Shown piece by piece: positions 1-64,000 of a stretch of DNA of 64,000 nucleotides. Position 1 is the stretch's first letter, and each line of letters starts with the position of its first letter. A model generated the notes under the pieces. It was not told where the DNA came from. It searched no databases and saw only the letters and a program-made list of their open reading frames with translations. The position numbers and the translations under genes are program-made. Origin of the DNA: Rosistilla oblonga. Its GTDB lineage: Bacteria > Planctomycetota > Planctomycetia > Pirellulales > Pirellulaceae. The DNA lies in NCBI RefSeq assembly GCF_007751715.1, contig NZ_CP036292.1, positions 5,587,339 to 5,651,338 on the forward strand. Reading direction: 5' to 3'.

Positions 1-854
1 TCGGTTTGGCATTACATAATTACCACGACACTCACCAAGCGTTCCCCTATTCCGTCTCGGCGAGTGGTGCAATTGCAACCGGATCCGCGACGCCTGCGGC
101 CGGCGGAGTGTTGAACCATCGCGGATGGATGTTGTTGCTACCTTTTATCGAACTGCAAAACCTGCAGGATCAAATCGATATGAACCTGCCGACCGGTGGG
201 CACAACAGCAACGGGAAGGGCCTCGCCGGACCGGCTCCCGGCGCTGCGGGGAATGCTAACGATGTGGCTGTCAGCACGGTCATTGATGCCTTCTTGTGCC
301 CTTCGGACCCTAATCCCAACCAATACACAAACACTGGCAGCACTCACTATTCGATTTCGGTTGGTACGACCTCGCTGCTAGGAGCATTTACCAATTACGA
401 TTTCAATTCTGCGCGGACCTACTCCAGTGCCGAAAAATGGAGCCGCACCACCTTTGAAACTCGGCGGATGTTTGGCCACGACGAGTCCTCGAAGATGCGC
501 GACGTGACCGACGGCACCAGCAACTCCGCTGCGGTCTGTGAAACCTTGCGTGCCACGATCGACGGCGAGTCGCAGACATGGGGCTTCACCAAGTGGGTCG
601 GACACGGCGTCGACCTCGCTTATGGCCGCGGCATTAACGACAACGAGTGCTGTGGCTGGACCACGCCTCCGTACGCGCAAGTTCCTCGCAAGAGTCGGCT
701 TGGTGCTTGGTCGACCGTTGGCAGCACGCACCCCGGCGGAGCGCAAGTCACTTTCGCCGATGGTTCGGTCCATTTCATCAGCGAAACGACCGACCAAATC
801 GTACTGAATCGGATCTCCTACATTTCCGACGGCCAACCGATCGGCGACTACTAA
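1..854 (+). CDS. DUF1559 domain protein, 5' end outside window
   Basis: This is the C-terminal part of a DUF1559 (SBP_bac_10-like) protein, a family greatly expanded in planctomycetes. These are normally anchored by a type IV pilin-like N-terminus. The reading frame is open from the first bases, and the sequence GLALHNYHDTHQAFPY is the typical segment right after the pilin-like helix, so the true start lies upstream. The end carries the family's closing motif (HPGGAQVTFADGSVHFI). Their cellular role is unknown, although a surface or pseudopilin-like location is usual for the family. A strong hairpin terminator follows the stop. Confidence 0.9.
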   Translation, partial: GLALHNYHDTHQAFPYSVSASGAIATGSATPAAGGVLNHRGWMLLLPFIELQNLQDQIDMNLPTGGHNSNGKGLAGPAPGAAGNANDVAVSTVIDAFLCPSDPNPNQYTNTGSTHYSISVGTTSLLGAFTNYDFNSARTYSSAEKWSRTTFETRRMFGHDESSKMRDVTDGTSNSAAVCETLRATIDGESQTWGFTKWVGHGVDLAYGRGINDNECCGWTTPPYAQVPRKSRLGAWSTVGSTHPGGAQVTFADGSVHFISETTDQIVLNRISYISDGQPIGDY

Positions 855-884
855 TCGCCCTGCGAATCGAACGACCAAACGCAA

Positions 885-925
885 ACAAACCGCAACCGGG
901 TTTCCTGGTTGCGGTTTGTGTTTTT
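885..925 (+). terminator. Rho-independent terminator of the DUF1559 gene
   Basis: A 13-bp perfect inverted repeat (ACAAACCGCAACC at 885-897 and its complement at 907-919) is followed by G and five T residues. It lies 31 bp past the DUF1559 stop and just before the convergent GNAT-nitrilase gene, so it may slow transcription from both sides. Confidence 0.85.
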
Positions 926-931
926 GGCGGC

Positions 932-2491
932 TTAGACCTCGAAGGTCTTGCCGTCCTCTTCGTAGGTCACTCGATAGAGATCCTTGCGGCGGTCGTTCCA
1001 GTTTTGCACGCTCCCCGATTCGCGGTGCTTCCGCAGAATTTCTAGATCGACGTCATCCATGACAACGGTTTCGATGTTCGGATTGCATTCCGCACCCACC
1101 GAATCGCGAGAGAAGCCGACGTCGGCGGGAGTCAGAATCGCCGATTGGGCATAGTGAATGTCGGCGTTTTCGACAAACGGCAGGTTCCCCGTACATCCTG
1201 CGATCGCAACGTAGACATGGTTCTCCACACACCGCGCTTGGGCGCAGTGTCGGATCCGCAGATACCCTTCGACCGTGTCGGTGTTAAACGGCACGAAGAT
1301 GATCTGTGCACCTTTCGCCGCGGCGATCCGAACCAGTTCGGGGAATTCGATGTCGTAACAGATCAACATCGCGACGCGTCCCGAATCGGTATCGAAGACG
1401 TTGACATAATCACCGGGACTGACGCCCCACCACTTCCGTTCGCTGGGAGTGATGTGAATCTTATATTGCTTGTGGATCGTACCATCGCGACCAAAGCAGT
1501 AGGCGACGTTGTAGAGCTTTTCGTTTTCGACAACAAACTGCGATCCACCGATCACGTTCACATTATATTTGACGGCGCACTCGGTGAAAAACTCGAGGTA
1601 CTGCGGCGTGAACTCGGCCAACCGACGCGCGGCGAGTCCGGGGCGAGCCGATTCGACACACGACAGCAATTGCGTCGTGAACAACTCGGGAAACATGATG
1701 AAGTCGCACTTATAATCCGCGGCGACGTCGACGAAGAACTCGCTCTGCTGCGTGAACTCACCGAAGTTGTTAATACGTCGCAGTTCATATTGCACGACCG
1801 CCAGGCGAACCGGTTCAAAAGCCGCGTGATACCGACGTGTCCGAGAGGCTTGATATTCCAGGTTCCTCCATTCCAGAAAGGTCGCGTAGCCGCGCGATGC
1901 CTGATCGCTGGGGAAGTAATTGGGGATCAAGCCTTGCAGCGCGAAGCCGTTGGCAATTTGAGCGGTCAACACGGGATCGTGGATCGCTTTGGCAACCACT
2001 CGCTCGACATATTCGCTGGCCGACATCTCCTCGGCTCGCTCGCCGTAGCCCGGAATCCGTCCGCCGATGATGATCCGTTCGATATTGCGTTCGCGGCACA
2101 GTTGCTTCCGCGCGTCGTACAGCCGCCGCGACAACTTCATCCCGCGATACTCTGGATCGACCATGATCTCGATCCCGTACAGCGTATCGCCTTCGGGAGA
2201 GTGATTGCGAATGTAACCGTTGTCGGCAACCTGGGTCCAATCGTGCCAGGCGGTCGTGCGATCGTAACGCAAAACTAAACTCGACGACGACGCCGCGACC
2301 TCGCCATCGATCTCGACCACCAACTGCCCTTCGGGAAAGACTTTGATTTGGCTTTCAATCTGGTCGCGGGTCCACGGCGACATGCCCGGAAAACAGCGCT
2401 GTTGCATTTTCACCAACGCACCGTAGTCGTCGATCGACAGCTGACGAACTTTGACTTTCCATTCAAATTCTTTGAGATCGAGTGGATCCAT
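932..2491 (-). CDS. GNAT acetyltransferase-nitrilase fusion
   Basis: This 519-residue protein fuses an N-terminal GNAT acetyltransferase domain (about residues 10-210) to a C-terminal carbon-nitrogen hydrolase domain (about 225-510). The nitrilase triad is visible: Glu in FPELFTT, Lys in [11 protein letters not shown] and Cys in [10 protein letters not shown]. The fusion is a recognised bacterial architecture, but its substrate is not established. The acetyl acceptor and the amide or nitrile substrate cannot be read from sequence. The gene follows the halogenase-like gene with a gap of about 140 bp, so it could have its own promoter. Confidence 0.9.
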
Positions 2492-2633
2492 CAGAGACTA
2501 CCCTATTATCCAATGTTAGCGTTTTCCGCTGCTGTTTCGCGGGCCGCGATCTCGGCAGACGAGCACCTGTATTCTCGCGTGCCGACCGCTCAGCCGGGAA
2601 GTGGGCGCCGGGCAATTCTGCACGCAATTGAGC

Positions 2634-4124
2634 TTAAACCGGCTTCGCCGTTCGGGCATACCTCCCGTCGCATTCTCTGTCTAACAATCCGACCCGATTC
2701 CAGGGAGCGATCGCCTGCCGCAACCAGTCTTCGAATCGCTCGCAAGCTTCCGGTCCGCGACCGGCATCGATCGCCCGCTGCAGCTCCCCGCGTGCTTCGC
2801 CCACAACCGTTCGAAACCGCGGGGCGTCAGCATGCAGAAATGCCGCAACGCCTCCCCCTGACGACTGTTCCATCGACGTCACCGCAGCGAAATAGAGCAT
2901 GCACCAAGCCGACCATAAGCGAAAGCTGGGCAGCCCCGCATAACAACCTTCGACCAGTTGATCGACAAGACGCAGTTCATCGATCAACGTCGACGAGTAG
3001 TTTTCCAGTTCAGCAAGGAGCTGATTCGATGTGCCTGCCTGCAGCAGAATCTCCGCCAGCCGGCGAACGCCAAACATCGTATGTGCAAGGCCGGTGCTGT
3101 GCAGCGGATCGATGAAGCCCGCGGTGTTGGGCAGCGCCGCCCAGCCCGAACCAGCCGCCAGCGAGGTCAGCCGCTGCATTCGCGATGTCGTCTGCAAACC
3201 GCTGGCCGGCGCAACGATCTTTGCCGCGGCAAATTGCTGTCTCAGGAACGGAAAACGATCCAAACGCTGCCGCCAGATTGCATCCGCATTCGGCTTGGGC
3301 GCATCCGCCGGCTGGCCGATCGCGACCCCTGCGCTCACGCGGTCGTCGCAGAAACGCAGCTGCCACATCCACCCGTCGTCTAACACATGATGAACCGCAG
3401 CGGCATCGCAAGCGAAGGGATGGCGGCGTCGATCGATCTGCCGGCGGTCCAGCATCTCAGCGACCGACGCGACGTTTTCAAAGTGTCCGTAAACGGCCCA
3501 GCTGTTCGTTTTCAATCGGTGAGTTTGCGAGGCGATCTTCAGGTAACGCAACACTTCCCCCGACGCCCCCGTTGCGTCGACAATCATCGGCGATCGGATC
3601 GAGAATGCTGCACCGGAAGCCTCGCCAGCAACCAGCCACTGCGAATCCTCGCGGCTCAGCCGATAGCTTGCCCCTTCGAATTGCATCGAGCCCCGTTCGG
3701 CAGCTCGTTCGAACAACCAAGCGTCGACGTCGCTCCGCAGCCAGTGCGTGTCGGAGTGTTCGTCGTCGCTGCTGGCCGCGACAAGCAATTGATCAGCTGG
3801 CGAAAACTCCGCTCCGCTGGAGTGTCCGAAATAACTGAAGCCCCGTTTCAGGCCACACATCAAATCGGGATGCCTTCGTCGCCAGGGACCATACGCGGTC
3901 AGAGGTATCAGCTCGGGCAAATCGTACCGCTCCGCGAGTTCTTTCAGCGTCGCATCGGCCAGGGGCGTCGAAGACTCTCCGATCGTAAACCGGGGATGGA
4001 CCGCGCGATCGATCACAGCGACGCGAAGTCCCTGGCGGGCCATCAGTAGACTCAACAGACTGCCACCAAAACCGGAGCCGAGGACCAACAGATCGACTTC
4101 TTCATTCAAAGCGGCCGCCTCCAT
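2634..4124 (-). CDS. FAD-dependent oxidoreductase, tryptophan-halogenase-like
   Basis: This is a 496-residue flavoprotein of the halogenase / geranylgeranyl-reductase superfamily. The dinucleotide-binding motif GSGFGGSLLS lies near residue 17, followed by the family segment FTIGESSTPLAD. The flavin halogenase signature is WxWxIP. The corresponding region here appears to be WMWQLRF (near residue 255), which keeps the two Trp but not the Ile-Pro. Halogenation is therefore uncertain, and oxidation or reduction of a bound substrate is equally possible. The gene overlaps the upstream radical SAM gene by 23 bp, which suggests translational coupling. Confidence 0.8.
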   Translation of the reverse strand: MEAAALNEEVDLLVLGSGFGGSLLSLLMARQGLRVAVIDRAVHPRFTIGESSTPLADATLKELAERYDLPELIPLTAYGPWRRRHPDLMCGLKRGFSYFGHSSGAEFSPADQLLVAASSDDEHSDTHWLRSDVDAWLFERAAERGSMQFEGASYRLSREDSQWLVAGEASGAAFSIRSPMIVDATGASGEVLRYLKIASQTHRLKTNSWAVYGHFENVASVAEMLDRRQIDRRRHPFACDAAAVHHVLDDGWMWQLRFCDDRVSAGVAIGQPADAPKPNADAIWRQRLDRFPFLRQQFAAAKIVAPASGLQTTSRMQRLTSLAAGSGWAALPNTAGFIDPLHSTGLAHTMFGVRRLAEILLQAGTSNQLLAELENYSSTLIDELRLVDQLVEGCYAGLPSFRLWSAWCMLYFAAVTSMEQSSGGGVAAFLHADAPRFRTVVGEARGELQRAIDAGRGPEACERFEDWLRQAIAPWNRVGLLDRECDGRYARTAKPV

Positions 4125-5106
4125 CCGAATCGCAGGCCGGGCAGGTCACCGGCGGCGGAACCGTTTGCGTCATATTCATCCTCTGCAAGCGATCGATCCG
4201 CTGCCGGGCACAGACGGGGCATGATGCAAACTGTTCCGCGTCCCACAGATCAGCCAGGACGATGCCCGATTGCCAACGCAAGGTCTCGTCGAGGACGGTT
4301 TCCAACGAGGTTAACCGCGGCGGCGTGAAGAGTCCTTCGCGCTGCAACCGTTCCATGATGCCATTGCCCGAGCGAGTCGGAATGACCGCGCAACAATCGA
4401 CTCCCGAATTAAAGGCGAACCGGACCGATTCGATCGCTCGCTCGATGCCTTCCCCTTCGGTCGTCCACGGCGGACGCAGCAGGATAAACGCGCGAACGCG
4501 GATTCCGTTGGAGGTCAGGAACTCCGCAGCGCGGGCAAAGTCGTCGCGGGTGATCTGTTTGTTCAATCGCTGCAGCGTCGGCGGATGCGAAGTTTCCAGC
4601 CCGATCGCGACTTCCAGATCGGTGCCACACTGATCTCGAAAACGCAACGCCCGGTCGTCGCACAGCTTGGGATGATTTTCGATGATCACCGATCGATGGC
4701 CGCCAACGATTTTTGCGATCCGCGGCAGGTCTTCGCGCGGGACCGCGGCGGCGTCAAAAAAATTGCCGCTGTTGTAGAGCTTGATCCGCGGCGCGGCGGG
4801 CAGCGACGCCAGCGCGTGCTCGATCTGCTGGACGATCGCGCCCGGCGGAACACGATCGTCGGTCGTGTTCTTCCACAGATCGCACATCAGACAGCGGAAC
4901 GGACACTCGCGATTGGTCAGGAAGATCGTGGCGACATCTTCGACAATCCGGTCAACCGAAAATTCGGGCTCGACAAACGCTTGATACGCCCGCCGCGGAT
5001 CGACTCGATTTTTGGGACCACGCGCGGCCAGGATCTGCCGATCGTTGATCGCTTCCGCCAACTCGCGCGGCGCCGGATCTTCGATTGGCCGATCGCGATC
5101 GATCAT
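4102..5106 (-). CDS. Radical SAM protein
   Basis: This is a 334-residue radical SAM enzyme. The 4Fe-4S site is ECPFRCLMCDLW, a CxxxCxxC motif near residue 70, followed by a TIM-barrel-like region. The C-terminus carries two CxxC pairs (SCPVC and TCPAC, about residues 297-325) that could bind zinc or a further cluster. Neighbours are an asparagine-synthase-like gene upstream (4-bp overlap) and a halogenase-like flavoprotein downstream (23-bp overlap), so the three are probably translated from one message. The substrate is unknown. Modification of a peptide or small molecule shared with the neighbours is an inference. Confidence 0.85.
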   Translation of the reverse strand: MIDRDRPIEDPAPRELAEAINDRQILAARGPKNRVDPRRAYQAFVEPEFSVDRIVEDVATIFLTNRECPFRCLMCDLWKNTTDDRVPPGAIVQQIEHALASLPAAPRIKLYNSGNFFDAAAVPREDLPRIAKIVGGHRSVIIENHPKLCDDRALRFRDQCGTDLEVAIGLETSHPPTLQRLNKQITRDDFARAAEFLTSNGIRVRAFILLRPPWTTEGEGIERAIESVRFAFNSGVDCCAVIPTRSGNGIMERLQREGLFTPPRLTSLETVLDETLRWQSGIVLADLWDAEQFASCPVCARQRIDRLQRMNMTQTVPPPVTCPACDSDGGGRFE

Positions 5107-6431
5107 TCCAGCACCTGGCGAAACGCGTTGCGATAGCTCTGCTCATCGGCGGGGAACAAATTTGCAAAGACCTCTTCGGTCGAAGCCCCATGCTGAAAGC
5201 GGCATTTTTCAAACGTCGGCATCGTCAGCCCCGTCACCTGCTCCACTCCGCGGCGGACGATTTCGCCTTTCAAAGCGTACAGTTTGTCGTGCTGCCAATC
5301 GGTAAGCTCGATGAACGGGATCCCCTCGGCGACTTCAATCACGCGCGGCACGGCAAATGGGCTGAAACCTTTGAATCCAGTCTGACGAACCGGAGCAAAC
5401 GATCGCACATGCCCTCGACTCTGCCCACCGCTGTAGGTCAGCGAATGTTTGATCGCGTCGACGCCCCAGCCCTCTTGATAGAGCATCAGATTATTCAGCA
5501 CGCTGCGGATCGTCAGCTCGCGATTCTCTTCGATCGGATAGTCCTTCAGGTTCTCGTCCCCGCCGTCGCCATCCAACAGATACTTCCAATCGGGATAGCG
5601 GCGGCGAATTCCGCGGCACAGCGCCAAGCCCATCGTCGCCGCTTGAACGTCCAGCGGTTTGTAGTCTTCGATCACGCGGATCGCTTCGCGGTAGTCGACT
5701 TCCCCGACCGGACAATCGATGACTTCGAGGAACATTCCCAAATCGAGGTCGCTCAAAAAGCGATGAGCCTGATCGGCGTCGCGTCCCTGGCCGTCGATCG
5801 AGAGCGTAAACGCCTTCAACCGCGCCGGCGAATCACCTCGTTTCAACAGGCAATCGTACGTGGTGCAGAAGACAGCTCCACTGTCGATCCCGCCACTGAA
5901 TAACACGCCGATCGGTTCGGCTGGGTCGATCTGGTCGATCCACTGAGCGATCGACGCTTGCAGTGCCCCGATATATTGACCGCCGATCTCATCCAGATTT
6001 GCGGGCAAGCGATTCCGCTGGGGCGTGAAGAACCGCGTGTATTGCGGATTCGGATCGGGACAGCCCAACAAAGCGATCTCGACGATATGGTGAGCGGGCA
6101 CCATCCGCGTATAGGACGGATGGAACTGGCCATCGAGTCCCTCGGCGATCAACCAATCGCGAATCTCATCCATCCGCTCGGCGACGACTAGGCAGGGCCC
6201 ATCGACCTGCTTGGCCAAGAAATATCGCATCGGACGCCCGATCGATCGCGCCATCCGCACGATGTGGCCGTTGCGATGGACGAGCGCGAATTGCCCCTCG
6301 ATGTTTTTGAGCGCCTCGGCATCCCCGCTGCCCAGCAACTCAACCGCCTCGTCAACCGTGGCATTCAATAAGATGTTGGCATCGGGATCGAGAAGACTAA
6401 CAAAACGTTCCACGTATTGATGATTGTGCAC
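5103..6431 (-). CDS. Asparagine-synthase-related protein, degenerate amidotransferase domain
   Basis: The C-terminal half is an AsnB-type ATP-pyrophosphatase domain with the P-loop LFSGGIDSGA near residue 180 and the acidic stretch DGDGGDEN further on. The N-terminal half resembles a class II glutamine amidotransferase fold (EGQFALVHRNG, then RMARSIGRPMRYF), but no catalytic Cys follows a start codon. It therefore probably uses ammonia or acts as an adenylating ligase or cyclase instead. The frame is open to 6578, but that overlaps the sigma factor gene. I chose the GTG at 6431, which has GGAAGGG nine bases upstream and gives 442 residues. It heads an overlapping set with the radical SAM and flavoprotein genes. 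Confidence 0.8.
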   Translation of the reverse strand: MHNHQYVERFVSLLDPDANILLNATVDEAVELLGSGDAEALKNIEGQFALVHRNGHIVRMARSIGRPMRYFLAKQVDGPCLVVAERMDEIRDWLIAEGLDGQFHPSYTRMVPAHHIVEIALLGCPDPNPQYTRFFTPQRNRLPANLDEIGGQYIGALQASIAQWIDQIDPAEPIGVLFSGGIDSGAVFCTTYDCLLKRGDSPARLKAFTLSIDGQGRDADQAHRFLSDLDLGMFLEVIDCPVGEVDYREAIRVIEDYKPLDVQAATMGLALCRGIRRRYPDWKYLLDGDGGDENLKDYPIEENRELTIRSVLNNLMLYQEGWGVDAIKHSLTYSGGQSRGHVRSFAPVRQTGFKGFSPFAVPRVIEVAEGIPFIELTDWQHDKLYALKGEIVRRGVEQVTGLTMPTFEKCRFQHGASTEEVFANLFPADEQSYRNAFRQVLE

Positions 6432-6520
6432 CGGTGACCGCCCTTCCAAGAAAAAATGCCTGAGTTGTTCGCAGTATACGCAATCCGATGCGTATTTGCA
6501 GAGGCACCGTTTCGAGAGTT

Positions 6521-7096
6521 TCAATCGGGCAATTCGCCCCCGAGTTCGCGACGCAGCCAGGCCCGCAACATCGTCCATTCGGCTTCGACGGTCCGTTTGG
6601 AAACGCCCAGTACGTTGGCGACCTCTTCGACCGTCAGGCCGCCATAAAACCTCAGCTCGACAATCTGAGCCTGGCGGGGATCGAGCGTCGCCAGTTTGGC
6701 CAAGGCGTCTTCGATGGCCAACACATCTTCGTCCTTTTGTTTGGTGACACGCATACCATCGGAAAGCGGAATACGTTGACTCTGGCCGCCACGTTTATGG
6801 CGATTTTTGCCGCGGGCATGATCGACCAAAATCCGCCGCATCATCTTGGCACCGATCGCAAAAAAATGAGTCTTCCCCTGCCAATCGACGCGCGTCTGGT
6901 CGGCCATTCGCAAATAGGTCTCGTTGACCAGCGCCGTCGGTTGCAGCGTATGGGACGGAGATTCCTGATTCAGCATCGATTGAGCCAGACGCCGCAATTG
7001 GTCGTAGACCTCCGGCATCAAACGGTCCGCCGCAGCAGGATCCCCGTCAACGATTTGTTGCAGCGAGCGGGCGACATCGATGGAATCGTCGTTCAT
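6521..7096 (-). CDS. ECF sigma factor, TIGR02999 type
   Basis: This is a 191-residue sigma-70-family factor of the ECF group. Region 2 includes FFAIGAKMMRRILVDHAR, and region 4 contains the helix-turn-helix LTVEEVANVLGVSKRTVEAEW. This matches the planctomycete-rich subfamily known as TIGR02999 (from memory). The start is the ATG at 7096 (MNDDSIDVARS). The longer open frame to 7297 has no family features. It lies 89 bp upstream of the asparagine-synthase-like gene in the same direction, so it may control that cluster. A second ECF sigma gene is divergent from it. Confidence 0.88.
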   Translation of the reverse strand: MNDDSIDVARSLQQIVDGDPAAADRLMPEVYDQLRRLAQSMLNQESPSHTLQPTALVNETYLRMADQTRVDWQGKTHFFAIGAKMMRRILVDHARGKNRHKRGGQSQRIPLSDGMRVTKQKDEDVLAIEDALAKLATLDPRQAQIVELRFYGGLTVEEVANVLGVSKRTVEAEWTMLRAWLRRELGGELPD

Positions 7097-7206
7097 GGCG
7101 GGATGACTGTTATTGCGGGGACTGAAATCAATCCACAAATCGAACTGCGGACAGTAGTTAGAACCGTCGCGTACCGCTGCGAGAGCCGTTGTCACAGCTA
7201 AAAGCA
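7097..7206. promoter_or_regulatory. Divergent promoter region between two sigma factor genes
   Basis: About 110 bp separate the starts of two oppositely transcribed ECF sigma genes, so promoters for both must lie here or inside the coding starts. I could not identify confident -35/-10 hexamers. Confidence 0.4.
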
Positions 7207-7824
7207 ATGTACGAGAGTTCCTCGATGCAGTCCACCATGAGTTCCCCAACCATTGAAAGCCAGTCGGTCCCGATTCGGGATCTGATCGATGCCGCACAGC
7301 GAGGAGATACCGACGCCTATGCCCAAGTCATGGCGAGGTACCAAGATCGACTCTATAACGCGATGCGGAATTTTGTTGGTTGCCCAATCCTTGCCGAGGA
7401 CATCGTTCAAGATGCATTTGTCCGAGCGTTTGTCCACTTGGGGTCGTTTCGGCAGGAGAGTGCATTCTACACTTGGCTGTACCGTATCGCGCTGAACGCT
7501 CGCCATACCTACGCCGAAAAACAACGTCGGTTGGTGCCGATGGAATCGGTTCCCGATGGTGCCAGGCCGCACGGCAAACGGTCGGTCGAGTCGCCATCGG
7601 CAGCGATCGAACGCAACGAGAGCTGCGAACAGGTACAAAATGCAATCAAGCGGCTCGACGATAGTTTTCGAGAGGTCTTGGTGCTGCGGGAGTTCGAAGG
7701 CTATGACTATCAAAAGATCGCGGAGATCCTGGAGATCCGCGTCGGCACCGTCCGCAGCCGATTGTCGCGTGCCCGGTCACAGCTGCGGCGGGAACTTTCC
7801 GCTTATGAGCAATCGATTAATTAG
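7207..7824 (+). CDS. ECF sigma factor, RpoE-like
   Basis: This is a sigma-70-family ECF factor of about 205 residues. Region 2 is visible as DRLYNAMRNFVGCPILAEDI followed by QDAFVRAF. Region 4 is visible as EVLVLREFEGYDYQKIAEIL followed by the recognition helix VGTVRSRLSRAR. ATGs at 7207, 7225 and 7237 are possible starts. The one at 7225 has GAGAG upstream, so the N-terminus is uncertain by ten residues. A membrane serine/threonine kinase gene follows in the same direction after 95 bp. This linkage is common in planctomycetes and suggests kinase control of the sigma factor. Confidence 0.88.
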   Translation: MYESSSMQSTMSSPTIESQSVPIRDLIDAAQRGDTDAYAQVMARYQDRLYNAMRNFVGCPILAEDIVQDAFVRAFVHLGSFRQESAFYTWLYRIALNARHTYAEKQRRLVPMESVPDGARPHGKRSVESPSAAIERNESCEQVQNAIKRLDDSFREVLVLREFEGYDYQKIAEILEIRVGTVRSRLSRARSQLRRELSAYEQSIN

Positions 7825-7919
7825 GCAGCCGCGGTGTCACACGTCGAAACAGGCAAGACGTACACTTTTAGAGTAAGGACTTGCATGACACCGGAAGTCC
7901 ACGGAACTTGAGCAGCGAG

Positions 7920-9695
7920 ATGGCGTTGAACGAACAGCAGTACGCAAAGGTCAAGGATGTTTTTTCTCAAGCGATTGCTGCCCCCGAGTCGCAATGGTCG
8001 GCGATCGTCGCTGCGCAGGCTGATCAGGATCCAGTTGTCGCCGACGAGGTCCGATCGCTGCTGAGGCATCATCGCGACGTGACGCTTCTGGACTCACCTC
8101 CCCAGGAATCGACCGAACCGACGGCGATCATGCGGGGCGGTGCGGTCCGGCAAGCTATCGATTTCGTCGATCCCGAGGTCCCAGTCGATACGTTCTTGGT
8201 GCAGCGAGAGATCTGGGAAGAGAACCGGCAGATCTTGCGGCGGCGGTTGATCGTGATCGCCATGGTGATGTCGCTGTTCATCGCGGTTTCGATGATCCGG
8301 TTGATGACCTATCACTACGCCGCCGTCGGCTATGGAGTCCGCGTCGCCGCGCTGCTGATCAGCCTCGGTGCCGCCTGGGTTCTGCATAGCGATCACAAGC
8401 TGAGTCTGCGGCGGCTGAGAATCATCGAACTAGTCGTGATGGTCAACGCCGGACTGCTGGCATCGGTGATCTATTTAAGGATGCTGCTGGACGCCGCAAT
8501 TCGACAAGACGTCGTCATGTTTGTCAGCATCAACAACTGGCACTTCTTCGCTTGGGCGTTGCTGATCTTGATCTACGGGATCTTCATGCCCAACAACTGG
8601 CAGCGAGCCGCCGCGGTCGTCTTCCCGATGGTCCTGGTCCCGAATTTGACCATCTGGCTGGCCGCTTGGATCGATCCACAAATCCCGTTGCTGTTGGCTC
8701 AAGATACGTTTGGCAAACCGATTCCCGAAGTCTTTGTCGCCGCATGCATCGCGACTTACACGGCGCATCTGATCCATGGAGCTCGGTTGTCGGCGTTCCA
8801 AGCCCGTCGATTGGCTCAATATAAGATCAAGCGTTTGATCGGCGAAGGAGGAATGGGGCGAGTCTACGAAGCGGAACATCTGCTGCTGAAACGCTCCTGT
8901 GCGATCAAGCTGATCCAACCCGAACGCAGCGTCGAGGGGGAAGCTTTGCAGCGGTTCGAACGCGAGGTGCGGGCGACGGCAAAGTTGACGCATCCGCACA
9001 CGATCGAAGTCTACGATTATGGCCAGACGAACGAGGGAGTCTTCTTTTTTGCGATGGAGTTGTTGCCGGGGATGAACTTGCGTGAAATGGTCAAACGGAC
9101 CGGCCCCATGCCCGCGCCCCGGGCGATTCACTTTTTGATCGAAATTTGCGAAGCCCTGCAGGAAGCTCACAAGGCCGGCCTGATCCACCGGGACATCAAG
9201 CCGGCGAACGTCTTCGCGTCGCAGCGTGGCGGAATCGAAGACTACACGAAACTGCTGGACTTTGGCGTCGTCCGCGACGCGACGCTCGATCTCGATCCCC
9301 ACACCGCAGCCGTCGAGGCGCAGCGGATCACCGGAACGCCCGATTACATGTCGCCTGAACAGGTAGCGACTCCCAGCCTCGTCGGCCCGCCCAGCGATCT
9401 GTACAGTATTGGCGCCGTCGGATATTACCTGCTGACCGGACGACCTCCGTTGACCGGCGGTTCGTTGCAAGAAGTGATGCGGGCCAAGTTGACGCAAACT
9501 CCGGAACCTCCTTCGACTCACGCAGCCGATGTTCCCGCCGACTTCGAAGCGATTCTGATGCGTTGCCTGTCCACCAATCCCGGTGGTCGTCCGGGGAGCG
9601 CCGCAGAACTGCTAAACGAACTTCGATCGTGTGAATCGGCGGGCCGCTGGAGCGAAGAAGATGCATCGGCATGGTGGACCGCGCAGACCGACTGA
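7920..9695 (+). CDS. Membrane serine/threonine protein kinase
   Basis: This is a Hanks-type kinase of 591 residues. Unusually, a predicted membrane region comes first: several hydrophobic segments between about residues 110 and 285, beginning with LIVIAMVMSLFIAVSMI. The kinase domain follows from about residue 300. The glycine loop GEGGMGRVYEA, the VAIK-type lysine in CAIKLI, the catalytic loop HRDIKPANV (about 422), DFG (446) and a PDYMSPEQ activation segment are all present, so the enzyme should be active. The ATG at 7920 was chosen over a TTG at 7881. It is probably cotranscribed with the upstream ECF sigma factor gene. Confidence 0.92.
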   Translation: MALNEQQYAKVKDVFSQAIAAPESQWSAIVAAQADQDPVVADEVRSLLRHHRDVTLLDSPPQESTEPTAIMRGGAVRQAIDFVDPEVPVDTFLVQREIWEENRQILRRRLIVIAMVMSLFIAVSMIRLMTYHYAAVGYGVRVAALLISLGAAWVLHSDHKLSLRRLRIIELVVMVNAGLLASVIYLRMLLDAAIRQDVVMFVSINNWHFFAWALLILIYGIFMPNNWQRAAAVVFPMVLVPNLTIWLAAWIDPQIPLLLAQDTFGKPIPEVFVAACIATYTAHLIHGARLSAFQARRLAQYKIKRLIGEGGMGRVYEAEHLLLKRSCAIKLIQPERSVEGEALQRFEREVRATAKLTHPHTIEVYDYGQTNEGVFFFAMELLPGMNLREMVKRTGPMPAPRAIHFLIEICEALQEAHKAGLIHRDIKPANVFASQRGGIEDYTKLLDFGVVRDATLDLDPHTAAVEAQRITGTPDYMSPEQVATPSLVGPPSDLYSIGAVGYYLLTGRPPLTGGSLQEVMRAKLTQTPEPPSTHAADVPADFEAILMRCLSTNPGGRPGSAAELLNELRSCESAGRWSEEDASAWWTAQTD

Positions 9696-9746
9696 ACCGC
9701 AGTCTATTAGAATCAGTACTCAACTCATCACCTCATGGAATACGTT

Positions 9747-11123
9747 ATGAGAGTCTCATCACTCGTTGTCCTCGCGCTGCTTGCGTCGTTTTCGGCCGCG
9801 ACGGCACAAGCACAACCGGGCTCCAGTCCTCACGTCGATCCATTGCCTTCGTGGAATGAAACCGCTCGAAAACAAGCGGTGATCGATTTTGTAAACCGCG
9901 TCACCGATCGCGATGGCGACGACTATGTCCCGCCGGCTCAGCGGATCGCTGTCTTCGATAACGATGGCACGCTGTGGCCCGAAGCGCCGCTCCCCTTTCA
10001 AGTTGAATTTGTGTTCGAAGAACTCAAACGCCGCGCGCCGCAAGAACCCAAATTGGCAGCAGATCCGATGGTGCAAGCCGCGTTGGCGGGCGATGTGAAG
10101 AAGCTGCTGGCGGGCAAGCATTACGATGGCTTGATGCGAATCCTGGCGCTGACGCACACCGGCATCACGACCGACGAGTTTAATGCTCGCGTCGAAACCT
10201 GGCGGGAAACGACACGACATCCACGCTTCCAAAAAGCGTACACCGATCTCACTTATCAACCGATGCAGGAGCTGCTGAAGTATCTCCGCGACAATGGTTT
10301 TGAGACGTTCATCGTCTCCGGCGGTGGTGCCGATTTCATGCGGGTCTGGTCCGAAGCTGTCTACGGGATTCCGCCGCAGAATGTCGTCGGATCGACAGCG
10401 TTAACGAAGTTCGAATTTCGCGACGGCAAACCTGTCTTGATCAAGACGATGGACCAGGCGTTTGTCGACGACAAGGATGGCAAACCGGTCGGGATTCATC
10501 AGTTCATCGGTCGGCGACCGATCGCCTGTTTTGGCAACAGCGACGGCGATCAAGCGATGCTGGAATACACGACGATCGGCAACCCGTTGCCCAGTTTCGG
10601 GATGCTGGTTCATCACACCGATGGCGAACGCGAGTACGCTTACGACGCTCATCCGCCCGCCAGCGGCACGCTGGTTACCGCGCTCGCAGCGGCACCGGCT
10701 AACGGTTGGAACGTGGTTGATATGAAGACCGACTGGAATCAGATTTGGAGAACCGACGCATTGGAATCAGCGCAGACCTTTTCAAAAGCATTGGTCGGTA
10801 ACTGGTTGGCCGAGGATATCGAGAACCGAGGCGTCGTCGACCGGGCGCAAACGACGCTGGAGATCGCCGACGACGGCACCGCAGCGGGCAACACTTCGGT
10901 CAACCGCTACTCGGGCAAAGCGAAGATCAGCGGAGATAAGATCGAACTGGGACGGTTGGTCATGACGCGCCGTGCCGGCCCGCAATCTCTGATGGATCAA
11001 GAGACCCGGTTCATGGCGGCATTGGCCAAAGTGACCCGCTACCGAATCGGCGACAACGGGCTGTTGTACCTGCTCGACGCCGAGGGGAATGAGATCGTGC
11101 GGCTCTCAAAAATCGAAGATTAA
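9747..11123 (+). CDS. Exported HAD-family phosphatase
   Basis: This is a 458-residue protein with a cleavable signal peptide (MRVSSLVVLALLASFSAATA). A haloacid-dehalogenase domain follows, with nucleophile motif FDNDGTLW near residue 71, a Ser motif in ETFIVSGGGADF and an acidic motif GNSDGDQAML. A C-terminal extension from about residue 340 does not belong to the HAD core. It is likely a periplasmic phosphohydrolase of unknown substrate. ATG 9747 gives the clean signal sequence; ATG 9735 is the alternative. Confidence 0.85.
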   Translation: MRVSSLVVLALLASFSAATAQAQPGSSPHVDPLPSWNETARKQAVIDFVNRVTDRDGDDYVPPAQRIAVFDNDGTLWPEAPLPFQVEFVFEELKRRAPQEPKLAADPMVQAALAGDVKKLLAGKHYDGLMRILALTHTGITTDEFNARVETWRETTRHPRFQKAYTDLTYQPMQELLKYLRDNGFETFIVSGGGADFMRVWSEAVYGIPPQNVVGSTALTKFEFRDGKPVLIKTMDQAFVDDKDGKPVGIHQFIGRRPIACFGNSDGDQAMLEYTTIGNPLPSFGMLVHHTDGEREYAYDAHPPASGTLVTALAAAPANGWNVVDMKTDWNQIWRTDALESAQTFSKALVGNWLAEDIENRGVVDRAQTTLEIADDGTAAGNTSVNRYSGKAKISGDKIELGRLVMTRRAGPQSLMDQETRFMAALAKVTRYRIGDNGLLYLLDAEGNEIVRLSKIED

Positions 11124-11143
11124 CCGCAAGCTAAATAGGTCGC

Positions 11144-11175
11144 GTGAAGATCCTTCCCTGCCGGAGGATCTTCAC
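11144..11175. terminator. Hairpin between convergent genes
   Basis: A 10-bp inverted repeat (GTGAAGATCC / GGATCTTCAC) with a 12-base loop lies between the converging HAD and hydrolase genes. It has no T-run, so function as a terminator is only suggested by its position. Confidence 0.4.
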
Positions 11176-11182
11176 CAGCGGA

Positions 11183-13270
11183 TCAGCTTGGTTCATCGTG
11201 CGGTTCGTCGAAGTTAGGCCCCCAGGGATCGATCTGCTTCAACTGTTTCGATTCCAGGAAGCGGTAGCAGTCGGGCAGGTCGAACCGCTGCAAGATTCCG
11301 GGGACCATCGACGACAGCGGCCACTTGTAAGTCTCCGCCGATGCAAGATCGGTATACGACGTGAGAGCGTGTTGCAGCGTGACCTGCTTCACGACCGGCG
11401 ACAACACCGCCGCAAACGTCGCCGGGATCGCTCCCCAACCGTTTCCGATCAAATGGACTCCGTCGTGGCCGAAGGACTGCAGCCAGTTGAGGACCGTCAG
11501 AAGATCGAACGTCCGTTGCCGCGGGTATTCGTCGCGGAACATCACTCCGTGAATCGCATACATGTAATCGGAACCGTACGCGGACAGATAGGAATTGACG
11601 TCGGCGGTATCGGGTTGCGATTCCCCCATCCCACGCAGGTCGACCGTGAAGACGGGCGTGTCGGGATTTTCGGCGATCGCTTTACCAAGCAGTTCGTTTT
11701 CGCGTAGCTCCGCATCGGACGAGTGATGCGACACATACAGGATCGCCTGACGCTTATCCTTGGGCGGTCGCGAGAAATGCCAGTCGTTGTCGATTCGATA
11801 GACCAACGCTTGCACGCGTGGTTCGGTCTCGATCACATATGCGGCGACGTACTTGCGAGGATACTTGCGATCGCGGCGGTTTCGCAAGATCCGATAGTGC
11901 GGATCGTCCAGTGGCTTTCGATCCCCCAACCAATCGTGGACCATCTTCTTCAGCGGCTTTGCCCCGATCTCGCCTCGACTCTCCGCCAACTTGGCGGCCG
12001 TTTCGCGCGTGAACTGTTGGACCGTCTTCGAACCCAACTCGCTGACCTGGCCATCGGGAGTGCACCACAAGGTCTTATCGTCTTCGATCGTCATCTCGGG
12101 CTCTGCCGGATCGCCATCGCTGCCGGTGGCGCGATTGAACCAACCGTACATCGCCTCGCGATTCTCTAGAGTAAAACCGTGACGCGTCGGCCCCACGAAC
12201 AGACCGATGTTCTCCTCTTTCCCAAGCTTGGTGTAGAGACGCTTCAGTCGCTCGTAAGCTTGTTCCGCACCGCGGACGTCGAAGAAGTCCTGCTCCTTGG
12301 CCAGGATGATGACCGGTTTGGGAGCCAGCGCGGCCAAAAAGTCTTCGTGATCTAGGCCCAGAGCGAGTGCATTGGGAGGGCATTGTTCGGTGTCCGTCGG
12401 CAACTCGTTCTCCAGGTTCCGAACGAACGACGTCACGTAACAGGATGGAGCGGCCATCGCCCACCGCTGGTCGACTCCGGCCAACAGCGTGGTCATCGTT
12501 CCGCCTCCCGAATTCCCAGTCACACCGATCTGCGACGGATCGACCTCGGGGCGGGTGAGCAGATAATCGAAGGCTCGAATGCCATCCCAGGCTCTCCACA
12601 TACTGAACGACTCGCCCGTCAGGAACTGCTGATTCCCAGCCAACAGATGCTCGCGAACTCCCACGCCGACGTGCGACTTCAGATGTTCGTCGACATACTG
12701 CAACCGTTCGCCTTGACCGATCGGATCGTAGATCAGGCAGACATAACCTTTTTTGGCGAGTCCCTGCGAGAACGACTGATAGGCTTCCTCGGCTTTCCCA
12801 TTGTGAGAGTGACCGCAGGTGCCGACAACCGCCGGGCGTGGGCCTTCGACATTGGTTGGGATATAGAGATTGGCAGTCACCAAAAAACCGGGGCGACTCT
12901 CGAAGATCAGATTCTCGATTCGATACCCATCGCGTTGGACGACTCCTGTGATTTGTGGATTCAGCGGCGTCTTCTCGGGCCGCGGTCCGAAGCATTCTCG
13001 CACCCGCGTTTGGCACGACTTCACGTACGCTTCCGCATCGGCCTGCGTTTCGATGGCATCGAGCCGCGCGACACGTTTATCATGAAATTCCCGCATCCGG
13101 TCGACGTAATATTCCTGCATCATCCGGGGAAAACGATTCAGCGGCGTCATCGCCGCCGGTTCGGATTGCCCCATTGCTCCGCTGGCCCACCACTGCTGGG
13201 CGATCAACGCTCCCAGCGCTCCGGCAGCCGATGATTGCAAAAATTGACGACGTGGATTCGGGGAGGACAT
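11183..13270 (-). CDS. Tat-exported double alpha/beta hydrolase
   Basis: This is a 695-residue protein with a twin-arginine type leader (RRQFLQSSAAGALGALIA). The first alpha/beta-hydrolase domain (about 100-390) has the nucleophile elbow GVTGNSGGGT near residue 252 and resembles acetyl xylan esterase-like enzymes. The second half (about 450-690) again looks like an alpha/beta hydrolase (FTVDLRGMGESQP), but its elbow is HLIGNGWGA, where Gly replaces the nucleophilic Ser. It is probably a secreted or periplasmic carbohydrate esterase with one active and one non-catalytic domain. A GGAG box precedes the ATG. Confidence 0.85.
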   Translation of the reverse strand: MSSPNPRRQFLQSSAAGALGALIAQQWWASGAMGQSEPAAMTPLNRFPRMMQEYYVDRMREFHDKRVARLDAIETQADAEAYVKSCQTRVRECFGPRPEKTPLNPQITGVVQRDGYRIENLIFESRPGFLVTANLYIPTNVEGPRPAVVGTCGHSHNGKAEEAYQSFSQGLAKKGYVCLIYDPIGQGERLQYVDEHLKSHVGVGVREHLLAGNQQFLTGESFSMWRAWDGIRAFDYLLTRPEVDPSQIGVTGNSGGGTMTTLLAGVDQRWAMAAPSCYVTSFVRNLENELPTDTEQCPPNALALGLDHEDFLAALAPKPVIILAKEQDFFDVRGAEQAYERLKRLYTKLGKEENIGLFVGPTRHGFTLENREAMYGWFNRATGSDGDPAEPEMTIEDDKTLWCTPDGQVSELGSKTVQQFTRETAAKLAESRGEIGAKPLKKMVHDWLGDRKPLDDPHYRILRNRRDRKYPRKYVAAYVIETEPRVQALVYRIDNDWHFSRPPKDKRQAILYVSHHSSDAELRENELLGKAIAENPDTPVFTVDLRGMGESQPDTADVNSYLSAYGSDYMYAIHGVMFRDEYPRQRTFDLLTVLNWLQSFGHDGVHLIGNGWGAIPATFAAVLSPVVKQVTLQHALTSYTDLASAETYKWPLSSMVPGILQRFDLPDCYRFLESKQLKQIDPWGPNFDEPHDEPS

Positions 13271-13604
13271 GCAGGTCTCCAGAGGAGGGTAGGGAGAGTA
13301 TCGCGGGAGGGAAGGTTAGCCAACATGGTAACCCAAACCGACAGCGGCATCGACTTTTTGAAGCTTTGCTTCGCGGGTGCGGCTACGGAAGACATAAAGA
13401 TCTACTTCGTGACGGGCGACTTCAGTTCTTCGCGCAGCTTTTCGAGACCGCTGAGGTCTTCCTAAAGCGCCACCTCGGCGTCGACACAGGGTTTCCCTGA
13501 GTTCTCCCCCAAAAAATCCCCTGCAAATCCAGCCCTAAACACCGCCAGAGGTCGAGCCTTCGCAACGTAGCGTAGACGGTGGAACTTGCGATTTGATGCT
13601 CGCG
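13271..13604. other. Intergenic, no gene recognised
   Basis: This stretch holds the 5' leader of the minus-strand hydrolase gene and the 3' flank of cmoB. Short open frames exist but none has a ribosome site or recognisable composition. Confidence 0.5.
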
Positions 13605-14570
13605 TTAACCGCGTGAGGCGACGACGGTTGCGCGAGTTGGCAGCGGGTGTCCTTCGATCGTGGTCGTTTGATCGGGAGAGAGGAAATCGGATAGCGATTC
13701 GAACTCCATCCACTCAGTCCGCCGCTGTTCTTCGGTCGTCGTGACGCAGACGTCGACGACTTCGATATCGCGGAATCCACAACGGGAAAGAAAACGCTCG
13801 AGCATCGTCAGCGATGGGATAAACCAGACGTTCCGCATCTTGGCGTAACGTCCCTCGGGAATCAGAACCTGCGAATCGGGATGATCGATGATCAACGTTT
13901 CCAGCACCAATTTCCCTCCCGGTCGCAGCGACTGGAGCATCGATTTCAGGTGATCGATCGGGCTGGTGCGGTGATACAAAACGCCCATCGAAAAGGCGAC
14001 GTCAAACGCTTCCAGACGCTTGGGAAGATCGGCGTCGGTGCCGGGAAGAACGTGCGCCGCCGAACCGCCGACGTAATGTTCGATGACACGATGCTGTGCA
14101 ATGTACAGCGGAAACGGATCCAATCCGATCACGCGACGCGCCCCGGCGGCGAGCATTCGCCAACCGTAATACCCGTTGCCACAACCGACATCCAAGACGC
14201 TGGCATCCCGTAAATCGAGGTGCGACGCGACGCGAGCCCACTTCCAATCGCTACGCCATTCGGTATCGATGGCGATCCCAAACAGATCGAACGGCCCCTT
14301 TCGCCAGGGATGAAACAGCCGCAGTTGTTCGCGCAATCGCTGCTGATCTTCCGGGCTGATCTCGCCGGAAAGCGTTACCGCCGGCAGACCGAAGTCGGCC
14401 GTCACCGATTCGACTGCGGGAAGATCACAAATCGCCTGAGTCCACTGCGGCCACAGCCCATGCGCTGCATCGTGCTCGAATTCGCGAGCCCGCTGACGCA
14501 GCGTTTCCGCCCAGCCAGCGTGTCCCTCGGATTCCAATTCGGCCAACAGTCCTTCGATACCCAACATCAT
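13605..14570 (-). CDS. cmoB: tRNA U34 carboxymethyltransferase CmoB
   Basis: CmoB transfers a carboxymethyl group from carboxy-SAM to 5-hydroxyuridine-34 of tRNAs, giving uridine 5-oxyacetic acid. The 321-residue product has the family's N-terminal region (FHPWRKGPFDLFGI then DTEWRSDWKW), a SAM motif DVGCGNGYYGWRM and the segment MGVLYHRTSPIDHL. Length fits the family. It lies downstream of cmoA in the same direction, 137 bp away, matching the known two-step pathway. The ATG at 14570 or the next one at 14567 may be the start. Confidence 0.95.
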   Translation of the reverse strand: MMLGIEGLLAELESEGHAGWAETLRQRAREFEHDAAHGLWPQWTQAICDLPAVESVTADFGLPAVTLSGEISPEDQQRLREQLRLFHPWRKGPFDLFGIAIDTEWRSDWKWARVASHLDLRDASVLDVGCGNGYYGWRMLAAGARRVIGLDPFPLYIAQHRVIEHYVGGSAAHVLPGTDADLPKRLEAFDVAFSMGVLYHRTSPIDHLKSMLQSLRPGGKLVLETLIIDHPDSQVLIPEGRYAKMRNVWFIPSLTMLERFLSRCGFRDIEVVDVCVTTTEEQRRTEWMEFESLSDFLSPDQTTTIEGHPLPTRATVVASRG

Positions 14571-14577
14571 TTTTATA

Positions 14578-14690
14578 GCCGAAACCGCAAACAAGTAGGA
14601 ACACGATGACACCGCGGGTGCACATAGAACCGATCAACGTTTCTGATCGCCGAAACCGCAAGCAAGTAGAAACACAACGGCACCGCGGGA
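14578..14690. repeat. Two-copy 71-bp direct repeat between cmoA and cmoB
   Basis: A 40-bp segment starting GCCGAAACCGCAAACAAGTA at 14578 recurs with a few changes at 14649, a period of 71 bp. It lies just 5' of cmoB on its coding strand and looks like a local duplication of non-coding sequence. Confidence 0.7.
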
Positions 14691-14707
14691 GCTCTTGGAA
14701 TCGATCA

Positions 14708-15433
14708 TCATTTTACCGCCAAGATCGACGTAAAATTAAAGCATTGGAACCAAGGAACGACGGTTGCGAAGCCGACGTCGGCAAGCCGGGTGCGATGCGT
14801 CGCAAGCGTCTCGGGGACCATCATCTTTTCGAGCGCCGTCCGTTTTTGAGCGATCTCGAGTTCGCTGTAACCGTTGGCTCTTTTGAAGGCATGATGCAGT
14901 TCGGTCAGCCGCAATTGTTCCTGCGGATCGTCGAAGCTGATCTTCTCCGAAAGGACCAGCGCGCCGCCGGGCAACATTCCGTCGAAGATCGTTTGCAGAA
15001 CCGATCGCCGCTCCGCCGCGGGGACAAATTGCAAAGTGAAGTTGAGCACGACAAAGCTGGCTCGATCGATCGGCACCGCGGCCAGATCGGCTTCGTGCAA
15101 CGCGACCTCACATCCTTGGATCGCTTCGGCGGCCAACAGTTCTCGCAACCGGGCGATCATCGCGGAGGAGGAATCGACCGCCTGGATCGTGCAACTGCTG
15201 GGGACACGTCGGCTGATGATCCGCGTCGCCGCCCCCAGCGAACATCCCAGGTCGTAGATATTCGTGTCGGCGACGGCGTATTGCTGGGCCAGTTCGCCGA
15301 TCATCGAAAGGATCGAACCGTACCCGGGAACGCTCCGCGAGATCATGTCGGGGAAGACATCGACAACGCGTCGGTCGAACTGAAAGTCGCCAACGTTTTC
15401 GAGAGGGAGCGCGTAGATATCGTCTTGGGACAC
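14708..15433 (-). CDS. cmoA: Carboxy-S-adenosyl-L-methionine synthase CmoA
   Basis: CmoA converts SAM and prephenate into carboxy-SAM, the cofactor used by CmoB. The 241-residue protein starts MSQDDIYALPLENVGDFQFD, then shows VFPDMISRSVPGYGSIL and the SAM-binding motif YDLGCSLGAATR, all characteristic of CmoA. The pair with cmoB downstream makes the assignment firm. A small lipoprotein gene ends 33 bp upstream, so the three may be cotranscribed. Confidence 0.95.
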   Translation of the reverse strand: MSQDDIYALPLENVGDFQFDRRVVDVFPDMISRSVPGYGSILSMIGELAQQYAVADTNIYDLGCSLGAATRIISRRVPSSCTIQAVDSSSAMIARLRELLAAEAIQGCEVALHEADLAAVPIDRASFVVLNFTLQFVPAAERRSVLQTIFDGMLPGGALVLSEKISFDDPQEQLRLTELHHAFKRANGYSELEIAQKRTALEKMMVPETLATHRTRLADVGFATVVPWFQCFNFTSILAVK

Positions 15434-15466
15434 GGTTTGTTTAACAGATCCGAAGGGAGCCGCGGT

Positions 15467-15784
15467 TTAGTTGTCCGTGGCGGGAGGCAGCTTAAATTCG
15501 GGTTCCACGTTTTCGGGAGTCGTGTTTTCGACAGGTTCGGTACCGAGATTTGGCGGCACGTTAAATTCCGAACCGCTGCCGGGGCCTTCAGCACTGCTGG
15601 TCGCGGCGGCTGCGGGAGCCGGCGTGGTTTCGGCGGGTGCGTCGGTTGCAGCAGGTGCTGGTGCGGCTGCGGGTTGCGAATCGGTTGCCGCAGGTTCGGT
15701 AGCGGCCGGTTGGTCTCCGCCGCCACAACCGATGGAGATCGCGACAAACACAAAGCTGAGCGTGAGGCTGAGGGTACGTGACAT
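15467..15784 (-). CDS. Small alanine/proline-rich lipoprotein
   Basis: This is a 105-residue protein with a lipoprotein signal peptide (MSRTLSLTLSFVFVAISIGC, lipobox ending at Cys20). A mature chain follows, dominated by Ala, Pro, Thr and Glu, with no recognised fold. ATG 15784 is chosen because AGAGAAG precedes it and the signal starts there, although the frame is open further upstream. It is a possible surface spacer or envelope protein. The function is unknown. Confidence 0.7.
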   Translation of the reverse strand: MSRTLSLTLSFVFVAISIGCGGGDQPAATEPAATDSQPAAAPAPAATDAPAETTPAPAAAATSSAEGPGSGSEFNVPPNLGTEPVENTTPENVEPEFKLPPATDN

Positions 15785-16123
15785 GAGACTTCTCTTGAAT
15801 TCTGATCGTTGGGTGGGGAAACGTTCGATTTCAGCGGGCATCCGCCGCGCGATCGCCGCAGCGGTGGACATGCTCACAGTTTACAAGCTTTTGCCGCCGG
15901 TACGAGATGGAGTCCCCGGGCAAACCGGCGTCTCAATCGGAGGTATCAGCTCAAACACTTAATCGCTCTGCCAGCGTCCCCTTGAGCGGAGTCATACAAA
16001 GCCGTTTAATTGTTCGCTAAATAGCTCTTGGCATTTGAGCGCCAAGCATCTTTCGGTAGACAGGGCCATTCTGGCCGGTGTGGCAAGCGATTTACACGAT
16101 TCAACCCTTGGCGGAGTTCTGCA
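15785..16123. other. Divergent intergenic region
   Basis: This region lies between the lipoprotein gene (minus) and the deoxyhypusine-synthase-like gene (plus) and must hold both promoters. I found no confident hexamers, hairpins or further genes. Confidence 0.4.
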
Positions 16124-17092
16124 ATGTCAAACATTTCCAAATTCATGGACGACCATTTTCGCCACTTCAACGCTCGGGAGACCGTCGCGGCGGCGCAGGC
16201 TTATAAAGATCAGTTGGCCTCGGGCAACAAGATGATGGTTTCGCTGGCTGGAGCGATGAGCACCGGCGAGATCGGCCGTTCGTTGGCTGAAATGATTCGC
16301 CAAGACAAGGTCCACGCGATCAGCTGCACCGCGGCCAACCTGGAAGAAGACATCTTCAACCTAATGGCTCACGACGAATACAAGATCGTCCCCAACTGGC
16401 GTGCCCTGTCGACTGAAGACGAAGTCGAATTGCTCAACCAGGGTTTTAATCGCGTCACCGACACCTGCATCCCCGAAACCGTGATGCGGAACATCGAAGG
16501 CCGCTTGCTGACGCTGTGGCAGGACGCCGCCGACAACGATCGGCCGCGCTTCCCGTACGAATTCATGTACGAACTGTTGGACGATCCGACGCTGGAACCG
16601 CTGTTCCAAATTCCGAAAGAGAACAGCTGGATGCTGGCCGCCAAAGAGAAGGGCTTGCCGATCTTTGTCCCCGGCATCGAAGATTCGACTCTGGGCAACA
16701 TCTTTGCAGCACGCGTGACGCAGGGCGTCGTCAGTTCGCACCGCGCGATGCGCAGCGGAACCGAACAGATGTCGAAACTGATCGGTTGGTATCAGGAACA
16801 GACCAACAGCGGTGCGGAGATTGGATTCTTCCAAGTCGGCGGCGGGATCGCTGGCGATTTCGCGATCTGCGTCGTGCCGACGATGATCCAAGATCTGAAG
16901 CTGGACATTCCACTGTGGAGCTACTTCTGCCAGATCAGCGACGCCGTGACCAGCTACGGCGGCTACAGCGGCGCCGTCCCTAACGAAAAGATCACCTGGT
17001 GCAAACTGTCGGGCGAAGCGCCGAAGTTCATGATCCAGAGCGACGCATCGATCGTCGCCCCGTTGATGTTCGCCTACATCTTGGGCTGGTAG
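16124..17092 (+). CDS. Deoxyhypusine-synthase-family protein
   Basis: This is a 322-residue member of the deoxyhypusine synthase family. In archaea and eukaryotes that enzyme modifies initiation factor 5A using spermidine. Bacterial members usually act in polyamine metabolism, for example homospermidine formation. The NAD/spermidine site segments (VSLAGAMSTGEIG, CTAANLEEDIFN, GGGIAGDFAIC) and the region around the catalytic lysine (ITWCKLSGEAPK, Lys near residue 295) are present. The start is ATG 16124, where the family's N-terminus begins. The exact reaction cannot be settled from sequence. Confidence 0.9.
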   Translation: MSNISKFMDDHFRHFNARETVAAAQAYKDQLASGNKMMVSLAGAMSTGEIGRSLAEMIRQDKVHAISCTAANLEEDIFNLMAHDEYKIVPNWRALSTEDEVELLNQGFNRVTDTCIPETVMRNIEGRLLTLWQDAADNDRPRFPYEFMYELLDDPTLEPLFQIPKENSWMLAAKEKGLPIFVPGIEDSTLGNIFAARVTQGVVSSHRAMRSGTEQMSKLIGWYQEQTNSGAEIGFFQVGGGIAGDFAICVVPTMIQDLKLDIPLWSYFCQISDAVTSYGGYSGAVPNEKITWCKLSGEAPKFMIQSDASIVAPLMFAYILGW

Positions 17093-17125
17093 TCGAAGGG
17101 GCTGGGCAATCGTTGCAGCATCGAG

Positions 17126-17772
17126 AACGTGCGGGGCGTTGCCCACGCGGTTAAACGAGAGCGATGACGGTGAATCGTTTAACCGCGTGCCCAACGGGCC
17201 GCGCGTCGCACGAGTCCAACCAAACGCATCGCGTTGGCGATCCGTAAGATCCGAGACGCTTCATTACCACGCGAAAACGCGCGGGGCGTTGCCCGCGCGG
17301 TTAAACGAAGGCAGCGACGGTGAATGCGGTCCCGATCGTTTAACCGCGTGCCCAACGGGCCGCGCGTCGCACGAGTCCAACCAAACGCATCGCGTTGGCG
17401 ATCCGTAGGATCCGAGGCGATTCATTACCGCGGGAGAACGCGCGGGGCGCTGCCCGCGCGGTTAAACGAGAGCAGCGACGGTGAATCGTTTAACCGCGTG
17501 CCCAGCGGGCCGCGCGTCGCACGAGTCCAACAAAGCGCATCGCGTTGGCGATCCGTAAAATCCGAGACGCTTCATTACCACGTGAGAACGCGCGGGGCGT
17601 TGCCCACGCGGTTAAACGAAGGCAGCGACGGTGAATCGTTTAATCGCGTGCCCAGCGGGGCGCGCGTCGCACGAGTCCACCAATGCGCATCGCGTTGGCG
17701 ATCCGTAAAATCCGAGACGCTTCATTACCACGTGAGAACGCGCGGGGCGTTGCCCACGCGGTTAAACGAGAT
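17126..17772. repeat. Tandem array of 150-bp hairpin repeats
   Basis: Four full units begin at 17126, 17276, 17437 and 17587, and a 35-bp fifth starts at 17737. The unit is 150 bp, except 161 bp in the second, which has an 11-bp insertion. Each unit carries a long imperfect palindrome with perfect 13-bp arms CGCGGTTAAACGA / TCGTTTAACCGCG around a 15-17 base loop, extendable to about 25 bp. The array fills the gap between two convergent genes. Because 150 is divisible by three it creates long open frames, but they show no ribosome site and look non-coding. Confidence 0.9.
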
Positions 17773-17786
17773 GTAGTGCCGGAGAG

Positions 17787-18698
17787 CTAGACCGGAGCGC
17801 CGGCGACTCCGATCGCGAAGCAGAGGAAGCCGGGCAGGGCGGTGGCGATCAACGAATCGGTGACGTCCCAGACGCCGCCGAGGCCGGGCAGCAGATTGCC
17901 GCTGTCTTTGGCTCCCGAGTCGCGTTTCATCAACGATTCAGCTAGGTCGCCAAACATCCCGCAATTGCTGCAGACCAGCCCAAAGGCGATCGGGCCCCAG
18001 ATCGGGTAATCGATCGGAGTACCGGTGAGTGCCGGGATCAGCCAGTGGAACATCGCAAAGCTGACGCCGATCGAAGCCGCGACGCCGCCGAGCGCTCCTT
18101 CGATCGTCTTGCCGGGACTGAGCCGCGGGATCAGCTTATGCCGTCCGATCGCACGTCCCGTGAAATAGGCTCCCGCATCGGCAGCTTTCGTCGCCGCGAC
18201 CAGACTGATCAATGCGGCCAGTCCCCAGTGGGAAGATCCCAAACATCGAATCGCCACCAGGAATGCCATCGGCACGCCGATGTAGAGGATCGTAAATGAA
18301 GCTGTCATCACACAACCGGCAGCTCCCGTCTCGCCCGGGCGATAGCGAAACATCTCGTTCCCGATTGCAAGCCCCAACGCAACAATCGCTCCGACGGAGA
18401 TCCAGCCCAGTCGTCCGACAGGGCAATCGGCCGGATAGAGCTCGCCCGACAGCGGCCACAACATGGGAACGCTTGCGATCAAGACGACGATCGCCACGCC
18501 GATTTTCGTCGGCAAGGGACGAACTGGATAATTGGCACTCCGCCACAATCGCGTCACATCGATCGCGGTCCCAACGGAAAAGAACAACAGCAGCGGAAGC
18601 AACCACAGCCCGCCGGTAGGGAAGCGATGATCGAGGTAAATCAGGGCCACGACAATGGAAATCAAGACTGCCGAAGTAGCAAGGCGTTGATAGAGCAT
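17787..18698 (-). CDS. cdsA: Phosphatidate cytidylyltransferase
   Basis: This enzyme makes CDP-diacylglycerol from phosphatidic acid and CTP at the inner membrane, the branch point of phospholipid synthesis. The 303-residue protein has about eight hydrophobic segments and the CDS signature region near the C-terminus (LSPGKTIEGALGG, then CSNCGMFGDLAESLMKRDSG and KD). The gene stands alone and is convergent with the deoxyhypusine-synthase-like gene across the repeat array. Confidence 0.93.
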   Translation of the reverse strand: MLYQRLATSAVLISIVVALIYLDHRFPTGGLWLLPLLLFFSVGTAIDVTRLWRSANYPVRPLPTKIGVAIVVLIASVPMLWPLSGELYPADCPVGRLGWISVGAIVALGLAIGNEMFRYRPGETGAAGCVMTASFTILYIGVPMAFLVAIRCLGSSHWGLAALISLVAATKAADAGAYFTGRAIGRHKLIPRLSPGKTIEGALGGVAASIGVSFAMFHWLIPALTGTPIDYPIWGPIAFGLVCSNCGMFGDLAESLMKRDSGAKDSGNLLPGLGGVWDVTDSLIATALPGFLCFAIGVAGAPV

Positions 18699-18785
18699 AA
18701 GGTTTCTCGGCGACGATCCATCGCAAGGTGGGAGTGGTTCAAATTGGCATCGAGCGTGGGATCGATACGATAGACGGCAGGGCGT

Positions 18786-20645
18786 TTATTCGCGAGTGCC
18801 CTCTTTGTGCTCGCGGATCCGGCGATTGTAGGTGGCGATCGTTTCGCGGCGACGCAACATTCCCAACAGCCGCTGCGACTGATGATCCTCGACCACCGGC
18901 AACTCCTCCAGATTCAGCGCCGTGAAATGCCCCAACGCAGTATTCAGGTCGTCGTCGGGAGTGACCGAGACGACGTTGGTTGTCATCACATCGCTGGCGT
19001 TGGCCAGTTTCCAGATCGCATCGTGAAACAGATACGACCGGACGTCGTCGTCGGTGAAGATCCCAACCATGTTGCGATCGGCGTCGACGACGGGGAAGTA
19101 GTGTTGGTGGTTGTCGGCTAGGCGGTGGACGATTTCGTCCAACGACATCGATTCGTGAATCAGAGAATAGCTGTCGATCGGGCGATAGGTTCCGCGGACC
19201 TGCACGCCGTCCAAGACATCGACGATAAAGTCGCCGCGGTGGGCGGGGGAATCCATCCGCGTCGGGACCTGTTTGCGATACAACCGCGATCGGCGGCCGA
19301 AACCGAAGGTGATCGTGGTGACCAACATCGTTGGAACCAGCAATCCAAAGTCGCCTGTCAGGGCGCGAACCATGATGATCGTCGAGATCGGTGCGTTGGA
19401 AACGCCCGCAAAAAAACCAGCCATTCCAACGATCGCAAACGCCTCGGGATGAGGAGCCAAGTTGGGCATCCAATCGTGCAGATACAGTCCCAGGCCGGCG
19501 CTGAAGCAACCGCCGATCACCATCGACGGACCAAAGACTCCGCCCGGGCTGCCGCTGCCGATCGAAAGCGAAGTCGTCACAATCTTGACCAGCGCGATCG
19601 CGATCAACAGGGGCGGGCCCAATCGCAGCGAATGATGCACCGCCTCTTGAAGCGTCCCCGAACCGCTCCCCAACACCGCCAACGCACTCATCTGCTGGCC
19701 GGCTAAATAATAGAAGCCGACTCCGACGATCCCGGCGAACAACGCACCGATCGCCGGCCGCACGTGAGGCCGCACGGGCAAGCGTTCAAACGCCCACTGC
19801 GAACCATAAAACATCTGCACATACGCGATCCCGACGGGGATCAAAGCACAGGCCAACATCAGGTAGGGGATCAACTCCAACGGACCACTGATCGCGTGCT
19901 CCACCTTGATCCCAAACAGCGGCTGAAAACGGACTTCCGGCGGGAGCGATTGGGTGTAAATGCTGTAGGCGATCACCGACGAAGTTGCCGCCGGAACGAT
20001 CACATCGGCTTCCAGTTCGGCATCGCTATAGAGGATCTCGGCGGCGAAAACCGCTCCGGCCAACGGGGCTCGGAAGAGCGCTCCCACACCGGCTCCCATC
20101 CCCGCGGCTAGCAAGATCCGCCGATCGCGCGGCGACAATTGCAGGCGTTGGGCGACCATCGATCCGATCCCCGCCCCAATCTGGCAGATCGGTCCCTCGC
20201 GGCCGCCGCTGGTTCCCGTCCCCAACGCGATCGCGCTGGCGATAGTTTTGACAAACGGAACCCGGGCGGCGATCTTGCCGTGCTGATTGTGGAACGCATC
20301 GATCGCCGCATCAGTTCCCGGCCCCGCCGCTTCGGGCGCAAATTGGTAGACCATCCACCCGGCGACCAGAGCTCCACAGACCATCACGACCACGATCATC
20401 CACGGCACAAGCGTCGTCGGCGGGTGGGTGAAGGGAGTGCCTTCGCCGGTCGCTTCGGGAGGGGCGTATCCGGCGTATTGGACCAACGAAAACCTGACGA
20501 CCAGATGCCCCAGGAACTGAAAAACGACAGCTCCCAAACCGACGGTAACCCCGACCAGCACCGCCAGAAACAGCGATCGACTGGACGATCGGAAGTGTTT
20601 CGTGCGCGAGCGGAGCGTTTGGGCTAGATGCGGCGGAGCGGGCAT
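18786..20645 (-). CDS. ClC-family chloride channel with CBS domains
   Basis: This is a 619-residue voltage-gated-type chloride channel or transporter. The ion-pathway motifs GTGTSGGREGPICQIG (near residue 145) and GSGSPGGVFGPS (near 365) are intact, and about ten membrane segments are visible. A C-terminal pair of CBS domains (about 475-605; the second contains DVMTTNVVSVTPDDDL) should bind adenosine nucleotides and regulate the channel. Whether it is a channel or a Cl-/H+ antiporter was not determined. Confidence 0.93.
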   Translation of the reverse strand: MPAPPHLAQTLRSRTKHFRSSSRSLFLAVLVGVTVGLGAVVFQFLGHLVVRFSLVQYAGYAPPEATGEGTPFTHPPTTLVPWMIVVVMVCGALVAGWMVYQFAPEAAGPGTDAAIDAFHNQHGKIAARVPFVKTIASAIALGTGTSGGREGPICQIGAGIGSMVAQRLQLSPRDRRILLAAGMGAGVGALFRAPLAGAVFAAEILYSDAELEADVIVPAATSSVIAYSIYTQSLPPEVRFQPLFGIKVEHAISGPLELIPYLMLACALIPVGIAYVQMFYGSQWAFERLPVRPHVRPAIGALFAGIVGVGFYYLAGQQMSALAVLGSGSGTLQEAVHHSLRLGPPLLIAIALVKIVTTSLSIGSGSPGGVFGPSMVIGGCFSAGLGLYLHDWMPNLAPHPEAFAIVGMAGFFAGVSNAPISTIIMVRALTGDFGLLVPTMLVTTITFGFGRRSRLYRKQVPTRMDSPAHRGDFIVDVLDGVQVRGTYRPIDSYSLIHESMSLDEIVHRLADNHQHYFPVVDADRNMVGIFTDDDVRSYLFHDAIWKLANASDVMTTNVVSVTPDDDLNTALGHFTALNLEELPVVEDHQSQRLLGMLRRRETIATYNRRIREHKEGTRE

Positions 20646-21037
20646 TGAGACCTGAGACGCGGAAGCGGTGCAAACAAAGGGGGACGCACTGGCAGTCTAA
20701 AGGGTCCGCCGACGATGGTGAAGTCGGACGTCGGCGGCGGCGAGGATTCAGCCTGCCAAAGGCTGCAGAAATCGTGGCCGCAAGGGTTACCTGGTCGCTG
20801 AAATTGGTCCCCTTAACCCCGCTTAGGTATCAGAAGTGTAACGAAAAAGTAACCGTTTGAACGATCCGCAGCGAACCACTTTTTGCCCCATTTCGATTCT
20901 GCTAACGTAGCCCGGTCTCGATGCAAGGGGAGGCTCGCGAAGATCATCTTCAAGCCCACGCTCGCATTGCAATTCCTCCTTTTCAGTCCGTTCCGGCGGT
21001 TGCAAACCGCATCACTCCCACAACAGGAAACTGCCCC
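20646..21037. other. Divergent intergenic region with hairpin
   Basis: This holds the leaders of the ClC gene (minus) and the desaturase gene (plus). A 9-bp inverted repeat CCGCCGACG / CGTCGGCGG sits at 20706-20737. Nothing else was recognised. Confidence 0.45.
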
Positions 21038-22186
21038 GTGTCGATTGTGATGGAACCCGAAGACGCGTCACCAGGGCTGAACAGCTCGCAAGAGAGCGCG
21101 CCGCTTCCCACCCGCAAACAAGTTCTGGCGGCGATCCCCGAGGACTGTTTCGATCGAAACACCTTTAAGTCGTCGGTCTACATGGTCATCTCGATCGTGT
21201 TAACCGTCGGCAGCGGCCTGTTGGCCTACCTGTTCCTGCCGATGACCTGGGCGTGGCTGCCAGCCTGGATTGCGTACGCCGCCGTGACCGGCACAATCGC
21301 CACCGGATGCTGGGTAATCGCCCATGAATGCGGCCACCGCGCGTTCAGCAAACACAATTGGTATCAAGACGCCGTCGGCTTCACCTTGCACTCGGCTCTT
21401 CTGGTTCCCTACTTCTCGTGGCAGCGCAGCCATGCTCTGCACCACGCTCGTACCAATCACATGGATCTGGGCGAGACGTTTGTGCCGACCCGCGACACGA
21501 CCGCGGCGGGGAAGGCTTGGATCCGTTGGCAAGAGATTATGGGAGACGAAGCGTTTGCCGTCGTGATCATGGTCGCACGTCTATTGGTCGGCTGGCCCGT
21601 CTATCTTTTGACGGGTGCCAGCGGCGGACCGGCTCGCGGCGTGACCAATCACTTCTGGCCAGCGAAGCCGTTTTCGGCGGCGATGTTCCCCGGCAAGTGG
21701 CGAACCAAGGTTTGGCTGTCCGATTTGGGAGTGCTCGCAACGCTAGGCCTATTGGGTTGGTGGGCGTACGCGGAAGGTTCATTCCTGCCCGTGCTAGCCG
21801 TTTATGTCGGCCCCTACCTGTTCACGAATGCTTGGTTGGTCCTTTACACCTGGCTGCAACACACCGATGTCGACGTCCCGCACTTCGATGAAGACGAATG
21901 GACCTGGGTCAAAGGTGCTTTCATGACGATCGATCGTCCCTACGGACCGGTCTTCGATTTCTTGCACCATCGGATCGGCAGCACCCACGTCGCCCATCAC
22001 ATCGACGCCCGGATCCCACACTACAACGCGGTCCGTGCGACCGAGGCGCTCAAAAACGCCTTCCCCGATCTCTACCTATACGATCCCACTCCGATCCACA
22101 AGGCCTTGTGGAAAGTGGCAACGCACTGCAACGTGGTTTCCAAAGCCGATGTCGGCTGGAAATTCAACGGTAAGACACGGGTCTAA
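21038..22186 (+). CDS. Membrane fatty acid desaturase
   Basis: This is an acyl-lipid desaturase-type protein of about 382 residues. The three histidine boxes of the di-iron site are HECGH (near residue 96), HALHH (near 131) and HVAHH (near 316), with four hydrophobic segments between them. The family resembles delta-12/omega-3 enzymes, but regiospecificity cannot be read. I chose GTG 21038 because AGGAAA lies 8 bases upstream. ATG 21050 is an alternative. Confidence 0.9.
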   Translation: MSIVMEPEDASPGLNSSQESAPLPTRKQVLAAIPEDCFDRNTFKSSVYMVISIVLTVGSGLLAYLFLPMTWAWLPAWIAYAAVTGTIATGCWVIAHECGHRAFSKHNWYQDAVGFTLHSALLVPYFSWQRSHALHHARTNHMDLGETFVPTRDTTAAGKAWIRWQEIMGDEAFAVVIMVARLLVGWPVYLLTGASGGPARGVTNHFWPAKPFSAAMFPGKWRTKVWLSDLGVLATLGLLGWWAYAEGSFLPVLAVYVGPYLFTNAWLVLYTWLQHTDVDVPHFDEDEWTWVKGAFMTIDRPYGPVFDFLHHRIGSTHVAHHIDARIPHYNAVRATEALKNAFPDLYLYDPTPIHKALWKVATHCNVVSKADVGWKFNGKTRV

Positions 22187-22363
22187 CTCGCTAGCGAATC
22201 AACACCCCATTCTCCCTGGTCACGCCCAATCGGTGGCGTGGCCTTTCTGGAAAGCATGCCGGGCGATAGGTCGCGGCGTTTCTAAACGCTGCACGATCAA
22301 AACCACGCTCCGATCAAAGGCATCAGCAGCCACGCGCTCGCGTCCGGCTCGTCGGTTTAATCA

Positions 22364-22423
22364 GCCGATTGGGCGTTAGCCCCGGTTCCGCTGCCACTAA
22401 ACCGGGGCGAACGCCCAAACGGC
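22364..22423. repeat. REP-like palindrome
   Basis: Arms of about 25 bp (GCCGATTGGGCGTTAGCCCC and its near-complement) surround a short loop. The element lies in the 515-bp gene-free stretch between the desaturase and tRNA-Leu and is of the general type found repeatedly in this window. Confidence 0.7.
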
Positions 22424-22565
22424 TAATCCAAGGAAGCTCGTTGTGACTAAACCGCCACGCGTTAGCGTCCGGTTCTGCAATCTGGGGATCGCTCGTCGAC
22501 TGAATAGCCGCCAACGCAAATGCGTTTCAGCGATGGGCACGGCAGTTGGTGACGTCTCTTAATTG

Positions 22566-22690
22566 AAGAGAAGCTTGCGGCGGCGGAGCGACGCAACCAC
22601 TGCAACTTTGGCAATGGGCACTCTATAACGCCGGGGCCTACTCGTCGGAAAGAAGCTTGCGTCGGCGACGCGACGCCGCAACTGCGACTT
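22566..22690. repeat. Degenerate direct repeat near tRNA-Leu
   Basis: AGAAGCTTGCGGCGGCGGAG at 22567 recurs as AGAAGCTTGCGTCGGCGACG at 22651, followed in both by a similar ACTGC-AACTT type stretch. It is non-coding. Confidence 0.5.
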
Positions 22691-22701
22691 CAAGAAAACG
22701 A

Positions 22702-22784
22702 TGGGGGTGACAGGAATCGAACCTGCACGCCATAAAGGCACTGGATCCTAAATCCAGCGCGTCTGCCAGTTCCGCCACACCCCC
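22702..22784 (-). tRNA. tRNA-Leu(UAG)
   Basis: The 83-nt gene folds with acceptor GGGGGTG / CACCCCC, the anticodon loop TTTAGGA between CTGGA-type arms (anticodon TAG), a variable arm of class II size and a T-arm GCAGGTTCGATTCCTGT. The discriminator is A and no CCA is encoded. Confidence 0.93.
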
Positions 22785-23027
22785 AGGTGATTGGCTAATC
22801 CGCCGCGTTTCCGCAGCGGAGGTCGAGAGTTTACCAAAGCGCGGCGACTTTGGTAAGGTCGGTATCGCCCCCGATTTTCCGCGCCGACATTGGCCGCTCT
22901 CACGATAGATTCGCGTGGCATAAACGCTGCCGCCGCAAGGACTTGCATCGACAACCGGCCGATCGACTGTCGCGCAATATCGAGTAGGGTGAGCCAGCGG
23001 AGCGACCGCTGACTCAGCCCTCTCACA

Positions 23028-23057
23028 GAACCGTACGTACGGGTCCGTATACGGCTC
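23028..23057 (-). other. Group II intron domain V
   Basis: This 30-nt hairpin has the typical GAGCCGTA / TACGGTTC outer stem of catalytic domain V. It is slightly shorter than the usual 34 nt. It lies 14 bp after the maturase stop, directly before domain VI. Confidence 0.8.
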
Positions 23058-23070
23058 CTGTTTTACTTGC

Positions 23071-24339
23071 CTAGGTTAATCCAGGAAGGACTCCGGTCTC
23101 CAATTCGGTCAAGTCAAACAGGCCAAGTTCCGCCAGGAAGCCATTGCTGATGGCCATACTGGCGTAAGAACTACGCGACGTACGCCACGCGGTCATTCGC
23201 ATCTTCTGGAGGTCACCACGAACGCCGACCTGCCGCAAGCGGCGAATCAGACGCGTCGGTTTCTTCCACAACGCGAGTTGCTTGGCCCGTAATCGTCGCC
23301 GAATCCATCTAGCCAACTCGCGATACAGACCTTTGCAGTTCGCCATCCGGAAGTAGCTGCCCCAGCCACGAAGCACCGGATTCAGGTCAGCAATGACCTT
23401 CTCCAAGTTCACCGGGCTGTTCTTGCGAGTGATCACTTTGACCTTCGCCTTGAAGGCCGCGACTTTCTCGGCAGCAATGCGAGTGTGCATGCTGCCGATC
23501 ACGACGCCCAAGAACTTCACACCCTCACAGGCTGAAGTCAGGTGCGTCTTATCGCGATTGACGGTCAACTTCAAATCACCTTCCAGAATCTCCACTGCAA
23601 CGCTCATCGCATGAGCCGCCGATCGCTTGCTCCGACACAGGATCAGAATGTCGTCGGCGTACCGAACGATTCGGTAACCACGACGCATCATCTCCTGATC
23701 GAAAGCATCCAGGTAAATATTGGCGATCAGGGGACTGACAACACCGCCTTGCGGGCTGCCAAGCTCCGTCGCATCCCAGACACCTTCGTTCATCACTCCG
23801 CTGGTCAAAAACATTTTGATCAGATTCAAAATGCTGCCATCGGTCACCCGACGACGGATCGACGAGAGAATCAAGCCGTGATCCAACCGGTCAAAGCATT
23901 TCGAGAGATCCATATCGACGACTTGGTCGAGACCATATCGCCGGATGAACATCGTTGCTTTGGCAACCGCCTGTTGGCAACTGCGGCCCGGTCGGTAACC
24001 GTAGCTTGATGGATGAAAGTCAGGATCAAAGATCGGCTGCAGGATGTCCAGCAACGCTTGCTGGACGACTCGGTCGCGAACTGTTGGGATGCCAAGATGC
24101 CGCTGGCCGCCTTCCGGTTTCGGAATCGAAACTCGGCGGACCGCACTGGGCCGGTAAGTCTTGCTCCGCAGTTCGCTCACCAACCGCGTCAGCTCCCCCA
24201 GTAAATCAGCTTCAAACGCATCGATCGCTTGCCCGTCGATGCCAGGTGCACCCTTGGCACGTCGGACTTTCTCGAACGCGCGAGCCAAAGCTCGGCGATC
24301 AAGCAGTCGGTCGTAGAGGCTGTAGTAGGTTCGCTTCAT
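23071..24339 (-). CDS. ltrA: Group II intron reverse transcriptase/maturase
   Basis: This is a 422-residue intron-encoded protein. The reverse-transcriptase fingers and palm are complete: the region starting GAPGIDG, YRPGRSCQQAV, SPLIANIYLD, and the catalytic YADD in RYADDILILCRS. A maturase (domain X, GIIM) region follows with RGWGSYFRMANCKGLYREL. There is no C-terminal HNH endonuclease, so retrohoming would use nascent DNA strands. The reading frame is undisturbed, so the element may be active. Confidence 0.95.
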   Translation of the reverse strand: MKRTYYSLYDRLLDRRALARAFEKVRRAKGAPGIDGQAIDAFEADLLGELTRLVSELRSKTYRPSAVRRVSIPKPEGGQRHLGIPTVRDRVVQQALLDILQPIFDPDFHPSSYGYRPGRSCQQAVAKATMFIRRYGLDQVVDMDLSKCFDRLDHGLILSSIRRRVTDGSILNLIKMFLTSGVMNEGVWDATELGSPQGGVVSPLIANIYLDAFDQEMMRRGYRIVRYADDILILCRSKRSAAHAMSVAVEILEGDLKLTVNRDKTHLTSACEGVKFLGVVIGSMHTRIAAEKVAAFKAKVKVITRKNSPVNLEKVIADLNPVLRGWGSYFRMANCKGLYRELARWIRRRLRAKQLALWKKPTRLIRRLRQVGVRGDLQKMRMTAWRTSRSSYASMAISNGFLAELGLFDLTELETGVLPGLT

Positions 24340-25158
24340 GACTGTCGGTCGGTGGTCTTTCGTTGGGTCGATCGCTTTCTGTCGAATCGGTTGGCAGGGT
24401 GGCGGTTCACTCAGCGGACGCCTCGTGTGCTATTCCAGTAAAGGACAATCGCGAGGCGTCGAGTTTGCTGAGTTACTTCCACGCCGACGGACGAATCGAG
24501 CAGCTCAGCAGTTCCCCGCATCGCCACTGTGGACCGTTCCCCGAGACCTTCGATCTTCTCGGATTGTGTCGGCTGCCGATTGCTCGTTTTCGGTGTTCTC
24601 TCCAATCACAAGTAAAACTTCACCCCTTCGCATCCAGTGATGACCTTTTGAGTCATCTCTGTCCGGCGTGACTCGCTTCGGTTACCGCCGATGCTTTGCA
24701 CGTCGTCGCCACGGTTTTGTCCTCCAGACTGTTACCAGCTTTCACGGGCCGCGACTTATTCACTACTACGGGTTCATCTGACTCCTGACACCACATCGAT
24801 CGCTTCTTGTGTTTCCACTTGAAGCGACCTTACCGGCTTCTCACGCTTCGCCTTTGGGGGAGCTAACGCGGCCACGGATAATGTCAGGTCTCCCCAGTTA
24901 CTGCACTGGCTCCCTGACGATGATGACGTCCCCAAACACTTCCGGCGGCTGTTCATGTATCGGGCATCGCGACTTTTTGCACGCTCGCCCCCGCCGGCAG
25001 CCGAATCGGGTTCGCTTTCGCTACGTTCCATCGTCATCCTATCGCTTCCTTCAGACCCGCAGTCACCGGCGGAACCCTTGCGAATCGGATTCAATTCCCC
25101 ATGAACAGGGCTTGGTCGGTGACAAGCACCGACTGGGTTTGCCAGCTTCGCTGGGCAA

Positions 25159-25190
25159 ACAAAAAAGGCCAGGCTGCAAACAGCCTGGCC
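25159..25190 (-). terminator. Rho-independent terminator of the DUF11 gene
   Basis: A 10-bp perfect stem (GGCCAGGCTG / CAGCCTGGCC) is followed on the minus strand by six T residues. It ends the large surface-protein gene and marks the insertion neighbourhood of the group II intron. Confidence 0.9.
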
Positions 25191-25235
25191 TCAAGAGATT
25201 CGTTCGAGCTGGCAAACTCGACGGCAGTCTGCCGC

Positions 25236-27821
25236 TTAGCGTTGGTTTGCCGAGCTGTTGCTCTGGCGGCTAATCCGATCCTTGGAGATCTCGATGTAGC
25301 GAGTCGCTTCCTCGGCGACCAGGATCGTCTCGCCAGCGGTCACTTCGGCGCGGAAGCGGTGGTGAGCTGCGTTCATCGCTTTGGCGCGAACGCTCAATTT
25401 CACCTGCTCTCCCGCATCGATTCGTGGGATCGCATCGAACAGGACTTGGCCGGGGACAAGTTCGCCAGCGTGCCCGGCAACCTTGATCGGTTCGATGCCG
25501 TTGCTGAACTGTGCGATAACTTTCACCCCTTCGGCGGCGCGAGTACCACGGTTGCGGATCACGATCTCGTAGTTCACCTCTTCACCAACGGGTGCCGGAG
25601 CGACGGGGTCGTTGATCGTTAGCACGAGGTCGGCGATCGCTTCGACTTCCGTTGTCAGCGAGACCGTCGCACGACCAGCGGCCGAACCGCGGCATTCGAA
25701 GGCCAACACATGCGACCCGACGCCTGCCAGTTCGCACTGAAGGTCGAAGTCGACCGAAGCACCTGGTGCCAGTTCGTCGACTTTCCAGCGGAGGAATTCG
25801 TCGACAAACTCAGCCCCCGGGATGCCCGACTTGTAGACGACGCCCTCGGGCAATCGCAGCACTGCGACCACGTCGTTGCTGGTCGCGGTGCCCGCGTTGT
25901 TGATCGTCAGATGATAGTTCGCCAGCGTGTTGTGGTACTTCACGGGAGGCCCGGTCAGCGTCGCAACCAGGTCGGCGGTCAAGACGCGGATCTTCTTGAT
26001 CGCTTCGTTGCGAAGATCGTTTGCTCCGGTCGCCAAGCCGTGGATCTCCAATCCGCCGCGGTCTTGAGCTGTCAATTCGATCTCGAACTGAGCTTCTTTG
26101 CCTGGCGGGATCGAACCGATCCGTTGGTTCTGTGGCGTCGCGGAATTTGGCGACAGCGTAAACGAAACGTCGTGAGCGACGCCGCTGCCGGGGTTCATTA
26201 CGCGAACGGTATAGACGCGTGATTCGCCGAAGACGACTTCATCGGGCCCTTCGACAACCAATTGAACCAGAGGTTGTTGAACGCGGACTTGTGCGGTTCG
26301 CTGTTGAGGCAGCACAGTCCATTCGACGCCGACGTCGAAGGTTTCTGCCTTTTCAGCGGCGATTCGCAGCGTCAACGTTTCGCTTTTCCCAGCCGGCAAA
26401 CTGTTGATCTGCCAGATCATTCGTCGCTCGCCTTGATGTGGCTCCGGTTCGACGTCGCCAGCGGTCGTTTGATGGCTGCGAACGGCTGCCCATTGAGGCA
26501 GCGAAGCGCGGATCATCACGCCCGGTGCATCGATCGTCCCCTTGTTCTCGACAACGATCGTGTACTCTGCGACTTGATTGATTTGGATCTCTTCGGGACC
26601 GTGAGTCAGCACGCGGATCATCGGGATCTCGGACATCATCATCTGCCCGTTGTGATCGCGAGCCTCGACGGTGACTTCAGCCGTCTCAGCCGGCTCGGCC
26701 GGTTCGGCCGGTTCAGGAGCCGGAGCTTCGACAGTTTTTGTAGCCTTCTTAGCTACCGTGGGAGCGTTGTCGGTCGGTTCGGTTTCGGTTCGCGCGGGGA
26801 CCTGATAGGTCGGCGATGCCGGCACGCCACCGATCACGGCGCGAGATGTCGACGAACGTCGGTTGGACGATCGCGGCGCAGAATCGCGAGCGGTAAAGCT
26901 GTTTTGTGGCTCCAGCGACAACTGGGCGTCGTGCTCGAATTGGGCATCGGCGTCGTGCGATGGGGCTCGTGCGATTCGCGTGGTTTCCGCCGGTGCGATC
27001 TCGCTTGGGCTGGTGTTGATGACTTCTAATGGAGTCGCCGATTGTGGCATCGCCAGTTCGATCTCTTCCTGCTCGACAACTTCTTCGACGTCGGAACGGC
27101 TGCCCGGCAACGGCTTCCGCGGCACCGAAGGCGTTCGCACAACTGGCGTGTCGTCGCGAGTGAAGGTTTCCACCTCAACCGATTCGGAAGCGGAAAAAGA
27201 GGTTCGGCGATCGGCGCGACGGCTGCTCGACGAAGTCGAAAAGCTATCATCGATCGACATCGACTGGCCTTGCGATGAGGAGCCCGCGCTGTAGGTCTCG
27301 ACTGTCATCGAGTTGGCATCGTCGTAGTTGTCAGCTTGTGGGATCGCTGCTTCGGCGGCCTGTTGGCGTTCCAGCATCGCTCGGCGATCCTCGGGATCCA
27401 ACAGCGGTTGCGGCTGGCCCGGTGCGACGTACGGAATCGCTTTCGGTTGCGCAGCAGAAGGTGCAGCGTCGTAAGAACTCGACGGCGTCGGAATGAACGG
27501 CGAGGGGAACGGCTGCGACGAATTGTTTGTCGGTCGCGACGCGGTCCGCAGCGGTTGCGACGGCTGGTTGCGATTGCTGCTCGCTTCGTTGTTGGACCCG
27601 CCGCCGAACAATCGGCTCAAGACGCCGATCCCGGAGCTTTGCGAGCTGCTTTGCCCGGAACTCGAGCGGCTGCTTGGCTGTTTGCCAACCACCTGCTGGA
27701 TGTTGTTTGGATATTGCTGAGCCGATGCGTCCGTTGTGGGCTGATTTGTCTGGCCGTTTGCCGAAGCAACGCCCAGCAAGCAGGCGAACAAAACGATTGA
27801 CAGTTTCGCGAAACGTGACAT
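25236..27821 (-). CDS. Large exported protein with DUF11 repeats
   Basis: This is an 861-residue secreted protein. A signal peptide (MSRFAKLSIVLFACLLGVAS) is followed by a low-complexity Ser/Gln/Pro-rich region to about residue 390. Then come four Ig-like DUF11 (COG1361) repeats with recurring phrases such as VAEYTIVVENKGTIDAPGV, YTVRVMNPGSGVAHDVSFTL and VNYEIVIRNRGTRAAEGVKV. Such repeats are typical of cell-surface or extracellular matrix proteins. ATG 27821 has GGAGAG at good spacing, while the GTG two codons earlier has none. The gene ends in a strong terminator. Confidence 0.88.
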   Translation of the reverse strand: MSRFAKLSIVLFACLLGVASANGQTNQPTTDASAQQYPNNIQQVVGKQPSSRSSSGQSSSQSSGIGVLSRLFGGGSNNEASSNRNQPSQPLRTASRPTNNSSQPFPSPFIPTPSSSYDAAPSAAQPKAIPYVAPGQPQPLLDPEDRRAMLERQQAAEAAIPQADNYDDANSMTVETYSAGSSSQGQSMSIDDSFSTSSSSRRADRRTSFSASESVEVETFTRDDTPVVRTPSVPRKPLPGSRSDVEEVVEQEEIELAMPQSATPLEVINTSPSEIAPAETTRIARAPSHDADAQFEHDAQLSLEPQNSFTARDSAPRSSNRRSSTSRAVIGGVPASPTYQVPARTETEPTDNAPTVAKKATKTVEAPAPEPAEPAEPAETAEVTVEARDHNGQMMMSEIPMIRVLTHGPEEIQINQVAEYTIVVENKGTIDAPGVMIRASLPQWAAVRSHQTTAGDVEPEPHQGERRMIWQINSLPAGKSETLTLRIAAEKAETFDVGVEWTVLPQQRTAQVRVQQPLVQLVVEGPDEVVFGESRVYTVRVMNPGSGVAHDVSFTLSPNSATPQNQRIGSIPPGKEAQFEIELTAQDRGGLEIHGLATGANDLRNEAIKKIRVLTADLVATLTGPPVKYHNTLANYHLTINNAGTATSNDVVAVLRLPEGVVYKSGIPGAEFVDEFLRWKVDELAPGASVDFDLQCELAGVGSHVLAFECRGSAAGRATVSLTTEVEAIADLVLTINDPVAPAPVGEEVNYEIVIRNRGTRAAEGVKVIAQFSNGIEPIKVAGHAGELVPGQVLFDAIPRIDAGEQVKLSVRAKAMNAAHHRFRAEVTAGETILVAEEATRYIEISKDRISRQSNSSANQR

Positions 27822-27979
27822 GCGCACGACTCTCCGACGAGTGAAATTCAGATCCTATGGTCTCTGATTATCGGAGCGACAACGTGTTAAATTGAATCAA
27901 ATCTGCGGATTGTTCAGATAACGCGGCCGTTGGAATGCTTGCAATCCGCCCCCTCCCTCCTTTTTTTGGTAATGGAACG

Positions 27980-28300
27980 ATGAGTCGACGCGAACAGATC
28001 GAGGCGATGTTGAAGGATGAACCGCAAGACACTTTCTTGCGGTACAGCCTGGCGATGGAGCTGCGCAGCGAAGGGGATAACGAAGCAAGCATTCGCCAAT
28101 TGGTCGAAATGACGGGCGATACGCCCCCCTATGTACCAGCCTTTTTTATGGCTGCGCAACAGTTGGTCGATCTCGACCGGACCGACGAAGCGAGATCGAT
28201 GTTGCGCGACGGCATCGAACAGGCGCGAGCTCAGGACGATGCCCACGCGGCGGCCGAGATGGCTGATTTCTTGGCGATGATCGGCGACCTGGGCGAATAG
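27980..28300 (+). CDS. Small TPR-like protein
   Basis: This 106-residue, mostly helical protein has about two tetratricopeptide-like repeats (FLRYSLAMELRSEGDNEASI and FFMAAQQLVDLDRTDEARSM). It has no signal peptide, so it is probably a cytoplasmic protein-interaction module. ATG 27980 is the start, since the upstream frame codes for no conserved sequence. It lies 64 bp before recO in the same direction. Confidence 0.75.
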   Translation: MSRREQIEAMLKDEPQDTFLRYSLAMELRSEGDNEASIRQLVEMTGDTPPYVPAFFMAAQQLVDLDRTDEARSMLRDGIEQARAQDDAHAAAEMADFLAMIGDLGE

Positions 28301-28364
28301 CTCTCGAGCAGACAGCGACGCTGGAGGAGACTTCGGTTCGCGCAGCGGATGGATTTGAGAAACG

Positions 28365-29141
28365 ATGTCCAGCGAAAAAACGGAGGCTATCATTCTCCGC
28401 ATCGTCCCGTTCAGCGAATCGAGCGTCGTGTTGACGATGCTGACGCGGGATTTCGGAAAGATTTCGGCGCTCGCCAAAGGAGCCTATCGCCCCAAAAGTG
28501 CTTTCGAAGGCGCGATTGACCTGGGTTGCCATTGTCGCGTAGTGTTCATCAAGAAGTCCTCGGATGCCTTGGATCTATTGACCGAAGCCAAACTGGAACG
28601 CCGGTTTCGCGCGGCCAATAAATCGTTGCCACAACTGTACGTTGGCTACTACATCTTTGAACTTCTGCGGGAACTGACCGAATCGGATGAACCCCATCCC
28701 GATCTGTTCGACCTGTCGTTGTGGACGTTAAAAAAGATCGATAGCGCCGACCTGATCCCCGGCGAACTATTGGACCTCGTAGCGACCTTTGAATTGCAAG
28801 CTTTAAAAACACTTGGACACGCTCCGTCGATGGACGTCTGCGCCACCTGTGGCAAGACGGTCGCGGACGCTGCGCGCGTCGCCTTCGGGATGATCAGCGG
28901 CGGCGTGTTATGCGATGCTTGCCGCCCTCGATCGCGGCAGGTTGTAATGCTTTCAAAGCAGGCGCGCGACGCGATGCGACAGCGAATCGACGAACCGGGC
29001 GGAGCTCGTTCAGCAAACCAAACTCAGAAAAACCAACTAAACGGCGAACTACGCGGCGTACTGCGTCGATATATGTCGCATCACGTCGGACATGAATTAA
29101 AGATGCCTCGATTGATCGACGGCATCCGCGTCCGGGGGTAG
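28365..29141 (+). CDS. recO: DNA repair protein RecO
   Basis: RecO loads RecA onto SSB-coated DNA in the RecFOR recombinational repair pathway. The 258-residue product has the N-terminal OB-fold (EAIILRIVPFSESSVVLTML, then TRDFGKISALAKGAYRPKS) and a C-terminal four-cysteine zinc finger (CATCGKT and CDACR). Length fits the family. It is followed after about 80 bp by envelope lipoprotein genes in the same direction. Confidence 0.95.
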   Translation: MSSEKTEAIILRIVPFSESSVVLTMLTRDFGKISALAKGAYRPKSAFEGAIDLGCHCRVVFIKKSSDALDLLTEAKLERRFRAANKSLPQLYVGYYIFELLRELTESDEPHPDLFDLSLWTLKKIDSADLIPGELLDLVATFELQALKTLGHAPSMDVCATCGKTVADAARVAFGMISGGVLCDACRPRSRQVVMLSKQARDAMRQRIDEPGGARSANQTQKNQLNGELRGVLRRYMSHHVGHELKMPRLIDGIRVRG

Positions 29142-29222
29142 AGCGCCGTTGCAAATCAGATGTTGCCAGCGACCGATTTGCCAAGGACTACTTTTTTCAG
29201 CTCAGCGACATGGAAGTCGATC

Positions 29223-30434
29223 ATGCGAATGAATATCTACACGCTGCTCGCGATCGGATTGATTGCCGTCCCCGGCTGCCAATCTTTTCAAAATACTCCG
29301 TGGAGCGATGGCCTGGTGGCACAAGAGCTTCCTCCGCCAACGGAAGCCACCGACGCCGATCAGATCGCTGAGATCGAAGACAAACGCAACCCCGCGGTCG
29401 CTTTGACCGACTACGTCACCGGCAAGGGACCAGCGAATCGCCCCAAAGCGCGGGAACTGTATCGCGAGGGTGAGGCGTTGTTCGAACAAGCCGCCGCCGC
29501 CGAGGGCAAACCGCGGATGAAACAGTTCCGCCAAGCTGCCGCTTCGTTCATCAAAGCCTCCAAGGAATGGAAGGATTCGGCGCTCGAAGAGGATGCGCTG
29601 ATGATGGCCGGCGAAAGCTACTTCTTTGCCGACGACTTCCCCGAAGCCGACAAGATGTATGGCGAGCTGTTGGAGAGTCATCCGCGCAGCCGGCACATCG
29701 ATCGCGTCGTCGCTCGCCGGTTCGAGATCGCCAAATATTGGCTGGCTGTCGACAAGCAGAGTCCGCAGATTCTGCCGGTCAACCTGACCGACCACCGCTT
29801 GCCGGCGCTGGACGTCGACGGTTCGGGAATCAAACTCTTGGATCAGATTCGCTACGACGCCCCGACCGGAAAACTGGCCGATGATGCCACGATGGCTGCC
29901 GGCCTGGAATACTTCGAACGCCAGAAGTGGACCACCGCCGACGGCTTCTTTTCGGATCTGCGGGAATCGTTCCCCGACAGCGATCACCAATTTAATGCGC
30001 ACCTGTTTGGGCTGAAGTGCAAACTGAAGATCTACCAGGGGCCGAAGTACAGCGGCACCGTCCTCAACGAAGCTGACGACCTTGTCAAACGGATGCAGCG
30101 TCACTTTGCCACCGAATTGCAAAAGCCGGAGAACCGCGAACTTGTTAGCAAAGCGGCTGCCGAGATCGATCACCTGCTAGCCGAACGACTCTATTCGCGA
30201 GCCCAGTTCCGCGAGCTACGCTCCGAACACGGTGCGGCGAAGTTTTATTACCGCCAGTTGATCCAAGACCATCCCAAGACCAGTTATGCCGATACAGCTC
30301 GCGAACGTTTGACGGCGATCGAAGGGAAACCCGACACGCCGCCGCAACGCCTGGCTTGGTTGCACAAAATGTTCCCCGACAGCGAGCCGGCGAAACCGAT
30401 CATGGTCGGCAATCCAAGCAACATGCTTAGGTAA
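29223..30434 (+). CDS. BamD-like TPR lipoprotein
   Basis: This is a 403-residue lipoprotein (signal IYTLLAIGLIAVPGC with lipobox Cys) made largely of helical TPR-type repeats. Examples are ALMMAGESYFFADDFPEADK and FRELRSEHGAAKFYYRQLIQ, the latter followed by DHPKTSYADTARERL as in BamD. It is longer than proteobacterial BamD (about 245 residues), so it is a BamD-like protein rather than a proven Bam subunit. An LptE-like gene follows after 8 bp, which supports a role in outer-membrane biogenesis. Confidence 0.78.
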   Translation: MRMNIYTLLAIGLIAVPGCQSFQNTPWSDGLVAQELPPPTEATDADQIAEIEDKRNPAVALTDYVTGKGPANRPKARELYREGEALFEQAAAAEGKPRMKQFRQAAASFIKASKEWKDSALEEDALMMAGESYFFADDFPEADKMYGELLESHPRSRHIDRVVARRFEIAKYWLAVDKQSPQILPVNLTDHRLPALDVDGSGIKLLDQIRYDAPTGKLADDATMAAGLEYFERQKWTTADGFFSDLRESFPDSDHQFNAHLFGLKCKLKIYQGPKYSGTVLNEADDLVKRMQRHFATELQKPENRELVSKAAAEIDHLLAERLYSRAQFRELRSEHGAAKFYYRQLIQDHPKTSYADTARERLTAIEGKPDTPPQRLAWLHKMFPDSEPAKPIMVGNPSNMLR

Positions 30435-30442
30435 TCATTCCA

Positions 30443-30994
30443 GTGAGATCGATAAACGCTTTGTTTGATAACTCCCGCACCCTGTGGCTCGGCTGCGTCT
30501 GCCTGCTGGTAACCGCTGGCGGCTGCGCGGGCTACCAGTTGGGAAATCAGTCGCTCTACCGCAACGACGTCCGCACGGTCTACGTTCCGGTGATCCGAAA
30601 CGATTCGTTCCGCCACGACCTGGGCGTTCGGTTGACCGAAGCGGTCCAGAAGGCGATCGAACAGCGAACGCCATTTAAAGTCACCGGCGATCCGAGCGCC
30701 GACAGCGTGCTCACCTGCCGCGTGATCGCCGACAGCAAACAAGTTTTGACCGAAACCAATACCGACGAACCGCGAGCTCTCGACAACGCCGTCGCCGTTC
30801 AAGCCAGCTGGGTCAATCGCCAGGGAACCGTATTGATGGAAAACCGGATCCTCCCGCCCGGCCAACTGGCGTTCTATTTTCGGCAGAGCAGCCGGATGGT
30901 TCCCGAAGCGGGCCAAACCGGTGCCACCGCGTTCCAAGAGTCGATCGACGATCTAGCAAATCAGATCGTCACCCAGATGCAGATCCGTTGGTAG
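30443..30994 (+). CDS. lptE: LptE-like LPS-assembly lipoprotein
   Basis: This is a 183-residue lipoprotein. The signal sequence contains LVTAGGC and the mature chain begins GYQLGNQSLYRNDVRTVYVP, the start seen in LptE proteins. A beta-rich domain follows. LptE plugs the LptD barrel that inserts lipopolysaccharide into the outer membrane. The GTG at 30443 lacks a clear ribosome site and lies 8 bp after the BamD-like stop, so translation may be coupled. Confidence 0.8.
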   Translation: MRSINALFDNSRTLWLGCVCLLVTAGGCAGYQLGNQSLYRNDVRTVYVPVIRNDSFRHDLGVRLTEAVQKAIEQRTPFKVTGDPSADSVLTCRVIADSKQVLTETNTDEPRALDNAVAVQASWVNRQGTVLMENRILPPGQLAFYFRQSSRMVPEAGQTGATAFQESIDDLANQIVTQMQIRW

Positions 30995-31058
30995 CGATCG
31001 CATCGCCTGGGGCCAAAAATTGCCTCAAGAAAATTGGCAAAAATCCTGTGAACCCCTG

Positions 31059-31088
31059 TTACCCAAAACCGATCTTTTCGGGTAGACT
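31059..31088 (+). promoter_or_regulatory. Possible promoter for tRNA-Gln
   Basis: TAGACT at 31083-31088 lies 15 bp before the tRNA and matches the -10 seen upstream of rpsB. The -35 candidate TTACCC at 31059 is weak. Confidence 0.35.
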
Positions 31089-31103
31089 TTGCACAGCAAC
31101 AAC

Positions 31104-31174
31104 TGCCCGATGGTGTAATGGCAACACTACGGTTTTTGGTACCGTCATTCTAGGTTCGAGTCCTAGTCGGGCAA
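31104..31174 (+). tRNA. tRNA-Gln(UUG)
   Basis: The 71-nt gene has acceptor TGCCCGA / TCGGGCA, anticodon stem ACGGT / ACCGT around loop TTTTGGT (anticodon TTG), and T-arm CTAGGTTCGAGTCCTAG. Discriminator A is present and no CCA is encoded. Confidence 0.95.
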
Positions 31175-31360
31175 TGTTTGCTTTCTTCTTAGCCAGCTGA
31201 GGCGGATGGAATCGCTTTCCATCGATCGCCACACAGTTCAATCTGGCTCCTCAAGGCAATTGCCGAGGCCCCCCACCGAGTAAGTACTGTCAGTAGCTCC
31301 GCATTGTTTGCAGCAAGTCGCCCACCCCGCAGAGCTCAAAACCGGCAGCCGGTGCAATCG

Positions 31361-32440
31361 AGGACAGGCACTGTGATCGAGGACAGGCACGATACGGAAC
31401 GCGATTAGGCCGCGATTGGGGCGATTGAGGACAGGCACGAAACGGATCGGGTGTGATCGAATCGCGTTTGAGGATGCGTTTGAGCGCGATTGGGGACAGG
31501 CACGAAACGGATCAGGTTCGATCGAATCGTGTTTGAGAACAGGCACAAAACGTTCCGTGGCAGGTGCCCCAAGATCGATCCCGCAGGGATCACAGACGGT
31601 AGCCGGTGGTTTGACTAGAGCGAACACGATCGGGGACAGGCATGGAAACGGATCAGGCTCGATCGAATCGCGTTTGAGCGCGTTTGAGGACAGGCACAAA
31701 ACGTTCCGTGGCGATCGATGCCAACGATCGATCCCGCAGGGATCACAGACGGTAGCCGGTGGTTTGAGCAGAGCGAACACCACCGGAAACGTTCACGTAT
31801 CCGATCGATGCCCCCGACGGGGTCACACAAAAATCTGCGATCCCTCAGGGAGCGTCGCGCGAGTTTGGCATGGCATTCCGGAGCTGCGCCGCTAATCGCC
31901 GCCCCCCCCCTCCGGGCACGGAGCATACTATCCGATTGGGTGACTTGCGATCCGATTGGGGATCGGATTGGGGACAGGCGTGAATTGCACCGGGGACCGC
32001 CCCCCCAACCGACTAGTCGGTTTCCGACGGGTTCAGGGACAGGCGTAGAACGGGGAGCTGATTGGGTGATTGGTGGGAATTGGGGACAGGCATCAACTGG
32101 ATTGGCGCGGGTGGATCGTGTTTGGGACAGGCACAAACCGCAACGGGGACAGGCACCAACCGCTCCGTACATGCGGGATTAGGCAGGCGGGATTGGGGAC
32201 AGGCATGTATTGCATCGGGGACCGCCCTCCCAACCGACCAGGTGGTTTCCGACGGGTTCAGGGACAGGCGTGGAACGGGGAGCTGATTGGGTGATTGGGG
32301 ACAGGCATGAACAGGATTGCCACGGATCGATCGCGTTTGGGACAGGCACCGATCGCAACGGGGAAAGGCACTAAACGCGATCGAGGACAGGCACAATACG
32401 GATCCGGTGCGGATCACATGCGATTGAGGACAGGCATCAA
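31361..32440. repeat. Cluster of GGGACAGGCA repeats
   Basis: About 17 copies of a (G/A)GGACAGGC(A/G) core occur in the same orientation in roughly 1.1 kb. Examples start at 31361, 31381, 31429, 31492, 31687, 31971, 32081, 32123, 32145, 32194, 32297, 32384 and 32428. Surrounding text is variable, with frequent CGATCG and GATTGGG pieces. No gene is evident, and the long open frames are by-products of the repeats. The same core surrounds the transposase gene at 46.4 kb. Confidence 0.85.
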
Positions 32441-32530
32441 ACGTTTCTTATCCGGGAACGCCAACGATCGATCCCGCAGGGGGCAAATGCGGTAGCCGAT
32501 GATTTCAGCGCAGCGAATGCCACCGGAAAC
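31550..32530. repeat. Two further dispersed repeat families
   Basis: A 75-bp unit containing GATCGATCCCGCAGGGATCA and CGGTAGCCGGTGGTTT occurs near 31550, 31705 and, degraded, 32446. A 90-bp unit containing ACCGCCC and GGTTTCCGACGGGTTCAGGG occurs near 31988 and 32213. Both are interleaved with the GGGACAGGC cluster and neither encodes a recognisable product. Confidence 0.8.
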
Positions 32531-32652
32531 GTTCGCGCAACCGCTCGACGCCCTCCGACGAGGGAACATACATCGATACACACAATCGACCGCTGCCCCC
32601 CCAGCAGAGGCAACTCACCCGTCTGCGATCGCGCGTTTTACGGATGGCTCGG

Positions 32653-33888
32653 TCAGAACGAACCCGAGAGTTCGGTGGCTCGCTTGACTCGCTGAATGCC
32701 GACGCCAAACGCCGCTTCGCGCAACGAGATGTTTTTCTCTTGCGAGGTATGCCACACGTTTTCAAACGCTTCGCTGAGCGTGCGGTCGAGTTCCTGACGC
32801 ACTCGATCGAGACTCCAACGATAGTGCTGGCGGTTCTGCACCCACTCGAAGTAACTGACGGTAACACCCCCGGCGTTGGCGAGGATATCGGGCAGAACGA
32901 TCACATCGCGTTCGTTCAATTGCTCGTCGGCATCGGGCCAGATCGGCCCGTTAGCAGCTTCGATGATGATCTTGGCTTTGATCTGATCGACGTTTTCTCC
33001 GGTGATCACGCCCCCCAACGCTGCCGGAATCAGCACCTCACAATCGGTCTGCAACAGCGCCTCGCCAGGCAATCGTTCACACTCCTTAAACCCCTCCAAC
33101 GATCCTTTGTGCATCAGGGTGTGCCGCAGCAGATGCGGAATGTCCAGACCACGCGGATCATAATAGGTACCGCTGACGTCGCTGACCGCCACGATTGGAA
33201 ACTCGGCTTCGTGCAAGAACTTGGCGGCGTGCGACCCCACGTTTCCAAAGCCCTGGATCGCGATTGGCGATTCCGCTGGGCGACGCCCCTTGCGTTTAAT
33301 CAGCTTGAAGGTCAGCAGCCCCACTCCGCGGCCGGTCGCTTCCTCGCGTCCCTTGGCTCCATACTCTTCGACCGGTTTGCCGGTGATCACTGCGGGATTA
33401 AAGCCGTGGTACTTTTCCCATTGGTTACGGATCCAGGCCATCGTGCGGTGATCGGTTCCCATGTCGGGAGCCGGAATGTCGGTGTCGGGGCCGATTACGT
33501 CGTGGATCTGATCGACGAAGGCCCGCGTCATCCGTTCCATCTCCGATGCGCTGAGCGTCTTCGGGTTCACGCCGATCCCCCCCTTGGCTCCGCCGTAGGG
33601 AAGGTCGACAACGGCGGTCTTCCAGGTCATCAAACTGGCCAACGCGCGGACTTCGTCCAGATTGACTTCGTGGTGGAAGCGGAGTCCACCTTTCATCGGT
33701 CCACGACTGTTGTTGTGCTGCACTCGATAGCCGACGCAATTCATCACGCTGCCATCGTCCTTGTGGAAGGAGACTTGCACCTGCAGTTCCCGCTTCGACA
33801 TCTGCAAGCTCTCCCGCATGCTGTCACTCATGTCGATATGCCGAGTGGCGCGGTTGAAGTAGGTCTGCGTTGCCTCAAATGCGTGCAT
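32653..33888 (-). CDS. gdhA: Glutamate dehydrogenase (Glu/Leu/Phe/Val family)
   Basis: This catalyses interconversion of glutamate and 2-oxoglutarate plus ammonia. The 411-residue protein has the catalytic lysine region (MKGGLRFHHEVNLDEVRALA then LPYGGAKGGIGVNPK) and a Rossmann motif AIQGFGNVGSHAAK. ATG 33888 is preceded by AAGGAAG at ideal spacing, so the longer frame to 33984 is not used. The order of motifs fits the hexameric catabolic or NAD-type enzymes, but coenzyme preference is inferred weakly. Confidence 0.93.
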   Translation of the reverse strand: MHAFEATQTYFNRATRHIDMSDSMRESLQMSKRELQVQVSFHKDDGSVMNCVGYRVQHNNSRGPMKGGLRFHHEVNLDEVRALASLMTWKTAVVDLPYGGAKGGIGVNPKTLSASEMERMTRAFVDQIHDVIGPDTDIPAPDMGTDHRTMAWIRNQWEKYHGFNPAVITGKPVEEYGAKGREEATGRGVGLLTFKLIKRKGRRPAESPIAIQGFGNVGSHAAKFLHEAEFPIVAVSDVSGTYYDPRGLDIPHLLRHTLMHKGSLEGFKECERLPGEALLQTDCEVLIPAALGGVITGENVDQIKAKIIIEAANGPIWPDADEQLNERDVIVLPDILANAGGVTVSYFEWVQNRQHYRWSLDRVRQELDRTLSEAFENVWHTSQEKNISLREAAFGVGIQRVKRATELSGSF

Positions 33889-34208
33889 AAGTTCTTCCTT
33901 ACTAGTGCTGCTTAAATTTCGGGGGAACCGATAACGTCCGCCCTTCGCTCCGCAAGCTGCGTGGCAATCTTCAATATAGCCCATCGCTGAACGCCGCCGA
34001 CCACCGCGGCCAATCCGCTACCCGGTTTTGCCCGCGAGGACAACAAAACCTTCATTGTGCATCGCGTGATGCGGGTCGTTCCGAATATGCGAGCCAACAC
34101 CCGGCATCCGTTTTGCGAACCGCTGCCACTTTGCCCGCTTGCGCCCCTGGCTAACCTAGATTTTCTCGTCCAGTACTCTCTCGAGAAATCCGACGAAGGC
34201 ACAGCTCA
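33889..34208. other. Divergent intergenic region
   Basis: This holds the promoters of the dehydrogenase (minus) and the PilZ gene (plus). No hairpin, repeat or gene was recognised. Confidence 0.4.
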
Positions 34209-34625
34209 ATGCTCGGCGAACATCTAGTTGCAGGCGAACAACTGCTCGGCGCAGACAACGATCTCCGCGCGCTCGAAGAACTCTGCCGCACAACCAGCCA
34301 CGAATCCCAACGCGTCGCCGAACGCCGTCGGCTCGATACGCCCGTGCAAATCCAACCTGGAAATTCGCGAGAGCGGGGCGCGTGGAAACTCGCCGGCAAG
34401 CTCCGCGATCTTTCGGATACCGGCTGTGGAATCATGACCAACAAACCGCTGATGGTCGGCGACGTCTATTGGCTATCGACAACCGACCCCGCAACGCAGT
34501 TGGGCAGTTTTTTTGCCCGCTGCGTCCGCTGCCGCATGATCCGCGAGGGGAGCTTCGAACAAGGGTTTACGTTCTTCAGCAATCCGCGTCAGGATCGCAG
34601 CAATCCACCTCAGCCGATGCTCTAA
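34209..34625 (+). CDS. PilZ-domain protein
   Basis: This is a 138-residue protein with a PilZ-type c-di-GMP binding domain. The two signature elements are an Arg-rich segment (RVAERRRLDTPVQI) and the DxSxxG motif in LRDLSDTGCGIM. The domain ends with RMIREGSFEQGFTF. It lies 38 bp before the GAF-HlyD gene in the same direction, so c-di-GMP may influence that exporter. This link is inferred from position only. Confidence 0.75.
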   Translation: MLGEHLVAGEQLLGADNDLRALEELCRTTSHESQRVAERRRLDTPVQIQPGNSRERGAWKLAGKLRDLSDTGCGIMTNKPLMVGDVYWLSTTDPATQLGSFFARCVRCRMIREGSFEQGFTFFSNPRQDRSNPPQPML

Positions 34626-34663
34626 CAGCGACGAGCCGTTAAATCAACTCAAGGATTCGCCGC

Positions 34664-36547
34664 ATGTCAGCTCCTACAAACATCGACACTCCCACATCAC
34701 CAACGCACCAATCCGCCGACACGTTTGTGTTGGGGCATCTGGCGAGATTGGTCACCAGCCTGACCGCCCAGGGGACGACCTCGGCCGCGGTCTATCGCCA
34801 GTTGTTCGCAACGATCGTCGAGCACTACAAACCGCTGGTCGCGAAGATCGATGTCCGCGATCAAGCCGCTCGCTACAACGACGCCCACCAGAGCCAGCGA
34901 CTGTCGGGGACGATGCTGATCGAAGTCGGGTCGATCGCGGTTGCCGAAACGCTGACCGATGCGATCTGCGAAGAGGCGCCGGTCTTTCGGATCAATTCCC
35001 TCGACGCGACCAAAAAGTATGTCACGATCGGCGTTCCGATCCGCGATCCGCTGCAGCGAGAGACGACAGGTGGTCTCGCCGTCGCGTTGGTCCCGCGCAA
35101 CCAATCGGACATCAACGCGTTGGTGGCCGAACTAAATTCGTTGACACTCGCCGCCGCCGGATGCATCGACTCCCAACCAACCGAACAAAAGACACACAGC
35201 AACGCCGACTGGGCTCGCGTCTTGTCACGTGTCGCCAAGATGGGCGACCGGCACGAGTTTGCGATCACTCTGGTCAACACCTTGGCTGACCGATTTGTCT
35301 GCGGCAAGGCGGGCCTTGGACTGATCCGTGGCAAACGCGTCGAGGTGCGAGCCATCTCGGGACTCTCGACGCTGAAGCAGAACAGCCCCGGCGTAGCCGA
35401 CATGCGGCAGGTGATGGAGGAGTGTTTCGACCAGAAGACGCCCGTCTTCGCCGGCCGACACAACGAACACGAACAGCGCTCGCTACCGATCCATCGCGGC
35501 TGGAGCGAACAGACGCACAGCGCGATCCTCAGCGTGCCGATCATGCTAGAGAACGAGGTGCTGGCTGTCGTGACGCTCTCGCGAGCCGCCGACAAACCGT
35601 TCCTGGACGAGGATCTCGAGTCGCTCACAAAGCTGTTGGAACCGTTTGGTCCGTCGCTGCAGTTGATCGAAAAATCGAGCCGATCGATCGCCGAGCACGT
35701 CCGCGAAGAGGGACGCGGCGCCGTCATGCCGTGGCTGAAACCACAATCGCACGCTCGCAAAGCCGCGATGATCACCGCGGGACTGTTCTTCGCTTGGTTC
35801 CTGTTCGGCAGTTTGACCTACCGCCCGATGTGCGAAAGCGCACTCTCCCCCGCGAGTATTCTGCACATGGCCGCGCCAATCGATTCGCGAATCGAACAGG
35901 TGCTGGTCAGCTCGGGCGACCGTGTCACAAAGGACCAGGTTTTGGTTGTCTTGGACAGCCGAGAGCTGCAACTGCAACGCAATCAATTACTAGCCCAGAT
36001 CGCCAGCACCGAGGTGGCAGTCGGGCAAGCGATCGCCGATCGCAAAGTCGGTGAAGCGGCGCTCGCAAAAGCTGACGTCCGCGTCTTGCACAGCCAGCTG
36101 GACAGCATCGAAAACCAGATCGAACAATCGGTCTTGCGAGCTCCCGCCGACGGCATCGTGGTCGCTGCCGATCTCAAAAAACGAATCGGCGAAGTCCTGC
36201 CTCAAGGCGAACCGTTGGTCACCTTCGCCCCCGGCGAACGCTGGGTCGTCGAGATCATGGTTCCCGACCACGTGGCTCCCTACGTCGCTCAAGATCAGAC
36301 CGGCGTGTTCCGCGCCTACTCGCACCCCGATCAATCGATCCCCTTCAAGATCGACTGGGTCGGCGGAGCAGCTCAGGTGGTCGAAGGCAAAAACGTCTTC
36401 ATCGCGGAAGCCGAACTGCAATCGCAAACCGATTGGATGAAGGCGGGGATGAAAGGAGTCGGCCGGATTCAAGCACAACGCAAAGCCGTTTGGTGGGTCA
36501 CGATGCATGGCCTTGTCGATTACTTGCACATGAAATTCTGGCTGTAA
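34664..36547 (+). CDS. GAF-domain HlyD-type adaptor
   Basis: This is a 627-residue protein. A cytoplasmic N-terminal part includes a GAF-like sensor region (about 190-345). One membrane helix follows near residues 365-385 (MITAGLFFAWFLFGSLTY). Then comes a HlyD/biotinyl-lipoyl adaptor domain with a coiled coil (SSGDRVTKDQVLVVLDSREL, then VLRAPADGIVVAADL). It is the first gene of a three-gene operon with an M50-HlyD protein 2 bp downstream. A ligand-sensing domain fused to an export adaptor is unusual outside planctomycetes, as far as I recall. The cargo is unknown. Confidence 0.82.
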   Translation: MSAPTNIDTPTSPTHQSADTFVLGHLARLVTSLTAQGTTSAAVYRQLFATIVEHYKPLVAKIDVRDQAARYNDAHQSQRLSGTMLIEVGSIAVAETLTDAICEEAPVFRINSLDATKKYVTIGVPIRDPLQRETTGGLAVALVPRNQSDINALVAELNSLTLAAAGCIDSQPTEQKTHSNADWARVLSRVAKMGDRHEFAITLVNTLADRFVCGKAGLGLIRGKRVEVRAISGLSTLKQNSPGVADMRQVMEECFDQKTPVFAGRHNEHEQRSLPIHRGWSEQTHSAILSVPIMLENEVLAVVTLSRAADKPFLDEDLESLTKLLEPFGPSLQLIEKSSRSIAEHVREEGRGAVMPWLKPQSHARKAAMITAGLFFAWFLFGSLTYRPMCESALSPASILHMAAPIDSRIEQVLVSSGDRVTKDQVLVVLDSRELQLQRNQLLAQIASTEVAVGQAIADRKVGEAALAKADVRVLHSQLDSIENQIEQSVLRAPADGIVVAADLKKRIGEVLPQGEPLVTFAPGERWVVEIMVPDHVAPYVAQDQTGVFRAYSHPDQSIPFKIDWVGGAAQVVEGKNVFIAEAELQSQTDWMKAGMKGVGRIQAQRKAVWWVTMHGLVDYLHMKFWL

Positions 36548-36549
36548 CG

Positions 36550-38691
36550 ATGACCAATCCTCCCGCACAACCGACCCTCGCCGAGCGTCTTGCCGATGCC
36601 CGAGCGATGCTGCGCAGCGACGTCACGGTCAGCCGACATCTGTTCCAAAGCGAACCGTCGTACATGCTGCACGATCCGGTCAGCTTTCAAAACCATCGAC
36701 TCAGCCTGCAAGACTATACGATCGTCGCGGCGCTCGACGAAGCGTTGACGCTGAAGCAGTGCTTCGAGGAAATGGTTGCTCGCGGCGATTTAGACGCCAG
36801 CGAAGAAGAGGGCTATTACCGCTTCATCTTGCGGTTGCAAACTCTCGGCGTGCTGTCGCTGCCAGCCAACAACGGGCCGCAGTTGTACGAGCGATACAAA
36901 CAGATCCAGAAAGCCAAAATCAAATCGCTGCCGATGCAGTTGATGTCGCTGCGGATCCCGCTGGCTCGCCCCGACGCGTTCCTGGAGCGAACCGCACGCT
37001 GGTTTGGATGGCTGTTTTCCGCGTGGTTCGTCCCGATCTGGCTGCTCGGAATGTTGATCGCCGCTTCGGTCATCGTGCTCCGCCGCGACGACTTCTTTCA
37101 ACCGCTCAACGCAACGCTGACCACTTCCAATGTCGCAACTCTTGCAGTCGTACTGGCACTGCTGAAAGTGTGGCACGAACTGGGCCACGGATACGCCTGC
37201 AAGATCTTCGGTGGCCGAGTTCCCGAGATGGGGATGATCCTGATGATGGGAGCCCCACTTGCCTACGTCGACGCCAGCGCCGCGTGGACCTTCCCACGTC
37301 GCACGCATCGCTTGATCGTGATGCTCGGCGGGATGTATTTTGAGTCGCTGGTGGCGATCCCCGCCGTCTTCGTATGGGCGTTTTGGGGACCGACGACGAT
37401 GGTCGGTTCGATCGCCTATCAACTGGTCTTCATGGCGACGGCGATCACGATCCTGTTCAACGCCAACCCGTTGATGAAATACGACGGTTACTTCATTCTC
37501 AGCGACCTGCTGGGCATCCCGAACCTTCGCCAACGGGCGACCAACGAAATCAACACGCTGTTCCAACGGCGAGTTCTCGGCTTGCGAACCGTCCCGCAGA
37601 GCACTGCCACACCAGCGATGCGGATCGCGATGCTCACCTACGGCGTCTCGGCATCGATCTATCGAATCTTCGTCTTCTTGGGCCTCTCGGCGCTACTCGC
37701 GTCCCATGCCTTTTTACTCGGAATGTTCCTCGGCGGACTGTTCCTCGTGCATTCGATCGGCGGCAGCTTAAAGAAGTTCATCGCATACTTATGGTACAGC
37801 GACCAAACCGCATCGGTTCGCCCTCGCGCCTATCTCGTCAGCCTGCTCCCGCTGGTCGTGCTTCCTCTGAGTCTATTGATCCTGCCGACGCCCGGCGGGA
37901 TTCGCGCGACCGGTGTTGTCGGCGGGCAACAGGAGTTTGTGATCCGCGCCGCAGCGCCAGGTTTTGTTGAACAGATCGACGGGCAAGTCGGACAACCGGT
38001 GGTCGGTGGCGAACCGTTGGTCCGGTTGCGAAACCCAAATCTGCAACTGCAGTTTGAGATCGATCGGGCGATGCTGAACCGCGCCGAATTGGAACTGCAG
38101 GCAGTCGGACAGGTCGACCTTTCGCAGATGGCTCAAATGCGACACGAGGTCCACAGCCTCAAACACACGTTGCTGCACGCCCAACAAAACATGACGAATC
38201 TAGTCGTCCGCGCTCCCGCCGCCGGATCGCTCGTCGAAAGCATGACGCCGCGTGATCAAGGCCGCTTCGTCCAAGTCGGCGATCCGTTGGCGACGGTGGT
38301 CGAAGGGACAACGATCGTCAACGTTTGGCTGACCGGCGAACAGATGAGGATCATCTCGCCCAAGATCGGCGACCGCGTCAACGTTCGTTTTCCCGGCGCT
38401 CGGCTGGGATCTTACACAGCCAAGATCGCACACATCGCTCCGGCGGCTCAAATCGAGATGGACGAGATGGCCGCCACGCATGTCGCCGGTGGTGACATCC
38501 CGGTCGATCCCAGCACCGGTCGCACGATCGAACCGCTGGTTCAGGTGAAGGTAGAACTTCCCGATACGATCCAGAAACTTGTCCGTCACAAAAGCCAAGC
38601 CAGTTTGAACTTTGCACGCCGCTATGAACCGTTCGCCTTCTGGATGGCTAGGCGATTGATTGTGTTTGTCGAAAAATTGTCGATGAGCTAA
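36550..38691 (+). CDS. M50 zinc-peptidase-like membrane protein with HlyD domain
   Basis: This 713-residue protein is related to peptide zinc-metalloprotease (YydH-like, site-2 protease) proteins. The zinc motif HELGH is in KVWHELGHGYAC near residue 208, and the family's third ligand region NPLMKYDGYF lies near 303, within about six membrane helices. The C-terminal third (from about 455) is a HlyD-like adaptor with a lipoyl half-motif (APGFVEQIDGQVGQPV). It starts at ATG 36550, 2 bp after the previous stop. It may process or export a peptide together with its neighbours. Confidence 0.83.
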   Translation: MTNPPAQPTLAERLADARAMLRSDVTVSRHLFQSEPSYMLHDPVSFQNHRLSLQDYTIVAALDEALTLKQCFEEMVARGDLDASEEEGYYRFILRLQTLGVLSLPANNGPQLYERYKQIQKAKIKSLPMQLMSLRIPLARPDAFLERTARWFGWLFSAWFVPIWLLGMLIAASVIVLRRDDFFQPLNATLTTSNVATLAVVLALLKVWHELGHGYACKIFGGRVPEMGMILMMGAPLAYVDASAAWTFPRRTHRLIVMLGGMYFESLVAIPAVFVWAFWGPTTMVGSIAYQLVFMATAITILFNANPLMKYDGYFILSDLLGIPNLRQRATNEINTLFQRRVLGLRTVPQSTATPAMRIAMLTYGVSASIYRIFVFLGLSALLASHAFLLGMFLGGLFLVHSIGGSLKKFIAYLWYSDQTASVRPRAYLVSLLPLVVLPLSLLILPTPGGIRATGVVGGQQEFVIRAAAPGFVEQIDGQVGQPVVGGEPLVRLRNPNLQLQFEIDRAMLNRAELELQAVGQVDLSQMAQMRHEVHSLKHTLLHAQQNMTNLVVRAPAAGSLVESMTPRDQGRFVQVGDPLATVVEGTTIVNVWLTGEQMRIISPKIGDRVNVRFPGARLGSYTAKIAHIAPAAQIEMDEMAATHVAGGDIPVDPSTGRTIEPLVQVKVELPDTIQKLVRHKSQASLNFARRYEPFAFWMARRLIVFVEKLSMS

Positions 38692-38728
38692 ACGCGATCG
38701 CGCGATCCCTACTATTGAGACTTCAAAG

Positions 38729-39631
38729 ATGAAACCTTTCACTCTACTGCCCCTCTTTTTCGCAGCGGTCTGGATTCCAGTGGTTTGCCAATCGACGGTC
38801 GACGCCGTCGAACCGACAGGTGGTGCAAAATGGGATGCGTTGCAATACGATCCGTCGATCCTTGAAACGCGCAGCCAATTGCACGGCATCGCGAGGGGCA
38901 AATTGGAAAGCGAGATGCGGTTCGAAATTCCTGGGGTCGTCGCGAAAGTCCACGTCTGCGACGGGGAATGGGTCGAAAAAGGGGAACCGTTGTTGTCGCT
39001 GCAAGATGCGGTGGTGCGAGCCGCTTGGAAAGTCGCTCAAGCCCAGGCGTCGCAACACGGGACTGTCGAAGCGGCGCGATTGGAAGCTGAATTGATCGGC
39101 CGACAATTAAATCGTTTGCAGCAAGCTTTCCGCGAACAGGCGAGTTCCGAATTCGAACTGGAAGAGAAGCGAAGTCAGTTCGCGCAGGCTCAGGCTGCAC
39201 TGACAGTGCAACAGGAAGAAGCCAACGCGGCCGGGGCGAATCTGGAGTTGAAGGCGGCCGAGCTGCAGAAGTTTCATCTCGTGGCCCCCTTCGCCGGGCA
39301 AGTCGTCCGGATCGACAAGAAGCAAGGCCAACCGATCGATCCCAACGAAACAGCGTTGATGATCGTCGACGCCCGCCGGTTGGAGATCGAGATGTTTTTG
39401 CCGATCGCTCTGTTTGGCGAAATCGCGGTCGGGCACCAATACGCGATGCGAGCCGATGCGCCGGTCGGGCGATCGCTGCAGGCCACCGCGATCTACGTCG
39501 CACCGATCGTCGACGCGACCAGTGGAACGTTTCGTTGTCTGTTCGAAATCGACAACACCGACTTGAAGCTGCCCGCCGGTTTTGCTGTCCGTTTGAATTT
39601 GCCGAGAAAACTCGCGTCGACTAGCAAATAG
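38729..39631 (+). CDS. Periplasmic HlyD-type adaptor
   Basis: This 300-residue exported adaptor has a signal peptide (MKPFTLLPLFFAAVWIPVVC). A lipoyl half-motif (PGVVAKVHVCDGEWVEKGEP), a coiled coil of about 85 residues, the second half-motif (VAPFAGQVVRIDKKQGQPID) and a beta-barrel follow. This is the layout of RND/MFP adaptors. It is the last gene of the GAF-HlyD / M50-HlyD operon, 37 bp downstream. No inner-membrane pump or ATPase gene accompanies it here. Confidence 0.83.
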   Translation: MKPFTLLPLFFAAVWIPVVCQSTVDAVEPTGGAKWDALQYDPSILETRSQLHGIARGKLESEMRFEIPGVVAKVHVCDGEWVEKGEPLLSLQDAVVRAAWKVAQAQASQHGTVEAARLEAELIGRQLNRLQQAFREQASSEFELEEKRSQFAQAQAALTVQQEEANAAGANLELKAAELQKFHLVAPFAGQVVRIDKKQGQPIDPNETALMIVDARRLEIEMFLPIALFGEIAVGHQYAMRADAPVGRSLQATAIYVAPIVDATSGTFRCLFEIDNTDLKLPAGFAVRLNLPRKLASTSK

Positions 39632-39681
39632 AATCGCAGCGACAGCCGCAAGGATCTTGCCGATCGCATTTTCCGCATCGA

Positions 39682-40641
39682 TTAGGGATGCGTGTGCAGG
39701 GCTTCGATCGCGATCGCGATGAACAGTCCTAACAGCAGCGCGACGGTCAACTTGCCGCGATCGTGCGAGTGGAACTGGACTTCGGGCAGCAGATCGCCGA
39801 GCGCGATGCACAAGAAAAATCCGGCTGAAAACCCGAGACTGCAGCTTAAGATGAGATCCATCGTCGGCGAACCGCCTAGCGATGCGAGGCTGCTCCACGC
39901 CAAGATTGCTCCCAACGGACAGGCCATCGCGAAGCCGCAGTTGACCAACATCTGGTTCTCCATCGATGTCCCGCGAGCTCGCATCAGCGACGTGATCGAC
40001 ATCGCGTCGAGCGGTTTGTGCAACATCACCGCTAGGAACGTCCCTAGTCCTAGGAACGTCATCCCGCCACCCGATTCGCTCCGCACACTCGCTGCCAACG
40101 CCACGCCATCGATCAGCGTGTGGATCGCCAAACCGACAAACAATCCCTGCCAACTGAACCGGCTGGGGAGTTTTAAATTGGCAACCGCATCGTCGTGCGA
40201 GTGGCTGTGACCATGAGCGTGGCCGTGTGAATGACTGTGATCGTGAACATGTTCGTGCGCGTGATCGTGTTCCGACACGGTGACCAGATGAGGATCGCCG
40301 CCGACCGATTCAACCGCCGGATGGTCGGCGTGATCGTGATCGCAACGACTGTGATCCGGGTCGGTGTGATGATGAACGTGGAACACCCGCAACAGAAAGA
40401 ACATCACCACGACGCCGCCGAGCATCGAATAGGCGACTGGCAAAAACGAATCGACTCGCATCGCCGCGTGCGGCAGCATATGAATGATCGCGACGCCCAG
40501 CATCAGCCCCGAAACGAGGCTCATAATGACCTGCATCCGCAGGTGGGTCAGCCGCAAAATCGATGGCAACAGACCGCCCAACAACGATGCAGCCACGATC
40601 ATTACGCAGTACAGAATGATCAGAAGAGTCGGTGGCAGCAT
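39682..40641 (-). CDS. ZIP-family metal transporter
   Basis: This is a 319-residue membrane protein of the ZIP family, importing divalent metals such as zinc. About eight hydrophobic segments are split by a long histidine-rich cytoplasmic loop (residues 95-150, with runs such as HDHSHSHGHAHGHSHSHDD). The metal-path motif GLAIHTLIDGVALA in helix 4 and MLHKPLDAMS in helix 5 are intact. It is convergent with the adaptor operon. Confidence 0.9.
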   Translation of the reverse strand: MLPPTLLIILYCVMIVAASLLGGLLPSILRLTHLRMQVIMSLVSGLMLGVAIIHMLPHAAMRVDSFLPVAYSMLGGVVVMFFLLRVFHVHHHTDPDHSRCDHDHADHPAVESVGGDPHLVTVSEHDHAHEHVHDHSHSHGHAHGHSHSHDDAVANLKLPSRFSWQGLFVGLAIHTLIDGVALAASVRSESGGGMTFLGLGTFLAVMLHKPLDAMSITSLMRARGTSMENQMLVNCGFAMACPLGAILAWSSLASLGGSPTMDLILSCSLGFSAGFFLCIALGDLLPEVQFHSHDRGKLTVALLLGLFIAIAIEALHTHP

Positions 40642-40820
40642 GGACTTGGAAGGTTACCGGCAGCATAGGGGAAAGAGACTCAAGCCCCCGAGAGAGACTT
40701 GCCCGCCAGACCACAAGACGCTTCCGCCTCGCAATCCGTTAGGGCTGCCACTTTACGCCGGATGCGGCTTTTAGACAATTCGCCATCCGCGAACGACGAA
40801 CCGCTACCGCTCCGAAGCGC

Positions 40821-41861
40821 CTAGCCAGAGGCGCAAACGGCACTCGCCATGGCGGTTTGCGGCGACGAGTTATTCCCCGAGCGAGCGGTGCTGACTGCAG
40901 GTCGGTCGGCGCGCAGCCGAGCCACCTGGCTCGATGCAAACAAAAACTCGTCGACGTGATCGATCGCCTTGCCGATCGCCGTCCGCAATTTGGCTGGCCG
41001 CAAGTGGTACTCCAGCGGCGTATAGCGATGGTAAGCGTCGACAGCCATCCGGTAGCCGTTGACCATCGGAACCTTCTCCGCATCGGAATCGGGAGTCAAA
41101 ACCAACGCTAGATTCGGCAAATGGCTGCTCTTCAGCGAGACCGGCTGCGTCCGAAAGCCAGCTTTGTGCGCCACGTTGCGGAGCGAGATCTCGGTGAAGT
41201 TATAGATATGTCCGTAGTGAAAGACACGATTCGGGGCGGCGTGCGGCCGGCCGAAATCGGGGACTTCGACAAACAGGTGGCCATCGGGACGCATCAATTG
41301 CCGGATCTGCCGCAGCGCGTCGACAGGGTCGGGCAGGTGTTCGAGGACATGCACTAACAGGACCAGCGATTGATCCTGCCGGGCGTCGTCGGCTAAATCT
41401 TCGAGGAAGGCACAGCGAACGTTCACGCCCAGCTGCTGCCGAGAATATTGGCAAAACCCTTCGCCCGGCTCGATTCCGCTGACCGAACAGCCAAAATTTT
41501 CGAACTGCCGTAAATTGCAACCGATTCCCGAACCGACCTCAAAAACTTGGTCTCCCGGTTCGATAAAGGGTCTCAGAGCGTCAAAACGCTCGCGTCCGCG
41601 ACGCCATTCGCGATAGACGCGGCGGTTGCTGGGAGTCGCTTCGCCGTTGTAGTCGATTCGGTATTGGGAGCTATAGAACTCCGCAAGTTCTTCGCTGGTA
41701 GGGATTTGCGCGTGCTGAACGAGCCCACAGCTGGTGCAGACGACGGTTTCCAACGCCTGTCGACGGCGATCGCGGGTCGAAATCAGCTCCAGCCCAGCGG
41801 AACTACAGACGCGGCAAGCAGCTTGGCCTGCTGTTTTCCCAAGAACCATGGCGGCTTCCAA
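40821..41861 (-). CDS. SAM-dependent methyltransferase with zinc-ribbon start
   Basis: This 346-residue protein begins with a zinc-binding pair (CRVCSS and CTSCGL, about residues 17-48). A class I methyltransferase domain follows (FEVGSGIGCNLRQFE, SLVLLVHVLEHLPDP). Such layouts are seen in methyltransferases acting on sugars or natural products. The last 25 residues are low-complexity and poorly conserved-looking. It is divergent from rpsB. The substrate is unknown. Confidence 0.82.
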   Translation of the reverse strand: MEAAMVLGKTAGQAACRVCSSAGLELISTRDRRRQALETVVCTSCGLVQHAQIPTSEELAEFYSSQYRIDYNGEATPSNRRVYREWRRGRERFDALRPFIEPGDQVFEVGSGIGCNLRQFENFGCSVSGIEPGEGFCQYSRQQLGVNVRCAFLEDLADDARQDQSLVLLVHVLEHLPDPVDALRQIRQLMRPDGHLFVEVPDFGRPHAAPNRVFHYGHIYNFTEISLRNVAHKAGFRTQPVSLKSSHLPNLALVLTPDSDAEKVPMVNGYRMAVDAYHRYTPLEYHLRPAKLRTAIGKAIDHVDEFLFASSQVARLRADRPAVSTARSGNNSSPQTAMASAVCASG

Positions 41862-41997
41862 AAATTAACAATCGGGCTCCTGCGGCACCTTTAGGGTGGA
41901 TTGGGAGCTTGAAAAACCGATCAATAACAGATGCAGCGACCGCAAGTAAATGACAGATCCGCCGTCGATTGGGGTGGGATCGTCGATCGATCAGCAA

Positions 41998-42026
41998 TTG
42001 ACGTAAATTTCAGGCTGCGATAGACT
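41998..42026 (+). promoter_or_regulatory. Sigma-70-type promoter for rpsB-tsf
   Basis: TTGACG (41998-42003) and TAGACT (42021-42026) are separated by 17 bp, a near-consensus vegetative promoter. It would give an rpsB leader of about 175 nt, long enough for a regulatory structure, although none was identified. Confidence 0.65.
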
Positions 42027-42211
42027 TAGCGGCACGAGATTTTGCGCATCCACCCGGCCACCGCGACAAACGTGGGCCAGGGTGTTCAAAACCACTTTTT
42101 ATTAGCTTGGGGAAGGCGAAGGGCATGTTGCCCTGGACGACTCGCATCCGGCAAACGCCGGCATCGCTTGCGTCTCGAACTCCCGTGCTCACTCTGGAGA
42201 AGAAGAACTCG

Positions 42212-42967
42212 ATGTCGAATTCAATCGTCAAGGACATGATCGAAGCGGGCGTTCACTTTGGACACCGTACCAGCCTGTGGAATCCCAAGATGGCTCCGTA
42301 CATCTTTGGACGCAAAAACCAGGTTCACATTCTCGACATCCGCGAAACATTGCGTGGCATGTTGCGTGCCAAGAAATATCTTTCGCAAGTCGCCGCTGGC
42401 GGCAGCTTGATCCTGTTCGTTGGTACCAAGCGCCAAGCGGGCGAAGCGATCGAAAAAGAAGCGCTGCGTTGCGGCATGCCTTTCGTTTCGGAGCGTTGGT
42501 TGGGTGGAACGTTGACCAACTTCCGTACCATTCGTAGCCGCCTGACTCGTCTCGAAGAACTTGAGAAGCTGCGCGACAACGACCAGATGGACATGTACAG
42601 CAAGAAGATGCAATCGTCGCTCAACCGCGAGCATCGCAAGATGTACCGCAACCTGAACGGTTTGCGCACGATGAACCGCATTCCCGAATGCTTGGTGATC
42701 ATCGATCCAGGCAAGGAACGCAACGCGATCCGCGAAGCGAAGCGATTGGGTATCACCACGATCGCATTGATCGATTCGGACAGCGATCCCGATTTGGTCG
42801 ATCTGCCAATCCCAGGCAACGACGACGGTATCCGTTCGATCGAATTGATCGTTCGCCAATTGGCCGACGCCGTCCGCGAAGGCAAGGGCGAAAGCGCTAG
42901 CGAAGAGAAGGACAGCGCTCCGGCACCGGCAGTAGAAACAATGGCACCAGCTCCATCGACAACTTAG
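42212..42967 (+). CDS. rpsB: Small ribosomal subunit protein S2
   Basis: The 251-residue protein carries S2 signatures: [38 protein letters not shown] and the segment ending PIPGNDD. ATG 42212 is preceded by GGAGAAG, and the longer open frame upstream is leader sequence. A short Glu/Pro-rich tail follows the core. It is first in the conserved rpsB-tsf pair. Confidence 0.97.
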
Positions 42968-43155
42968 TCCCCAAGATTGGTACTCAAGCGTCGCATGCGA
43001 TCATCGCATGTTGAGCGGCTTCCTTAATACGTAAAAATTCGACGGCGGCTGGTCCATCGGGCCAGCCGTCTAGCGAATTTCCGCAAAACGATCACATAAC
43101 TCAACCGGCGGCGTCCCGAGCGCCGCGACGAAACCAGACAGGGAGAATCATAGAC

Positions 43156-43989
43156 ATGACGCAGGTTTCCGCAGCAGCGGTTAAGGCATTCCGCGTTCGA
43201 ACCGGCCTTCCATTGATGGACTGCAAGAACGCGTTGCAAGAAGCGGGTGGCGACGAAGAAAAAGCATTCGAACTGCTCCGCAAAAAGGGCAAGGACATGC
43301 TCGACAAACGCGCCGACCGCGAGACCGCGTTTGGTCGTTTCGGAATGTACCTGGGCTTGGATAAATCGACCGGAGCGATGGTCGAACTGCTGTGCGAAAG
43401 CGCACCGGTAACCACCAACGAAGGCTTCGTTCAATTGGCCACCGACCTGGCACAACAATTGGCGACCGGCCCCGGTGCCAGCACTCCCGAAGAACTGCTC
43501 GCCCAACCTTCGCCTTCGGACCCCAGCAAGACTCTGGGCGACCAAAAGGACGATCTGTTCAACCGCATCCGCGAAGTCTTCAACGTCGGCCGCATGGTCC
43601 GCATCGATGGCTCTTGCGGTGGATACCAACACAACGCCGGTACCGTCGCAGGCGTCCTGGTTGCCGCTGAAGGCAGCAACGACGACATCGCGAAAGACGT
43701 TGCAATGCACATCGCCGCGATGCGTCCTTCGGCGCTCAGCGTCGAAGAATTGGACGCCGACGAGGTTGCAAAAGAACGCGAAACGCTGCGTGCCGCTGCG
43801 ATCGCAGAAGGCAAGCCCGAAGCGATCGTCGACAAGATGGTCGAAGGTCGGATGCGAAACTACTACGCCGAACGCGTTCTGCTGGAACAATCGTTCGTCA
43901 AAGAAGAATCGCAAACCGTTGGCGAATACGCAAAAGCAAACGGCCTGACCGTCAAGGGCTACACCCACTGGATCCTTGGCGAAGCTTAA
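43156..43989 (+). CDS. tsf: Elongation factor Ts
   Basis: EF-Ts recycles EF-Tu by exchanging GDP for GTP. The 277-residue product begins with the UBA-like domain and signature (FRVRTGLPLMDCKNALQEAG) and has the dimerisation core with DVAMHIAAMRP. ATG 43156 is the start. It follows rpsB by about 190 bp and ends before a strong terminator. Confidence 0.97.
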   Translation: MTQVSAAAVKAFRVRTGLPLMDCKNALQEAGGDEEKAFELLRKKGKDMLDKRADRETAFGRFGMYLGLDKSTGAMVELLCESAPVTTNEGFVQLATDLAQQLATGPGASTPEELLAQPSPSDPSKTLGDQKDDLFNRIREVFNVGRMVRIDGSCGGYQHNAGTVAGVLVAAEGSNDDIAKDVAMHIAAMRPSALSVEELDADEVAKERETLRAAAIAEGKPEAIVDKMVEGRMRNYYAERVLLEQSFVKEESQTVGEYAKANGLTVKGYTHWILGEA

Positions 43990-44020
43990 TCGCCGGTCCG
44001 TGCTAAGTATATGAAATCGA

Positions 44021-44059
44021 GATCCCGGTTTGACTCCATTGTCAGACCGGGATTTTTTT
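44021..44059 (+). terminator. Rho-independent terminator after tsf
   Basis: A 13-bp stem (ATCCCGGTTTGAC / GTCAGACCGGGAT, one wobble pair) with a 6-base loop is followed by seven T residues. It separates tsf from pyrH. Confidence 0.93.
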
Positions 44060-44120
44060 GGACTCCACCATCCCACTCTGCCACGCAGAAACGCCTGCTG
44101 CGAAACCATCCGGATACATC

Positions 44121-44870
44121 ATGACCACCGAAGCTGCCAATTCCGAACTCCGATACAAACGCGTCGTCCTTAAGCTCAGCGGCGAGAGCCTGGCTCATTC
44201 GGGCGAGCGTGGGATCAGCATGGAAGAAGTCGGCGACATCTCGGCGCAGATCAAACAGGCGACGCAGAGTGGATGCCAAGTCGCCGTGGTGATCGGCGGC
44301 GGCAACATCTTGCGCGGCGCTCAATTCTCCGGACGCAGCAGTCTGATCAACGAATCGACAGCGCACTACATGGGAATGCTGGCCACGGTGATGAATTCGC
44401 TGTCGCTGCAAGACGCGTTGGAACAGATCGGTTGCCCAACTCGCGTGATGTCTTCGATCCGCATGGACGGCGTTTGCGAAACCTTCGTCCGCCGACGCGC
44501 GATCCGTCACATGGAAAAGGGACGCGTGATCATCCTGGCCGCTGGCATCGGGCGACCGTTTGTCACCACCGACACCGCCGCGGCGCAGCGAGCGCTGGAA
44601 CTGGAAGCCGACGTGGTCTTAAAAGCGACTCGCGTCGACGGCGTCTACAGCGAAGACCCAGAGAAAAACCCGCACGCGCTGCTCTATGATCGATTGAGCT
44701 TCAAAGACGTCATCGAACGCAATCTACGCGTAATGGACGCCACTGCGATCGCGATGTGCCGCGAGCATTCGCTGCCGATTCTGGTCTTCAATTTCAAGAA
44801 AGATGGCAACATCGTCCGCGCCGTTTCCGGTGAGAACATCGGTACGCGGATCGAAGAATCAGCAAGCTGA
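44121..44870 (+). CDS. pyrH: Uridylate kinase
   Basis: UMP kinase of pyrimidine nucleotide synthesis, an amino-acid-kinase-fold hexamer. The 249-residue protein shows [32 protein letters not shown], the UMP site [12 protein letters not shown]-like segment ([17 protein letters not shown]) and GTRIE at the end. ATG 44121 is chosen because the family N-terminus starts there; the open frame from 44058 begins in the terminator. It has its own transcription start downstream of the tsf terminator. Confidence 0.96.
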
Positions 44871-44996
44871 TCGAAGCAGGTGTGGCCTGCGTCACATCGG
44901 CTGATCGCGAAACGAACTCCTTCGCCGCGCTGCAGTGCTGCTCGCGGATTCCCGCAAGCGACGATGGACGCCCGTTGCGGGAGGGTTACGCCCCTA

Positions 44997-45878
44997 TCAA
45001 CCGCCTGAATTTTGTGTGCTTCGGCGCGCGATTGCGTTGGCAAACAACTGCGGCGAATGCTCGGCGAACTCGAAATAGAGTCGCGGCTCGATCAGTTCGA
45101 GTTCCATCAACGCAAACGACTCTTGCTGCGTTCGCACGAGATCGACGCGGGCGTACAGCAGAACTTCATCGAGTGCCGCGATCACTCGATCAGCGGCAGC
45201 AACCAGTGCCGCTTCCGGTTCTGGGATGAACGTCACTCCGCCGCCGTGCTGGGACTGAACGCGGAAGTCTCCGTCGCGGACCGTCTTCAAAATCGTGTGG
45301 CTCAATTGCCCATCGATGTAGATCAGCGAGAACTCACCTTCCGCCGTGATCCCATCCATAAACGGCTGGATAAAACACGACCTGCCAGCAAGCGTTTCGC
45401 AGTGGCTCGCGAGGTCCTCCAGTGGCGTCGCCGGCGTGATGCGGAAGGTATCGACCGAGCCTGCGCCGACGGTCGGCTTGACCACGATCTGCGAAGCGTC
45501 AAAGCGAACCAGCGCGTTCTGAATGTCATCCGGTGTCGGCGACATGACGTGCTGTGTCGGAACGGCTTCGATTCCGCGGCGTTGCAGGTCGAACAGATAG
45601 CACTTATCCGCATTCCAACGAACGGTTGCGAGCGAATTACAGAGCGTCGCCTTGGACTCGTCGATCTGCTTGAGAACGGCCAGGAACCGATCCAGCGCGT
45701 ATTGATAATCCCAGGTGCTGCGGATCACCACGACATCAAACGTATTCCAATCGACATCGCCATCCCAGGCCAAATCGACAATCTCCCACCCCAGTTGCCG
45801 CAACGGCTCATGGACGAGATAGTCGTCGATCAGCCAACCGTCTTGGTTGGCAATCGTCAGAAAGGCACATCGTGGCAT
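44997..45878 (-). CDS. ATP-grasp domain protein (RimK/cycloserine-ligase-like)
   Basis: This is a 293-residue ATP-grasp enzyme expected to join a carboxylate to an amine or thiol with ATP. It has an N-terminal preATP-grasp region (FDVVVIRSTWDYQYALDRFL), the nucleotide-binding strand QIVVKPTVGAGSVDTFRI, and the metal-binding end MELELIEPRLYF. The substrate is unknown. ATG 45878 is chosen because MPRCAFLTI starts the domain. REP-like repeats lie immediately upstream. Confidence 0.85.
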   Translation of the reverse strand: MPRCAFLTIANQDGWLIDDYLVHEPLRQLGWEIVDLAWDGDVDWNTFDVVVIRSTWDYQYALDRFLAVLKQIDESKATLCNSLATVRWNADKCYLFDLQRRGIEAVPTQHVMSPTPDDIQNALVRFDASQIVVKPTVGAGSVDTFRITPATPLEDLASHCETLAGRSCFIQPFMDGITAEGEFSLIYIDGQLSHTILKTVRDGDFRVQSQHGGGVTFIPEPEAALVAAADRVIAALDEVLLYARVDLVRTQQESFALMELELIEPRLYFEFAEHSPQLFANAIARRSTQNSGG

Positions 45879-46010
45879 TTTGCTCTTTGCTCGTTGAAAA
45901 GGTGCTGAAGGGCGGTTCACACGTCAGGACTCAGCACAGAGGTTCAACACCCGACCAGAACAGCCGCCTCTATGTTCTCAGCTCCCATTCGGTCCCATTC
46001 GGTCCCATTC

Positions 46011-46299
46011 GGGACAGGCGTTTCGACGGATACGTACCTATTAAGGAACCTATTAAGGACAGGCGTTTCGGAACTCCCAGCTCCCATTCGGGACAGGCGT
46101 TTTCACTGCCAGCTCCCATTCGGGACAGGCGTTTTCACTGCCAGCTCCCATTCGGGACAGGCGTTTTCACTGCCCCTCTCCCAAGAGGGGGTCAAAGGCC
46201 ACCCAAGCTGATCGGCTCAGGTTAAGGACAGGCATTTCGACGGCTACGGACCTGTTAAGGACAGGTGTTTCTGAGCTCCCAAACTCGTTCGGGACAGGC
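46011..46299. repeat. REP-like repeats upstream of the transposase
   Basis: At least seven GGACAGGC(G/A) cores lie in one orientation within 290 bp. They include three perfect tandem copies of a 32-bp unit (starting CAGCTCCCATTCGGGACAGG) at 46078, 46110 and 46142. The opposite orientation occurs after the transposase gene. Confidence 0.88.
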
Positions 46300-46370
46300 G
46301 TCTTCAATTGCCTTCGCTCCCCAGCACTTTACAATTGCTTTCATGTGGGCAACTCGCGGAGGATTTTCCG

Positions 46371-47444
46371 ATGACGATGGCTCGAAAGTATCTTGTCGAT
46401 CCAGCGGTGACACGTTGGTATCACTGTATCTCACGCTGCGTGCGACAAACGCTACTCTTGCACGACAACAGTAGAGATACCAAGCGAGACTGGCGGCAGT
46501 GGATCGAAGATCGACTGCAATTGCTCGATTCTAACTTCGCCATTTCAGTGGGCGGGTTTTCCGTGATGGACAACCACCTGCATGTGCTGTGCAGGCTCGA
46601 TCCCGAGGCGGCTGATCGATGGAGTCCCCAGGAAGTCATGCGGCGATGGATTGCCATCTATCCCCCGAAAACGCTCAAGTCGGACGACGAGAAGGCTGTT
46701 CGGCAATGGCTTGAAAAACACGCAAAGGACGCACGGCGGGTGACTCTATTGCGAGATCGGCTCAAAAATCTTGGCTGGTTCATGAAATCGCTCAAAGAAC
46801 CACTCGCCAGGCTTGCCAACAAAGCCGATGGCTGCCGCGGGACGTTTTGGGAAGCACGCTATAAGAGCATTGCGATTCTCGACGACGATGCCCTCTTGGC
46901 GACAAGCACCTACATCGACCTCAACCCACTGGCTGCCGGAATCGCCTCGACTCCAGAGCAGGGTCTACACACGTCGATACACCAACGTGTCGAACATGTT
47001 TGCCAGAAGGGCGAAAAAGAAATCGAGCGGTTGAAGGCGGCCCGCCGGGGGAGTGTCGCCGCAAGTGTTGCCGCTGGCGCGATGGAACAAGACCATTGGC
47101 TCGTCCCGATCGAAGACCGCCGAACCGCATTGCGAGATGAAGCCGGCGGGCTAGAGTGTCGCGAGGGGATGCTGGAATCGTTTCCGCTGGGAAGCTACCT
47201 GCTGGTGCTGGATTACACCGGACGTCTATTTCGCGAGGGCAAAGCAAACATGGAAGCAGGAGTGAAAGAAGTCTTTGACCGACTATCATCAACACTCGAA
47301 GCCTGGCAGACTCGGGCCGACAAGATGCTTCACGCAAAGAGCCTACGCGGCAGCTTTTTTGCATCCAACAACCAGACAGTCGCAGAGATCACCACCGCAC
47401 CTGGCCATCACTTCCGCAACCTATCGCCCCAACCGCCCGACTAG
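46371..47444 (+). CDS. REP-associated tyrosine transposase-like protein (Y1/HUH)
   Basis: This is a 357-residue IS200-like Y1 transposase of the RAYT type. The HUH metal site is in MDNHLHVLC near residue 65. The catalytic region includes GTFWEARYKSIAIL and the signature YIDLNPLAAG, where Tyr would attack DNA. It is longer than classical IS200 enzymes (about 150 residues), having a C-terminal extension from about residue 215. ATG 46371 follows GGAGG by 8 bases. Flanking GGGACAGGC repeats in opposite orientations are the likely substrates. It is a single-copy gene here with no IS ends. Confidence 0.88.
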   Translation: MTMARKYLVDPAVTRWYHCISRCVRQTLLLHDNSRDTKRDWRQWIEDRLQLLDSNFAISVGGFSVMDNHLHVLCRLDPEAADRWSPQEVMRRWIAIYPPKTLKSDDEKAVRQWLEKHAKDARRVTLLRDRLKNLGWFMKSLKEPLARLANKADGCRGTFWEARYKSIAILDDDALLATSTYIDLNPLAAGIASTPEQGLHTSIHQRVEHVCQKGEKEIERLKAARRGSVAASVAAGAMEQDHWLVPIEDRRTALRDEAGGLECREGMLESFPLGSYLLVLDYTGRLFREGKANMEAGVKEVFDRLSSTLEAWQTRADKMLHAKSLRGSFFASNNQTVAEITTAPGHHFRNLSPQPPD

Positions 47445-47659
47445 CCCCCTTCACCGGGGCATCACCACCACAGCTTGCCCAATCACTGGGCTACAGATAC
47501 ATCAAGTCCCAGAAAATTCACCCCAGCAACACGCCAGTCTTCTGAAAAAATGCCACAACACGCCTCAAAATACCACAACGACCACGCCCCCCCCCAACAC
47601 ACACTCCCCAGCGGCACAGCCAACCACCCGCAAGACGCACCATGCAGCGTCCTGAACGA

Positions 47660-47706
47660 GCCTGTCCATTTAGCGCCCATTTAGCGCCCCCAGAACAAGC
47701 CTGTCC
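47660..47706. repeat. Inverted REP cores downstream of the transposase
   Basis: GCCTGTCC at 47660 and 47699 is the reverse complement of the GGACAGGC core found upstream. Both are preceded by similar GAAC-A/G-AG text, and ATTTAGCGCCC is repeated between them. Confidence 0.75.
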
Positions 47707-47737
47707 TATTAGCGGCCGCCAAAAGACAAGCGAATCT

Positions 47738-48781
47738 CTATAGGTAACTTACGAACCACTCCCGAATCGCTGTCAGCCAGGGGAGATCGAGCTCCAATTC
47801 CAAGTTTCGTCGGCGCACAGCCTTCAAAATCTCGATGATCGTATAGGTCGAAAGCGCCGTTGTTAGCGCGATAACGGCCCCCCAGAAGAAACGTTGCTTC
47901 AACCATCGCCATCGCCCCAGCGATTGGGTCCGTCGCGTGATTTGGGCTGTCAACAGATCGGGATCGATCGAGCAAGAACTCGGCGTTTGACGCCTGTCCT
48001 TCTTCGACTTCTTCGACTCCTTCGATTTCGATTTTGCCAAGACTAAACCTCCCTCCTGCACTCTAGTGGCGGAAATGTGTCGCCGCGCTGCTGCCCCTGG
48101 GCGATCGACGCACGAAGGGACTGGGCGAGGCAAGCGACGGATTCCAATCTCGCCGACTTGATACGGTGCATCGGATAAATCTTGCCATGTCGCGCCAACA
48201 CGTGGAATTGCATGGTCTGCGGGGCATAACGATAGGTACCAAAGATCATCATACACGACGATCAACGCTCCCTGGCACGGCTGCAAGCCCAACAAACGGA
48301 GGCGTAGCGAACAGGGACGCTCGGCCCCCATTAGGGTCAAACGACGCTGCAAACGCAACCGCCTGCAACGATTTAGGTACGTGAGCTCCAAATCGGGACG
48401 TTCGCTTGGGAACCACCCCGGCGAACCGCTACCAGGCTCTTGAACGTCAACGGTGATTCGATTCCTGCCGACATGGAAACTCGCCCCTCCGCAAGAAGCT
48501 TCAACACTGATCGGATGCGTCGACACCAGCGGTGTGACTTCCACTTGGCTTCCGAAAACGCAGACCAAACAAACGACATCGGGCAACGATTGGTCGGGAA
48601 GGCGGATCTGGCAATTGGGATGTGAACCAACCAAGGCAAAGGGGAGCGCTGGCGAGATCCGGCGTTTCCCGGCAGCGGTAACACTCTCCACCCCCCACGG
48701 CTCCGCATGCCAAAGTCTGTCGCGAATATGCGGTAGCGACCGAATAAGCTTCAAACTTGGTAGTTCCATCAAAGGCACCAC
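47738..48781 (-). CDS. FHA-like membrane protein
   Basis: This 347-residue protein has an N-terminal region resembling a forkhead-associated domain (FALVGSHPNCQIRLPDQSLP, where the Gly-Ser-His and Asn positions match the phosphothreonine loop pattern). A Lys/Ser-rich linker follows (KSKSKESKKSKKDRR) and one C-terminal membrane helix (about 308-326). It may bind phosphorylated partners at the membrane. The FHA match is by eye and not certain. It is convergent with the transposase gene. Confidence 0.6.
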   Translation of the reverse strand: MVPLMELPSLKLIRSLPHIRDRLWHAEPWGVESVTAAGKRRISPALPFALVGSHPNCQIRLPDQSLPDVVCLVCVFGSQVEVTPLVSTHPISVEASCGGASFHVGRNRITVDVQEPGSGSPGWFPSERPDLELTYLNRCRRLRLQRRLTLMGAERPCSLRLRLLGLQPCQGALIVVYDDLWYLSLCPADHAIPRVGATWQDLSDAPYQVGEIGIRRLPRPVPSCVDRPGAAARRHISATRVQEGGLVLAKSKSKESKKSKKDRRQTPSSCSIDPDLLTAQITRRTQSLGRWRWLKQRFFWGAVIALTTALSTYTIIEILKAVRRRNLELELDLPWLTAIREWFVSYL

Positions 48782-49110
48782 AAATCACATCCAATCTTGG
48801 AGCGCCCGCAGGGCAAATCAGTGCTTCAGTCCGAAAAGCATCGGCCGGCGTGCGTTTGCGTCTGGCTTCTCTCTCGACAACCAGACGCAACCAGACGGCG
48901 GCTAATTCGCCGAAACAAAATTAGTTACTCCCCCTGTCGCGGGCGCCAGCCTACAAGGCTGAAGCAAGCCGCCGTCGCTATATTAACCTCCAATGGGTTG
49001 ATTCCATACACCTGGTGACAAAAGTACAGCATACCAACGCTGCCAGAACGACCGGAAAATTCGATTCTGCGGGTGATTCGACATGCCGAGCCCACCAACG
49101 ATGTGTTTAT
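48782..49110. other. Intergenic, no gene recognised
   Basis: This is the 5' flank of the FHA-like gene and the 3' flank of the FemAB-like gene, both on the minus strand. I see no terminator, repeat or open frame with support. Confidence 0.4.
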
Positions 49111-50181
49111 CTAGGGGATTCCGCGAACGATCGCTGGGCCAATCGATCTCGTTAGCCACACGGGCAACTTCTGCCAGATCTTGATTCGCCGCTGATTCGT
49201 TTGCGAATCGGGACGCATCGCTTCGACATCTCCTTTGCGGACATAATACTGCCAAACCGCTGGATGTGGCTGAGCCCCCCACTGCGCTTTGAACTTAGAG
49301 GTGCCACTATCGATGCTGCTGCGGCCAAAGTCGAAAGTGCGACTGCCACGCTCAATGGCACGACGCAGCAGATGCCGGTACATCCACATATTCGCTCCCG
49401 TCGGATTAGCCACCCTCAAACAACTGGCGCTGGGGACCTCGGTCACTCCGTCGGCATGCACCAACACCGCCCCCGCCACAGGGAATAGCTTTTCCTGCTC
49501 CGCTTGATAAACAACACACAACTCCGCATCCCCGGCAAAAGCATCGAGGATCTCGGCGAACAGCCGCTTGGAGAAGACCGGCGTCCCCAAGTCGCGCATG
49601 TTGACAGCGAAGACATGGTAGAAGTCGTCCAACAACTCGCTGCCTCCCCAAGCGATCCGATGATCGAATTGGCCCGCCTTGCGAACCTGGCTGCGGAGCT
49701 TTGACTTGAACGATTTGTCGAGCAGTTCATCCGTGGTTGGTAACGGCAACCGCATGTGGACTTTATCGGTCCGTTGAAAGTTCAGCCGCGGATGCTCAAC
49801 AGGCTGTTCCTGCCTGAGTTCTAGATATTTAACGTCCAGCTCATCAGCTAACTGACAAGCCCGATCGATCAACCGCGTCGCCACGTCGGCATCGGTCGCC
49901 CAAACACCGCCGGTATTGATGTAAGGCAGCGAGACCAGAAAGCTGCCAAAGATGGGACCTTTAACCAGCATCAACGGCAGCACTCCAGCGACCTGATCGC
50001 CGTGCCGCACCGTGACCAAATAGCTTGGGTGCCGCAAGCCCTTGGCGATCGCTACGCTCCACGCGGGATGATGCCCTGCCAAGCGAGGCCAGCGGGCGTC
50101 GCAAGTGGGCAGTAAACCGAAACACATACCATCGCGGCCATTCAACTCTTGAACCTCAACAACCAGATCCGTCCCAGCCAC
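49111..50181 (-). CDS. FemAB-like protein, PEP-CTERM system associated
   Basis: This 356-residue acyltransferase-fold protein of the FemAB/GNAT type is the kind often found with exosortase/PEP-CTERM systems. Recognisable parts are HPSYLVTVRHGDQVAGVLPL, FKSKLRSQVRKAGQFDHRIA and the C-terminal FDFGRSSIDSGTSKFKAQWG. The frame opens at 50205 inside a terminator T-run, so I prefer the GTG at 50181, which follows GAGG. Its first part (to about residue 130) is duplicated at 52005-52401. It sits directly downstream of a PEP-CTERM gene. Confidence 0.85.
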   Translation of the reverse strand: MAGTDLVVEVQELNGRDGMCFGLLPTCDARWPRLAGHHPAWSVAIAKGLRHPSYLVTVRHGDQVAGVLPLMLVKGPIFGSFLVSLPYINTGGVWATDADVATRLIDRACQLADELDVKYLELRQEQPVEHPRLNFQRTDKVHMRLPLPTTDELLDKSFKSKLRSQVRKAGQFDHRIAWGGSELLDDFYHVFAVNMRDLGTPVFSKRLFAEILDAFAGDAELCVVYQAEQEKLFPVAGAVLVHADGVTEVPSASCLRVANPTGANMWMYRHLLRRAIERGSRTFDFGRSSIDSGTSKFKAQWGAQPHPAVWQYYVRKGDVEAMRPDSQTNQRRIKIWQKLPVWLTRSIGPAIVRGIP

Positions 50182-50202
50182 AAACACCTCGCAACGCAAA
50201 AA

Positions 50203-50239
50203 CAAAAAAAGGCAGGCCCTCGATAAGAGAGCCTACCTT
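50203..50239 (-). terminator. Terminator of PEP-CTERM gene A
   Basis: A 12-bp stem with one wobble pair (AGGTAGGCTCTC / GAGGGCCTGCCT on the minus strand) is followed by seven T residues. A homologous terminator follows PEP-CTERM gene B. Confidence 0.88.
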
Positions 50240-50296
50240 CAAATCTCGATCAACGCCTTCTCTTTCGGACGTCGAATCCAACGATCTAAAGTAAAC

Positions 50297-51142
50297 CTAA
50301 GCTGCAGCCGAAGTCTTGCGACGACGACCTCCCATCGCGCAAGCCCCGCCAACACAACCCAACAGAGTCAGCATCGAAGCCGGCTCCGGAACTGGGTTCA
50401 CGGCGCCTGTTGCCGTTGCAGGAAGATTCACTAGTCGCGTCGTTGCATTAGCAGCAGAATCAACCTTGAAAACGGAACGTAAAGCAAAGTCGTTGAACGC
50501 AACCCCCGAAACCGAAACCGGCAAAAAGCTTGTCCCCACCATGCCTGGTAGAGTTGAGTTCGCCGAGGAAAATATGAGGCCAGCAGTCAACAGAATGCTG
50601 CCCACGTTGGTTCCCAAAGTGGGCATCACGGCACGGCGAGCAACACCAGCCCCGGACGTTGGCAGATTAAACAACGCTTCTACCTGAAAACCAGCGAATT
50701 CGTTAGAAAAATCGCTCTGACTTTCAAGCGTCCCCACGCTATTGAAATCACCAGATATCAATGCCGCGCTTGCCGAGTTCGCGACCGGTCCGGCGAAGCC
50801 AGCCAGTTGCCCAGGACCAAATATGTTGTCAATGAGGTTACTGGAACTGAGGATTCCAGCACCGGAAGTTTTCACACCCAATATGATCCCGAGCCCATTT
50901 CCGTTGCCATCAACCAAAGGGTTGCCGCCGTTCGAAGTAAGCTGGAACGCGAGCATAAAGCTATCGCCTGCACTAATGGCCCCATCTCCACCTACATCGG
51001 ACATAAAACCGGAAACAGAGAACCCAAGATCGTTCTGCACGCCATCATAGGGCCCAGCATCGATAATCTTCGGGAACACAGCTGCCGCGTTGGCGGAATT
51101 CGATGCCAGCAACAGAGCAAGTAAAGCAAAATATTTTGTCAT
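50297..51142 (-). CDS. PEP-CTERM sorting-domain protein A
   Basis: This is a 281-residue exported protein. It has a signal peptide (MTKYFALLALLLASNSANA), a beta-rich unknown body, and a C-terminal PEP-CTERM sorting tag. The tag has motif VPEPAS, a hydrophobic helix LTLLGCVGGACAM and basic end GRRRK. An exosortase would cleave it and attach or release the protein with exopolysaccharide. The ATG at 51142 is chosen over 51160 by comparison with copy B. Copy B is 236 residues with a near-identical signal and tag but a different body. Confidence 0.92.
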   Translation of the reverse strand: MTKYFALLALLLASNSANAAAVFPKIIDAGPYDGVQNDLGFSVSGFMSDVGGDGAISAGDSFMLAFQLTSNGGNPLVDGNGNGLGIILGVKTSGAGILSSSNLIDNIFGPGQLAGFAGPVANSASAALISGDFNSVGTLESQSDFSNEFAGFQVEALFNLPTSGAGVARRAVMPTLGTNVGSILLTAGLIFSSANSTLPGMVGTSFLPVSVSGVAFNDFALRSVFKVDSAANATTRLVNLPATATGAVNPVPEPASMLTLLGCVGGACAMGGRRRKTSAAA

Positions 51143-51186
51143 TAAAAGAATTCTCGTCATTTCGTTTGTAAAAATTGTCGTTTTGT

Positions 51187-51576
51187 TTAGTCGGTCGAAA
51201 CAGGGATGCCCCGAGGTATCTCATCCAACACACGCAATCCGCGAAGCTCATCGGCACGCTCTCGCCGCCAGCAAATCCAGCGACCGTTGAGATCATCCGG
51301 AACCCCAGTTCGGTCTGCCAGCAATCCAAACAAGGGACCGCTGGATGACGATCCGTCGACTATTTGAAAATCAAAATCCAAACAGGAAGCTTCGACCCTG
51401 ACCGGCGCATCATCCGCCGCTGATTGCATCGAAGGGATCTCAGGCAGCCTGGAGTCCAATCCGACATCGATCGCAGCATCCGCTACCGATGTTCCGACCT
51501 CGCCACAAATTAGTGCAAGGAAGATCCACAGGCTGTGGACAACAACTGGTTTTCTGTGCAGTACCATGTTTTCCAT
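51187..51576 (-). CDS. Small secreted protein A, paralogue of 53280-53651
   Basis: This 129-residue protein has a likely signal peptide (SLWIFLALICGEVGTSVADA). A short conserved body includes AAIDVGLDSRLPE, DFDFQIVDGSSSSGPLFGLL and GRWICWRRERADELRGLRVL. No family is recognised. It lies 44 bp upstream of PEP-CTERM gene A in the same direction, and its paralogue lies upstream of PEP-CTERM gene B. The start at 51576 is set by alignment with the paralogue. Confidence 0.75.
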   Translation of the reverse strand: MENMVLHRKPVVVHSLWIFLALICGEVGTSVADAAIDVGLDSRLPEIPSMQSAADDAPVRVEASCLDFDFQIVDGSSSSGPLFGLLADRTGVPDDLNGRWICWRRERADELRGLRVLDEIPRGIPVSTD

Positions 51577-51756
51577 AGTAAACACCAGGAGTCGTACCTG
51601 CAATCATTTAAAATAGATAAAAATTGCAATTGCCAGACAATCATTACTGGTTGCCTTTCGGTCTCGTAAAAGCGAGTTCGTTTGCAGTTCCGAACGCGAT
51701 GAGTCAAAGCTGGATCCAAATCCAGCAAGCTTCCTATACGGACTCCCTACGAACCC

Positions 51757-52004
51757 GCGCTCCCCAAACAAGGATGACTCCCAAATGCACTAGGTAGATG
51801 TCCGGCATTGGCGATCATTCCCCAACGCGGTATTTCCTTGTAGCATCGAAGCTGCTTTTCTACAGCGTGATCTCCTCTCGCGTATTGATTCCCTCCCGCG
51901 GCAGGATAGCCGCCACCGGCCCCCACTATCGATTCAAACAGCGATTGGGATTGCTGTGCGTGCGAGAGCTCCCCTGCAAAAGAGGCGGGACTTCCTACGG
52001 TGAC
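51757..52004 (-). pseudogene. 3' fragment of a ydcF-like gene
   Basis: This stretch matches the middle and end of the intact YdcF-like gene at 53898-54785. The translated pieces SHAQQSQSLFESI and RWGMIANAGHLP correspond to SHAAQARGLLESI and RWGMITNAGHMP there. It has no start and its end has decayed. It lies directly after the FemAB fragment, in another frame. Confidence 0.85.
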
Positions 52005-52401
52005 GCAGCCGCGGATGCTCGACAGGCTGTTCGTGCCTGAGCTCCAGATATTTAACGTCCAGTTCATCGGCCCGCCAGCACGCCCGACCGATCAACCGCG
52101 TCGCCGCCTTGGCGCCGGCCGCCCAGACACCGCTGGTATCGATGTAAGGCAGCGAGACCAGAAAGCTGCCAAAGATGGGACCGTTTACGAGCAAAAACGG
52201 CAGCACACCGGCGACCTGATCGCCGTGCCGCACCGTGGTCGAGTAGCTCGGATGCTGCAACCCCTTGGCGATCGCGGCTCTACAAGCGGCATGACGCCCT
52301 GCTAGGAGATGCCACAGAGGGTCGCCAGCAGGCAAAAGTTGACGCGATTCACTTCGCAGCCAGTCAGGCCTTGAACGTCGCCCCCAATCCGTCCCAGACA
52401 C
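52005..52401 (-). pseudogene. 5' fragment of a FemAB-like gene
   Basis: About 130 codons match the start of the intact FemAB-like gene, with shared phrases GDQVAGVLP, GPIFGSFLVSLPYI and ADELDVKYLELR. The match ends abruptly after EQPVEHPRL at the duplication junction and the frame then runs into ydcF sequence. The catalytic part is missing, so it is non-functional as a FemAB protein. Confidence 0.88.
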
Positions 52402-52422
52402 AAACACCTTGTATCGCCGAAA

Positions 52423-52459
52423 CAAAAAAAGGCAGGTCCTCGATGCGAGAACCTGCCTT
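52423..52459 (-). terminator. Terminator of PEP-CTERM gene B
   Basis: The minus-strand stem GGCAGGTTCTCG / CGAGGACCTGCC, with a 3-base loop, is followed by seven T residues. It is homologous to the terminator of copy A. Confidence 0.88.
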
Positions 52460-52512
52460 CAAAAGTCGATCAACGCCTCCTCATCCAAGGAGGCCCGAAA
52501 TCATCGGAAACC

Positions 52513-53223
52513 TTAAGCGGCACGTGCAGCTTTGCGACGACGACGTCCCATCGCACAAGCTCCACCAACGCACCCCAACAGAGTCAGCATCGAAGCGGGT
52601 TCGGGGATGGGGTTGACAATACCGCTTGCACTGCCTGCCACCACAGTCCCCCCCAAACCAAGACCAGTGCCGTTGGCGCCCGCAGATATGAGCGAGAAGT
52701 CAAACAAGCCGCTGCGTACTGGAGTGCCAGGCGAACCAGTAAAACTTGCATAGGGAACCGGCAAAAAGTTGATTGAACCGGGCGTGATTAGTGGCGAAAT
52801 CGTCGTTGCCGACATTCCGAGGAGCATGCTAAAGGTTCCCGCCAAGTCAGGAACAGTGACGATGGATTCAACTGGAGTCAGGTTGAGCTCATTGCCCATC
52901 GGTCCATCCAGCGTGATAAGAGTGCTCGAGAACGTATAGCCACCGACGATTGCGGCACCAATTACGCCAGAGAACTCGATAGTAAAATCAAGTACCGGGC
53001 CACCGGAATTGCCGGTCAAATCATACTTAAGGTTCAACGTATCATCCGTTCCGAACGTTCCGGCACCAGCGCCGACTGCATCCGCATATGTTCCCGAAAC
53101 AGTGAACGTCAGATTGTTTTGTACGGCATTGAAAGCCCCACCATCGATCGAAGGGAACACAGCAGCCGCATTTGCGGTTGCCGATGTCAGCAATAGAGCA
53201 AGTAAAGCAAGATATTTTGTCAT
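52513..53223 (-). CDS. PEP-CTERM sorting-domain protein B
   Basis: This is a 236-residue exported protein with signal peptide MTKYLALLALLLTSATANA and a C-terminal PEP-CTERM tag (IPEPAS, hydrophobic LTLLGCVGGACAM, then GRRRRK). It is the paralogue of protein A with a diverged, shorter body. ATG 53223 has GAGGA at correct spacing, while the upstream ATG at 53241 has none. The much longer open frame to 53364 is not coding. It lies downstream of small secreted protein B. Confidence 0.92.
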   Translation of the reverse strand: MTKYLALLALLLTSATANAAAVFPSIDGGAFNAVQNNLTFTVSGTYADAVGAGAGTFGTDDTLNLKYDLTGNSGGPVLDFTIEFSGVIGAAIVGGYTFSSTLITLDGPMGNELNLTPVESIVTVPDLAGTFSMLLGMSATTISPLITPGSINFLPVPYASFTGSPGTPVRSGLFDFSLISAGANGTGLGLGGTVVAGSASGIVNPIPEPASMLTLLGCVGGACAMGRRRRKAARAA

Positions 53224-53279
53224 TAGAAGAATCCTCGTCATTTCATTTGTAAAGTAAGTCACTCTGTTTGGCCTATGTG

Positions 53280-53651
53280 TCAAACAAGAATGAGCCGAGG
53301 TATGTCGTCTAGCAGTTGCACCGCACGCAGCTCGTCGACCCGTTCTCGCCGCCAGCGAATCCAACGACCATCGTGATCGCTGAGATCCCCCATTCGCCCT
53401 ACCAACAGGCCAAACAAGGGCCCAGTTGGCGTCGAACCGTCGACCATCTGAAAACCAAAATCGATCCGCGTGTCTTCGATCAAGCTCGGCACGTTGTCCG
53501 TTGCTGGAGCCATCGAAACGACTTCGGGCAAATTCGAATCCAACCCCACATCGATCGCGGCCTCCGCAGAGGAAGTCCCCATCGCACTACAGAAGAGCGC
53601 AACAGCGATCCACAAGCTGCGGATTGCGATTCGAGGGTGGCAAATTTCCAT
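53280..53651 (-). CDS. Small secreted protein B
   Basis: This is a 123-residue paralogue of the protein at 51187-51576. A signal-like start (SLWIAVALFCSAMGTSSAEA) is followed by AAIDVGLDSNLPE, DFGFQMVDGSTPTGPLFGLL and GRWIRWRRERVDELRAVQLL. Its retention in both duplicated copies next to a PEP-CTERM gene suggests it is a functional partner. The family is not recognised. Confidence 0.78.
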   Translation of the reverse strand: MEICHPRIAIRSLWIAVALFCSAMGTSSAEAAIDVGLDSNLPEVVSMAPATDNVPSLIEDTRIDFGFQMVDGSTPTGPLFGLLVGRMGDLSDHDGRWIRWRRERVDELRAVQLLDDIPRLILV

Positions 53652-53897
53652 ACGTCAAACATTAACCCCCAGAGGAGGTGGTTGCAATCGTTTTCATCGT
53701 TAAATTTTGCATCTGGCAAAAATTCTTCCCCTGCGTCCCCGTTGGTCGCCTTTCGCTCCCGCGAAAGTGCGTCCTCCCCTCACCAGTAGGCCATCGCCAA
53801 TGGCATCTGCAGCCAGCTGCTTTTAATTCGGGGCCTCAGGTTCTGTGCGAATTCCTCCAGCCGAGGACTCATTCGCGGAATTCCACTCGCGTCGCCC

Positions 53898-54785
53898 CTA
53901 CTGTCCCACCATTCCCGCCAAGATTTCGTAGGCGGCAACGGTTGTCTGGTGCACCGCATGGGCTGTGGGCACGATTCCAAGGAGCCCAAAGGTTCCTTCG
54001 CCCTGACCGAGAAATACGATCGGCAGAGGGTCGATCTGCAATCCCGCGCGCTCTGCCAGTCGTAGCGCCCGCGGCATATGCCCGGCATTGGTGATCATTC
54101 CCCAGCGCTCGTTTCCATCGGTGGCATCGAGTCGAGATTTCAACAGCGCGATCTCCTCTCGCGTATTGCTTCCCTCCAGCGACTCGATCGCCGCCGCCGG
54201 AACTCCTATCGATTCCAATAGACCTCGAGCTTGCGCGGCGTGGGAGGGTTCCAGTTCGGTAAAGACGGGGTTGCCGCCGGTGACAAGGATCCGCTGCGCC
54301 CGCCCGCTGTGATACAGCTGAGCCGCCAATAACAACCGTTGACCATCCCAGATCAACTCCGGCTCCCCAGCGGGCCCCAGTTTTGTGCTCCCTCCCAGCA
54401 AAACAACCGTATCGAACGCCCCCACGGGCGGCCGCACATACTTTGCGACGGGGCGTTCCAGCCAGCGATTCAATTGCCCCGCGATCCAGCCATTGCCAAC
54501 AAAGCCGATCAACACAAGAAACATAAAGTAGTGAAGAGCGAGTCGATCGCGACGACTCCACAAGGCGAACAAGCAGCCCGCGGTGGCCAGATTCCAGATC
54601 AGTCCCACCGGCATGGCAAAGGCGGTCAGGGTTTTCTCTACCGCCTGCCAGCCATGTTGAGCCCATCCCCAACCAGGCAGTCCCAGCCACAATCCCGCCG
54701 CGACCAGCAGCACCCACCAACGGCGGCGGGCTGGAGGCGTTTCGTTCGCATGGTCGTTCACGGCAGGATGCAGTATCCAATTCAA
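53898..54785 (-). CDS. YdcF/SanA-family membrane protein (DUF218)
   Basis: This 295-residue protein has two to three N-terminal membrane helices. A DUF218 domain follows from about residue 110, with VVLLGGSTKLGPAG, RILVTGGN and GNERWGMITNAGHMPRAL. ElyC/SanA/YdcF proteins are linked to envelope and polysaccharide precursor handling. The start is a TTG whose TTGA overlaps the stop of the upstream glycosyltransferase, indicating coupled translation. The middle and end of this gene are duplicated at 51757-52004. Confidence 0.85.
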   Translation of the reverse strand: MNWILHPAVNDHANETPPARRRWWVLLVAAGLWLGLPGWGWAQHGWQAVEKTLTAFAMPVGLIWNLATAGCLFALWSRRDRLALHYFMFLVLIGFVGNGWIAGQLNRWLERPVAKYVRPPVGAFDTVVLLGGSTKLGPAGEPELIWDGQRLLLAAQLYHSGRAQRILVTGGNPVFTELEPSHAAQARGLLESIGVPAAAIESLEGSNTREEIALLKSRLDATDGNERWGMITNAGHMPRALRLAERAGLQIDPLPIVFLGQGEGTFGLLGIVPTAHAVHQTTVAAYEILAGMVGQ

Positions 54786-56041
54786 TAGGAAGTTTTAATG
54801 GAAGGCGGTTGCAGCAGGCGATTATAGATTGTCGCCATCGTTTGCATCCGTTTGGCAAAACAAAAACGTTGCTCCACCGTCGCGCGGGCCGCTTGGCCCA
54901 GTTGCATCCGCAGCTCGGGCTGCCGAAGCAAGTCGCCGATCGCCGCCGATAACGCGACCAGATCACCACATGCGACCAAGCGACCATCGGTTTGCCCGTC
55001 GATCAATCGGGGAACGCCCGCGACACGGGTGGAAACGACCGGCACTTCATAAGCCATCGCTTCTAATAAAACGTTGGGCAACCCCTCCCGTAAACTGCTG
55101 AGCGCGTACAGATCCATCGCTTGATAATGCATGGCGGGTGAGGGAACAAATCCAGCCAATTGAATCCTATCTCTCAGATCCAGGTCGGCGATCTGTTGTT
55201 CCAGATCGCCCCGCGCCGGCCCCTCGCCAACGATGATCAATCCGACATCGATTCCAGCTCGGATCTGCTGGGCAACCGCATCGATCAACAGATCAAAACC
55301 TTTTTCGGGGGACAATCGCCCCACCGCGCCAACCAACAATTGAGACTCGCGCCACCCAAGCTCCCGCTTGGCCTGGGCTATCGATTGAGATCGCCGCGTT
55401 TGGCTCAGATCGATTGCATTGTCGACCAGCAGCAAGGATTCGGACTTCACTCCCATCCGCTTGCACGATTCCAACAGATCGGTGGAAACGCAGATCACCC
55501 GATCGCAGCGTCGCAGACACCAGCGATCGATGGCGTAATAGAGGGGTGTCTTCCAAGTCTTCAGCACCCAACCGTGGACTGTCGTCATCATCCGCAACCG
55601 ATGGGTTCGGCGCATCCAAATCCCGATGAGGTTGCTTTTGTAGTCATGCCCGTGCCAAATCAACGGCCTATCGCCGATCAAGGAGAGCAACTCGCTTACA
55701 CGTCGCACGATACCGCGATCGGTCGCTCCGAAATCGTCGATCGCCACTAGCGGCGCGTATGCGTCTTTGGCCCGCGCTTCGATCGATTCAAACCCATCAT
55801 CGGCAGGATCGCGAAAGTAGATACAGAGGCTGTCGTACCCAAGGTCGTCGAGAAAGCGAGGCGAATTGAGGATCGTCTTCTCCGGACCTCCCCCAGTACC
55901 ACTAACGACGCGGGTATGCAAAACCAACGGCCGCGAACCGGGCGTTGCGATCAACGCAGCCGCCTGCGAATTCAGCGACACCCCCGCTGGTGGTTTCAAT
56001 TCGGTCGACAGGGTATCGCTGGTCACTGGAAAAACATTCAA
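54782..56041 (-). CDS. Family 4 glycosyltransferase
   Basis: This is a 419-residue GT-B glycosyltransferase. The acceptor half starts LHTRVVSGTGGGPEKTI. The nucleotide-sugar half contains VGAVGRLSPEKGFDLLIDAV, VGEGPARGDLE and the EX7E-type segment SLREGLPNVLLEAMAYEVPV. It probably extends an exopolysaccharide repeat unit. The gene overlaps the downstream YdcF gene and follows the VanZ-like gene by 28 bp. Confidence 0.92.
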   Translation of the reverse strand: MNVFPVTSDTLSTELKPPAGVSLNSQAAALIATPGSRPLVLHTRVVSGTGGGPEKTILNSPRFLDDLGYDSLCIYFRDPADDGFESIEARAKDAYAPLVAIDDFGATDRGIVRRVSELLSLIGDRPLIWHGHDYKSNLIGIWMRRTHRLRMMTTVHGWVLKTWKTPLYYAIDRWCLRRCDRVICVSTDLLESCKRMGVKSESLLLVDNAIDLSQTRRSQSIAQAKRELGWRESQLLVGAVGRLSPEKGFDLLIDAVAQQIRAGIDVGLIIVGEGPARGDLEQQIADLDLRDRIQLAGFVPSPAMHYQAMDLYALSSLREGLPNVLLEAMAYEVPVVSTRVAGVPRLIDGQTDGRLVACGDLVALSAAIGDLLRQPELRMQLGQAARATVEQRFCFAKRMQTMATIYNRLLQPPSIKTSY

Positions 56042-56069
56042 TCAACGGACAGGGGAAAAATCGTCGGCG

Positions 56070-57500
56070 CTACCGATCCAGTCCAAATTGCGAGCCGTTG
56101 CGAGGCGAACCGGACGACAAGCCCCAGGTCACGATCGACCGATAAAAGCCCCAACCGCAGAGCGCTCCGCCCGTATAAATCAATACATCTGCCGCATCGG
56201 CATGAAAGGGAACCAGATAGACCTGGGCGACTTCTATGACACCACCCAATGCAACGACAAGAAATAACGACACGCAACAGGCAGCAAGTCCGGGAGGGGA
56301 ATCGCGATGCCCCGGGCGAGCGAAGAGGTTACCCAATGCGATCCCCAAAAGGCTGAACACGATCATCTTACCCAACAGATTCGAACCGGCCAAAAACTCG
56401 CTAGTGTAGTAGTATTTCACAAACGGAGCCGTCCAAAAATGGGACCACGCGGTGGCGATTTCCGCGGCGTTGGCGATCCGTTCGTAGCGTCCCAGGAATG
56501 CCATCACAACGGCCGCCAATACGGCCACAACGGCTGTCACACGTAGGGCCAGCCTGTCGTTGCAACGCGCGATCAGTCCCAATTGCAGCCCAATTGCCAT
56601 CCCCACCAGCCCGCCGCCCCAACCGCACAACACGTCTGCAAAGGTTGTGTAACGCGTGAAGATTGGGGCCTGCAGCAGTTCGATCAGGATCGGAAATCCG
56701 ATCAACAGCGATAAGCCTCGTTGCCGCCAGCCCGCCACGATCAACAGCAATCCGACCGGTAGCATACGGGCGGCGGAGAGCGTTAGGCTTAGCGCCAGGT
56801 GCAGCGTGACTCGCTGTGGATCGACAGAAACCATATTCAGTTCCGGCACCCAATCGAATCGTCCGGCCTGCCACTTTTCTCGCCAATCGGCCCCCGACAA
56901 CATAATGTCCAACGGTAAGACCGAATACGCGACCAACAGTGCCAAATACATCACCAACAACCAACCCGCGATCCGTTGTGATGAAGGCCCGTCCCAAGTC
57001 AGCCGACGGACTTGCCGCCACGCGGCGACAGCTGGGCGTCCAACGAACATCCAGGCCAGCGGTCCGATCGTGGCACCGATACAGCCCGCTGCGATATCGT
57101 TTTGGGATACGGTGCGACGCGGATACCACAATTGCAAGAATTCGATCGCCACGATCAGCGCATTGCCAAAAACGATGATGGCCAACAGCGACATGGCATA
57201 CCGCATCGTCATACGGCAGTCGCGATCGACGGCCCCGGCCAGCAGGAACCCAAACGGCAACGCCACCAAACCATTGGCGACCCAATCGGCTCGCCGATAG
57301 ACACTCAAATTCAACCACGGAATTTGCCGGAACCGCTCGATCGCTTCGGCAAGCGAAAGGGGCTGGAATTCCAACGGGACAATCGACGCATAGATCAATC
57401 CCAAAAACGCAAACACCCCCCCCCAGCCGAGCCAACAGCGGAGCCGACGATCAGCATCCTGGGCTTGTCGAAGCACGTTGATTTCGCGATCGTTTACCAT
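56070..57500 (-). CDS. VanZ-like membrane protein
   Basis: This 476-residue protein has about ten hydrophobic segments and a VanZ-type N-terminal part (RADWVANGLVALPFGFLLAG, then a Trp-Tyr-Pro-Arg-containing loop). VanZ-like proteins occur in many exopolysaccharide and exosortase loci, but their role is not defined. It follows the kinase-nucleotidyltransferase gene by 15 bp. ATG 57500 is preferred to the TTG at 57509. Confidence 0.8.
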   Translation of the reverse strand: MVNDREINVLRQAQDADRRLRCWLGWGGVFAFLGLIYASIVPLEFQPLSLAEAIERFRQIPWLNLSVYRRADWVANGLVALPFGFLLAGAVDRDCRMTMRYAMSLLAIIVFGNALIVAIEFLQLWYPRRTVSQNDIAAGCIGATIGPLAWMFVGRPAVAAWRQVRRLTWDGPSSQRIAGWLLVMYLALLVAYSVLPLDIMLSGADWREKWQAGRFDWVPELNMVSVDPQRVTLHLALSLTLSAARMLPVGLLLIVAGWRQRGLSLLIGFPILIELLQAPIFTRYTTFADVLCGWGGGLVGMAIGLQLGLIARCNDRLALRVTAVVAVLAAVVMAFLGRYERIANAAEIATAWSHFWTAPFVKYYYTSEFLAGSNLLGKMIVFSLLGIALGNLFARPGHRDSPPGLAACCVSLFLVVALGGVIEVAQVYLVPFHADAADVLIYTGGALCGWGFYRSIVTWGLSSGSPRNGSQFGLDR

Positions 57501-57515
57501 GGAAGTCAACGTGGA

Positions 57516-59714
57516 TCAAACATCCTTGGCAAATTGGATGCGTTTAGTCCAAGTCAGCGGATCCAACCAGGTTCGAATCCGCGGCAACGGATAATGCTCC
57601 ATCTTCCACATCGCGAAGCGGCGGCTTCTGGAACGCAACGTGGGGCCGTCGGGAATGGTGGCTCGCCGCATGTCCCTGTACAATCGCCGGTGCCGCAACC
57701 TTTCTGGACTTTCCTGCAGCAACAGCTGACAAAATTCCTGCGGCTGGCCACGCCCAACAAGATCGGCCACCAATAGCAGCACCGTTGCCACAGCCCGACC
57801 GATGCCAAGCTCAGTGGTTCGTCGCGCAAACTGATCCCAATCGAATGAAGACACAGAGCCCCCGAGCGAATCTTCAGGCCGGCCTTCGATCAAGCAATAG
57901 ATATCCCACAGATCTCGATAGGCGCGACGAAATTCACCGGTATGGGCAAGATTTATGATTGCATGGATGGTTCGATCGACAGGATCAAGGATGTGGAATG
58001 GACTATCGGAAATCGGCGTCGCTCGTTCAATGAAAGCGTGGGCGCAGAAGCTGTTCGGATCCGCCATTGGCAGTAACCGGAAGTGAACGTCCAGTTCGAT
58101 TCGTCGATAAGGATGACTGACCGGAGGCGTTTCGTGCAACCAACGCCGATAGTATCGAACATCCGCCTCCGACAACTCATAACTGGCTGAGTATCCTGCG
58201 TCGGCTAACACCTTTTCGACCGACGCAAGCGAATTCTCCGGAACCAGTAGATCGAGATCGTTAGTGATCCGCCCTCTAGCCCATGGAAGGTCGGCAGCGA
58301 TGTAGGCGGCACCTTTTAATAAGACGATTCGGTTGCAAACCGCAGGCAGCAACTGCTGCAGATGCAGCAATTCAAATTCGATCGATTTGCGAACTAAATC
58401 CTCGCATTGATTTTCTCGAATCAAAACCCGTCGAACGACATCGGGCAACGATGCGAGCCCGTCGCCGGACAACTGCCGTGCGATCCGCGGCAACAACTCG
58501 GTGTGACTTGCGATCAACACCAATTGGTCCCACTGCTTCAACGTCAATCCGACAACCGAATCCGGATCGTGCAGGGCGTCGACCAACATTCGCAGGCCCG
58601 GAGCGACGTCGTCGGTAGACCTTGCCAGATAACTTTTGTTTTGTGTCGGCAACGCTTCCGATTCAGTGATTTGGTGCGAAGCAGCGTCATTGTCCGCTGG
58701 CTCCAGCACGATCGCTGATTCGCCAACATCCGCCGATTTTGCAGCGACTGTTGAACGCTCGCCTCCCGTCACGCATGGCAACGCATCGATCAACGGATCG
58801 TGTCGCAAGAATTTTTCAGCGTCCGCGGCGTCTTCGTAGACGAGTTCAAACGCGGGCACACGTTTCGCTAGCTCGACGGTTGTTTCGAAACCTCGTTTAC
58901 CGAGCGAGCGAAAGTTGAGCCCGTACTGCGAAAGTCGCGAAAACAATGTCCCTCGCTCGATCGGATTCAATTCCGGCTTCGCATCCGCAACACGGCGTGG
59001 GAACACGATCGCGACGGGAGCAAAACGTTGACCGGACAACTCCCGCGTTTCCTCGGTTGGCAACAGATGGGCGACCCGCACCGGTGGATCGAGAATCCGT
59101 CCCGAGGGACCAAAGATGGCCCGTTCGCCATAACGCTGGGACATCATCTCCAGCGAATGCCCTTTTAAGATCGTCGGGCGCCCGAGTCCAGTTAGATGAA
59201 AATCGTCGAGATCAAACAGCGAGATCTCGTCACTCAACAGCCCCCAGCCCGACATCATCAACGTCGACGCCAGCGTACTTTTACCCGCCCCCGACAGTCC
59301 TGGGAAAACGATTGCCCCGCCGTTTCCCCCCGGCCGCACTGCTGCGGCTGCGTGAACTGCCAACGCATCATCCGCACCGCGAAAAATGCAGTGGCTGAAG
59401 ATCCACTCGATCGCCCCAACGGTCAGCCGTTTGGGCCACTGATGCCAAACCTGACCATTGACCGTCGAAATCACAGTTCGTCTGCCACGCAGGATTCCCG
59501 GATCGTGTCGAACCCGGAACGTCGAAAAGTCTGCTGGCCCCCGTAGAGGATGGTGGGGATACAGCCGATGCACGCCAGTAGCGATTTCAGCAATGGGGGA
59601 CTGCAACCGAAATTCACAGGGCCCCAGCGTCAACCCAATCCCGTCCCCTTTTAAGCGTTCCGCAATGTCGCGGGGCGTCGCCTCACCAATTCTCAATTTG
59701 TCGCTTCCAAGCAA
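57516..59714 (-). CDS. HprK-related kinase A fused to nucleotidyltransferase
   Basis: This is a 732-residue fusion. The N-terminal half (to about 330) resembles HPr kinase/phosphorylase relatives: a P-loop GLSGAGKSTLAST near residue 138, then LLSDEISLFDLD and FHLTGLGRPTI. The C-terminal half (from about 370) is a nucleotidyltransferase-fold protein with the site RITNDLDLLVPENS near residue 484. The two are usually separate neighbouring genes (HprK_rel_A and the NTP_transf_5 type, from memory) in exosortase-linked loci. The kinase target is unknown. The gene overlaps the PqqD-like gene by 22 bp. Confidence 0.85.
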   Translation of the reverse strand: MLGSDKLRIGEATPRDIAERLKGDGIGLTLGPCEFRLQSPIAEIATGVHRLYPHHPLRGPADFSTFRVRHDPGILRGRRTVISTVNGQVWHQWPKRLTVGAIEWIFSHCIFRGADDALAVHAAAAVRPGGNGGAIVFPGLSGAGKSTLASTLMMSGWGLLSDEISLFDLDDFHLTGLGRPTILKGHSLEMMSQRYGERAIFGPSGRILDPPVRVAHLLPTEETRELSGQRFAPVAIVFPRRVADAKPELNPIERGTLFSRLSQYGLNFRSLGKRGFETTVELAKRVPAFELVYEDAADAEKFLRHDPLIDALPCVTGGERSTVAAKSADVGESAIVLEPADNDAASHQITESEALPTQNKSYLARSTDDVAPGLRMLVDALHDPDSVVGLTLKQWDQLVLIASHTELLPRIARQLSGDGLASLPDVVRRVLIRENQCEDLVRKSIEFELLHLQQLLPAVCNRIVLLKGAAYIAADLPWARGRITNDLDLLVPENSLASVEKVLADAGYSASYELSEADVRYYRRWLHETPPVSHPYRRIELDVHFRLLPMADPNSFCAHAFIERATPISDSPFHILDPVDRTIHAIINLAHTGEFRRAYRDLWDIYCLIEGRPEDSLGGSVSSFDWDQFARRTTELGIGRAVATVLLLVADLVGRGQPQEFCQLLLQESPERLRHRRLYRDMRRATIPDGPTLRSRSRRFAMWKMEHYPLPRIRTWLDPLTWTKRIQFAKDV

Positions 59715-60004
59715 ACGATTCCAACGTGCGCCAATTGAGCTATAGATTCTTCAGTGTACTGAAGCAACCGTTGGTCGATGGGAAGATCGAGCGAAGCAGC
59801 CACCAGACGTACCAAAACGTCCATGTCAATGGCAGTATGATTCATCTCGCAAAGCGTACGGAGAATCTGAGCATCGATCGCATTCAACATATAGGAATCT
59901 GAATACAGCGAGTTGTAGACAGCGAATTCGTGTTCGGAGAGTGGTTCGAGCACCACGTCTTTCACTATCATCCGCCAACGAGAAGAAGTGTCCAATGACT
60001 TCAT
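59693..60004 (-). CDS. PqqD-like peptide-binding protein
   Basis: This 103-residue protein has the winged-helix PqqD-like layout: a short strand region, then SDSYMLNAIDAQILRTLCEM and a helical region with LLQYTEESIAQLAHVGIVCL. PqqD proteins bind leader peptides of modified precursors. It fits the 'HPr-rel-A system PqqD family' noted in exosortase loci. It overlaps the kinase gene by 22 bp and lies 90 bp downstream of a 68-aa peptide gene, its possible client. Confidence 0.8.
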   Translation of the reverse strand: MKSLDTSSRWRMIVKDVVLEPLSEHEFAVYNSLYSDSYMLNAIDAQILRTLCEMNHTAIDMDVLVRLVAASLDLPIDQRLLQYTEESIAQLAHVGIVCLEATN

Positions 60005-60094
60005 TGGCTAAAATGACTCCCGGAACATTCATGCCCTACTTGCGGAATGGTTATTGTGTCAACTCAACCGCAGTCCCAAATACCGTCGGGGGTT

Positions 60095-60301
60095 CTACGC
60101 TGTACTCGGACCAGAAGCTTTCGAGCCGGTACCGTCAGCATAGGCTGTTTGAGCGGATCCGGCCACGATCAATGGACTCCCCATCATTGCGGCGGCAAGC
60201 AGCATCCGACGGCGTTGCTTCATCGATTTGATATTATCGGAGTCCGAAAACAGGCATTCGTCTTCCGATTTGATCGGTAGATTCTCTTTTTTCTCGTTCA
60301 T
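60095..60301 (-). CDS. 68-aa exported peptide, candidate precursor
   Basis: The predicted peptide has an acidic N-terminal stretch (KSEDECLFSDSDNIKS), then a twin-arginine-like signal sequence (KQRRRMLLAAAMMGSPLIV, ending SAQTAYA). It ends with a 13-residue Gly/Ser-rich tail DGTGSKASGPSTA. If cleaved after AYA, only this tail would be released. A shorter start at MKQRRRM is possible. The gene is first in the same-strand series with PqqD-like and kinase genes. Coding is supported by layout rather than by homology I can recall. Confidence 0.6.
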   Translation of the reverse strand: MNEKKENLPIKSEDECLFSDSDNIKSMKQRRRMLLAAAMMGSPLIVAGSAQTAYADGTGSKASGPSTA

Positions 60302-60637
60302 AGCATCACTTTGCAGAAGACGGGAAGGGGAACGAAACGGTAGATCGATCGTCGAAAGGAAGTTGCGGCATTATACCAAAGGAGGGGCGGGACGTCAGCC
60401 ACTTACCACAAAAATTGAGACGTTCACGCCTAATGATAGACAGGCGACGGACGGGTTGCACCCGAATTCCGCGTTAGACCAAGCGGTTTTGGCAGTCGCA
60501 AACAGCAACCGCGGAGCACAAACAGAGGCTCTCGGTCGATAGTCAGACCGTTGCGTCTGCTGGCAGCAACATCAAAGTTCAGCCGAGCGATCGACTGCTC
60601 ATCAATTGCACTGTTCATGCAACGTCCCGCGTGTGAT
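60302..60637. other. Upstream region of the peptide gene
   Basis: This 336-bp gap probably holds the promoter of the peptide-PqqD-kinase series. It is richer in A and T than the surroundings. No confident promoter, repeat or gene was recognised. Confidence 0.4.
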
Positions 60638-61801
60638 TCATTCGTTGGGTAGGATCCGAGTGCGAAATTGCGCCGCCTTGGCTTGCCAACTCTCATCGGC
60701 GAGCCGCGCCGCAAGCCGCTGATTTCTTTCCGTCGATCCGGCCCTGCTTTGCTGCAGCGCTTGCAGCGTCGCGGCGACAAAGTCTTGTTCGTTGACGACC
60801 ATCTGCAAACAATCACTCCAAGGTTGAACCGCCGGGAGATCGGCCGCGACGACGGGAACACCTGTCGCCAGATATTCCTTCAATTTCAAAGGTTGCATCG
60901 CGCGCGTGACGGGCAGGTCGGCATAAGGCATGATCAGCACCGATGCCTGCCGGGCCAACGCTGGCAATTGAACAAACGGGACTGGACCGATCGCTGCGAT
61001 CCGCGGATGCGACAACAGTCGCGGATCGGGATCCTGGTGAGGCCCCGCCAGCACGATCGTTCCCGCGGCGAGCCGATCGGCTAAGGCGAGGACCCAATCG
61101 GCATTCATCCGCCGGTCGACCACGCCCCAAAACAGTGCCAGCGGCCGGGGGAGGGAGGCGATTTCTGCCGGCGCCTCCTCAGTCGGTTGCGCCCAGAAAT
61201 CGCAATCGACGCCGTGGGTCAAGACCGAGACATCGGGGTGCAGGGGGCGAATCGCAGCGGCGAGATTTTCCGAAGCGGCGACAACACAATCGACTCTTTC
61301 TAACAGCGAGCGTTCCATCGTCCGCATCGCAGCGGCGGAGAGTCCGGGCCAGACGGAAAAATCATCGACGCAGTAGTAGACCCAGCGGCGAACCGGCAGG
61401 CGCCCGACAAGATCGGCAACGATCGGAATCGTCGTCACCGCCACCGCCCCATCGGAGACGTCGTGCAACTGCCGCGTCAGCAGCCGAGCGTTCAGGGCTC
61501 GGTCCCAACGGTGCGACATCCAGGGCCACATCCTGGGATTGAGCACCGCCAAATTTTCTGGACAGGTTTCGCCCCTTCGGGAGGTCTCGGTCGACCACCA
61601 GTCCCGCAGTTTCCCACCTCCGCGACGAAGCGTCAGCAAGTCCAGCCGAGGCGGCCGCATACCGATGGTATTAACCCAGGTCGCGGAGAGCTCGGGCAAC
61701 AGCTTACCAACCAGATGTTGACAGCTGCTCGGATGCCGCCCCCAATCATCGGAAAAGACAATCAGCGAATCGTCACGTCCGTCCAGTGGAAATTGAGACA
61801 T
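60638..61801 (-). CDS. GT-B glycosyltransferase
   Basis: This glycosyltransferase of about 387 residues has the two-domain GT-B form. It shows WVYYCVDDFSVWPGLSAAAM, VDCVVAASENLAAAIRPLHP, VLTHGVDCDFW, and a C-terminal donor site MPYADLPVTRAMQPLKLKEY followed by LATGVPVVAADLP. It is likely an exopolysaccharide sugar transferase. The start is uncertain: ATG 61801 (MSQFPLD) or ATG 61834. Confidence 0.87.
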   Translation of the reverse strand: MSQFPLDGRDDSLIVFSDDWGRHPSSCQHLVGKLLPELSATWVNTIGMRPPRLDLLTLRRGGGKLRDWWSTETSRRGETCPENLAVLNPRMWPWMSHRWDRALNARLLTRQLHDVSDGAVAVTTIPIVADLVGRLPVRRWVYYCVDDFSVWPGLSAAAMRTMERSLLERVDCVVAASENLAAAIRPLHPDVSVLTHGVDCDFWAQPTEEAPAEIASLPRPLALFWGVVDRRMNADWVLALADRLAAGTIVLAGPHQDPDPRLLSHPRIAAIGPVPFVQLPALARQASVLIMPYADLPVTRAMQPLKLKEYLATGVPVVAADLPAVQPWSDCLQMVVNEQDFVAATLQALQQSRAGSTERNQRLAARLADESWQAKAAQFRTRILPNE

Positions 61802-61877
61802 CGGATCCAGGCTAGAACGCGGGCTTAGTAGCATTTCAATCGATTCCAAGAGGCGAACGGGTGCAACAAAGCGTTCA

Positions 61878-62391
61878 CTAGCGAACCCCTTCAACAATTA
61901 AGAAATCCGATCGTTCGACTTGCTCGATATCGGGGATTCGGCTGTCATGGAACGCGTGTCTCCGGACTTCGCGGAACCCGGAATCGGAAAACAAGGCCGT
62001 CAATTGGACCTCGTCGTACTGCCACTTGTGAAAATGTCCCATCGAACCGAGCAGACGTCGCCTAGTGCAGATGTCGCGGAAATACATCCGCACGTGGTCG
62101 TCCAGCGAACAGGCTTCACGCTCCAGGGGAGGCCTCGCCAACTGCTCATCCAATTTCCGTAAATATTCACGCCAAAACGCCTCACCATCGGGAACGCAAA
62201 TCCGCAACACTCCCCCTGGTTTCAGCACGCGTAAGCATTCCCGCGTGAGCCGAGAAGCGGCGTCGCGTTCGAGGTGCTCCCAAAGCTCACCCGCGTAAAT
62301 CGCATCCACAATTCTGTCTGAGTAGGGTCGTGGCCCCAACAGGTTTAGCACTTTCGTGCTGCTACTAAACCCGGCCGGGGGGGCACTCCTA
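61878..62391 (-). pseudogene. 5'-truncated SAM methyltransferase
   Basis: The frame encodes the C-terminal two thirds of a class I methyltransferase (IYAGELWEHLERDAASRLTR, then ECLRVLKPGGVLRICVPDG). The SAM-binding glycine motif that should precede it is missing. A stop codon lies just upstream at about 62392, and the only starts are a GTG at 62351 and later codons. The break coincides with a hairpin (GTTTAG...CTAAAC) and a run of seven C residues. It is likely a decayed gene. Confidence 0.65.
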
Positions 62392-63007
62392 ACAATTCGT
62401 CATCAGGTGATCTACCGGCGACGCCCACGACGCCAATTTCGCACGCATGCTCCTATCCACATTTACCCAACCCTCAGGCTGAATCGGCCCACAACCTAAA
62501 TTAAGACGAATGGGCAATCTTCATATCCTCGTGGAGTAATGATGCAAATTGGTTGGACTGTATCCTCTGCAATTCCCTGTTTGCTAGCCGTTGGCCACAC
62601 CAAGCTGACTCTGAATAGTCCACTACGAGGCGAGAGATTCGATGCAAAGCCCATGAAACACCTCCCCCGCCCTCACCGAAGCGCTCGAGCAAAGCTTCAA
62701 CGATTCCGCATGTCGCACGGTTCCTGCGCCCCCCTTTGCATCGCTAGCGGAAAAAGTCAACTTCGTTTCCAAGCAGATCCTTGCACCAGGAGTTGAGCAA
62801 CATAACGCAAACTTGATTTGCTCGTATTCTACGGAAATACATGAGTGGCGAATTTCTCGCGGCGAAGAAGAACGCGGCTTATCCAGAGGGCGATTCTCGT
62901 CGTCGAGAGTGTCAAAACTCGCGAAAAAGATCAAATCCACCCGCACAGAGCTGACCGTGAATCATAACGTAGGTCCAACCGACCTCAGTGGCTCTTGGTT
63001 CGCCGTT
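62392..63007. other. Gene-free stretch
   Basis: This 616-bp stretch lies between the truncated methyltransferase and the GT10-like gene. Short open frames exist on both strands, but none has a ribosome site or recognisable sequence. It may contain the decayed 5' part of the methyltransferase region. Confidence 0.45.
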
Positions 63008-64000
63008 TTATACATCAGCCGAACCATCGACGGTTGCGCCGATCAGGCTGAGACACCGCTCTATCAGCAGGCGTTCTGTTTTTCGCGAAGAGCTTTCATT
63101 TGCGGAGGACTGAACTGCATCGTTATAAACTTCAATGCAGCGGTTAACCCGTTCCGCTATCTCCGCAGACGACATCCTGTTGATGTACGCAAACAGCCGC
63201 TCGGGGCCTGAGAACGCACGGCAATCGATGTAACTGTCTTCGGGAAACACGGAATCAACAGCGGCTTGCCCCCAATAAATCGGAAGTGATCTCGCTCGAA
63301 TAGAATCCCACAGCTTCTCCGTGACGTAATTTGGTGCGATCGTATTCTCCAGCGCGAAGTTGAACCGATAGGCCTTTAGAAGCTGTTGCTTCCTTTCCCA
63401 CCACCCTGCAAACTGGTTCTCTCCAGTCTCCTGTCGACTGTCTTCAATAACGCGAGAATCGGAAGGCCAATGCCGCCCACACACATCGACTACCCCATTT
63501 CTGTGTCCCCAAACCGCCCAGCGACTTCGCAGACAAGAAAGATCATGCTCAACGCCGTTGCGTCTCAAACTCCATTGCGAACCCTCACGGTATGTCATCA
63601 AAGCGAGTACCGGCGCGACGTCGTCGCGGGATTCCATTTCTGCCGGCGTGACGAAAGGGAGCGTTTCTCCGTAGAGTAAGAAGCGGTAGATGTCGTGAAA
63701 AACATCACCTGTGAAGCAGTTCATACGTTCTGGAACCGCATGACTCTGCGCCACACCAGAAGGAATGCATGTGTCGTACCTCGGTTCGTCAGTCCAAAGA
63801 AGCGTAGGCTTTCGTCGCAAATTCAACGCGTTTTTCAGAAAATCTTTCCTACCCCACTTCTCAGTAACGACGAGGTCGGCTAACGCTGCTGTTTCGACCA
63901 ATTTAAACTTCACATTGTGCGTGCCAGCAAGAAACTCTTCCTTCGCAAAAGGCCAATCTTTTGAGGACCATCTCAGACGGTAAACACGGATCACGGTCAT
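63008..64000 (-). CDS. GT10/fucosyltransferase-like glycosyltransferase
   Basis: This is a 330-residue protein whose C-terminal half carries the alpha-1,3-fucosyltransferase (GT10) signature: YRFNFALENTIAPNYVTEKL followed by WDSIRARSLPIYWG, and PEDSYIDCRAF. It would transfer fucose or a similar sugar to a surface glycan. The ATG falls exactly on the last base of the window, so the gene could also begin further upstream outside it. Confidence 0.82.
   Translation of the reverse strand: MTVIRVYRLRWSSKDWPFAKEEFLAGTHNVKFKLVETAALADLVVTEKWGRKDFLKNALNLRRKPTLLWTDEPRYDTCIPSGVAQSHAVPERMNCFTGDVFHDIYRFLLYGETLPFVTPAEMESRDDVAPVLALMTYREGSQWSLRRNGVEHDLSCLRSRWAVWGHRNGVVDVCGRHWPSDSRVIEDSRQETGENQFAGWWERKQQLLKAYRFNFALENTIAPNYVTEKLWDSIRARSLPIYWGQAAVDSVFPEDSYIDCRAFSGPERLFAYINRMSSAEIAERVNRCIEVYNDAVQSSANESSSRKTERLLIERCLSLIGATVDGSADV

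Follow-up and report, generated by a model that had tools for sequence, protein, structure and literature searches.

A 68-aa peptide gene beside PqqD-like and HprK-related kinase genes in Rosistilla oblonga: a probable client of a phosphopeptide-type cassette

In the window analysed here, the whole 64,000-nucleotide stretch of Rosistilla oblonga DNA, a 68-aa peptide gene, a PqqD-like gene and a gene for a kinase fused to a nucleotidyltransferase lie in series on the minus strand (Table 1), and all three open reading frames (ORFs) are where the preliminary description had placed them. That description took the peptide for the client of the two genes behind it, a proposal supported in part by the conserved partner ORF that we find beside PqqD/HprK-like genes in relatives, and we consider it very probable that the peptide is the client of this module. 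The cassette is best read as a relative, in Gram-negative bacteria, of the linear polyphosphorylated peptides (LPP) of Bacillota, situated at XrtA/PEP-CTERM exopolysaccharide loci. We favour, with moderate confidence, the full account in which the peptide is an exported, modified substrate of a phosphopeptide-type cassette; it draws directly on a real gene, its neighbourhood, a conserved leader and conserved Ser residues, the RRE fold of the modelled PqqD-like protein, kinase and nucleotidyltransferase motifs, and a TatC gene.

Table 1. Features of the cassette and its context in the window
Feature	Position	Strand	Basis or remark
Putative client peptide gene, 68 aa	60095..60301	-	ATG start; in-place conservation, omega, leader-profile rank
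Leader, residues 1-55	60137..60301	-	Sequence reading and alignment of 34 related leaders
Tail, residues 56-68 (DGTGSKASGPSTA); Ser60, Ser63 and Ser66 are the proposed modification sites	60098..60136	-	
PqqD-like discrete RRE, 103 aa	59693..60004	-	TIGR04353, model, lasso B1 folds, TbiB1 profile
Fused kinase-nucleotidyltransferase, 732 aa from the first TTG	57516..59714	-	Start more likely the TTG at 59696
HprK_rel_A kinase domain, residues 28-304	58803..59633	-	TIGR04352; His, P-loop GAGKST and SDE present
NTP_transf_5 domain, residues 394-653, with DLDLL	57756..58535	-	PF14907
TTGA, probable PqqD-like stop/kinase start overlap	59693..59696	-	
FemAB family XrtA/PEP-CTERM system-associated protein (context)	49111..50205	-	TIGR03019

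Of 28 other Planctomycetota loci, 22 have an ORF with a twin-Arg leader next to the PqqD/HprK-like genes. In named genomes, nearly all of them Pseudomonadota, such an ORF sits immediately upstream at 75 of 80 loci (70 clients found by profile and five by eye); these 80 loci carry a PqqD-like gene in 77 cases and a nucleotidyltransferase in 79. Two matches to the client profile of at least 10 bits lie elsewhere (L121, 36.5; L085, 11.8). Five of the 28 Planctomycetota loci (G110, L165, L166, L173 and L174) have no client despite the presence of upstream DNA. Among 25 loci with weaker kinases (L050-L074), taken from a survey of the best 30 matches from 48 genomes with a match and excluded from all client counts, RR-type short ORFs were seen by eye in L050, L055, L063, L068 and L074 and not in the other 20.

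Across 50 long homologues, with a mean column identity of 16%, the initiator Met, both residues of the twin Arg and a pair of Ser immediately after the leader are the sole invariant residues; these Ser were not in the pattern used to choose the 50. A shuffle test of the Ser pattern was set aside, being post hoc, ignoring relatedness and including at least three mis-trimmed rows (L132, L134, L138) among 74 long ones. In six of 20 short clients a very short tail is followed directly by a terminal Ser; 11 of the 20 lack the S..SG..S pattern, and the last three loci examined have other tails. None of eight clients scanned scored above cut-off for a named family in NCBIfam or Pfam, and a model of one long client, that of L095 (mean pLDDT 73.1), gave no convincing PDB match, the best having E 1.1 and probability 0.04.

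Many clients have 181-282 aa and their own C-terminal domain, client tails vary, and exopolysaccharide genes abound at the loci, all of which would suit a small exported protein of an exopolysaccharide locus, with the co-transcribed enzymes acting on the polysaccharide, a lipid carrier or another protein. We regard this as unlikely, since the client keeps company with the RRE and kinase in two phyla and in many otherwise different neighbourhoods, and since its highest conservation lies in the leader and the Ser residues.

As in the preliminary description, the peptide has an acidic start, a hydrophobic core and a Ser/Gly tail of 13 residues, which follows AYA. The leader-like start needs refinement: the acidic stretch leads into a twin-Arg signal peptide, and the signal-peptide part is what relatives conserve. 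Read from the N-terminus, the leader has an acidic stretch, RRR at residues 30-32, a hydrophobic core with Pro43, and AYA at 53-55, after which cleavage is predicted. The twin-Arg motif ahead of the hydrophobic stretch reads RRRMLL. Scored with a Tat-type pattern, 66 of 94 clients fit strictly and 81 under relaxed rules, while 13 leaders miss even the latter. The window's genome has a TatC gene (E 3.1e-53), as do 11 of 14 control genomes.

Three residues before Pro43 stands a Met, and two after it an Ile. The idea of a YxxP-type RRE motif common to all leaders was tried and rejected, Tyr at -3 being found in only 6 of 99 clients; a Pro with a hydrophobic residue two positions on occurs in 76 of the 99 and, by our own reading, in three of eight ordinary long-frame Tat-like matches of the same genome. 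The motif stands here as a hypothesis only.

Ser60 and Ser63 are kept in both G531 (same genus) and G590 (same family), and Ser66 in G590 only, and the invariant Ser of the 50 long clients stand at the matching place; tail Ser residues are kept in many relatives, which bears out the earlier emphasis on the Ser-rich tail. Among relatives the leader is nevertheless more conserved than the tail, and PqqD-like proteins bind leaders, so one might suppose that nothing but the leader acts as client, with a PqqD-like Tat-signal chaperone, a kinase that regulates export and no RiPP chemistry on the tail. Against this, which we judge improbable, stand the invariant Ser past the leader in the 50 long clients, the Ser-ending tails of the six short ones, and the LPP and pseudomycoidin kinases, which act on core Ser (PMC13381572, PMC9266682).

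The PqqD-like protein matches TIGR04353 at 27.6 bits (E 4.3e-6), below the cut-off of 35 bits; this family is matched at E 0.001 or better by all 32 PqqD-like proteins scanned, that of the window among them. With its model (pLDDT 90.9), Foldseek gave no match at E 0.001 or below; the best was TbiB1 (probability 1.00, E 0.007), which the PqqD-like sequence profile also matched at E 4.1e-4. The protein thus models like an RRE with the fold of the B1 proteins that bind lasso-peptide leaders.

The kinase matches TIGR04352 (HprK_rel_A) over the whole model at 159.2 bits (E 1.1e-46), below the cut-off of 200, and its profile matches HPr kinases of known structure; the fusion to a nucleotidyltransferase is seen again in three more genomes, as open frames of 698-703 aa. 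The kinase and PqqD-like genes are the same pair as in the NCBIfam HPr-rel-A system (TIGR04352 kinase and TIGR04353 PqqD family peptide chaperone), and the adjacency of kinase, PqqD-like protein and nucleotidyltransferase in the window is the gene arrangement given for that system, with both of the window's proteins scoring under the curated cut-offs. The nucleotidyltransferase domain weakly resembles AbiEii (E 0.0062 in Pfam, 0.0042 in PADLOC), as a toxin-antitoxin or defence unit might, which we consider very improbable given the far better fit to PF14907 NTP_transf_5 (123.8 bits, E 1.1e-35, above the cut-off of 31.2), the absence of PADLOC matches for the other two proteins, and an RRE and signal-peptide client left unexplained.

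It is virtually certain that the 68-aa ORF is a real gene. The preliminary description had asked for a conserved short ORF in relatives, and one is present beside PqqD/HprK-like genes, in place in both G531 and G590, so its reading is not refuted. The comparison with the G531 peptide gives 24.3 synonymous and 18.7 non-synonymous changes and an omega (dN/dS) of 0.155; by this measure, the peptide is under purifying selection. A leader profile built without the window's peptide and its two nearest relatives ranks it as the second-best match in the whole genome. When the peptide alone was searched against 146 genomes of the order, matches 2 and 5 adjoined the kinase loci of G037 and G011; their E values (0.014 and 0.049) are not significant alone, and the kinase loci were found independently. 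ORFs of such size are common in the window, and yet a chance ORF is for practical purposes already refuted by the omega value, the conserved position and the genome-wide rank.

Among known systems, LPP (Popov et al. 2026, Nat Commun; PMC13381572), reported as exclusive to Bacillota, comes with the same elements: a precursor with a conserved N-terminus and variable tail in polysaccharide loci, a discrete RRE, HprK-like kinase and NTP transferase beside the precursor ORF, and a Pro in the leader 12 positions ahead of its final residue, with a Ser soon after the cut. In that study LppK acts on Ser3, and LppN showed no activity in the single system assayed. LPP clusters differ in their SpI-like leader peptidase, their MsbA-like exporter and their leader motif, YxxPxVLxHQxIxFET, as against a twin-Arg signal peptide here; beyond Pro43, Met at -3 and Ile at +2, the window's leader has no further match to it.

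The phosphorylated lasso peptides paeninodin and pseudomycoidin, as covered in a review (PMC9266682), share the HprK-like kinase acting on Ser, the nucleotidyltransferase partner and a C-terminal Ser, as in the six short clients; in pseudomycoidin the kinase is PsmK, and PsmN is needed for hexoses on phospho-Ser. Lasso clusters also carry a macrolactam synthetase (C) and a B2 peptidase, and the window's peptide has no lasso core. Neither these two enzymes nor a SpI-like peptidase or MsbA-like transporter was found by Pfam in 16 neighbouring ORFs, a scan that covered the window beyond its first 39.6 kb and in which seven of the ten ORFs of one batch matched nothing.

In the account that we favour, the 68-aa ORF would encode the substrate of the proteins encoded behind its gene. 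We infer that the PqqD-like discrete RRE holds the leader, which would double as a Tat-type signal peptide, and we infer the role of the peptide likewise. The HprK-like domain would phosphorylate at least one Ser of the tail in the cytoplasm, a step that we hold to be reasonably probable; addition of a sugar or nucleotide to the phosphate by the fused NTP_transf_5 domain is possible, if doubtful. The modified peptide would then leave via Tat and be cut after AYA, which seems somewhat better than an even chance, so that a short, modified product would remain on the cell surface or within the exopolysaccharide matrix.

More speculatively, and on balance unlikely, the RRE may bind the hydrophobic core of the signal peptide and shield the peptide from the translocon until phosphorylation and capping of the tail Ser are complete. 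If export were gated in this manner, one leader would serve both RiPP modification and protein export, and the 68-aa gene would be a minimal substrate in a family in which the longer proteins have an unnamed C-terminal domain. The layout is LPP-like, with Pro at -13 of the cut and a Ser soon after, so LPP leaders with their signal-peptidase-like peptidase may share ancestry with such signal peptides.

NCBI names the HPr-rel-A kinase and "peptide chaperone" as a system, and we found no named substrate for it among the eight clients scanned. Literature searches, which left most subscription papers outside, returned no paper on the HPr-rel-A system or HprK-related kinase and none joining PqqD, kinase, nucleotidyltransferase and Planctomycetes. 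Our results point to its likely substrate in two Gram-negative phyla, and the 68-aa example is small and can be made, with RRR 30-32, Pro43 and Ser60/63/66 as the residues of interest. If true, the Bacillota phosphopeptide pathway gains a relative in these phyla, its chemistry would be tied both to export of the Tat type and to XrtA/PEP-CTERM exopolysaccharide loci, and a way opens to the function of the NTP transferase of such systems, inactive in the LPP study (PMC13381572).

The proposed tie to an exopolysaccharide locus finds support, in that the window carries an XrtA/PEP-CTERM FemAB gene matching TIGR03019 at 316.6 bits (cut-off 260.35). Wide conservation in the window's family was considered and dropped: only 5 of 119 genomes of the family, counting the window's own, have the kinase, and it was not found in the same-genus genome G585, so the cassette, judged from these genomes, is accessory in the family.

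The 22-bp overlap first reported between the PqqD-like and kinase genes depends on the first TTG. Because the kinase of relatives starts about six codons further downstream, at a position where the window has a TTG overlapping the PqqD stop as TTGA (59696-59693), the two genes probably share a 4-nt stop/start overlap instead.

Judged by sequence comparison, the 68-aa ORF is a real, conserved client gene of an enzyme set comprising a PqqD-like protein, an HprK-like kinase and a nucleotidyltransferase (NTase), where a client is an ORF beside such genes that encodes their proposed substrate. The three ORFs of the preliminary description are present in series, all on the minus strand. The 22-bp overlap it gave for the last two holds if the first TTG is the start, but in relatives the start lies about six codons later; at that place in the window, a TTG shares a TTGA with the PqqD stop. 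Stop/start overlaps of this kind are a usual layout of coupled genes. At 159.2 bits, where the NCBIfam HprK_rel_A cut-off is 200, the window kinase falls short, as does the PqqD-like protein against its own cut-off; by curated thresholds, therefore, neither is a full family member. The NTase domain carries a DLDLL motif.

Coordinates of the cassette and of other features of the window
Feature	Position	Strand	Remarks
Peptide ORF	60301-60095	minus	68 aa
PqqD-like ORF	60004-59693	minus	103 aa; 27.6 bits vs NCBIfam cut-off 35
Kinase-NTase ORF	59714-57516	minus	732 aa; HprK_rel_A kinase domain and PF14907 nucleotidyltransferase domain
TTGA, kinase-NTase TTG start overlapping PqqD stop	59696-59693	minus	start position as in relatives
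FemAB family XrtA/PEP-CTERM-associated gene	49111-50205		TIGR03019, 316.6 bits, cut-off 260.35
Second FemAB match, partial	51934-52425		66.8 bits
Weak likeness to REP-associated tyrosine transposase	46308-47444	plus	36.9 bits vs cut-off 80

Comparison with its relatives shows the peptide gene to be real: homologous peptides occupy the equivalent place in genomes G531 (same genus; kinase-NTase 74% identical to the window's) and G590 (same family; 51%). Against G531, the peptide shows 24.3 synonymous and 18.7 non-synonymous changes, with an omega of 0.155, near the 0.166 of the kinase-NTase gene; the comparison with G590 is saturated at synonymous sites. The three peptides have in common QRRRML, a core ending in IVAGSAQ, A.A before the tail, and Ser 60 and Ser 63. 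When 146 genomes of the order were searched with the peptide alone, matches 2 and 5 (E 0.014 and 0.049) adjoin the kinase loci of G037 and G011, already known from a separate search; the weight of these matches lies in their positions, and the E-values mean little. Of 338 candidates in the 7.25-Mb genome, 150 were scored with a profile of 34 leaders (the N-terminal parts of clients; alignment A4), built without the window peptide and its two nearest relatives; that peptide came second (E 0.0044), and the one frame above it, of 491 aa, has a Tat-type N-terminus.

Among Planctomycetota loci besides the window's, 22/28 have a client. The phylum label of this set was deduced from the leader of locus L135 (titled Planctomycetaceae), which is that of G208, listed in the window's phylum. 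The client is present in G011, G037, G084, G089, G208, G328, G508, G490, G531, G590, G557 and G600 and absent from G110, while G028 is cut by a contig end; it occurs in seven of 11 new loci from the order of G328 (none in L165, L166, L173 and L174), and in three of three further loci, inspected once the pattern was already known. In G585, of the window's genus, there is no kinase match, whereas G531 has the cassette, which is thus accessory.

In terms of gene content, the client is a general partner of PqqD/HprK-like enzymes. A kinase-alignment search of named genomes gave at least 238 stretches encoding a relative, the best 80 of which were kept as loci; by title, nearly all are Pseudomonadota, with L135 and L152 from Planctomycetota. 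Using a leader-region profile built from 26 of the 80, we found a client ORF just upstream of the kinase in 70, with scores of at least 14 bits in 68 (all 26 seeds included); L130 and L143, at 5-10 bits, clearly read as clients. Five more recognized by eye (L106, L109, L128, L142 and L154) bring the total to 75/80. Elsewhere in these loci the profile gave 32 matches at ≥5 bits and two at ≥10 bits: one of 11.8 bits in L085, away from the client position, and one of 36.5 bits in L121, 2.1 kb downstream, which is probably that locus's client. Among the five loci without an upstream client, L101, L145 and L151 have fewer than 750 bases upstream, L121 has the downstream match just given, and L152 has an ORF reading, by eye, like a transposase. 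A PqqD-like gene lies beside the kinase in 77/80 loci and an NTase-domain relative downstream of it in 79/80, the exception (L120) having about 720 bases of contig left.

The kinase was also found in four plasmid records, three of them Vibrio alfacsensis. Both records read (Vibrio and Sphingomonas) have an upstream ORF with a twin-Arg leader; the Vibrio client carries SCMSGNAS, and the Ser pattern of the Sphingomonas client is weak. One Vibrio alfacsensis plasmid (L200, 4878-7945) holds client, kinase and NTase genes, and a short ORF between the first two is missing from its gene table.

Long clients (181-282 aa; alignment A3, from Pseudomonadota plus L096) and short clients (62-127 aa; 20 Planctomycetota compared) have the leader RR....KAG..AAPV..TL.SR.A.A in common, and little else. 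Across 50 long clients, mean column identity is 16%, and invariance is confined to the start Met, the twin Arg and a pair of Ser shortly after the leader, with a Cys and one further Ser reaching 90%. The seed pattern already included the twin Arg, whose invariance is therefore partly a product of selection; the two Ser were absent from it, and each is present in 67 of the 70 profile-found clients. Six of the 20 short clients (three genera, one order) have a tail of only 6-8 residues with Ser at the end (SGGSGVS, SVSGAPS, SGPSGGPS, SASIPS). By post hoc test, S..SG..S occurs in 9/20 short clients versus a shuffle mean of 1.2, and in 40/74 long clients versus 5.9. The remaining short clients have different tails, some Tyr-rich (G600, G557, G699, G714), as do the three last-inspected Planctomycetota loci. 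Of the conservation that the preliminary description proposed to check in relatives, the short ORF and its leader are kept; the Ser-rich tail is often kept, but not in these other short clients.

Long clients of A3 (e.g., L095, 5033-5659) share an SPGYWK-like motif that recurs in their C-terminal region. Five scanned against Pfam and NCBIfam matched no family above cut-off, and comparing the structure model of one with the PDB gave no match. Upstream of weaker HprK-like kinases, L063 (324-881) and L068 (357-957) carry paired short ORFs with RR leaders containing Y.(A/T)P..LT; in L051, L059 and L060, also with weaker kinases, the upstream ORF reads, by eye, like a radical SAM protein.

The structure model of the PqqD-like protein (pLDDT 90.9) is closest in the PDB to TbiB1 and TfuB1, two lasso B1 proteins whose structures were determined with leader peptides; other winged-helix-bearing proteins (heterocyclases, PKMT, NO66) are interspersed among these matches, none of which has E ≤0.001. 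A sequence profile of 32 PqqD-like relatives, all of which match TIGR04353, also matches TbiB1 (E 4.1e-4). For the kinase profile, the match is to HPr kinases with solved structures (E 1.7e-4) and spans the segment that contains the His, P-loop and Asp; 10 aligned kinases have an invariant Glu after the Asp, at the site of the second Asp of HPr kinase.

By analogy, the PqqD-like protein would act as the leader-binding domain (RRE) and hold the leader, the kinase would phosphorylate Ser of the tail, and the fused NTase would cap the phosphate. The twin-Arg signal-peptide leader could provide export as well as cleavage, and Tat export would suit a substrate needing prior modification in the cytoplasm. 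TatC is present in the window genome, and in 11/14 control genomes.

The closest tested system is that of the linear polyphosphorylated peptides (LPP), which, according to Popov et al. 2026 (PMC13381572), comprises a precursor, RRE, HprK-like kinase, NTP transferase, signal-peptidase-like leader peptidase and MsbA-like exporter, encoded in capsular polysaccharide loci of Bacillota. The same study reports that the kinase LppK places several phosphates onto core Ser3 and that deletion of the transferase LppN brings no change. In pseudomycoidin, according to a review (PMC9266682), the C-terminal Ser is phosphorylated by PsmK, and hexoses on the phospho-Ser need PsmN, a candidate glycosyltransferase. 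Unlike in LPP, the window leader is a twin-Arg signal peptide; between Pro(-13) of the LPP leader and the final residue of that leader the distance is 12 residues, a spacing equal to Pro43-Ala55 if the window peptide is cut after AYA. Pfam detected no dedicated peptidase or exporter in 16 neighbouring ORFs, all lying past 39.6 kb in the window, and 7/10 ORFs in one scanned batch had no match at all. No named substrate for the HprK-like/PqqD-like enzyme set was found. We infer phosphorylation by analogy, and would place the cassette with the phosphorylated RiPPs, as a variant.

The client may well have its role at the surface or in the matrix. The window also holds glycosyltransferase, VanZ and DUF218 genes. 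Of the gene families that recur as neighbours in the 80 loci, one, present in 24, has the XrtA/PEP-CTERM export protein TIGR03027 as its representative, and families represented by TIGR03007, TIGR03018 and TIGR02917 occur in 22, 21 and 18, respectively.
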